Below are positions 1 to 35,415 of a stretch of 35,415 nt of DNA, in pieces. This DNA comes from an uncultured Saprospirales bacterium (GTDB lineage Bacteria; Bacteroidota; Bacteroidia; Chitinophagales; Saprospiraceae): NCBI GenBank assembly GCA_937899855.1, contig CALCCH010000226.1, positions 1 to 35,415 on the forward strand. The letters are read 5' to 3'. The notes beneath the pieces are model-generated. The model had not been told where the DNA came from and made no database searches. It saw only the letters and a program-made list of their open reading frames with translations. A program made the translations under genes and the position numbers. Positions within the stretch are counted from its first letter, which is position 1. Each line of letters begins with the position of its first letter.

Positions 1-27
1 GGTCCCGTTGCCCCTTTTCGCCTTATT

Positions 28-84
28 AAAAAAAAACCTATCCGGGGTTGCCCTCCGGGGGGGTGCTGTTCCCCCAACCCGGAT
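28..84 (-). terminator. Possible intrinsic terminator reading leftward
   Basis: Bases 40-50 can pair with 75-84 (an ATCCGGG/CCCGGAT-type stem with one bulged G), and inner G and C runs extend the stem. Read on the minus strand the hairpin is followed by nine T (the A run at 28-36), the form of an intrinsic terminator. No minus-strand gene lies immediately to its right, so it may stop antisense transcription or serve a gene left of the window. The rest of 1-205 shows no gene and no clear promoter. Confidence 0.35.
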
Positions 85-205
85 GTAACATTTCATTGTT
101 GATGCCATCGACCACAAAATACTCCGTGAGCAGAGAAAATAGAGGACAGATAGACGGAGCTCACCGATAAATGTTTATCTTGGGCCGACCATTGGAGATA
201 GCTAC

Positions 206-604
206 ATGCTACAGCATTTTACCCCATACCGCCCCATCACGATTTTCGTACTGATGATCAGCTACGTATGGATTGTCTTCCAATATCCTATCCAAGAAGC
301 ACTTCACTTCTGTATTCACAGTCCTGAGATTCAAAAAGAAGAATTTGTTTTCCACTCGCACGAAGTTGACGCTCCCGGCCATTTCCACCACAACCTCATT
401 GTACTGGAGGAACTCGCCAAGTCCACCGATGCGGAGCGCAGCCCTCAAGCAGAACAGGAAATCAAAAAGAAAATCGAAATTATTGATTGGCAGGCCCTCT
501 TGATCGTCCAAGTAGCCCTTGCCCTACCACCAGCGGTACTCAAGACTATGGCACCCACCACTCCTTTCAAAAGCATCATTGGACCGCCCCCCCAATGGGC
601 TTGA
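206..604 (+). CDS. Small His-rich hypothetical protein upstream of a TonB receptor
   Basis: I do not recognise a named family. The 132-residue product has one hydrophobic segment near residues 11-30 that could be a signal anchor. A His-rich stretch follows at about 50-65 (HSHEV and HFHHN), then a charged helix-prone region and a second hydrophobic patch at about 95-112 (WQALLIVQVALALPPAV). The histidine clusters suggest metal binding. It lies 176 bp upstream of a TonB-dependent receptor on the same strand whose N-terminal domain also carries a His cluster, so the two probably form a metal-acquisition unit. Zinc is the most plausible ion, but that is inference. The ATG at 206 is the first good start. 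The opposite strand is also open across most of this stretch, but that reading has no recognisable protein features. Confidence 0.65.
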   Translation: MLQHFTPYRPITIFVLMISYVWIVFQYPIQEALHFCIHSPEIQKEEFVFHSHEVDAPGHFHHNLIVLEELAKSTDAERSPQAEQEIKKKIEIIDWQALLIVQVALALPPAVLKTMAPTTPFKSIIGPPPQWA

Positions 605-641
605 CCCGACGGAATTCTTGCTAGTCATCCGACCCGAATGA

Positions 642-666
642 TTCACTTCCCCCGTGCGGGAGTGAA
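642..666 (+). other. Hairpin between the His-rich gene and the TonB receptor
   Basis: TTCACT (642-647) pairs exactly with AGTGAA (661-666), and three further C-G pairs form inside a bulged T at 648. No T run follows, so it is not a standard intrinsic terminator. It may be an RNA-stability or attenuation element in the 176-bp spacer. No known riboswitch fold was recognised. Confidence 0.3.
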
Positions 667-780
667 ACGGACTACAATTGGTTAGACCCAAACAAGCCGT
701 CGTATTTCTTTACCGAACTGGACACCATCCGCCGGTTCCATTGTTATTGACTTTGCATTATTTGAAAGGAACATCACATC

Positions 781-3024
781 ATGAAAAAAATACTCTACAC
801 CCTGCTGGCATTGTTATTTGTCAGTTTTAACAATTTGGAGGCTCAAAAACTAAAAGGACAAGTTACCGATGATAGTAACCTCCCCATTTCCGATGCTTAC
901 ATCTACATTGCCTCGGGTAAGCAACACGCTCACCACAGCCACAGCAACGGCCAGGGCCGCTTCGAACTCGATGGTGCCTTCGCCGGTGATACCGTCACGG
1001 TGAGTTTTCTGGGTTTTGAATCCAAACGCGTCGTCATCGACGGGAATGACATCAAAAACGGCATCCAAGTCGTACTCAACGAAGAGGTGTTTGACCTGGA
1101 ATCGGTCAGCGTCTCCAACTCCGTCAAAGAAATCAATACCATCACCGCCATCGACCTCATCAGCAACCCGGTACGTACCTCGCAAGATGTACTCCGTAGG
1201 GTCCCCGGCCTGTTTATCGGCCAGCACGCGGGTGGGGGCAAGGCGGAACAAATTTTCCTACGGGGCTTCGACATCGATCACGGTACCGACATCACCATCA
1301 GTGTTGATGGAATGCCCGTGAATATGGTTTCGCACGCCCACGGGCAGGGTTACGCCGACCTGCACTTCCTCATTCCCGAAACGATCCAAAACATCGACTT
1401 TGGCAAAGGGCCCTACTACACCGATCAGGGCAATTTCAACACGGCGGGTTACGTCGAGTTCAAGACCAAGGACAAATTGGAGCAAAGCCGCTTCGGTATG
1501 GAGTTCGGACAGTTCAATACCTTCCGTACCTACGGTCTGTTCGACCTCCTGAAGAATGTCGAAAACCAACACGCCTACATCGCCACCGAATACCAACTGA
1601 CCGATGGCCCCGTCGAATCGCCCCAGAACTTCAAGCGCTTCAACATCATGGGTAAGTACACCATCCAGATGAATGGCAACGATCGCTTGTCCGTACTCTT
1701 CTCGCGCTTTCAAAGCAAGTGGGACGCTTCGGGTCAGATTCCCCAGCGCCTCGTCGACAACGGTACCATCAGCCGCTTCGGCTTTGTGGACAACACCGAG
1801 GGGGGAAATACCAGCCGGACCAATATCGCCATCGATCACACCAAGTCGATCAACCCCAGTACCTTCGTCAGAACCAAAGCCTACTACAGCCAATACGATT
1901 TCGAACTGTACTCCAACTTTACCTTCTTCCTCGAAGACCCCGTCAATGGGGACCAAATCCGCCAGGTAGAAGATCGCAATATCTACGGCGCCAGCTCCAC
2001 CCTTTTCCAAGAAGTGGAAGTGGGAGAAATCGATCTGGAGATGAGCTACGGTATTGGATTGCGTTACGACGACGTCAACAACAACGAACTGTCTCGCTCG
2101 CGCAACCGCCAGGAAACCTTGCAAGGACTGGCGCTGGGCAACGTCGACGAAACCAACATCTACGGTTTTGTCAACAGCGAATGGGAATGGGACCGCTGGC
2201 TAATCAACGCCGGTCTGCGGTTCGATTACTTTAGCTTCGACTACCAGGACTTGCTGCAGCCCACTTACACCAGCCTGTCGCAGGACGATGCCATCGTCAC
2301 GCCCAAGCTCAACATCATCTACAACCCCAACGCCAAGTGGCAGATCTTCGTGAAGTCGGGTATCGGCTTCCACTCCAACGATACGCGGGTGGTGGTCGCT
2401 CAACAAGCTGATCAGACCCTGCCGGGCGCTTACGGCGTGGACGTGGGAACCGTCTGGAAACCCGTTCCCCGCCTCTGGGTGAGCACGGCGCTGTGGTACC
2501 TCTTCCTGGAGCAAGAATTCGTATACGTAGGGGATGCCGCCATCGTTGAACCCAGCGGAAGAACCGTACGTCAGGGGATCGACTTTTCGCTGCGTTACCA
2601 ACTGACCGACTACCTCTATCTCGACGGCGACATCAACTACACCAATGCTCGGGCAACCGAAGAGGAAGAAGGCTCCGACCGCATTCCCCTCGCTCCCGAA
2701 CTGACTTCGATCGGTGGACTGACCTTCCAGCACCCCAGCGGCTTTTCGGGCAGCTTGCGCTACCGCTACATCCGCGACCGGGCCGCCAACGAGGACAACA
2801 GCATCATTGCCGAAGGCTACTTCATTACCGACCTCAACCTGGGTTACCAATTCAAGAATGTGACCCTGGGCGTAACGGTAGAAAACCTCTTCGACCAGGA
2901 TTGGAACGAAGCGCAATTTGCTACGGAGTCGCAACTCAGAAACGAGCCCGAGCCCGTGGAAGAATTGCACTTTACGCCTGGTGTTCCCTTCTTCGTTCGC
3001 GGTAATATCAGTTACAGCTTCTAA
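781..3024 (+). CDS. TonB-dependent outer-membrane receptor, probable metal uptake
   Basis: This 747-residue protein has the full receptor layout. A Sec signal peptide covers residues 1-21 (ending NLEAQ). A CarboxypepD_reg-like beta domain at about 23-108 contains a GKQHAHHSHSNG His cluster. The plug domain at about 115-235 includes the LRGFDIDHGTDI and DGMPVN motifs. A 22-stranded-type barrel ends in aromatic Phe (YSF), as outer-membrane proteins do. The length is typical. It would import a ligand across the outer membrane using TonB-ExbBD energy. The plug segment VSHAHGQGYADLHF, the N-terminal His cluster and the His-rich upstream protein point to a transition metal. That substrate call is inference from composition. 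Transcription ends at the hairpin at 3051-3085, shared with the convergent polysaccharide operon. Confidence 0.93.
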   Translation: MKKILYTLLALLFVSFNNLEAQKLKGQVTDDSNLPISDAYIYIASGKQHAHHSHSNGQGRFELDGAFAGDTVTVSFLGFESKRVVIDGNDIKNGIQVVLNEEVFDLESVSVSNSVKEINTITAIDLISNPVRTSQDVLRRVPGLFIGQHAGGGKAEQIFLRGFDIDHGTDITISVDGMPVNMVSHAHGQGYADLHFLIPETIQNIDFGKGPYYTDQGNFNTAGYVEFKTKDKLEQSRFGMEFGQFNTFRTYGLFDLLKNVENQHAYIATEYQLTDGPVESPQNFKRFNIMGKYTIQMNGNDRLSVLFSRFQSKWDASGQIPQRLVDNGTISRFGFVDNTEGGNTSRTNIAIDHTKSINPSTFVRTKAYYSQYDFELYSNFTFFLEDPVNGDQIRQVEDRNIYGASSTLFQEVEVGEIDLEMSYGIGLRYDDVNNNELSRSRNRQETLQGLALGNVDETNIYGFVNSEWEWDRWLINAGLRFDYFSFDYQDLLQPTYTSLSQDDAIVTPKLNIIYNPNAKWQIFVKSGIGFHSNDTRVVVAQQADQTLPGAYGVDVGTVWKPVPRLWVSTALWYLFLEQEFVYVGDAAIVEPSGRTVRQGIDFSLRYQLTDYLYLDGDINYTNARATEEEEGSDRIPLAPELTSIGGLTFQHPSGFSGSLRYRYIRDRAANEDNSIIAEGYFITDLNLGYQFKNVTLGVTVENLFDQDWNEAQFATESQLRNEPEPVEELHFTPGVPFFVRGNISYSF

Positions 3025-3050
3025 AGCCAAGTGGCTTAAAAAAGGACATA

Positions 3051-3085
3051 AAAAAAGCCCCGGTCTAGCGACCGGGGCTTTTTTT
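3051..3085. terminator. Bidirectional intrinsic terminator between convergent units
   Basis: A perfect 9-bp stem, GCCCCGGTC (3057-3065) with GACCGGGGC (3070-3078), encloses a TAGC loop. It is flanked by six A on the left and seven T on the right, so it terminates in both directions. It serves the TonB receptor gene and also the end of the 25-kb minus-strand operon. The stop codon of the last operon gene (3084-3086) lies in its T tract. Confidence 0.93.
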
Positions 3086-4343
3086 ATCTTCCGTTGGAGG
3101 CGACAAAGGATTTTTGAAAAGGATAATAATTTTCCACCGGTCGGTGGCGATCGAGGATGAGTTGTTCCATCATCTCCTCCAGCTTCCGAAAGTGAAAATC
3201 CCAGGTCCAGCGCTTCTGCATAAACTCCAGGGCATTGCGCCCCAGCTGTGCGCGGCGCTCGGGCTGGCGCAGCAGATCGATGATCGTCTGGGCGAATTCG
3301 CCGTTGCTGCCGGGCGTCAGAATGACCTCTCCTTCGGGAGCGCTGATGCCTTCGTTGGCAATGCGGGTCGCGACCACGGGCAGTTGGGAGGCCAAGCTGA
3401 CCAGTACCTTATTCTGCAAACCCGCTCCCACCCGCATCGGCGCGATGCCGATGGTCGCTTCCTGCAGGTAGGGACGAATATCGGGGACCTTCCCCGTTAC
3501 CATTACGGAGGGGTCCTTCGTCAGGGCGCGAATCGACGGGGCGGGGTTGCGCCCCACCAACCACAGCTGTACGTCAGGTTCCTCCTTTTTGACCAAGGGG
3601 TAAATGTGTTGATAGAAATTAAGGGCTCCATCCATATTGGTGGGTACACCAAAATCACCGTTCATCACCAGTACCTTGGACTGGCGTTCCAAGTTGAGGT
3701 CTTCCGAAAAATAGTCGACGTCGATGCCGTGAGGATTAAAAAATATTTTTTTCGACTGTCCTTTATCCACAATTGCCTTTTCGTCGTGGGGAGAGATCAA
3801 AAGGACACGATCGAAGTGCCTGATGATCTGCGGCTCGTAGGCCGCTACGCGGTGGTACTCCTGGGTGTAGAAAATTTTGCGGAGCCAATCCTTCTCGTGT
3901 TTGATCAATCGCCCGTAATTGAGCGTTTGGGCAATTTGCATCGCCAGTATCTTGGGGATTTCTTTAAACGGTTTGAGGTATTCAGCCGTTCGAATCAAGT
4001 GAGCGTAGAGGACGTCGGGTTGGTATTCGGCGACGAGCTCGCCGATGTAGCGGTGCATCAACTGGCGCCGGTAATAGGCCACTTGGTAGGGTGTCTTACC
4101 CAGTACGTTGCTACTCATTCGCCAGAGTTTGCCAAACTTCTTCAAATCGATCACCCGCACTTCCTTGCAGTAGGTCCGCATGAGCTCCCGTTCGGATTCG
4201 GGAAATTTTTCCGCATTGTTGAACGTGGCCAGGATGACCTCGTGGTTGCGGCGAGCCAAATACTGAATGAGGTGAAAAACGGTCATGCTATCCGCCTTCC
4301 CTTGCTGGTAGGGATAGCGGGCCGAGGCGATTAGAATTTTCAT
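3084..4343 (-). CDS. Glycosyltransferase, GT4-like (GT-B fold)
   Basis: The 419-residue product begins MKILIASARYPYQQGKADSM, the N-terminal Rossmann strand and loop seen in GT4 sugar transferases of exopolysaccharide loci. It resembles the group associated with PEP-CTERM/XrtA systems. The donor-binding half has FNPHGID near residue 205, a substrate-loop region (IAPMRVGAGLQNKVL, about 300-315) and a following conserved acidic segment (RIANEGIS). It should transfer a sugar from an activated nucleotide donor to a lipid-linked repeat unit on the cytoplasmic face. Donor and acceptor cannot be told. It is the last gene of the long minus-strand operon, 35 bp after the dehydrogenase gene, and its stop overlaps the terminator. 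Confidence 0.88.
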   Translation of the reverse strand: MKILIASARYPYQQGKADSMTVFHLIQYLARRNHEVILATFNNAEKFPESERELMRTYCKEVRVIDLKKFGKLWRMSSNVLGKTPYQVAYYRRQLMHRYIGELVAEYQPDVLYAHLIRTAEYLKPFKEIPKILAMQIAQTLNYGRLIKHEKDWLRKIFYTQEYHRVAAYEPQIIRHFDRVLLISPHDEKAIVDKGQSKKIFFNPHGIDVDYFSEDLNLERQSKVLVMNGDFGVPTNMDGALNFYQHIYPLVKKEEPDVQLWLVGRNPAPSIRALTKDPSVMVTGKVPDIRPYLQEATIGIAPMRVGAGLQNKVLVSLASQLPVVATRIANEGISAPEGEVILTPGSNGEFAQTIIDLLRQPERRAQLGRNALEFMQKRWTWDFHFRKLEEMMEQLILDRHRPVENYYPFQKSFVASNGR

Positions 4344-4378
4344 GGTCAGTTGGTCTTTTGTTGATGACTAGCGGGGGG

Positions 4379-5656
4379 TTAGTTGAGGTCGTGCACGGTT
4401 TTATCCGCGCCGTACTGGGCTACCCATTCTTGATAGATGGATTCGGTAGTGGTGATGACGACGGTATCTACTTGCTCAAAGAAGGCTTGCTCGTCTTCCA
4501 GAAAGTGGGTTTGCCAATTGGGCAGCAAATCGTCGATGTATTTTTTATTGCGGCCCATCATAAAGCGCGGCGTGAGGTTGACATCCATCATCTTTACGTC
4601 GAGCCCCGCGCGTACCAGCGAACAGATCAACTTGAGGCCCGGACTCTCCCGGACGTCGTCGGTGTCGGCCTTGAAGGCAATGCCCAGTACGCCGATGCGT
4701 TGCGGCTGATCGGCGAGGATGCGTTGCTGTAGGTGGCGGATGTGGTCCACGTTGCTGGGCAGCACCGAATCGAGTAGGGGGGTTTTTACCCCCTTGGCCT
4801 CCGCAATGGCGTGGATGCCCCGCAGGTCTTTGGGCAGGCAGGAACCTCCAAAGGCAAAACCCGGAATGAGGTACTTGGTAGAGATGTTGAGTTTTTCGTC
4901 GGCGCAGAGAATTTCCATCACGGCCTTGCCGTCCACATCGTAGTGGTCCGAGATCCGACCGATCTCGTTGGCAAAGGCGACTTTAAGGGCGTGGAAAGCA
5001 TTATTGGTATACTTGATGAGTTCGGCGCTGGGGGTGGGCACCCAAAACTCCTTGGCCTCAATACCACGGTAGACCTCCGCGAGCCGGGGCTGGATAGCGG
5101 GCTCGTCGAGCCCGAAGACAATGGTGGCGGGATGGAAAAAGTCGTGTACCGCCGCCCCTTCCCGCGTAAATTCGGGGTTCATCGAAAATGCCAGGCGACA
5201 GTGAAAATCGGGACGCGTGGCCCGCTCCGCAATGACGCGCTCGGCTAGGGCTTGCATCCGTTGGGTCGTTCCGGGAGGTACCGTGCTGCGGATGATGAAT
5301 AAAAAGGATTCGCGTTCTTGCGCCGCCAGGATTTCGGCGATAGACTGTATACAGCGCTCCACCGCCGTCAGGTTGATGCCACCGTCGGGGTAATTGGGCG
5401 TGCCCACCGTAATCATCGCCACGTCGGAGTGGGCAATGACCTCCTCCGAATCGGTCCGAAATTGCAAGCGGCCCGAATCCAAATTCTTGCGGAGCAATGG
5501 TTCCAGCTGGGGCTCCTTCACCGGGGCCAAACCCTGCTTCAAACCCTCCACCTTTGATTCAATGATATCGACACCGTAGACTTCATGTCCCAATTCCGAT
5601 AAGCAAACCGCAGATACGCTTCCTACGTAGCCGAGGCCGAAAACACTAATTCTCAT
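4379..5656 (-). CDS. Nucleotide-sugar 6-dehydrogenase, GDP-mannose dehydrogenase-like
   Basis: The UDP-glucose/GDP-mannose dehydrogenase family oxidises C6 of a nucleotide sugar twice with NAD to give the uronate. This 425-residue protein has the N-terminal NAD loop (FGLGYVGSV, about 6-14), STVPPGTT near 124-131, the central NPEF-REG segment near 160, Lys215 in AELIKYTNNAF, the catalytic cysteine at about 273 (GGSCLPKDLRG) and the C-terminal FKADTDDVRES motif. Its opening and the C-terminal ANK/GRNKKY-type segment resemble AlgD more than Ugd, so GDP-mannuronate is the favoured product. UDP-sugar specificity is not excluded. Its start overlaps the end of the heparinase-like gene by 11 bp, so translation is probably coupled. 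It would supply a uronic acid to the polysaccharide. Confidence 0.9.
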   Translation of the reverse strand: MRISVFGLGYVGSVSAVCLSELGHEVYGVDIIESKVEGLKQGLAPVKEPQLEPLLRKNLDSGRLQFRTDSEEVIAHSDVAMITVGTPNYPDGGINLTAVERCIQSIAEILAAQERESFLFIIRSTVPPGTTQRMQALAERVIAERATRPDFHCRLAFSMNPEFTREGAAVHDFFHPATIVFGLDEPAIQPRLAEVYRGIEAKEFWVPTPSAELIKYTNNAFHALKVAFANEIGRISDHYDVDGKAVMEILCADEKLNISTKYLIPGFAFGGSCLPKDLRGIHAIAEAKGVKTPLLDSVLPSNVDHIRHLQQRILADQPQRIGVLGIAFKADTDDVRESPGLKLICSLVRAGLDVKMMDVNLTPRFMMGRNKKYIDDLLPNWQTHFLEDEQAFFEQVDTVVITTTESIYQEWVAQYGADKTVHDLN

Positions 5657-7799
5657 GTTTGGATTTTATAATATCTTGAAATGTTTGTTCCGTTCTATTT
5701 AAGCTGAGTCGAAATTGCCAGTCGCCCGTAGGGGTCCGCAATTCAAATCCAGTATTCAGATCTTCCGTACGCCACTGCCAACCCGCCGGTCCCAAACAGG
5801 TCACCAAGCGCAAAGGCAAAGGCCGCTGGTAATGCGCGCGGAGGCTGATGGCTTTTTCCAAATGACCATAGTAATTCGACCGCCAACCCACCACCTGCTG
5901 TCGCGACTCTCCCCGATCCACTGCCACTCCTCCATCGGGTGGCGTAGCACCGTAAATGCCAATGGCAAAGTCGCCCTCGGGCGTTTCCAAACACCAGTGA
6001 TCGGTCTTTTCCACCAGGGGGTAATCGGCCAGTAACCAGTGTAAGTCCACCTCGTGCAGTGCCGTCCCCAGCAAGTCGTCGACCACCACCCAATATTCTT
6101 CATCCACCCGCGCAATCGCCCGCCGGTGTACTACGGGATCGGCCAAACGGGTATAGCCATCGTGTTCAAATTCCATCTGGAGAACCGCTCCCGCTCCTTC
6201 GTGAGCATTGACCCGACATTCGTGCCAGTAGCCCCAAGTAAAGCGATAACCCCGCTCCATTTGGTCTTTGCCATCGACGCTGACCGTATTGTGAAAGCGG
6301 GTGTGCTTGTAGGCATCGAGCCAGGGCTGACGACCGTAGTACAGATAGGTGCCCGGATCCACACATACGTTGAGCCCGCGCCACCACAGGTCGAGGTGCA
6401 GGGCATCGGCGTGGGCTGGACGATCGCGGTACGATTCGGCGTGGACGAAGCCCCAGGATTTTGCCGAGCCCAGGGTGTAAATCCCACTGTGGTCAAAACG
6501 GCGGGATTGGTGAGGTGGGCGGGGACGGAGTGGTTCCGTCTCCACCGTCGCACTGCCAAAAAGCCAGAGGCTGTCTTCCCACCAGGGACCGGGTGCATCG
6601 ACCAGGGTACGATTGAAATAGTAATGCAAGGCGTTGAGTGTGGGGCGATAATCGGCAAAGTCGCAAGCGTTGAAGGGCAAAATCAGGGCCCCATCGTTGC
6701 TGCCAAAATTGGGCGTTCGCCCCGTTTGGGGATCGACGATGGCCTGGAGGTAATCCAGGCTGGCCCGCAGACGCGCGTGGACCGTATCCGAAAAACGATC
6801 GCCATTGACCTCGGCCACACGTAGGACGTAGAGGTAGATGTGTACCATAAAGCGCAGGTAGTTGTGCGACTTCTGAAAGTAGGTACCATCGGGACGAATC
6901 AAAAAGGTAACGCGCTCTTCCAAAATGCGTTTGCCCATCGCTCGCCACTTTTCCGCCGCTTGCAATTGGGGGAAGAGCAGTCCGGTAACGTACAAGCCCA
7001 GGCCCTCACTCACTGCATGGTTGCTTTGCTGGAGGTAGGAGTAGTGGTAGTCCTGCGATATCCGGTAAGCCTGAGCCGCAATGGCGCCCAACCATTTTTC
7101 GAAGCGCTCCGCCGTCGTCGCCGGACAATCTTTAAAGGCAAACCAACCGACGTACCAAGCCATCAAGCGCAGCGATGTCTCTTGTCCACATTTCCAGTGT
7201 GGCCCCGTATTGGGTGGATTGTGCGCCACCCAGGATTCGATGTGCTGCCAGTACCGCTCGGCCAGGGCTTCGTCGCCGGTGAGGACGTAGGCGCGTACCC
7301 AATCGTAGACGATGGCGAAGCGCCCGCTTTCCCAGACAAACTTCAGATCTTCATAGTCCTCCGTGTGCATGGGGTATTCCGACCAGTGCTTGTCCGGAGC
7401 GCACTGTACGGGAGGGCTGAGAAAGGGATTGGTAAACCAGGCCTGGGGAAACTGGAGGTCGTATTCGAGTTTGGAAAAGTAGCGTTGGTGACCGGCATCG
7501 AGGTAGAGCTGGTCCAGTACGTCGGGATGAATTTGACGAATGGCTGCGGCTAGTTTTTCTCGCTCACCAAGATCGAAAAAGAAGTGGCGGTCGGATTGTC
7601 GCCACTGGTCGAGCAGGGGTTCCGTGGGTAGGTCGGATCGCAACCAATTTTCCCATTCGCGGGCCTGCCAGACACGACGGGGCAGTTTGCGTTTGTGGTG
7701 ACCCGTGCGCAATTGGACTTCGTAGTACAAGCGCCGGAGCGTCCAAGCCAAACCGTAGTCGCGGGCCGTTTGCCAGGCCGTTTTGATCTTTGCTATCAT
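5646..7799 (-). CDS. Heparinase II/III family protein
   Basis: This 717-residue protein matches the polysaccharide-lyase layout. An alpha/alpha-toroid N-terminal half carries QQSNHAVSEG (Asn-His at about 260-261, Glu at 265) and SHNYLR (about 311-316). A beta-sandwich heparinase II/III C-terminal half follows, with PAHADALHLDLWW, DPGTYLYY and RFHNTVSVDG at about 470-520. The family cleaves uronic-acid polysaccharides by beta-elimination. No signal peptide is visible (it starts MIAKIKTAWQTARDYG), and it is embedded in a biosynthetic operon, so it may act in the cytoplasm or leave by another route. It could process or proof-read the polymer, or be a modifying enzyme rather than a catabolic one. 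The neighbouring GDP-mannose dehydrogenase fits a uronate-containing substrate. Confidence 0.87.
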   Translation of the reverse strand: MIAKIKTAWQTARDYGLAWTLRRLYYEVQLRTGHHKRKLPRRVWQAREWENWLRSDLPTEPLLDQWRQSDRHFFFDLGEREKLAAAIRQIHPDVLDQLYLDAGHQRYFSKLEYDLQFPQAWFTNPFLSPPVQCAPDKHWSEYPMHTEDYEDLKFVWESGRFAIVYDWVRAYVLTGDEALAERYWQHIESWVAHNPPNTGPHWKCGQETSLRLMAWYVGWFAFKDCPATTAERFEKWLGAIAAQAYRISQDYHYSYLQQSNHAVSEGLGLYVTGLLFPQLQAAEKWRAMGKRILEERVTFLIRPDGTYFQKSHNYLRFMVHIYLYVLRVAEVNGDRFSDTVHARLRASLDYLQAIVDPQTGRTPNFGSNDGALILPFNACDFADYRPTLNALHYYFNRTLVDAPGPWWEDSLWLFGSATVETEPLRPRPPHQSRRFDHSGIYTLGSAKSWGFVHAESYRDRPAHADALHLDLWWRGLNVCVDPGTYLYYGRQPWLDAYKHTRFHNTVSVDGKDQMERGYRFTWGYWHECRVNAHEGAGAVLQMEFEHDGYTRLADPVVHRRAIARVDEEYWVVVDDLLGTALHEVDLHWLLADYPLVEKTDHWCLETPEGDFAIGIYGATPPDGGVAVDRGESRQQVVGWRSNYYGHLEKAISLRAHYQRPLPLRLVTCLGPAGWQWRTEDLNTGFELRTPTGDWQFRLSLNRTEQTFQDIIKSKHEN

Positions 7800-7804
7800 A
7801 GGAG

Positions 7805-8776
7805 CTATTCCGAGATTTGGGCGAGCGCTTTTTTCATTTGTGCCTTGAGCTGTCGGTCGTAAACCAGGCGTTGCAAACCTTCAAAGGCAAAGACCGAGCG
7901 CAGTAAATTTTCCTGGAGCAAACCCACCTTTTTTTCCGAGACCTGGTAGTCCAGACGTTGAAACCATTCCTTACAGATTACCTCGATACAGCGTACTTGA
8001 AAGGGCGACAACTTCCGACGCCACTTTTCCAGGTTCTCCGCCAGCAAGGGCTTGAAGGTATTGTCTTTCCACTGCCATTCCGAAGGATCGACGAGTTCTT
8101 CTGCCGAAGCGCGCAGGTCGAGCATGCTGGCTTCGTAGTCGTAACCCAGAAAGGCGAGCAGTTGGGTCAGGGTAGTCTCAGGTTGGGTCACCAGCGATTC
8201 GTAGGACAGCTCGTAGTACTGATCGCCAAACAGTTGGGGTCCCAAGTCCCGCCCCCGCGTGATTTGCATCTGACTGATGATGGCGTTCATCCAGTAAGGC
8301 CGGTGGGCCGACCAGGCTGCCTTCATCTTGGACAGGGTGACGTCGCGGGGATCGCGGTAGATGTGAATGATTTTGGCTTGGGGATAAATCTGTTGGAGCA
8401 CTTCCAGATAGTCGATGTAACGCGGGTCTTTATCGCCAATCATTTGCTTGCCCTTGCGGCGCAGGTAGCGGCGTAGGAGATCGCGGTACACTTCGTGTAA
8501 GTCAAAGGTGCCCGGGGCTTGGTAGGCGGCCAGTAGATCGGCGGCCGATATTTTCAGGCGTTGAAAATAGCTATCGTTTTCGAGTGCCTTTTGGAAAACG
8601 GCGGGGCCCCGTTTCTCCCACTGCTGCCGGATGGCTTCACTCCCCAGGTAGAACCGCAGGAAATGCGTCTCGGGAGTAAAGGCAATTTGCGAATGCCCGT
8701 TGAGTAGGGTCATGAGTAAGCTCGTCCCCGAGCGGCCCACCCCAACGATGTATACGGCTTGATCGCTACTGTTCAT
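7805..8776 (-). CDS. Sulfotransferase (PAPS-dependent), first of three in the operon
   Basis: The family transfers sulfate from PAPS to a hydroxyl or amine of a carbohydrate. The 323-residue product has the 5'-phosphosulfate loop at the N terminus (VGVGRSGTSLL, about 11-21) and the 3'-phosphate motif IHIYRDPRDVTLSK at about 137-150, followed by a Ser/Lys helix. The C-terminal half is basic and helical. The start overlaps the stop of the next sulfotransferase gene upstream by 4 bp, so the two are translationally coupled. No membrane span is seen, so it probably acts on cytoplasmic lipid-linked intermediates. The exact acceptor is unknown. Confidence 0.9.
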   Translation of the reverse strand: MNSSDQAVYIVGVGRSGTSLLMTLLNGHSQIAFTPETHFLRFYLGSEAIRQQWEKRGPAVFQKALENDSYFQRLKISAADLLAAYQAPGTFDLHEVYRDLLRRYLRRKGKQMIGDKDPRYIDYLEVLQQIYPQAKIIHIYRDPRDVTLSKMKAAWSAHRPYWMNAIISQMQITRGRDLGPQLFGDQYYELSYESLVTQPETTLTQLLAFLGYDYEASMLDLRASAEELVDPSEWQWKDNTFKPLLAENLEKWRRKLSPFQVRCIEVICKEWFQRLDYQVSEKKVGLLQENLLRSVFAFEGLQRLVYDRQLKAQMKKALAQISE

Positions 8777-9840
8777 TTTCGGAAGTACTTGTTTTTAATT
8801 TTTTGATCGCGGTAGAGCGAGTAGTAAATTTTGCGGGACAGAAAATCGTAGCCCAGCAGGACCAGCCAGCGGCGCCAGCGTTTGCTCCAGGGTTCGTTGA
8901 CTTCCTTCTTTTGCCAGTCCTCCATTCGACTGCGTTTGCGGAGGAACAATTGGCGCAGGTTGTTTTTTTGGTGCAGCCAGATTTGGCGACGGACGGAGAG
9001 TTGGCGAAAGGTGCCCTCGGCGTAGCTTTGCGTGAGTTCGTATCCCAATTCGCGCAGTAGCGGCCCCTGAATTTTTTCGACCCCCTGAATTTGAGCCGCG
9101 CTGAGCGCTTCCCGAAATTGGTTGATCTTGGCCACGTCGAAGGCCTGGTCGACGTAGGCATCTTTGCCCTGGGTCAGTTCGTTGCGGGCCAGATCCATCA
9201 TCTCGGGCCGGAAGGCGAGCCCCAGGAAGGCACAAAGCTCGCGGGCCGTCTTTTCGGGTTCCCGAACCAAATCCTCGTAGCGCACGAGTTGGTAATGGTC
9301 CGCCCCCATGATGTCCCGATTCCACTGCCCCAAAATATTGCCATTGACCCACTCCTGCGCACTCAACTCTAAATTGGCCCCCGCCCGTTTGTGATTGCTG
9401 TAAGCCACGGCTCGCCCGTCGCGAACGATGTGTAGCACTTTGGCCCGCGGAAACAGGTGCAACAACTCCGGGATAAAGTGCTGTAGGTTGGGCGCCTTGT
9501 CGCCCCAGATTTGTGCGTCGTTCCGCTCCAAATCCCGGCGGAGCGATTCCGCCATCAAGCTGCGCAAGTCGGGATAATCCGCCAGCTTGTCCACATCGAT
9601 GAGGGCGGCCAAGCGACCGCGGTAATCATTTTGCAACAGCCACCGCAGCAACTCCTGCCGCGACTCCGCTCCGCGACGGGGTAGGGCATCGCGGTAATTA
9701 TTGATACAAGTAATCAAGCGCAGCACCACCGAATTTTTCCCCACGTGAATATCCGGATGGTTGCCCAGGAGGAAGGACAGCAGGGTCGTTCCCGAGCGTT
9801 GGACACCAGCAATAAAAAAAACGGGTACGTCTTTACTCAT
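8773..9840 (-). CDS. Sulfotransferase (PAPS-dependent), second in the operon
   Basis: I place the start at the ATG ending at 9840 (MSKDVPVFFIAG). The frame stays open for 38 more codons upstream, but those overlap the preceding glycosyltransferase gene and look like its shadow. The resulting 355-residue protein has the PAPS 5' loop GVQRSGTTLLSF a few residues in, and the 3'-phosphate motif LHIVRDGRAVAYSNHKR at about 125-141. Its start overlaps the upstream gene's stop by 8 bp. The C terminus is very basic (KKEVNEPWSKRWRRW). It pairs with the sulfotransferase at 7805-8776 and probably sulfates a different position of the same repeat unit. Confidence 0.9.
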   Translation of the reverse strand: MSKDVPVFFIAGVQRSGTTLLSFLLGNHPDIHVGKNSVVLRLITCINNYRDALPRRGAESRQELLRWLLQNDYRGRLAALIDVDKLADYPDLRSLMAESLRRDLERNDAQIWGDKAPNLQHFIPELLHLFPRAKVLHIVRDGRAVAYSNHKRAGANLELSAQEWVNGNILGQWNRDIMGADHYQLVRYEDLVREPEKTARELCAFLGLAFRPEMMDLARNELTQGKDAYVDQAFDVAKINQFREALSAAQIQGVEKIQGPLLRELGYELTQSYAEGTFRQLSVRRQIWLHQKNNLRQLFLRKRSRMEDWQKKEVNEPWSKRWRRWLVLLGYDFLSRKIYYSLYRDQKIKNKYFRK

Positions 9841-10897
9841 CACGCAAACTTTCAATTTCCTGGAGTACGCGCTCCAGTACGCGTTCGGCATCGAAATCGC
9901 TTTCGAAATAGCGGCGGGCGTTTTGGGAAAGAGTGGGATAATTGGACGCGTCAAAACGACGCATCGCCGCCACCAAATCCGCTACGGATTGGGGCTCCAC
10001 CAGCCAGCCCGTTTCTCCCTCCCGCACCAACTCGGGAATGGCTTTCCAACGACTCGCAATCACGGGCAGGCCCAGGGCGTAAGCCTCAATCAAAACCCCG
10101 GGATAGCCTTCTCCCACAAACCAAGTGGGCAGCACCAAGACGTCGTACTCGCGCAGTCGCGCCAACACTTCTTCCTTGCGCAGCAGCCCCCGGTACGGAC
10201 CATCCGTCTGGTCCTTCAGATACTCAAAATCAGCATCTTCCAAAGCCCCGTACAAGTGGACCGTAGCCGCACTTCCCAATTCCGCCGCCGCCGCCAAGAG
10301 TACCCCAACCCCCTTGCTTTTTTTGAGTTGCCCCAGATACACAAAACGGGCCGCGTAGGGTCGATCGCTCGGACGGGCTTGCTCGGGGTGGGCCTCGCGC
10401 GAGGTGGGGAGCTGTAGTTTGCGAGCCGGACCACCAAGTTCCGCAAAGAAGTGCAACAGGTCGCGGGTCTGTAAATAAAATATATCGGCCCGTAAAACCG
10501 TCCGGTGAAACAGGGCCCGCTGCAGGGCGCCGTACCTTTGGTAATGCTCCTTGAGCCCACTGCCAAAGGGACGAACGATCAGGCGCTTTCCAAAAGCCCG
10601 GGCCAGGTAATAGGCCAGGGGAAATAAGAAGGACGCCCCTCCCTTACTCTCGTTGACGAAAACGACTTCCACCCGCCCCACGCACCGCAGCATCGCCAGC
10701 AGGACGTAGATGGGATTCCACCATTTTTTCCAACCCCGCTCGTACCGTCGACTGTTGACCAGGTAGTAGCTGCGTTGCCGACGTTCCATAAAGTCGAGCA
10801 AGTAGCTGAAAGAGATCCGGGCCCCGCCCGTCTTTTGGAAGTCCAAGTTCGGCAGGGGTCCGACGAGCAAAAATTGTCTTTGGGATGGCGTGGCCAA
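9833..10897 (-). CDS. Glycosyltransferase, GT4-like
   Basis: This 354-residue GT-B protein has the N-terminal acceptor domain (FLLVGPLPNLDFQKTGGARI) and a C-terminal donor domain with RFVYLGQLKKSKGV near 190 and the E-x7-E motif in VGEGYPGVLIEAYALGLPVI at about 280-300. The EGYPGVLIE block is characteristic of GT4 retaining transferases. The only plausible start near the preceding stop is TTG at 10897, as there is no ATG between the asparagine synthase stop at 10901 and the first Rossmann strand. It should add one sugar to the repeat unit. The donor cannot be inferred. Confidence 0.88.
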   Translation of the reverse strand: MATPSQRQFLLVGPLPNLDFQKTGGARISFSYLLDFMERRQRSYYLVNSRRYERGWKKWWNPIYVLLAMLRCVGRVEVVFVNESKGGASFLFPLAYYLARAFGKRLIVRPFGSGLKEHYQRYGALQRALFHRTVLRADIFYLQTRDLLHFFAELGGPARKLQLPTSREAHPEQARPSDRPYAARFVYLGQLKKSKGVGVLLAAAAELGSAATVHLYGALEDADFEYLKDQTDGPYRGLLRKEEVLARLREYDVLVLPTWFVGEGYPGVLIEAYALGLPVIASRWKAIPELVREGETGWLVEPQSVADLVAAMRRFDASNYPTLSQNARRYFESDFDAERVLERVLQEIESLRDE

Positions 10898-10900
10898 AAT

Positions 10901-12829
10901 TCAGTTGGCTTGGACGTTAAAGCGTTGGGCCCAGCCCAAGAGTTGCATCAGCATCCACAGTTGGTGGGCGGACTGAAAGGTACTCAAGCGCGCACTGTCG
11001 TTTTGGTGCTGGAGCCCACGATCGTAGTATTTCCGAAGCAGGGCCTGCGGGAATAGCCCCGGCCAGGGATTCTCTTCAAACAGGAGTCGTTGTGCCAACT
11101 GCTGAAAGGCCTGGTTTTGGTATTTGTACAGGGGAATGCCAAAGCCTTGCTTGGGGTGGTTAAAAACTTCCGGTGGCAGGTCCGCGGCCATGATTTGACG
11201 CAGCAGGTATTTGCCTTTACCACCGCGAATCAGCAAGCGATCAGGCAGCTGTGCGGCCGCGTCAAACAAATCGGGATCGAGGAAGGGGGCGCGAACTTCT
11301 AGGGAGTTGGCCATGCTCATTCGGTCGACCTTGACCAGCATGTTGGCGGGCAAGGTGTGGACCGCCCGGTAGTACATGATCCGGCGCAGGGCGCTCCAAT
11401 TTTCTGCTCCCGCCGGATAGCGTTTGAGCGCAGTCAAATTAAAGTCGAGACCGGAGGAAAAGGCTTGCTGTTCCAAAAGGTCCCGGACCTCGGCCAGGGG
11501 ATAAAATTCATTGAGGGCAATGGGAATGGCATCGCGCTCCTCCAGCGAAGTATTGATGGCGCGTTGTACCTTGCGAAGCATCGACACCTTATTGACCACG
11601 GGCAGTTGTTGGGCCAGGGCCAGACTGCGTTGCCCGGCCAGGCGCAGCGGGCGGGCCCATTCCTTGAGTTTGAGAATTTTGTCGTGCCACTGGAACAATT
11701 GGTAGCCCCCGAAAAGCTCATCGCCCCCATCACCGGACAGGGCCACCGTAACGTGCCGGCGAATCTCCCGGGAGATCTGAAAAGTCGGAATGGCCGAACT
11801 ATCGCGGAAGGGCAGGCCCACATGGTCGATGATTTTCCAGAAGATGTCTTCTTCAAAGTCGCGGTTGGGAATGACAATTTCGTGGTGATCGGTATCCCAG
11901 AATTCGGCTACTTTGCGCGCGATCGGGCTTTCGTCAAAGGCCTCTTCCTCAAAACGGACGTTAAAGGTTTTGATCCGCTGGCTACTCTGTTTTTGCAGGA
12001 GGGCCACTACGGTACTCGAATCGATGCCACCGGAGAGAAAGGCCCCCAGGGGCACGTCGCTGACGGTTTGCCGCGCCACCGCCTTTTCCAAATGGGGGCG
12101 GATAAATTCGCTGGCCGCCGCCTCCGAGGCAAAGTCCATCGCTTCGGGATAAGTCAGCTCAAAGTAGGGCGCGGTGGTTTGCTTTCCCCGCTCGATGGTC
12201 AGGTAATGACCCGGCAGCAAGGTATCGACTCCCCGCAACAGCGTCAGGGGTTCGGGCACTAGGGAAGTGCGAAAGTAGTAGGGCAAGGCTTCGGGACGCA
12301 AGCGGCGATCCAGCCCCTCGTACTCCAGTAGGGCACGTATTTCGCTGGCAAAGCTCAACACCCCACGGTCCCAGTGATAGTACAGGGGCTTTTCCCCAAA
12401 ACGGTCGCGGGCCAGTAGAAAGAAATCAGCGTCAAGATCGTACAAGCAAAAGCTAAACATCCCACGCAACAGCGCACACATTCCGGTGCCGTGTTCTTCG
12501 TACAGGTGGACCAGTACCTCGGTATCGCAATCGGTGCGAAAGACGTGGCCACTCCGCCGCAGTTGCTGCCGCAATTCGCGGTAGTTGTAAATTTCTCCGT
12601 TGAGAAAAACCCCGATTCGACCGCTTTCGTTGTAGATGGGCTGCTGCCCCCCACCCAAGTCGATGATGGCGAGTCGCCGCATGGCCAGGGCCGCCGTAGC
12701 ACTCGCGTAGTTGCCTTCTCCATCGGGCCCACGGTGATAGAGCGCTTGGTTCATTCGCGCCACCGTCTCGCGCTTTTGCGCTTCCGCCAAACGGCCCGCC
12801 GGATCAATGATGCCACAGATGCCACACAT
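10901..12829 (-). CDS. asnB: AsnB-type glutamine-dependent amidotransferase
   Basis: The class II glutamine amidotransferase domain starts MCGICGIIDP; Cys2 becomes the N-terminal nucleophile after Met removal. YHRGPDGEGNY is at about 31-41. The synthetase half has the PP-loop SGGIDSS at 266-272 and continues to a total of 642 residues. This is longer than E. coli AsnB and matches the homologues common in exopolysaccharide clusters. The general reaction is ATP-dependent amidation of a carboxylate using glutamine. In this context the substrate may be a uronic acid in the glycan (giving a uronamide, as proposed for some O-antigen AsnB homologues) rather than aspartate. That is inference from location next to transferases and in the same operon as a uronate-forming dehydrogenase. 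Confidence 0.92.
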   Translation of the reverse strand: MCGICGIIDPAGRLAEAQKRETVARMNQALYHRGPDGEGNYASATAALAMRRLAIIDLGGGQQPIYNESGRIGVFLNGEIYNYRELRQQLRRSGHVFRTDCDTEVLVHLYEEHGTGMCALLRGMFSFCLYDLDADFFLLARDRFGEKPLYYHWDRGVLSFASEIRALLEYEGLDRRLRPEALPYYFRTSLVPEPLTLLRGVDTLLPGHYLTIERGKQTTAPYFELTYPEAMDFASEAAASEFIRPHLEKAVARQTVSDVPLGAFLSGGIDSSTVVALLQKQSSQRIKTFNVRFEEEAFDESPIARKVAEFWDTDHHEIVIPNRDFEEDIFWKIIDHVGLPFRDSSAIPTFQISREIRRHVTVALSGDGGDELFGGYQLFQWHDKILKLKEWARPLRLAGQRSLALAQQLPVVNKVSMLRKVQRAINTSLEERDAIPIALNEFYPLAEVRDLLEQQAFSSGLDFNLTALKRYPAGAENWSALRRIMYYRAVHTLPANMLVKVDRMSMANSLEVRAPFLDPDLFDAAAQLPDRLLIRGGKGKYLLRQIMAADLPPEVFNHPKQGFGIPLYKYQNQAFQQLAQRLLFEENPWPGLFPQALLRKYYDRGLQHQNDSARLSTFQSAHQLWMLMQLLGWAQRFNVQAN

Positions 12830-12831
12830 AT

Positions 12832-13401
12832 CTACTGCTTTTGGGGTTCGGGAGTGAGGGTTTTCAATATCTTAAAAGGTACACCGCCAATGACCGAATT
12901 ACTCGGGACATCCTTGTGAACCAAGGTATTGGCACCGATCACCACATTGTCGCCAATCGTAACGCCTTTGAGAATGGTACACTTATCACCCATCCAAATG
13001 TTGTTGCCGATCACGACGGGGGCGGTGCGGTAGCCTTCGAGTTTCATATCGGGGCCCTCGAAGACGTAATCGTGATCGTGGTCCAGGATGGTGACCATTT
13101 GCCCCAGCGTAACGTTGCGGCCAATTTCAATGCGTTCGTGCGCCACGATGCGGGTGTAGCGGTTGGTGTAAAAGCGTTCCCCAATCCGTAGCTCTCCCTT
13201 GGCGTAGAGCATCACCTGATCGTTGACGATGATGCGGCCCCGACAGTGGATCAGCCCTCCCTCGAAAATGTGAATCCCACAACCACTCCCGATCATCGAC
13301 AACTCCGGACAGCGGAAGCGACCACGATAGTAGACGCGCGCCCAGAGGAAGCGCAACACACAGCGGATTTTGTAAAGGGTGCTGTTGTAAGTCAGTCGCA
13401 T
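12832..13401 (-). CDS. Left-handed beta-helix acyltransferase (WbbJ/LacA-like)
   Basis: The 189-residue product shows hexapeptide repeats (I/V-G-x-x-x-x) through most of its length and a C-terminal block NNIWMGDKCTILKGVTIGDN, the signature of O-acetyltransferases of the maltose/galactoside and WbbJ type. These trimeric enzymes use acetyl-CoA to acetylate a sugar hydroxyl or amine. A His in the DHDHDY region (about 110) could be the general base. It sits 2 bp from the asparagine synthase gene and probably O-acetylates a residue of the polymer. Confidence 0.9.
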   Translation of the reverse strand: MRLTYNSTLYKIRCVLRFLWARVYYRGRFRCPELSMIGSGCGIHIFEGGLIHCRGRIIVNDQVMLYAKGELRIGERFYTNRYTRIVAHERIEIGRNVTLGQMVTILDHDHDYVFEGPDMKLEGYRTAPVVIGNNIWMGDKCTILKGVTIGDNVVIGANTLVHKDVPSNSVIGGVPFKILKTLTPEPQKQ

Positions 13402-13406
13402 AAAAG

Positions 13407-14570
13407 CTACACTTGGGCGGCGGTCAGGGTGTCTTGTAATAAACGGACGACGTTGGGACCGTAGAACAGTTCGGCAGTTTTGCGGGCGGCCGCCACCAAC
13501 TGCCGTTGGTAGGCTTCGTCGCTGGCAATGCGGTCGAGTCCCTCCCGTACGGCGGCCTCGGTGGGCGTCTCGACGAGTTCGGCGCAGGCGTTTTCCCGGA
13601 TAAAGTCGTTGAGGAAAGAACCCGGTGGCGAGTGCGCCAGGATGGGCTTGCCCGAGAGCAGGAGTGGGATGGTCCGCGTGGGAAAGATGGTGCGGTACTC
13701 CACTTCCCCGTAGCCACCGGTAAAGCCGTGGGTGAGTACGGCGATGTCGTATTGCTGGAGGGCGGCGTGTACCTGATCGGGGCGCAGAAAGCCCTGGTGT
13801 TCGACGGCCTTGATGTTGACACCCCGTTTTTGCAGCAGCAATTTGGGAACGTGGGTGTATACATTTAGGCGGTAGCGATCATCGGCCGCGATGGTGTCCG
13901 ATAGCCGGCGGGTGGCTTCGAGATTGGATTCGTTGAAGTTGCCAATCGCCACCAGCTCGTAGCGCGATTTTCCCACGCCCGGTACCCCACTGAGTGCGGT
14001 ATCGTCCGGGTATTCGTTGAAGGTATGGACCAGCGGGACAAAGTGATGGCCCGGATATTTTTCTTCGTAAAAAGCTTGCATCCCCTTGCTCATTACAAAG
14101 ACCCGTTGGGAGTGGTCAAAGATTTCTTTTTGGATCTCCGCCGCTTTGGGATTGCGAATGTTGGTGTTCTCGACGTAGGTGTTGTGAAAATAGGAGCTAA
14201 AGGGAACGCCACTTTCCCGAGCCGCCCGACAGGCCGCCAGGCAAAAGGAAATGACCGGGTACACGCCGATGACGTAATCGATTTTTTCCTCGACGATGAT
14301 CCGCTTGATCTTTTCCACCAGGGGACGGAAGCGCCACTGCCGAATGAATTGGAAAAAGCGCTCGCCGCGGCCACCCAAGCTAAAGTCGGAAGCGAAATAA
14401 ATAAATTCGGGGCTCGTGGCGGGGCGCGGAAAGGGCTTGCGACCCAGCACGGGGCTGCCCCCCAGCACGATCAATTCGTCGCGTTTAAAATTTTGCGCCA
14501 AGCTTTCCACAATCACGCTCGACCCGCCCGCCCGGGGCAGGATACTCCAACTGACCATCAAGATCTTCAT
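13407..14570 (-). CDS. Glycosyltransferase, GT4-like
   Basis: I choose the ATG ending at 14570 ([19 protein letters not shown]). The longer reading adds seven residues that overlap the upstream epimerase gene. The chosen start overlaps that gene's TGA as ATGA, a classic coupled junction. The 387-residue GT-B protein has the N-terminal [12 protein letters not shown] acceptor region and C-terminal [14 protein letters not shown] near 240, then [19 protein letters not shown]. The donor-binding acidic motif is less canonical than in the neighbouring GT4 gene at 9833, so the exact family is less certain. Confidence 0.84.
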
Positions 14571-15622
14571 AAGGCCAAACGCTTTTCCCAACTCTCCGCA
14601 ATTTCTTCAAAGGTCGTTTGCAGGGACTTGGTGATCCCCCAATTGGGATAATGGCTTTGCATTTTTGACAGGTCCGAAATGTAGCACACGTGGTCCCCTT
14701 CCCGGTTTTGATCCGAGTAGCGGTAACGCATGGGCTTGCCACTGATGCTTTCAATCCGCTGGAAGGCTTCGAGGATGGACGTGGAATTGTCGCGGCCGCC
14801 CCCGATGTTGTACACTTCCCCCTTGCGGGGCGCCTCGAAGAAAGCGTGGATAAAACGCGCCACGTCGTAAGAATGGATATTGTCCCGTACCTGCTTGCCC
14901 TTGTAGCCAAAGATGGTGTATTCTTCCTCCGCCAGATTGACCTTGATGAGGTAACTCAAAAAGCCGTGTAGCTCCACGCCGGAATGTTGTGGACCGGTGA
15001 GACAGCCCCCGCGCAGCGCACAGGTCGGCATGTCGAAGTAACGCCCAAATTCCTGTACCAAAATGTCCGCCGCCACCTTGGAGGCACCGAATAGGGAGTG
15101 TTTGGATTGGTCGATGGTAAAGCTCTCTTGAATGCCATTGTGGTAGGCCTCATCGCCGTAGTCCCAGCGCGTTTCCAACTCGACGAGGTGGAGTCGATTG
15201 GGGGCATCGCCGTAGACCTTGTTGGTACTCATGTGGGCGAAGGGCGACTCGGGGCAGTACTCGCGGGCGGCCTGGAGGAGATTGAGGGTACCACCGGCGT
15301 TGACGTCAAAGTCGTCGAAGGTACGGCTGGCGGCCAGGTCGTGGCTGGGTTGGGCGGCGGTATGGCAGATGTAGTCGGGTCGCAGGTCGCGGAAGAGGTC
15401 GAGGATGCCCTGGCGGTTGCGAATGTCCAACTCGACGTGTTCAAAATTGGGGCAGGCCAGGCTCAATTGTTCCTGTACCCAGCGGGTATCGCCGGTGCCA
15501 CCAAAAAAATCAGCTCGCATGTTATTGTCAACGCCGTAGACTTTCCAGCCCAGCTGATCGAAGTAGCGGACGACTTCGGAGCCAATCAAACCCGACGAAC
15601 CGGTAACGAGTAGTTTTTTCAT
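14567..15622 (-). CDS. Extended SDR, CDP-paratose 2-epimerase-like, with Phe at the catalytic Tyr position
   Basis: The 351-residue protein has the NAD glycine loop TGSSGLIG (7-14) and the STNKVYGD block (132-139) shared with CDP-paratose/tyvelose 2-epimerases. [13 protein letters not shown] and YNIGGG follow later. In the family the catalytic motif is Y-x-x-x-K; here the aligned residues are Phe178 and Lys182 (SLFGASK). The general acid/base Tyr is therefore missing unless another residue supplies it. The rest of the fold is intact and the reading frame is well conserved, so this looks like a functional variant rather than a decayed gene. It may catalyse a different redox step on a nucleotide sugar. 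It overlaps the next glycosyltransferase by 4 bp. Confidence 0.87.
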
Positions 15623-15650
15623 GGATTAGGTTGTAGTAAAAAAGATAAAG

Positions 15651-16877
15651 TCAATTGGGTGTTTTTGTTGAAATTGACAACAGCGCCCAGTACAGCGCAC
15701 TGTTGAAACTGTCCGCCACAAAACCGAAAAGGATGACGGGCAGGAGTAGGGTAAAGGAAAACTGGTGGTACCGACGCACCGAGTCTACGGTCGCCTGATA
15801 GATGTCCCGCAGCTTCCTTCGGGTGGTTACAAATAGAAAGAACAGGTAGAGCAACAAACCGATGATACCGTAAGTAATCAGAATACCAAAGTAATCGCTG
15901 TGGGGCGAGAGGTGGTACCCAAAGTCGACAACTTCGTAGACGGTCTGATTGGTTTCACCCTGGTAGAATTCGGGAAAGCGCGCCTTGAACTGGCCAATGC
16001 CCAGCCCCAGGTAGTACGTCTCTTCCGAAGCCCGTAGCGTCCCCTTCCAAATGGCAATCCGCGGATCGTCCGATACCTCCAGATCGTTCAGGCGGTTGAC
16101 TAGGATCAGCGGCGTGGCGCCCTCCCAGGCCGAACTCGGACTCACCAGTACCAATAGCAGGGCACCAAAAATAGCGGAGCCCATCCACAGCTTGCGCCAG
16201 AAATTGCCAAACCAAAACATCAGGAAAAGCACCGCCGACAAGGCCAGCAAGCCGCCCCGACTGCCCGCAATGATAAAGGTGTACCCCAACACCAAAAGCA
16301 AGGCGACCTGCAACAGGGCCCAAAACCAACGGCGCAGGTCGATTCGGTACAGCAAAAAGGCAATGGCGATGACGATACTCAGGGCCAGGTAATTGGGATT
16401 GTCCATAAAGCCCGCCTGTCGGCCAAAATTGCGTAGGATGTAGAAGTTGTAAAAAACGTTGAGCGCATTGAGCGAAATGCCGGCCACAAAGAATTGGGTC
16501 AAGCGCAGCATCTGCTGCTGCGTAAAATGCGAATTCTTGATGATAAAAAAAGCGGGCAAACTGAGGCTGACCAAGAAAAGGTCATTGTAAAATTTACCCA
16601 AGGAAAAAGGCGCCACCGCCATTTGGACCAGGGAGATGATAATGCCGTACACAAAGATGAGGTAGAAGTAGCCATCCTCCCGCATGTCGCGCCCGATGCT
16701 CATCCCTCCCATCGCCACCTTAACCAGGTACAAGCCAGTGGCCAGGATGATGGCAATTCGGTAGGGCTTGAGTACCGTGTCGATCCCAAACCAAGCCTTG
16801 AGGACTTGCTCAAAGGGAATGAGAAAGAGGTAGACACAGAGCAGGCGGTAAATGGTACGATCCAGATTGATGGACAA
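15651..16877 (-). CDS. O-antigen ligase/polymerase-like membrane protein
   Basis: A 408-residue polytopic protein with about ten to twelve predicted membrane segments. A long periplasmic loop before the last segments contains GLGIGQFKARFPEFY and YHLSPHSDYFGILITYGIIG, the region that defines the Wzy_C/O-antigen ligase superfamily (H-x-x-Y/P-H-S-type residues). It would polymerise undecaprenyl-linked repeats or ligate the finished chain at the periplasmic side. Which role cannot be told from sequence alone. The start is TTG at 16877; no ATG occurs between the upstream stop and the first membrane helix. Confidence 0.87.
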   Translation of the reverse strand: MSINLDRTIYRLLCVYLFLIPFEQVLKAWFGIDTVLKPYRIAIILATGLYLVKVAMGGMSIGRDMREDGYFYLIFVYGIIISLVQMAVAPFSLGKFYNDLFLVSLSLPAFFIIKNSHFTQQQMLRLTQFFVAGISLNALNVFYNFYILRNFGRQAGFMDNPNYLALSIVIAIAFLLYRIDLRRWFWALLQVALLLVLGYTFIIAGSRGGLLALSAVLFLMFWFGNFWRKLWMGSAIFGALLLVLVSPSSAWEGATPLILVNRLNDLEVSDDPRIAIWKGTLRASEETYYLGLGIGQFKARFPEFYQGETNQTVYEVVDFGYHLSPHSDYFGILITYGIIGLLLYLFFLFVTTRRKLRDIYQATVDSVRRYHQFSFTLLLPVILFGFVADSFNSALYWALLSISTKTPN

Positions 16878-16888
16878 AGCGAGGTGGC

Positions 16889-17800
16889 TTAAATGGTGTA
16901 GTATTGACGGTAGTCGACCGTGAGTTTTTCGATGGTTTCAATTTGCTCGCGACTGAGCCGGTCGAGCCAATCGCGGCGCTCCACAATTTTGGTATCGGTG
17001 CCCCGTCGCATCGAGCGGTTGCCCATGATGTGCTGGGTGGTACTCCGAAAGTTCAGCGAAAATTTGGCGGTATCCATCCCCACAAAATTCAGCAGTTGGA
17101 CCATCTCCTCCCGCGGCTCCCGGCAGAGCGCTTCGTAACGCAGGGTGTGATAGCGCATTCCCGCCCGCTCCAAAATCTGGCGATTTTTTTCCATCTCACG
17201 TTTCCAGCGCCGCGTCGCCTCGGCCACATCCCAAGCGTTGTACTTGAGCGCCGAGCTGACCTGCGCCCGCGGGTCACGAACCAACCAAACGACGTAAAAA
17301 TCAAAGGCCTCAATTTCCGAGAGGTACCAGGCTTGATCGATAATTTTGGAAGAATCGACAAAGACGTTTTTGGCCTCCAAATCCAGCATCTCCTCTACCA
17401 AAATCTGGTTGAGTTCCCGCAGCCGACGAAGCTTGCTGGGGTACAGGTGCCAAGCAGTCGGCAAGCCCCAGCGCCGCGACCACTGATAGGCTTCCTTGCC
17501 CAGGCGGTTCCAATAGCGATTGGTCGAAAACTGAAATTCCGTAAGGTTGGTCCGGAGGTCACCGGGCTTTACCCGCTTTAGGAAACGCTCCTTGATCGCA
17601 TTCCAATGCTCACAGTCGACGAAGCGCTTGCCACAGGAACAGTTCTGCGCGGGCCCCTGATCCGGTACGAGCGACTTGTTATAAAACTTGCGCCGCTCCC
17701 CAATCGTCGATACGTCGGGATGGGTGGCGAGCAAAAAACTCAGCAGGGTCGAACCCGAGTACCGCTGCGAGAGGATGTAAATGTATTTCGTTTTTTCGAT
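16889..17800 (-). CDS. Sulfotransferase (third in the operon), start codon anomalous
   Basis: The PAPS 5' loop LSQRYSGSTLLSFLLATHP is encoded upstream of the first conventional start (TTG ending 17734), so the protein must begin earlier. In that frame, between the preceding gene's TAA (17804-17806) and the motif, the codons are GCC ATC GAA AAA ACG AAA TAC ATT, with no ATG, GTG or TTG. The best explanation is initiation at ATC ending 17800, or a C-for-G error or mutation of an ATG there. This gives about 303 residues. A Cys/His pattern NCSCGKRFVDCEHWN follows near residue 55. The 3'-phosphate motif VWLVRDPRAQVSS is at about 165-177. The function is PAPS-dependent sulfation of the glycan; the acceptor is unknown. 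Confidence 0.82.
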   Translation of the reverse strand: MEKTKYIYILSQRYSGSTLLSFLLATHPDVSTIGERRKFYNKSLVPDQGPAQNCSCGKRFVDCEHWNAIKERFLKRVKPGDLRTNLTEFQFSTNRYWNRLGKEAYQWSRRWGLPTAWHLYPSKLRRLRELNQILVEEMLDLEAKNVFVDSSKIIDQAWYLSEIEAFDFYVVWLVRDPRAQVSSALKYNAWDVAEATRRWKREMEKNRQILERAGMRYHTLRYEALCREPREEMVQLLNFVGMDTAKFSLNFRSTTQHIMGNRSMRRGTDTKIVERRDWLDRLSREQIETIEKLTVDYRQYYTI

Positions 17801-17803
17801 GGC

Positions 17804-19222
17804 TTAAACCTTTGTAGTGAGTTGAACCAACAGATCGTCGACCGCCGCCACCACCCTTTCGGTAGCATGACCATCGTCGCGATAGCATTCCCGGAAGCGC
17901 GCCCGCTGCCGCTTTTCCCGATCCGCTTCGGGATGCGCCAGGTAGTGGCGAATGGCCCGATCCATTTCCGCGTAGGAGTGAACGATGGTGGCGCCCCCCA
18001 AGTCGACAAACTTGCGCAGGTGGGTGTAATCCACCAGACGGCGGGCGGATTTCCAGTACGACAATTGGGCATCGGCATCAAAGGAGGTGAGCAGAACGGG
18101 TTTGTCTACCAGTAGGGCCTCAATCGAAATGGTCGCGCCCGAATTGAGACAGATGCTACAACCCACCAGGAGATCAGACAGGTGGTTCATGTCCTCTTTT
18201 TGAATACTCCACTTGAGTGCACTGCTGTGCATCCGGGGAAAGTCGACCGCCACCCGTTGACTGGGCAGGGCCTTGAGGCGACCCAACCAGGATTCGCTAG
18301 CCATATGCCCCTGTAGGTTTTGCGGATGTGGCCGAACCACGAGTTGTAAATCCGCTCCGTAGGTCCCCGCTTCAATTTCACGGGCCAGGCGTTCGACGAT
18401 GTCAATCTCGCGGGGGGCAAAGCGCTGGGCGCTCATGGCGAAAAAGAGAAAGGGTGCCGCCGGGTCGAGCCCCATGGTGCGCAGTTGCTCGCGGTACTGG
18501 GGATTTTGCTGACGTTCGATGTGGTTGTCAAAATGCGGTACACCGCAAGTGTAGATGTGCGCCGCCGGGATGCCGTAATAGCTTTGCAGTTCTTCGTACA
18601 TAATGGCTCCCCAAACGATAAAGTAATCGGCGATTACCGGGAATTTCCCCTTACTCGTGATGTTGTCCCAACTCAGCAGATGCAGCAGGGTGGGGATGCT
18701 TTTTTCTTTGGCGGCGTGTAAGAGCTTGGCCTCCAAAAAATTCACCGGATAGGTACTGACCAAAAGAGCGGGTTGGATTTTGTCCAGGAGCGCAGCAGCT
18801 TCCGCCGAAGCCAGATAACTTTTTTCTTGGGCCACAAAACGCTGGCGGATAATCGGAAAGTAGGGAATAAGACGGTGGATCAGGTAGTAGTATAGGGGGC
18901 GGATCCGTCGCCAGGGATGCCGCGAGCGACTGTACCACAGTCCGTGAACGTGCTTTTCCCACAGGGCGGGATTGGCCTTGATGTCTTCAAGGTAGTACTT
19001 GCGCTTGAACAGGTAGTCCTCATCCCAAAGCTTGTACTTTTCCCGCAACGCAAAAACCGCCACCCGAGGGTTGCTGTCCAGCTCGCGCAAGTTGGGATCG
19101 TTGGGATCGGGCGTGATGATGGCCACGGTTTTCCCCTGCTCGGTCAATCGTTCGATCAGGCCCGTCTGCAGGAGCATCCGCGCGGCAAAACCAAAGGAAA
19201 TCACGTAGCACAAATCGTACAT
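17804..19222 (-). CDS. Putative GT-B fold glycosyltransferase-like protein
   Basis: The 472-residue product starts MYDLCYVISFGFAARML and has a two-Rossmann architecture. Its C-terminal half contains VVRPHPQN (about 310), GCSICLNSGATISIEALL (about 375-392) and DKPVLLTSFDADAQ. This pattern is shared by GT-B transferases and by CDP-glycerol transferase/UDP-GlcNAc 2-epimerase-like proteins in capsule loci. No single named family is clear to me. Genes upstream and downstream are for nonulosonate activation and sulfation, so a role as a transferase of the activated acidic sugar is possible, but that is inference. There is no signal peptide. Its stop is 3 bp before the presumed start of the next sulfotransferase. 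Confidence 0.75.
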   Translation of the reverse strand: MYDLCYVISFGFAARMLLQTGLIERLTEQGKTVAIITPDPNDPNLRELDSNPRVAVFALREKYKLWDEDYLFKRKYYLEDIKANPALWEKHVHGLWYSRSRHPWRRIRPLYYYLIHRLIPYFPIIRQRFVAQEKSYLASAEAAALLDKIQPALLVSTYPVNFLEAKLLHAAKEKSIPTLLHLLSWDNITSKGKFPVIADYFIVWGAIMYEELQSYYGIPAAHIYTCGVPHFDNHIERQQNPQYREQLRTMGLDPAAPFLFFAMSAQRFAPREIDIVERLAREIEAGTYGADLQLVVRPHPQNLQGHMASESWLGRLKALPSQRVAVDFPRMHSSALKWSIQKEDMNHLSDLLVGCSICLNSGATISIEALLVDKPVLLTSFDADAQLSYWKSARRLVDYTHLRKFVDLGGATIVHSYAEMDRAIRHYLAHPEADREKRQRARFRECYRDDGHATERVVAAVDDLLVQLTTKV

Positions 19223-19226
19223 CGGC

Positions 19227-19922
19227 TTAGTTTTTTTTCAGTAGGGACTCGGCTCGGGCCCAGTCGGCTGGCGTGTCGATATTGACGTGGTCCGCCGCAT
19301 CGCTCGTACAGTAGGCGATCCGACTCCCGTAGAGCGATCGTTGACTCCGCAGCACTTCGGTACGGGTAATGTAGATCGACCCATCCCGGTGATAGGCCGG
19401 GGGCAATTCCTGACGGCGGGGAATGATGCTTTCCTCTCCCGTTGCAATTTTTAGAAAGGGCCCTTCCTCCGTGGGTTCAAAGGTCCAGTGCGGGTTGTAC
19501 TGATGTGGTACCTCGCGTACCGAAATCAAGCTGTCCGCCCCGCTTTGCGCAAAGTGCTCGATGGCCCCCCGAATCGCTTCCGCCCGTCGGAAAGGACAAG
19601 TCGGTTGCAGCAAACACAAGGCATCAAAAGCCATCCCCCGCCCCTCGTAAAATTCGAGGGCGTGGATCACCGTATCGATGCTGGGCGATCGGTCGGTGGC
19701 CAGTTCGGCCGGCCGCAGGAAAGGCACCTCCGCCCCCGCCCGACGACTCGCCTCGGCAATGGCTTCGCTGTCGGTAGACACCACCACCCGCGCAAAACTA
19801 GCGCTCCCCAGAGCTGCCTCAATGCTGTAAGCAATCAGGGGCTTGCCACCGAGGGGCTTGATGTTTTTTCCGGGGATGCCCTTCGAGCCGCCCCGCGCGG
19901 GAATGAGTGCTAGGATATTCAT
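19227..19922 (-). CDS. neuA: Acylneuraminate (nonulosonate) cytidylyltransferase
   Basis: The 231-residue enzyme couples CTP to a nonulosonic acid, giving the CMP-sugar donor. The N-terminal ALIPARGGSKGIPGKNIKPL motif is the CTP-binding loop of the family. STDSEAIAEASRRAGAEV, LQPTCPFR and the C-terminal NIDTPADW-type end are all present. I use ATG ending at 19922; a TTG immediately before it gives one extra Met. Together with the NeuB- and NeuC-like genes farther upstream in the operon it completes activation of a sialic-acid-like sugar. The actual acid (neuraminic, legionaminic or other) cannot be told. Confidence 0.92.
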   Translation of the reverse strand: MNILALIPARGGSKGIPGKNIKPLGGKPLIAYSIEAALGSASFARVVVSTDSEAIAEASRRAGAEVPFLRPAELATDRSPSIDTVIHALEFYEGRGMAFDALCLLQPTCPFRRAEAIRGAIEHFAQSGADSLISVREVPHQYNPHWTFEPTEEGPFLKIATGEESIIPRRQELPPAYHRDGSIYITRTEVLRSQRSLYGSRIAYCTSDAADHVNIDTPADWARAESLLKKN

Positions 19923-19926
19923 CAAC

Positions 19927-20915
19927 TTAGTATTCGGTAAAGTAGGCTTCCACCAACGGAACGATGGCCTGGGAATACAAGCGCGCCCCCGCTTCGTTCA
20001 AGTGATCGTCGTCGCAATAGTGTTCGGCATCCCGAATCCCCGAAAAGCGCGCGCGATTCGCATCGCGAAAGGGGACGTTCAGCTCGCGGGCGTAGCCAGC
20101 AAAAATTTCGGAGAAGGTGTCGTAGTAATCGATCTTGTCCTTGGTAATTTCGGGTACGGGGGCCGAGAAAAAGACGAGGGGAATCTCCCGTTCGTCACAG
20201 TATTTTTTGATGTCGACCAAATATTCCAGGTGCTGCTCCAAGAGCGCATTTTGTCCCAGATCAAAGCGGTCGAACTGGTTGTAGTTTTGTAGCTGTGCTA
20301 CGCTGATCGTATCGGGCGAAAAGACGAAGCCCTCGCCTCGGTAGGTCCCTTTGGGTTTGGGGAGGTACTTGCGGCCCAGCAGCTTTTTTAGCTTGGGTTC
20401 AAAATTGATGCGGTAAACGTAACTGGGAAAGAGCAAGAATTGCAACTTTTCCTTCCACGAAAAAGCGTCGCGAAAGAATGCCTTTTGCCCTTCGCCATAG
20501 CGCATCGAAGTTAGGTTGAAGCGTCCGTTGTTCAGTTGGTTGTTTTCGGAAAATACCAATGCGTACAGGTCCAGGACCACCAGACGGGGCTGGTGGTCGC
20601 GCAATATCTCGCGAAGCAAGCAGTAGCTCGTCAGGGGCGACTGGGCCGAACTGCCAAAGTTAAACACCGCGGGATCTCCTGGCAAAGCCCTCTTCAACAC
20701 GTCGGGATCGTAGCTGCGGTAGGCGTGCGAAGACCCCAGTACTAACAAGTCGATGTTTTCCGACCGGTCGTAGTATCGGCCCAGCGGGCGGCGGGGAAAA
20801 ACAGCCCGGCTCCCGCCAAGTCCCGCTCGTAGGTATACAGGAAGTAACCCAGCCCCAGGTTGAGTAGCAGGAGTAGTGTACTGTAAATTCCCACTTTTTG
20901 AATGAACAAGCGCAA
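19927..20915 (-). pseudogene. SGNH-like MBOAT-partner protein, apparently frameshifted
   Basis: The main body reads as a lipase/SGNH-type protein: LLVLGSSHAYRSYDP with a GSSH nucleophile block near the N terminus and DDDHLNEAGARLYS near the C terminus (Asp-x-x-His). This is like the DltD/AlgJ-type partners of MBOAT acyltransferases, and an MBOAT gene lies directly upstream. The N-terminal membrane anchor is encoded in a different frame from TTG ending 20915 (LRLFIQKVGIYSTLLLLLN, then LGYFLYTYERD). The two frames join at T5/C4 runs (plus-strand A5 at 20797-20801). One extra T there restores a continuous LFFPRRPLGRYYDRSENID reading. A longer reading in the body frame, starting at 21018, overlaps the MBOAT gene and is rejected. 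The lesion is either a sequencing error or real inactivation. Confidence 0.75.
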
Positions 20916-20924
20916 GGTTAGCGT

Positions 20925-22370
20925 TTAAAATTGAAAGTAGATAAAGGTGGAAGCGGTCTTGGGCGTAAACACCAAAATCATCAAGGCCAACAGCAGGTAC
21001 AGGCAACGGCGCAGCCAAGGTGGCATCCGCTCCTCATCCAAGGCCAGGCCGTGTTGTTCGCGCCGGTGTAACCACTCCATCCCCAGCATAAAAGCAATAC
21101 CCAGCGAAACGCCCAGGGCATCGGTAAAGTAGCGTTTGTCAAAGCTGACACTGGTCGCCATCCGCTGCAAATAATCCAGGGCTTGGGTGAGGTTTTCGGC
21201 GCGGAAAAATACCCAGGCAATACAGACCAAAGCAAAGGTCAGGAGCATCTCCAAGCCCTCGCGGAAGGAGGGCAGGACCGACGCTTTGGCTACTACCTCC
21301 AGGTGTCTTCGGTTGCGTTGGAGCAAAATGCTGGGCATAAAAAATCCAGCGTGTAGGGCACCCCAGGCGATAAAGGTCCAGTTGGCACCATGCCAAAAAC
21401 CACTCACCAAAAAGATGATCAGCACGTTGCGCATCAGGGTCCAGCGACTGTCCACCCGGCTGCCCCCGAGGGGGATGTACAGGTAGTCGCGAAACCAGGT
21501 CGAAAGCGAGATGTGCCAGCGGCGCCAGAATTCGGCGATGTCGCGCGAGAAGTAGGGAAAGCTGAAATTTTGCATCAGCTTGATCCCAAACAAACGCGCC
21601 GTACCGATGGCGATATCGGAGTAGCCCGAAAAGTCGCAGTAGATCTGGAAGGCGAATAAAACGGCACCGAGCGCCAGGGCCGGAGCCCCCAGGGTTTCGT
21701 AATTGACAAAAGTGCGATCGACGATGCTGGCACAGGAATCGGCGATGACAATTTTTTTAAACAGCCCCCACAAGATTTGACGCATCCCGTCCTTGGCACT
21801 TTCGTAGTTAAACTGACGGCGCCGTAGGAACTGTGGGATCAAGTTGGTCGCCCGTTCGATGGGGCCCGCTACGAGTTGGGGAAAGAAGCTGACGTAGGCA
21901 AAAAATACCGTCCAGTCCCGAACGGGTTCCAGCCGCCGCCGGTACACATCAATGGTGTAGCTGAGGGTCTGGAAGGTGTAAAAACTGATGCCCACCGGTA
22001 GCAAGACCTGAATGGTACGGGGGTGGATCCCCCAGCCCACCTGGGCCGCCAAAGTCACCAATTGATCCGCAAAAAAATTGTAGTACTTGAACACCCCCAG
22101 TAGCCCCAGGTTGACCAGCAGCGATATGCCCAGCAAGCGCCGCCGGGGGCCAGGGGCTTCGGTTTGTGCCATGCGTCGGGCCAGCAAAAAATCGACCAAC
22201 GAGCTGAATACGATGAGCGATAAAAAGCGCCAATCCCACCAACCGTAAAATAGGTAACTTACCCCGACGATAAACAAATTCTGCGCCCGTAAATTTCGTT
22301 GAAAGACGTACCAGTACAACAAAAATACGATCGGCAAAAAAAGGGCAAAGACAAAGGAGTTGAACAGCAT
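20925..22370 (-). CDS. MBOAT O-acyltransferase (AlgI-like)
   Basis: The 481-residue integral membrane protein has about ten hydrophobic segments and the MBOAT signature. SGYSDIAIG and FRDYLYIPLGG lie mid-protein, and the active-site His is in SGFWHGANWTFIAWGALHAG at about 325-344. The family moves an acyl group across the membrane and, with an SGNH partner, onto an exported polysaccharide (as AlgI with AlgJ/AlgX does for alginate acetylation). The partner gene lies immediately downstream at 19927-20915. The pair therefore predicts O-acylation of the polymer in the periplasm. Confidence 0.94.
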   Translation of the reverse strand: MLFNSFVFALFLPIVFLLYWYVFQRNLRAQNLFIVGVSYLFYGWWDWRFLSLIVFSSLVDFLLARRMAQTEAPGPRRRLLGISLLVNLGLLGVFKYYNFFADQLVTLAAQVGWGIHPRTIQVLLPVGISFYTFQTLSYTIDVYRRRLEPVRDWTVFFAYVSFFPQLVAGPIERATNLIPQFLRRRQFNYESAKDGMRQILWGLFKKIVIADSCASIVDRTFVNYETLGAPALALGAVLFAFQIYCDFSGYSDIAIGTARLFGIKLMQNFSFPYFSRDIAEFWRRWHISLSTWFRDYLYIPLGGSRVDSRWTLMRNVLIIFLVSGFWHGANWTFIAWGALHAGFFMPSILLQRNRRHLEVVAKASVLPSFREGLEMLLTFALVCIAWVFFRAENLTQALDYLQRMATSVSFDKRYFTDALGVSLGIAFMLGMEWLHRREQHGLALDEERMPPWLRRCLYLLLALMILVFTPKTASTFIYFQF

Positions 22371-22379
22371 GGACCGACG

Positions 22380-23225
22380 CTATTTGGTCAATTCAATCAA
22401 GTAGCGGCCCGCCCAGGCCGTGCGTTTTTCATTGACCAGGGCCCGATCAATCGCCAAGGCCAAGCGGAGCAAAGTGCGAAACAAAGCCGTTTTCCCCAGT
22501 CGGTTGCGGCCCCGATCGGGCAAGCTTTCATCGGAGGCGTAATAGCCCAGGCGCTTGAGCATATAGCAAAAAAAGTAACCCCTGATGTTGACGTTACTAA
22601 AAGACTCGGCAAAGGTTTGGATGCCTTCGATCGTCAGGGGAACATCGCCCAGCTCTTCTTCAATCGTGAAGCGCCGCGCCAAGGAGATGAGGGGATTACT
22701 AGCCGCCCCTTCGAAGAAGATGGCCTTCCCCCCCGGCTTGAGAATGCGATACAATTCACGCTCGGTACCGGGATACTTGATCGTGTGGTGCAGCACGGCC
22801 TTGGCCACCACAAAATCAAAACTGTTGTCCGCAAAGGGCAAGTCCTGGGCATTGGCCACCACGAAGTGACAGCGCTCCGCCAAGCCCGATTGTACGGCCG
22901 CACGCTGCGCAATTTCAATGCCACGATCCGACAAATCAAAACCCGATACCCGCAATCCCCGCTCCGCCAAGGCCAATCCCAAGGCACCGGTACCACAACC
23001 GTAATCGAGCACCCGCAAATCCGCCGAGGCCTTCACCGTCCGCTGCAGGTAATCCAAAAAGATTTGGTGGTCCAAGCCGTAGAGGGTGCCTCCCTCGTGG
23101 GGCGGACGGCTCATGTGCTGGTAGTAACGTTCCCAGGTAACGGCCTCCGCTAGAATCCACGATTGCTGCCGGTCGTAAATCTCATTGTGCTCGATCCGCT
23201 CCCTTTCGAGTTGTTCGTTCATCAT
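22380..23225 (-). CDS. Class I SAM-dependent methyltransferase
   Basis: The 281-residue protein has motif I as VLDYGCGTGALGLAL at about 73-87, motif II region FDLSDRGIEIA, and post-motifs LPFADNSFDFVVAKAVLHHT and LKPGGKAIFFEG, the normal Methyltransf_11/25 order. It lies between NeuC-like and MBOAT genes in the operon, so the likely substrate is a sugar or sugar-lipid in the repeat unit, perhaps the nonulosonate. Ubiquinone/menaquinone-type methylation is less likely by context. ATG at 23225 and 23222 are adjacent. Confidence 0.87.
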   Translation of the reverse strand: MMNEQLERERIEHNEIYDRQQSWILAEAVTWERYYQHMSRPPHEGGTLYGLDHQIFLDYLQRTVKASADLRVLDYGCGTGALGLALAERGLRVSGFDLSDRGIEIAQRAAVQSGLAERCHFVVANAQDLPFADNSFDFVVAKAVLHHTIKYPGTERELYRILKPGGKAIFFEGAASNPLISLARRFTIEEELGDVPLTIEGIQTFAESFSNVNIRGYFFCYMLKRLGYYASDESLPDRGRNRLGKTALFRTLLRLALAIDRALVNEKRTAWAGRYLIELTK

Positions 23226-23240
23226 GACGGAAAGGAGTAT

Positions 23241-24401
23241 TTAATAGGTTAGTCGCTTGTGGTAAGTAAAGGGACGCTCGGCCAACAGTTCCGCAATGCG
23301 CAAGCCCGCCTGACCGTCGCCGTAGATGATGTCCGCCTCGTGGTGCCCGTGCGCTACCTGCGCGGTGATGGCCCGGCTGATGGCGTTCCGGTCGTAGTCG
23401 ACCACGTCGATCACGTTGCGACCGCGCTCGCGGCCATCCTGGCGCGAACCAATGTTGACCACCGGAATGCCGAGGTAAGAGCACTCCCGAATCCCCACGC
23501 TCGAATTGCCAATCAAACACTGGCTGTTTTTGAGCAGACGCAGGAAGTCGTGGGGTTCCATATTTTTAAAAAAGTGAATGTGCTCGATGTCGTAATTTTC
23601 GCGAAAGGCCCGAATCCCATTAGACGTCCCATCGGAGCCCGCATCTACGTTCGACCAAAACCAGAAGGTGGGTTTTTTCAATCCGTAAATCGCGTGGAGG
23701 GTCTCTTCTACATTCTGCCGCGAGGCGCCGTATTCGGTGGTGACGGGATGCTGCATCACCACCAGGTAACCCGCCGTATGATCGGGCCGGGCCCCAACCC
23801 CACCGTACTTTTGGTAGGGATCAAAGCTGAGTCGGTCATCCTGCAACAGATCCTTGGCCAAGTCAATGGACGGACAACCCGTTAGAAAAACGTGGTCGGG
23901 TACCTCCCCCAATCGCAGTACCCGCTCGCGCGCGCGCTCCGACGATACAAAGTGTAAATCGGCGAGTTTTGTAATGGCGTGGCGTACTTTTTCGTCGATG
24001 TTGCCCGTGACCTCTCCCCCTTGAATGTGCACCAGGGGAATGTTGAGGTAAGCCGCGGCGATGGCCGTCGAAATGGTTTCGTAGCGATCGCCGATGGTGA
24101 CCACGGCATCGGGGGCCAGGTTTTCGTAGACGCTGGCCAGTTCGATGATGCCCAATCCGGTCGTCTTGGCCTGGGCGTGTAGGTTGCCCCCTTCCAGTAC
24201 CGAGTATACTTTAGCCGCAATGTAAAAACCATCCGCTTCGATGACCTCTACCGCGCTTCCGTAGCGGTTGAGCAAGGCCGAGGCCGCCACCACCAGTTGT
24301 AGTTCCAAAGCGGGATGATCCTTGATGGCTTGCAGGGCCGTCTTGATTCGACTGTAGCTCGGGCGGGCCGTTACGACGACGCAAATTTTCCGTTGACTCA
24401 T
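23241..24401 (-). CDS. neuC: UDP-GlcNAc 2-epimerase (hydrolysing), NeuC/LegG-like
   Basis: The 386-residue GT-B-fold enzyme starts with CVVVTARPSYSRIKTALQAI and has VVTIGDRYETISTAIAA (about 119-135), HIQGGEVTGNIDEKVRHAI and GNSSVGIRECSYLGIPVVNI near the C terminus. These are signatures of hydrolysing 2-epimerases that release ManNAc or its 2,4-diamino-6-deoxy analogue. The product feeds the NeuB-like synthase encoded directly upstream in the transcript. The genes for the 4-amino-6-deoxy branch (LegB/LegC-type dehydratase and aminotransferase) are not in the window, so ManNAc and Neu5Ac-like product is the simplest reading. A legionaminate branch supplied from elsewhere is not excluded. Confidence 0.9.
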   Translation of the reverse strand: MSQRKICVVVTARPSYSRIKTALQAIKDHPALELQLVVAASALLNRYGSAVEVIEADGFYIAAKVYSVLEGGNLHAQAKTTGLGIIELASVYENLAPDAVVTIGDRYETISTAIAAAYLNIPLVHIQGGEVTGNIDEKVRHAITKLADLHFVSSERARERVLRLGEVPDHVFLTGCPSIDLAKDLLQDDRLSFDPYQKYGGVGARPDHTAGYLVVMQHPVTTEYGASRQNVEETLHAIYGLKKPTFWFWSNVDAGSDGTSNGIRAFRENYDIEHIHFFKNMEPHDFLRLLKNSQCLIGNSSVGIRECSYLGIPVVNIGSRQDGRERGRNVIDVVDYDRNAISRAITAQVAHGHHEADIIYGDGQAGLRIAELLAERPFTYHKRLTY

Positions 24402-25409
24402 TTACAGATCTTCTTCTTTTAAAAAATCGTACCGCCGCTTGGCCTGACGCAGGGGCTTGCCGATCACTTCGCGAAAGGCGGTGGCGGGAAGGCCTTGCCC
24501 CGCCGGCTTCTTGGTTTCCAAGTCGTCAAAGGTCAGGTGGTGTCCCACGGCCAGGTCTTTGTTGACCGCCAGGGTTTTTTCAAATATCTTTTTCAAGCCT
24601 TGGTAGGGCTGTAAGTCATCCTTGTCGATGGGATGCCGCAGGGCCGTCTCGACAAAGCGGACGCCGCGAACCAGCTCGGCAATCTCATCGATGGTTAGGG
24701 AAGAGGTAGCGTCGGGACCAAAAATTCGGCGGTCGAAGACGGCGTGAAATTCCAAAATCTCCGCCCCCATCGCCACGGCCGCAATACCGGTGTAAATCTT
24801 TCCACTGTGTTCGGACAGTCCCACCTTGAGCTCTGGATAACGCGCCTGGAGTACCCCCATTACATTGAGCCCCAAGCGTTCGGGAGGCGTGGGATAACTC
24901 GTGGTGCATTGCAGGACGCTCAGGTCATTGCCAAAGGCTTGTAGGAATTGAACGGCCGCATCCAATTCCTCCAGCGAGCTCATCCCCGAAGAAAGAATGA
25001 TGGGCTTGCCGGTCCGCGCAATCTTTTCGAGCATCAAAAAATTATTGACCTCGCCGGAGGCGATCTTGTAACGTTTGATGTCGAGCTCCTCCAACAAATC
25101 GACGGCGGCTTGCGAGAAGGGCGAAGACATAAATTCCAAGCCCACCTCATCACAGTGCTGCTTGATGCCCCGCCACTGCTCGGGGCTAAAGGACATGCGG
25201 TGCCAATAGTCGTAGCGGGTGGCATCTTCGTAAGAGAAGTTGACCCGGAAGGGCTCGGCAGCGGAGCTCTCGGCTTCGGCGATGTGGGTTTGAAACTTGA
25301 TGGCATCGACTCCGGTACTGGCGACCGCGTCGATGTAGGAATGGAGGATACCCAGGCTGCCGTCGTGGGCTTGCCCGATTTCGGTAATCAAAAAAGTGGC
25401 TGCGCTCAA
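24402..25409 (-). CDS. neuB: Nonulosonate (sialic acid-like) synthase
   Basis: The 335-residue protein condenses a ManNAc-type sugar with phosphoenolpyruvate. Its TIM-barrel opens with TEIGQAHDGSLG (the AEIG-NHxGS block) and has the active-site regions IKFQTH, FMSSPF, YKIASGEVNN and LSEHSG. The C terminus is the SAF antifreeze-like domain (VNKDLAVGHHLTFDD then KPAGQGLPA). The start is TTG at 25409; the frame is closed just upstream by the kinase gene's own TAA, so no ATG is possible. It ends directly against the NeuC-like gene. Neu, Leg and Pse synthases cannot be separated confidently by eye. Confidence 0.91.
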   Translation of the reverse strand: MSAATFLITEIGQAHDGSLGILHSYIDAVASTGVDAIKFQTHIAEAESSAAEPFRVNFSYEDATRYDYWHRMSFSPEQWRGIKQHCDEVGLEFMSSPFSQAAVDLLEELDIKRYKIASGEVNNFLMLEKIARTGKPIILSSGMSSLEELDAAVQFLQAFGNDLSVLQCTTSYPTPPERLGLNVMGVLQARYPELKVGLSEHSGKIYTGIAAVAMGAEILEFHAVFDRRIFGPDATSSLTIDEIAELVRGVRFVETALRHPIDKDDLQPYQGLKKIFEKTLAVNKDLAVGHHLTFDDLETKKPAGQGLPATAFREVIGKPLRQAKRRYDFLKEEDL

Positions 25410-25415
25410 GCGGAT

Positions 25416-27776
25416 TTAATTTTCGGATTCTTGATAGTATCCCTCCCCGTAGCCATAACCGTAGCGGTAGCCACCGTAGCCGTAGCCGCCCCGGCCCTGT
25501 TTGATCGCGTTGAAGATCAGGGCGGCGTTGGGGAGGTCGCCGCTGCGGTGGAGGTCTTCCAAGCTGCGTACCATGGCCTTGCGCGTGTAGCGGTGCCGGA
25601 CGACGATCAGCATGTTGTCGACCATCTTGCGGAGGAGGAGGGCATCGGAAACCAGACCGATGGGAGGATTATCGATGAGGATGTAGTCAAAACGTTCGGA
25701 CAGCTCCCGGAGGAGTTGTTCCATCTTTTCGGAAAGGATCAACTCGGAGGGATTGGGCGGAATGGCCCCACTGGTGATGATGGACAAATTGGGAGCGCCG
25801 CTAAAGGGTTGGATGATCTGGTCCAGGCTCTTCCGACCGATCAGGTAATTGGCCACGCCAAAACCGTGACCATCCCGATCCAAGTACTTGTTGAACTTGG
25901 GTCGGCGCAAGTCCAGCTCGATCAGGACGACTTTCTTACCGGACAGCGATAGGGTAATCGCCAGGTTGATGGCAATAAAGGTCTTGCCCTCTCCCGGAAC
26001 GAAGGACGTCACCGAGAGGATTTGTTTGTCGCGATCGGGGTTGAGGTAACTCAGGTTGGTCCGCAGCTGTCGGAACATCTCGTTGATGGCCGAGCGGTTG
26101 CCCGCTTTGACCACCACGCTTTCCTTTTTCTTACTCTGCATGATCCGCCCCAGGATGGGTAGGGAAGTCAATTGCTTGAGCATCTCCTCCGAGTCCACCT
26201 TGGTTTCCAGTAGTCCCAGCAGGGCGATGATCAGGGTGGGGAGGATGATACCGAGTAGGGCACTGGCGATGTACACCAAGCGGTTTTGGGGAAAGACGGG
26301 CGAGCCCGAACTCCGAGCGGGTTCGATGATGCGGGTACTGGCCGTCGTCACCGCCTCGGACAAAGCCGTTTCCTCCCGTCGGGTGAGTAGAAACAAAAAG
26401 AGTTGTTCCTTGCTGCCCTGCATCCGAACCTGCTCCAGCAATTGCTGCTCAACAACCGGAATGTTTTCCAAGTTCTGCTGCAATTCCGCAATTTCTCCCT
26501 GCAGCTTGGCGATGGGAATATCGAGGTCCTTTCGCAAATTTTGGATCGTAGAAATGATCAGGGCCCGAATCTCCAGCATTTCGTTTTCCAGCGCCTGCCG
26601 AACCGGATTCTTGGCCGTAGCCGTCCTGATCAGCCGGTCGCGTTGGAGGACCATGTTGTTGAAGCGCTCCACCATACTGGACAGCACCGGATTGTCGACG
26701 TTGAGGTTGGTGGGAATCAGTTCGAAGGTCGCCTGCTCCTGGACCATAAAGCTTTCCAAGGAGGACAGTACACTTTTGCGCACCTCGTAATTGGATATTT
26801 CCTGATAGGCGTTACGGATTTCTCCCGTCGCAAAACTCATACTCGATGCGGCCGTCTCTCCGGTGATTACGTTGCGACTTTTGAACGCTTCGATGTTCCC
26901 TTCAACGGCATCGAGTTCTTCCGCCAACAGCTTGACCCGATCGTCGATAAAGCGCAGGGTGTTGCGGAGGATGGTATTTTCATCCTTGATCTCTTCTTCG
27001 TTGTACACCTCGATCAGGGTGTTGATGATGTCTTCGGCTTTGGCCGGTACCGGATCGCGGAGTTGTAGCACCAGTACGGAAGAGCTGTAGATGTTTCCCA
27101 CCCGCTCCACGCGCAGTTTGGATTGGTAGCCCTTGGCCACTTTGAGCGCGGGGCGAATGACGATGTGGTAGGTACCGGGAACCACCAGTTCGGGTTCGAC
27201 CGTCGACAGGACGAAGTAGCCGTAATTGCAGTAGAAGGGTTGGTTGTAGTAATGCTTTTCGCCTTCCGCCTCCGGGTCGCTCTTGAGGATAAAACTTTCG
27301 TTGTCGATCATTTCGATGTAAAACGAGGCGGAGCCGCGTTGCCGATCGGCGAGTGCAAAGGTGTCGATGCGGATGGGAGCATCGCGGTAAAATTCTTTTT
27401 CCTTGACCGATCCCTGTCGGTAGTACGATACATTACAACCCAGCTTGCTGATCACCTTTTCCATGAGGGTCAGCGAGCGTAAAATTTGCATCTCATTGTC
27501 CATCGACTTGCCTCCCCCACTAAAGCCTTGCCCCAGAAGGATGGACTCCTCAGAGATAATACCGCTGTTACCCGCGTCTTTGATCAAGAGGATGGCTTTG
27601 GTCGAGTACTGATAAGTCGTATAGCGTAGGTAGAGGTAACCCAGGGATAGGAAAATGCCAAAGCCAAGGACGTAAATCCACCAGTAGGAAAATAATTTTC
27701 CAAGCCATTTTTGAAAGTCGATACGCACCACCTCGAATTGAGAACTGGATCTCTGAATATTGATTTGCTCCTCCAA
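25416..27776 (-). CDS. wzc: Wzc-like polysaccharide co-polymerase / tyrosine autokinase
   Basis: This 786-residue BY-kinase has an N-terminal Wzz domain with a first membrane helix near residues 33-52 and a long periplasmic coiled-coil region (about 250-470). A second helix near 505-527 (IASALLGIILPTLIIALLGL) precedes a cytoplasmic kinase. The kinase has Walker A SFVPGEGKTF, Walker A' VVLIELDLRRPKF and Walker B DYILIDNPP. The C terminus is a tyrosine cluster with eight Tyr in the last ~25 residues (GGYGYGGYRYGYGYGEGYY), the autophosphorylation tail that cycles polymer assembly and export. Start is TTG at 27776, forced by an in-frame TAA 12 bp upstream. It follows the Wza-like gene and probably controls chain length of the exported polysaccharide. 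Confidence 0.94.
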   Translation of the reverse strand: MEEQINIQRSSSQFEVVRIDFQKWLGKLFSYWWIYVLGFGIFLSLGYLYLRYTTYQYSTKAILLIKDAGNSGIISEESILLGQGFSGGGKSMDNEMQILRSLTLMEKVISKLGCNVSYYRQGSVKEKEFYRDAPIRIDTFALADRQRGSASFYIEMIDNESFILKSDPEAEGEKHYYNQPFYCNYGYFVLSTVEPELVVPGTYHIVIRPALKVAKGYQSKLRVERVGNIYSSSVLVLQLRDPVPAKAEDIINTLIEVYNEEEIKDENTILRNTLRFIDDRVKLLAEELDAVEGNIEAFKSRNVITGETAASSMSFATGEIRNAYQEISNYEVRKSVLSSLESFMVQEQATFELIPTNLNVDNPVLSSMVERFNNMVLQRDRLIRTATAKNPVRQALENEMLEIRALIISTIQNLRKDLDIPIAKLQGEIAELQQNLENIPVVEQQLLEQVRMQGSKEQLFLFLLTRREETALSEAVTTASTRIIEPARSSGSPVFPQNRLVYIASALLGIILPTLIIALLGLLETKVDSEEMLKQLTSLPILGRIMQSKKKESVVVKAGNRSAINEMFRQLRTNLSYLNPDRDKQILSVTSFVPGEGKTFIAINLAITLSLSGKKVVLIELDLRRPKFNKYLDRDGHGFGVANYLIGRKSLDQIIQPFSGAPNLSIITSGAIPPNPSELILSEKMEQLLRELSERFDYILIDNPPIGLVSDALLLRKMVDNMLIVVRHRYTRKAMVRSLEDLHRSGDLPNAALIFNAIKQGRGGYGYGGYRYGYGYGEGYYQESEN

Positions 27777-27814
27777 GTAATTGTTTGTTTAAGTGTGGGT
27801 TTGGGTTTTTGAAC

Positions 27815-28588
27815 TCAGCGCGTCACGGTAATAATGAAGGCCGCCACCCCGGTAATGGCACTGATCCAGGTAAAGAACCGCGTAGCGGGATCGCGTACGA
27901 TGCCCACCTTGCGTTTGTCGGGTCGGATGTAGACGACATCGTTTTGCTGTAGGTAGAAGTAGGGCGAAGTAAAAATTTCGGCGGAGTTGAAATCGACATA
28001 ACCAAAGCTGCGTTCCCCCGCTGACTCGCGAACGATCAGTATGCTATCGCGCATAGAATAGTCGGTAAAATCGCCCGCCATGGTCAGGGCCTCCACGATG
28101 GTCAGCCGCTCGTTGAGCACATTAAAGGTACCGGGGTTGTTGACCTCGCCGTTGACGCTGACCCGAAAATTGAGCAGTCGGATATTGACGATGGGGGCCT
28201 GTTCGAAATAAGGCTCCAGCAGTTGCAGGAGGTGTTCCCTGGCCTCTTGGATAGTCAACCCACCGATGGCGACTTGCCCCAGGGTAGGAAAATCTACCCG
28301 ACCTTCGAGGTCGACCAAATAACCATTCATCAAAAGGTTCTGGGTATTATTGGCATTGCCCGTTTGTCCGGCCAGCTCGAAAGGTTCGTTGGCCATCACC
28401 TCGGCACTGCTCACTTGGATGTGTAAGATATCGTTGGTTTGGATGGTGATGGGAATGTAGTTGGCGATGAGCTGGGGCTCGGTGGGAATGGCTGGCTGTT
28501 GATTGTAGTTGAGCAGGGATTCGTAGGAAACACAACCGCTGCTCAACAACACCAAGCCCAGCAGCCAACTACCGTAATTTAATTTCAT
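27815..28588 (-). CDS. wza: Wza-like polysaccharide export lipoprotein
   Basis: This 257-residue outer-membrane protein begins with a lipoprotein signal (LLSSGC, Cys19). A Poly_export domain at about 45-135 contains ILHIQVSSAE and GYLVDLEGRVDFPTLGQV, and an SLBB-type domain (about 145-215) begins VSVNGEVNNPGTFNVLNERLT. A C-terminal hydrophobic stretch ends at residue 257. It should form the outer-membrane export channel and partner the Wzc-like kinase encoded 38 bp downstream. It is the first gene of the long minus-strand operon, so the promoter is expected just upstream (28589-28783). Confidence 0.93.
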   Translation of the reverse strand: MKLNYGSWLLGLVLLSSGCVSYESLLNYNQQPAIPTEPQLIANYIPITIQTNDILHIQVSSAEVMANEPFELAGQTGNANNTQNLLMNGYLVDLEGRVDFPTLGQVAIGGLTIQEAREHLLQLLEPYFEQAPIVNIRLLNFRVSVNGEVNNPGTFNVLNERLTIVEALTMAGDFTDYSMRDSILIVRESAGERSFGYVDFNSAEIFTSPYFYLQQNDVVYIRPDKRKVGIVRDPATRFFTWISAITGVAAFIITVTR

Positions 28589-28619
28589 CGTGCAGTTCTC
28601 ATTTTTTGGTTATCCAACG

Positions 28620-28627
28620 TAAAACTA
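28620..28627 (-). promoter_or_regulatory. Possible Bacteroidota -7 element for the polysaccharide operon
   Basis: Read on the minus strand the site is TAGTTTTA, one base off the Bacteroidota -7 consensus TAnnTTTG, and it lies 31-39 bp before the ATG of the Wza-like gene. No well-spaced TTTG -33 element was found, so the call is weak. The remaining 28589-28783 spacer holds only a 37-codon minus-strand reading frame (28646-28759) that I do not support as a gene. Confidence 0.25.
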
Positions 28628-28783
28628 ATCATTCCTCGCTTAAATTCACGTAGCTGCCCTGTTTACAGCATTTTTTGTAGCCCTCCGGTCAAGGCTTCGC
28701 CAACGATAAGTCGCGGCGTACTTGATCCCATAGAAAAAACCGTCTTGATCCGAAGTCATTCGGACCCGCTCCTCGCTACCGGC

Positions 28784-29641
28784 CTAGTGGCCGCTGTGGT
28801 AGAGCAAATATTCCAGGCCACTGCCTGGCGAAAACATATCGTCGTTGACCTTCCAGGTCAACTTGTACAGCGGATCACTGCGTTGATCCACCTCTTTTTT
28901 TACCTCGGCACTGATCGGCGTAGCCAAGCCCTGGTTCCACAAACGATGGGGACTGTCGGCGCTGATCTTGGGGGTGCGGTCCCAGTGCTCGCGAAAAGTC
29001 GCATCTTCCCGGTAGACCTTCTCGAAGGTGTAGTGAAACCAGTAGTAAGGGTACACCTTGAGCCAGCGGGTAAAGGGCGAGCTAAACCAACGGGGCGGAT
29101 CGGCCTTGAGCCGGCTGTACAAACCCGAGCGATTGATCAGGCGGTGCCACAATCGGCGTTTGGAGACGAAGACCAAGTCCTTGTGCGTCTCCCAGAAGGC
29201 CGTGGCCGCCCGCGCGTAGGTCTGAGCGATGTAGCTGCCCGGTTCGGAGGCCAGAAACCAGCTCGACAGCATGCGGTCCGTACCGGGGCGATCAAAAGCA
29301 AAGAAGCCCGTTTGCAGGTGGTCGAGCAGCCAGTCGTCGAGGGGCTTGCAACAAAAGCAGGTGGCATCCACCCATACTCCGCCGTGCTGGGCCATCAAGT
29401 TGATGCGGATCTACTCCGACATGGTGCCGCGGGGAATTTCCGCGCCACGGTTCTCCAGCACCTTGCCCAGATCGACAAAGCGATCAAAATTGTGGGTATC
29501 CAAAAAAATTATTTCCCAGCTACCGTTATATTTACGCCAGGAATCGTAACTCTTGCGCACCACCTCCGGCATGTCATCGTACCCCTGTAACCAGAGGAAC
29601 CAAATTTTCCGGGGAATCTGGGGGCTGTTGTTTTCCGTCAC
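28784..29641 (-). pseudogene. GT32-like glycosyltransferase interrupted by an in-frame amber codon
   Basis: The frame from GTG ending 29641 encodes IPRKIWFLWLQGYDDMP, then the DTHNFDRFVDL segment. It stops at TAG (29411-29413), then continues in the same frame as IRINLMAQHGGVWVDATCFC. Restoring the TAG as Tyr gives MSEYIRINLMAQHGGVWVD, the conserved donor-binding block of capsular polysaccharide/GT32 transferases (the GG-x-W/Y-x-D motif). The full frame is 285 sense and stop positions before the terminal TAG at 28784. Without readthrough only an N-terminal 76 residues are made, lacking the D-containing motif. It could be an assembly error, a pseudogene or a suppressible stop. Confidence 0.82.
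29411..29413 (-). other. Premature TAG at a conserved Tyr position
   Basis: This triplet reads TAG on the minus strand between GAG (Glu) and ATC (Ile) in the MSE-x-IRINLM block of the GT32-like gene. One base change from TAC or TAT would restore Tyr. The frame stays open on both sides for more than 70 codons. Confidence 0.85.
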
Positions 29642-29667
29642 TATAGGCTCAATTGTCCAGTTAAAAA

Positions 29668-30411
29668 ATGAATAAACTCACGCAATACCTTCGTAGAAAA
29701 TTTTTTGTGCTCAACGAGCTGCGCAAAAAGAAAACCGTCGTACTCATCATCAGCTCGATGCGTTCGGGGTCGACCCTCCTAAAGTCGCTGCTCGCCACCG
29801 CACCGGATACCTCTCACCTACCCGAAGTCGATTTCCAAACCTACACCGCCCAAAATGCCTGGCGCATCAAAACCCTCAGCAATCGCCCCATCCTCATCCT
29901 CAAAAAACCCGCGATGTTCGACGACCCCAACTATCCACAATTCCCCCCCCTCCCGGGGGTTAAGAAAATCGTCCTGCTACGGGATGCCTACGAAACCGTA
30001 GTCTCCCTCCGCAAAATGATCGCCAAAGCGTATCCCGAACTAGCGGACACCTGGACCGCCGAAAAACTCCTCCACGACTACTGGCTACCCCTCTACCGCA
30101 AGCTCACTGACGACCCGCGTCTGCAGGGCGACGATACCTTGGTGATTCGTTACGAAGACGTGCTCGCCCAGCCCATCGACCAGACCCAGCGCATCTTCGC
30201 CTTCATCGGCTCGCGCCAGCGCGAAGGGGTCGATTCCTACGCTCCACCCAGCTCCTACCAATGGGCCTGGGGCAACGACGACGGGGGCGAAAAAATCAAA
30301 AGCCACCGCGTACAGGCCCAAGAACTGCGTCGGGACGATCCCGTACTCGTCGAACTCATCGAAAACTCCGAAGCGGTACGGAAGCTTCGTCACCAGTTGG
30401 GCTATCAATAG
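29668..30411 (+). CDS. Sulfotransferase (fourth in the locus), on the opposite strand
   Basis: The 247-residue product has the PAPS 5' loop VLIISSMRSGSTLLKSLL at about 25-42 and a 3'-phosphate motif KKIVLLRDAYETVVSLRKM at about 109-127. RYEDVLAQP at about 160-168 is also typical of carbohydrate sulfotransferases. It is shorter than the other three. It starts only 26 bp from the GTG of the divergent GT32-like gene. That leaves little room for two promoters, so its promoter probably lies within that gene. It is flanked on both sides by minus-strand glycan genes, so it may be an insertion or inversion of a locus gene. It probably sulfates the same polymer. Confidence 0.88.
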   Translation: MNKLTQYLRRKFFVLNELRKKKTVVLIISSMRSGSTLLKSLLATAPDTSHLPEVDFQTYTAQNAWRIKTLSNRPILILKKPAMFDDPNYPQFPPLPGVKKIVLLRDAYETVVSLRKMIAKAYPELADTWTAEKLLHDYWLPLYRKLTDDPRLQGDDTLVIRYEDVLAQPIDQTQRIFAFIGSRQREGVDSYAPPSSYQWAWGNDDGGEKIKSHRVQAQELRRDDPVLVELIENSEAVRKLRHQLGYQ

Positions 30412-30458
30412 ATTCAAATGCGCGCGGCGACACTTTTGCCGCCGGCCTTCACTCGTTA

Positions 30459-31115
30459 CTAATCTCTTTTAAATACCAATCCCTTTTCGCGAAACTGCAT
30501 CCCACGCATCCCCGTTTGGGGCAGCAGCTCGCGGGCCGTTTGCGTCAGGTCAGCGGCGTAACTAAAGCCGAGTTCCTTCATCCGGTCGATCCAGTAGTCT
30601 TCGTACTGTAAGTTGACGTGGTGATGTCCCTGCTGCCCGGGGACCGCAAAGGTGATCATCAGGTACTTGGTCGCCGCACCAAAGGTTTTCAGAAAATTGG
30701 GCTCGTACTGCTGTTCCACGTGCTCGATAAATTCGGTCGACCAGACCAGGTCGTAGGGCTTTTCTGGGGCCCAGGGGCCGTGGGTAAAATCGTGCTGCCG
30801 CACCCGGTCGGGCAATACGCCCTTGCTGATGGCCGAGGGGCTTCCGTCGACTCCGAGTACCTCTACTCCGCCCCGGTCGAAGTATTCCAATACGTAGCCC
30901 AGGCCACAACCCACGTCCACCATCGACCGGACGCCCAATTCACCGATGCACCAGTCCCAGATTTCGGGACACCAGGTGCCGGGGGCGGGCCGTCCGATGA
31001 CGTAGCCCCCCAAGTGGCCTTCGGACAGTTCGAGGGGCAGTACAATGGGCTTTTTTAGTCCAATCTTGATCAGGAATTTCTTGATTCGTTTCTCAATTTG
31101 TTTGACTTGACTCAT
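30459..31115 (-). CDS. Class I SAM-dependent methyltransferase
   Basis: The 218-residue protein has motif I as SMVDVGCGLGYVLEYFDRGG at about 72-91, the Asp-containing motif VEVLGVDGSPSA, and WSTEFIEHVEQQY as the post-motif. Methyltransf_23/25-like proteins with this layout methylate sugars or lipid-linked intermediates. Its ATG overlaps the TGA of the upstream glycosyltransferase gene (ATGA), so it is the last gene of the NRPS-containing operon. The exact acceptor is unknown. In the 47-bp gap to the + sulfotransferase stop a weak GCGGC/GCCGC hairpin (30424-30442) may separate the convergent units. Confidence 0.87.
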   Translation of the reverse strand: MSQVKQIEKRIKKFLIKIGLKKPIVLPLELSEGHLGGYVIGRPAPGTWCPEIWDWCIGELGVRSMVDVGCGLGYVLEYFDRGGVEVLGVDGSPSAISKGVLPDRVRQHDFTHGPWAPEKPYDLVWSTEFIEHVEQQYEPNFLKTFGAATKYLMITFAVPGQQGHHHVNLQYEDYWIDRMKELGFSYAADLTQTARELLPQTGMRGMQFREKGLVFKRD

Positions 31116-32521
31116 GGATAGTCTTTTAGCGGTGCGCCATCCTTTGCCACCCCGGCTCTTGCTACGGGAGCCAGCCAGGGGTCGAGGACTCGAAGCAGCC
31201 GTTGGTCGCTTTTGTAAGCTTGGTAATGATGATGCATGGTTTCTACCTTTTCCCGATAGCGAGAATCGGTCAATATCTTTTCAATGTTGCGCTCGATGTC
31301 CACCACTTGATCGCGGTCCTTATCGGCCATGATCCCCAATTGGTGATAAGCCACCCGGGCAGCACAGCCATTCTGGTCGGAGCGCTTTCCCGAGTAAACC
31401 AACATCGGTACCCGGTGGTGGATGCACTCGTTGATCGTGTGGATTCCGCCGTGATTGATCGAACAATCAGCCTGGGCCAGCACGCGAATTTGCGGTACCC
31501 AGGCGAAGGGATACACGTTGGCCGGAACCGTGCTGAGTAGCTCGTCTTCCAACAGGCCACCCAGGCTGAGAATCAGCAGCCAGTCCGATCTTTTTTCAAC
31601 CGCCCGAACGAGGCGTTGTAGAAAATGGTGGTCGCCCCGTTTGAAGGAACTGACCGAGCAGTAGATCAATGATTTTTTTTCGCGGGCCTTTTCCGCGAAG
31701 AGGTCCGCCAGCTTGGCTTCCACCCTCGCATCACTGCGCAACTCGCGGCGCTCCGCGTCGACCATCGCACCGACGTAGTGCAGCTGGGGGCGGGGAGGGT
31801 GGGGAAATTCCATTTCCCATAAAGTCATGCTCAGTACGGGCAGGCCTTGATAGGTGATGGGACCGGGCCAGTAATTTTCCCGCATCCATTCCTTCGGAAA
31901 ACCCACTTGTCGACCGTAAGCCAGCAACACGCTACGCCGGTTGGTCCCCACACTTCGCCAGCGCTTTTTGGCAAACATCCACCAGCGTTGCCACCGGACT
32001 TTTTGCCAGGCCCAACGCAGGCCCCATTCGCTGCCGCGCCAGCCCATTCCGGGCAGGGTGTCGTGCAGCAGGGGCGGCAGGCCAGGACTTGGCCAGAGCG
32101 AAAACCACTGGCTGAGCAAAACCGTCGGGACCCGCTCGCTGACCGCCGTCATCAGGTGTTCGTGCAACTCGACGTCGATGAGCAGTAAGTCCGGCGACCA
32201 ACGATCGAGCCGTTCCCGAAAATCCGCCATGCCCAGATTTTGGATGGCGCTTTGGCTTTGGCTGCGCGCTTGACGCCAGCGGTACCACCAGCGTTGCAAC
32301 TTGCGCAGCCCCCCTCGAAAACGGGGCAGCTCGGGAGCGGGAAAAAAATTGATCCCGGGAAGCTGTTCGTAGCGGATGCCATTGGCGCGTACTTTTTCGC
32401 CCACTTCCTTGGGGCTAGCGTAGGTGATCGTATGCCCTCCCGCCTCCAGGCGTCGAACGAGTTCGAAGCTGGCGTAAAGGATGCCGGTCAGACCGGAGGT
32501 GATGCATACAATGTGTGCCAT
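31112..32521 (-). CDS. GT1-family (UGT/MGT-like) glycosyltransferase
   Basis: I use ATG ending 32521; two codons upstream a TTG gives a slightly longer version. The 469-residue GT-B enzyme starts MAHIVCITSGLTGILYASFE and has the donor-binding block NHGGIHTINECIHHRVPMLV at about 350-369, followed by YSGKRSDQNGCAARV. This His-Gly-Gly block is characteristic of UDP-glucuronosyl/glycosyltransferases acting on natural products and lipids, not of the GT4 enzymes in the other operon. Placement with an NRPS-like protein and a TylF-like methyltransferase suggests glycosylation of an amino-acid-derived or small aglycone. That is inference. Confidence 0.9.
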   Translation of the reverse strand: MAHIVCITSGLTGILYASFELVRRLEAGGHTITYASPKEVGEKVRANGIRYEQLPGINFFPAPELPRFRGGLRKLQRWWYRWRQARSQSQSAIQNLGMADFRERLDRWSPDLLLIDVELHEHLMTAVSERVPTVLLSQWFSLWPSPGLPPLLHDTLPGMGWRGSEWGLRWAWQKVRWQRWWMFAKKRWRSVGTNRRSVLLAYGRQVGFPKEWMRENYWPGPITYQGLPVLSMTLWEMEFPHPPRPQLHYVGAMVDAERRELRSDARVEAKLADLFAEKAREKKSLIYCSVSSFKRGDHHFLQRLVRAVEKRSDWLLILSLGGLLEDELLSTVPANVYPFAWVPQIRVLAQADCSINHGGIHTINECIHHRVPMLVYSGKRSDQNGCAARVAYHQLGIMADKDRDQVVDIERNIEKILTDSRYREKVETMHHHYQAYKSDQRLLRVLDPWLAPVARAGVAKDGAPLKDYP

Positions 32522-32539
32522 AATCAAAAACGACCGGGT

Positions 32540-33208
32540 TTAATATTTTTTAAGCCAGCAGACTTGATTGTTAAAAGTTTTGATGCGGGCCGTGGCCTGG
32601 TGCTCAGACAAGTAATCGTGAATCGCCCGGGCGCAACCATCCCAAAAGTAATAGTCATCGACGATGATGATGCCGCCCTTTTTTACCCGAGGGTACATTT
32701 CCTTGAGGCAGGTCATCGTCGAGTCGTACCAATCGCCGTCGAGCCGCAAGAGGGCGACGGTACCCCCGGAGTACTGGGGGAGGGTATTTTCAAACCAACC
32801 CTTACTGATTTCAAAATGCCGGGCCCCCGCAATTTGCATGGCACGCTCGGCATCTTCAACGGCCGCCTTACAATTGTCGTAGTAAGTCGGGCTCTCCGTA
32901 TTGTTTTGCCAGTCGAGCGCACGCTGACCATCGATCTCCTGGGCATCCGGCAGGCCTTCAAAGCTATCGTACAAATAATAATGTCGCTGTGGCCCCAGGA
33001 TCTTGGCGATCCCTCCGATCATGCCTCCTTTCCAAACCCCACACTCGACGATCGCTCCTTCCTGATCCAAGACCTTCTCCGCCAGCAGCAGATTGGTGAT
33101 GTACCAGTTCTCGGGAACCATGGTGTGTCCACGAAAGGACTGGTAGATTCCTTCGTAGCGACGGAGCTTCTGGAGGTGATTGAATTTTTTGCGAACGTAG
33201 TTTACCAT
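32540..33208 (-). CDS. TylF/MycF-like O-methyltransferase
   Basis: The 222-residue protein has MVPENWYITNLLLAEKVLD, GAIVECGVWKGGMIGGIAK (about 55-73) and, in the second half, LDGDWYDSTMTCLKEMYP and GGIIIVDDYYFW. These are the hallmarks of the macrocin/mycinamicin O-methyltransferase family, which methylates deoxysugar hydroxyls of natural products. It lies between the NRPS-like gene (24 bp upstream) and the GT1-type gene. The family usually works after glycosylation, so a methylated, glycosylated product is a reasonable hypothesis. Confidence 0.91.
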   Translation of the reverse strand: MVNYVRKKFNHLQKLRRYEGIYQSFRGHTMVPENWYITNLLLAEKVLDQEGAIVECGVWKGGMIGGIAKILGPQRHYYLYDSFEGLPDAQEIDGQRALDWQNNTESPTYYDNCKAAVEDAERAMQIAGARHFEISKGWFENTLPQYSGGTVALLRLDGDWYDSTMTCLKEMYPRVKKGGIIIVDDYYFWDGCARAIHDYLSEHQATARIKTFNNQVCWLKKY

Positions 33209-33232
33209 GGGCGTTTCGAATCTTTGCTTGGT

Positions 33233-34891
33233 TTAACTTTCTTGATCGGATAGCAACTCGCTGATGACCGCTTCGATGGCCTCGCCAAACTCGGCGATGG
33301 TGGGATGGTCAAATACCATCTTGATCGGCAGGTCCAGCTCAAAGGCTTTTTCTACCCGGGCCATCAAGCGAATGGCTTCGAGCGAGTTGCCCCCCAGTTG
33401 GAGGAAATTGTCGTTGACGCCGATCTTTTCGACGGGCAGTATCTCCAGCCAAAATTCGGTCAGCATTTCTTCCAATTGTGTACGGGGAGCGATGTACTCC
33501 ACGTTCGATTCCACCTTGGAAGGCTCCCAGTCGGGCAATGCCGAACGGTCGATTTTTCCATTGGGGGTGAGGGGCAATTCGTCCAGGCGTTGGAAGCGGG
33601 TAGGGATCATGTACTCCGGCAAACGCTCCGCCATATGCGCCCACAATTCGCGGGTGGGAATGTCGCGGTCCGCCACGTAGAAGGCCACCAGCTCCTGCCC
33701 GTCGATCGTCTTGCGCGGCTCGATGTAGCCAATTTCCTTCATCATCACCCGCACTTCCTGCTCGTCAATGGGCTCGTTGATTTCGTCGATGGCGGTTGCT
33801 CGTTTTTTGTGTCCCATTCGTACGTCCCAACTGTAGGGGAAGGCGTAGTTGCTGTAACCCTGTTCCTTGGTGTGAACGTAGATGCCCAATTTGTTGATGA
33901 TGCAGTTGGTCGAACGCCCCGTATCGGCGGGTCGAATCCAGGGTATCTTTGAGTCGAGGTATACGTACATTTCCTCCAAACTTACATCGGTGTAGCGGTA
34001 AAAGTCGACAAACTGAACTTGTTCGAAAACCTCATCGGTATCGAAGATCGAGACATCCATCAAGCGACTGACCGCGTCATCTACGCGGTGGTATTCCTTG
34101 CGGGCGTTGAGAATGATGTCGTCAATACCCGAGATGTCGACATTGTCTTTCCAGAAGAGCTCTTCGGTCAAACGGGTTTCAAAAAACTGTCCCCGCGATA
34201 GTCCCGTTACGATGATCGGAATTTTCTTTTCCACCGCAATTTGCACGCTCATGGTGTAGAGCGCTTTGAAACAACCGTTACAAACATTGCAGTGGCGTTC
34301 GAGGCTGTCGACAAAAATTTCGTTCATCGCCGGGGTAGTACCAAAGACGTGGTCGATGCCCAGATCGCTGACGATGCGGCGAACGTTATCCTTGGCCCCT
34401 TCGGAAATAAAGCCATTGTCGAGGGTAAAGGCGAGTACTTCGAAGCCCATTTCCTTGAGTTGCCCCAAGGCGTAAGAACTGTCTTTGCCTCCACTCAGGA
34501 GCATGATACAATCGTAGTCGCCCCCACGTCGCTTCCGCGCCTGGCGGAAGATTTCGCGCAGGTCATCGAGGGTCTTGAAGTACTGCTCGGCCTTGCGTTG
34601 GAAAGACTCAAAGGAATGGCAAAAATTGCAGACGCCATCGTCGTCAAAGACCGCCTCCGGATAGTTGGAGGGCAGGCCACAATTGGTACAATAGTGCTCA
34701 GCTTCGTGCTGGGTAGCATTGGGGCGGTCCCAAAGCTCCACCACCGTTTGCTTTACCCCGGGAAAGCTGGACAGCGCCGCTTCGATCTCACCGGGTTCGA
34801 TCCGAATACCACCGATTTTCATCTGCTGGTCAATACGCCCCAAAAACTCCAATTGCCCCGCGCGGTTCCACTGCACCAAATCCCCCGTCCT
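33233..34891 (-). CDS. NRPS-like protein, C-terminal part: split A domain with embedded PP-loop amidotransferase, then carrier protein
   Basis: Numbering is from the TTG at 34879. The segment starts after the TAA at 34892-34894, with RTGD as the rest of A7 before that TTG. A8 follows at 15-36 (GRIDQQMKIGGIRIEPGEI). Residues about 59-390 (nt 33710-34705) are a separate module: YCTNCGLPS with a zinc-type CxxC pair at 63/66 and 84/87, LLSGGKDSSYALGQL (PP-loop at 129-135), CNVCNGCF near 197-203, and a C-terminal RMGHKKRATAIDEI helix. This is the N-acetyl-sugar amidotransferase/WbpG-PseA-like type. Then the A domain resumes with ELVAFYVADRD, A9 LPEYMIP (~420-426), A10 PNGKIDR (Lys ~442) and a carrier protein with LGGNSLEAI (Ser ~499). 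No condensation domain is visible. Confidence 0.88.
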   Translation of the reverse strand, partial: RTGDLVQWNRAGQLEFLGRIDQQMKIGGIRIEPGEIEAALSSFPGVKQTVVELWDRPNATQHEAEHYCTNCGLPSNYPEAVFDDDGVCNFCHSFESFQRKAEQYFKTLDDLREIFRQARKRRGGDYDCIMLLSGGKDSSYALGQLKEMGFEVLAFTLDNGFISEGAKDNVRRIVSDLGIDHVFGTTPAMNEIFVDSLERHCNVCNGCFKALYTMSVQIAVEKKIPIIVTGLSRGQFFETRLTEELFWKDNVDISGIDDIILNARKEYHRVDDAVSRLMDVSIFDTDEVFEQVQFVDFYRYTDVSLEEMYVYLDSKIPWIRPADTGRSTNCIINKLGIYVHTKEQGYSNYAFPYSWDVRMGHKKRATAIDEINEPIDEQEVRVMMKEIGYIEPRKTIDGQELVAFYVADRDIPTRELWAHMAERLPEYMIPTRFQRLDELPLTPNGKIDRSALPDWEPSKVESNVEYIAPRTQLEEMLTEFWLEILPVEKIGVNDNFLQLGGNSLEAIRLMARVEKAFELDLPIKMVFDHPTIAEFGEAIEAVISELLSDQES

Positions 34892-34894
34892 TTA
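34892..34894 (-). other. Premature TAA at the A7 Tyr position
   Basis: On the minus strand the codons read CGG AAG ATC TAA AGG ACG GGG GAT. The A7 motif of adenylation domains is Y-R-T-G-D, and here the Tyr codon is TAA. The frame is unchanged across the stop, so a single base substitution restores a continuous domain. Confidence 0.87.
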
Positions 34895-35415
34895 GATCTT
34901 CCGGCCCGGACTTATCGGATTGTCGACTTTGCGCTCCGCCGTCAGATCGGCTCGGTTCCAGTAGCCCACCGCCAAACTCTCGCCCGCCAGGTACAACTCT
35001 CCCGGTACGCCCTGCGGCGTCAGTTGACCACTCTCGTTGAGTACGTAAACTTGCATGTGCGGAGCCGGCACCCCAATGGGGACCGACAATTTATCGCGAT
35101 CCACGGGTTCGTACCGGTGCCAGACGCAGCCAACGGTGGCCTCCGTGGGGCCGTATTCGTTGTAGATCTTCAAACCCGCCGGAAACCGCTCCTGGATACT
35201 CGCCGCCAATTGGGCTTTGAAATCTTCACCGCCCACAACCATCACCCGAATCCGCGACTGAGCCAAGTCCTGGTCGTGGAGCAAGGTCAGGTGGGAAGGC
35301 GTAAGCTTGATGGCATCCACGGCATTATCGGCAATGACGTCGAGCAAGGCCAAGTCGGGCCCACTGGTGACCTCGTCGTAAATCACGATTCGACCACCGC
35401 TAATTAGGGGTACGT
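34892..35415 (-). CDS. NRPS-like adenylation domain, upstream part (runs off the window)
   Basis: The frame is open to the right edge (VPLISGGRIVIYDEV at the boundary), so the gene begins outside the window. It contains the central A domain: VDAIKLTPSHLTLL, VMVVGGEDF, A5 NEYGPTEATVGC and A6 PGELYLAGESLAVGYWNR. It ends at the TAA in A7. Adenylation domains activate a carboxylic acid, usually an amino acid, as its AMP ester for loading onto a carrier protein. The specificity-code residues before A5 are only partly in the window, so the substrate is not predicted. It continues in the same frame into the segment below 34892, so the two pieces are one gene or its recent relic. Confidence 0.9.
   Translation of the reverse strand, partial: VPLISGGRIVIYDEVTSGPDLALLDVIADNAVDAIKLTPSHLTLLHDQDLAQSRIRVMVVGGEDFKAQLAASIQERFPAGLKIYNEYGPTEATVGCVWHRYEPVDRDKLSVPIGVPAPHMQVYVLNESGQLTPQGVPGELYLAGESLAVGYWNRADLTAERKVDNPISPGRKI

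Follow-up and report, generated by a model that had tools for sequence, protein, structure and literature searches.

An NRPS gene at the end of a draft-genome contig carries an in-frame TAA in place of the conserved tyrosine codon of its A7 motif, and this stop probably reflects one wrong consensus base, or the collapse of a minor variant, in a fragmented assembly. On this reading, the organism itself would have an intact gene, encoding a condensation–adenylation–carrier synthetase whose adenylation (A) domain is interrupted after A8; reads from the site would be expected not to show the stop. The host gene may hold more interest than the stop itself, as a possible variant of the interrupted A domain.

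The window, meaning the whole stretch of DNA analysed, is contig C226 (35,415 bp), one of the 807 contigs of a 6.77 Mb draft genome that is 91% complete. The NRPS gene is truncated by the contig end, which lies 523 bp from the stop. The minus-strand frame running from 35413 to 33233 contains a single internal stop, the TAA, and is open over the rest of its length; the first-pass annotation had thus given both the coordinates and the frame correctly. No frameshift was seen in this otherwise open stretch of 727 codons. The TAA sits in frame immediately 5' of RTGDL, with a Pfam match to AMP-binding on its 5' side and matches to AMP-binding_C and PP-binding on its 3' side. The gene has the architecture of a C–A–PCP synthetase, in which a 324-aa PP-loop domain interrupts the A domain after A8 (Table 1).

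Table 1. Features of the NRPS gene and of the window that bear on the in-frame stop (window coordinates).
Feature	Position	Strand	Evidence
In-frame TAA at the A7 Tyr codon	34892..34894	-	Tyr in 78/80 loci
Upstream A-domain core (173 aa), open as far as the contig end	34895..35413	-	PF00501, E 5e-29, profile 227-384; rest of gene on C456
Frame after the stop (552 aa), comprising the end of A7, then A8, insert, A10 and PCP	33236..34891	-	
PP-loop insert, 324 aa, between A8 and A10, with CxxC/CxxC, SGGKDS and CXXC-C	33725..34696	-	TIGR03573, 138.5 bits (cut-off 203.2); invariant cysteines 80/80; predicted fold
AMP-binding_C, C-terminal part of the A domain with A10	33554..33709	-	PF13193, E 1e-8, residues 391-442 of the 548-aa piece
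Carrier protein (PCP)	33275..33460	-	PF00550, E 4e-14, residues 474-535 of the 548-aa piece
Overlap of 23 bp shared with the beginning of C456; single mismatch, at 35411	35393..35415	.	Contig comparison
Second in-frame stop of the window, TAG, between the halves of a Caps_synth gene (28784-29677)	29411..29413	-	Both halves match PF05704

The 5' part of the gene was located on contig C456, which carries the condensation domain and the beginning of the A domain in a frame that stays open as far as the end of C456. C226 and C456 share a 23-bp overlap within the NRPS gene and differ there by a single base, so the assembly records these positions of the gene, some 520 bp from the TAA, in two versions. 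No 23-mer with one mismatch or fewer to the window end was found among the 215,333 in the sampled stretches of the source genome, and the source genome yielded no second copy of the stop region with a different base at the stop. A one-base conflict of this kind is to be expected from an error as well as from a strain variant. The NRPS gene is broken by contig ends in three draft genomes: the source genome (C226 and C456), G001 (C71 and C586) and G046 (C177).

The window was aligned with 80 loci, taken from the 96 relatives that a collection scan had found. In the column of the stop, 78 of the 80 loci have tyrosine; L076 ends short of the site and L084 is frameshifted there. A stop in this column is absent from all 79 loci that extend so far. 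This bears out the earlier placement of the TAA on the A7 Tyr codon. A comparison with relatives gave tyrosine at the site in genomes of the same genus (G001), the same family (G004) and the same order (G046); G004 and G046 count in both comparisons, as L031 and L036 among the 80 loci. The A1–A10 motif names, and hence the A7 label of the stop site, follow the usual naming scheme. Two irregularities were seen among the relatives. The frameshift in the acidobacterial locus L084 (at about 5800, plus strand) falls exactly at A7 and is likely a separate lesion or error, and the G004 protein (L026:6446-10675, minus strand) has about 30 extra residues (LAPKGESS...GARGARG) between A3 and A4, which look like an in-frame repeat insertion.

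In-frame stops also interrupt other conserved genes of the source genome. Among AMP-binding matches, 2 of 41 contained an in-frame stop (on C135 and C699, both TAG) versus 0 of 74 in eight relatives, a contrast that is small. For ABC ATPase matches, examined in the source genome alone, the count was 1 of 52, on C196. An NRPS on C557 has an in-frame TAG, and the window itself holds a second case, the Caps_synth gene of Table 1, the halves of which match consecutive parts of PF05704 (profile 39-101 and 117-198). The same family was matched on both sides of the stop in a PAD_porph (deiminase) gene on C50 and in the ABC gene on C196. At the stops on C200, C366 and C699 (TGA), a Pfam match was found in the downstream half only, and a second stop on C50 (L136:14557) was judged by eye. 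A 7,065-codon NRPS frame on C368 is free of any stop.

To put a rate on such cases, we used arbitrary contigs. Three credible in-frame stops, chosen by eye, were found in 80,458 bp of the source genome (the 12 contigs L135-L146, on which alone the source rate is based), compared with none in 127,903 bp of G001 (16 contigs, leaving aside L028 and L029) and none in 164,868 bp of G004 (11 stretches, leaving aside L026). The other 11 of the 23 source sequences were non-arbitrary: the window, C456, C557, C135 (two stretches), C699 and C196 had been taken on account of this gene or of a stop already known, and C366, C368, C639 and C631 had been picked for NRPS or ABC matches. The source rate is about 3.7 credible stops per 100 kb, or about 250 per genome, and is rough because of the choice by eye and because the scans missed the 34892 site. 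At that rate, about 1.3 stops are expected in a stretch the size of the window and 2 were observed; a stop in the window is no more than chance for this assembly.

The candidates came from codon-likelihood scans. A first scan gave 32 candidates in 270,318 source bases versus 1 in 183,869 bases of G004, totals that were left unused because many of the candidates were antisense frames. A stricter scan listed 22 in the source genome, 2 in G004 (neither credible) and 1 in 148,510 bases of G001 (in L029, credible). Seven of the 22 source listings were judged credible by eye, and the remaining 15 were dropped as gene ends, nearby start codons or unclear frames. The stricter scan missed the stops on C135, C557 and C699 (edge) as well as the one at 34892; since this last stop was not listed, the scans under-count. 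A clustering of stops at contig ends was also considered and failed: 8 of the 11 listed source stops are further than 1.5 kb from any contig end, and proximity to an end is therefore not the whole cause.

A consensus error is favoured by the combination of a single lesion, a genome-wide excess of stops and the one-base conflict within the NRPS gene. The excess of stops could equally represent true variants of a mixed population. Less probable, though carrying real weight, is a private nonsense allele by which the sampled strain, or part of its population, has lost this module. Secondary-metabolite genes are dispensable and decay easily. In G001, the sole genome of the same genus examined, the neighbouring stand-alone AMP ligase of the same operon has an in-frame TAA (L029:4084-4086, minus strand), about 20 codons 5' of that ligase's A7, which hints at true decay; the G001 NRPS keeps its A7 tyrosine. 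Against a private null, however, the NRPS gene is without a second lesion, and comparable stops occur in housekeeping-type genes, such as a FadD-like ligase on C135 (labelled by reading) and the ABC ATPase on C196, so a general cause fits better than the decay of one cluster. If the stop were real, it would constitute an ordinary null allele: translation would end inside A7, and the product would be missing the last part of the A domain together with the insert and the carrier protein, which would leave the module dead.

Read-through, recoding or regulation of the stop, giving a full-length enzyme, seems to us extremely improbable. A further 552 codons with conserved domains are open beyond it, but each of the three stop codons terminates genes with ordinary frequency (47 TAA, 35 TAG and 29 TGA in long frames of the sampled source sequence), the in-frame cases include TAA, TAG and TGA (the TGA ones by reading only), and a stop at this site is found in 0 of the 79 loci that reach it. 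ARAGORN, applied to the loci with 44 tRNA-family matches, reported no tRNA with a stop-codon anticodon. Codon usage and tRNA results thus lend no support to a regulated or suppressed stop. A true gene fission, in which two proteins would associate into one A domain, also appears very unlikely. A TTG at 34879 does open a second frame of 548 aa, but the cut falls inside the A7 motif, and no stop at the site splits the gene in those same loci, L084 being frameshifted there. The first-pass annotation had offered three readings of the stop. Among them, the sequence error is the best supported, by the other in-frame stops, the contig conflict and the nearby contig end; the strain-specific null keeps its place behind it, and the regulated stop finds no support in the relatives, in the use of TAA, TAG and TGA alike to end genes or among the tRNAs reported, which include no suppressor. 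In this draft genome, single nonsense codons are not to be taken for biology. As a separate observation on tRNAs, the short source contig C247 (3,033 bp) has 13 tRNA genes within about 1.8 kb (L211:351-2142, plus strand), several of them with low family scores, which possibly derive from a mobile element.

The queries of the collection scan were two peptides of this NRPS family; as both come from the family itself, the scan cannot show how common other forms are. The titles of the 80 loci include Bacteroidetes, Leptolyngbya (cyanobacteria), Acidobacteriota, Acidimicrobiia, Verrucomicrobiae, Gammaproteobacteria and others. A BLAST search of plasmids returned partial matches only, to a Pseudohalocynthiibacter plasmid (29% of the query) and to Roseovarius (12%), both at the insert region, plus pieces of the A domain, and PADLOC gave no match.

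Upstream of the NRPS gene, C456 encodes a stand-alone AMP ligase and an acyl-CoA dehydrogenase-like frame, the dehydrogenase label being given by reading. A relative of the dehydrogenase is present in 48 of the 80 loci, some of which are cut short. The glycosyltransferase of the window has a relative in 8 of the 80 loci, and its two methyltransferases and its sulfotransferase have relatives in none of them. The AMP ligase query matched 79 of the 80 loci and was rejected as evidence, as this count includes the NRPS A domain itself.

The first-pass annotation had spoken of a split adenylation domain, which is correct but understated: the split is caused by a conserved insert of catalytic type. 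Against TIGR03573, the N-acetyl sugar amidotransferase family, the insert scores below the curated cut-off (Table 1). Four N-terminal cysteines (the tetracysteine motif), SGGKDS at insert position 68, and C139, C142 and C265 are invariant in all 80 loci (80 of the 96 relatives). The motifs flanking the insert are likewise conserved, with the A7 Asp column in 79/80 loci, the A10 Lys in 79/80 and the PCP Ser in 78/80. The loci show the interrupted A domain in one frame; L084 is frameshifted at A7, and the frame of the window is broken by the stop. C139, C142 and C265 are absent from three aligned non-NRPS relatives (L159, L167 and L170), these being the three of eight non-NRPS relatives that passed the motif filter, with five dropped.

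The fold of the insert was predicted with confidence (pLDDT 93.7, pTM 0.90). Its best structural match, by a clear margin, is 8wex (Foldseek E 1.3e-11; Z 20.1, r.m.s.d. 4.3, 296 residues), followed by a closely grouped set of many PP-loop enzymes at Z 11.9 to 13.7 that includes LarE, NcsA, NAD synthetase and the nitrile synthetase ArtA. Within this set, the [4Fe-4S] sulfurtransferases reach Z 13.7 versus 13.4 for NAD synthetase and ArtA, and are thus tied with the amide- and nitrile-forming PP-loop enzymes. By sequence, the best PDB profile match is 8cnz, a [4Fe-4S] LarE (E 5e-10). We infer that the insert would carry out an ATP-driven transfer of sulfur (or ammonia) to the carrier-bound residue. 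We tentatively picture a widespread NRPS family in which an Fe–S-dependent PP-loop domain, built into the A domain, might replace oxygen with sulfur (or nitrogen) on the residue held by the carrier and so form a thio- or amidino-peptide directly on the assembly line, the stop being a blemish in one copy. If the insert does transfer sulfur or nitrogen, it would add another chemistry to those incorporated in adenylation domains.

Among known systems, interrupted A domains offer a close parallel in arrangement. In the accessible part of one review (PMC11355689), the usual site for a foreign catalytic domain is after a8 and before the domain end, as in the present gene, and the inserts named are methyltransferase, oxidase, monooxygenase and ketoreductase. 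The insert described here is instead of the PP-loop ATP pyrophosphatase type with sets of cysteines, a type unnamed in that part of the source. The literature searched, from which most subscription papers were missing, did not yield a description of a PP-loop domain inserted into an A domain. The N-acetyl sugar amidotransferase NASAT (TIGR03573/WbuX; PDB 8wex), as far as the available portion of PMC10607449 describes it, shares the tetracysteine motif and SGGKDS with the insert and is its best fold match. Unlike NASAT, the insert falls below the family cut-off, has an extra invariant CXXC-C that the three aligned non-NRPS relatives are without, and sits in an NRPS and not in sugar metabolism. 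This extra motif recalls the [4Fe-4S] PP-loop sulfurtransferases LarE of T. maritima, TtuA and NcsA. According to the portions available, T. maritima LarE binds a [4Fe-4S] cluster through CXXC-C, which accompanies SGGXDS (PMC9283937), and the cluster of TtuA has three cysteines as its ligands (PMC8584467). The insert differs from these enzymes in the longer spacing between its CXXC and the third cysteine, but has the same pairing of SGGXDS with CXXC-C in 80/80 loci.
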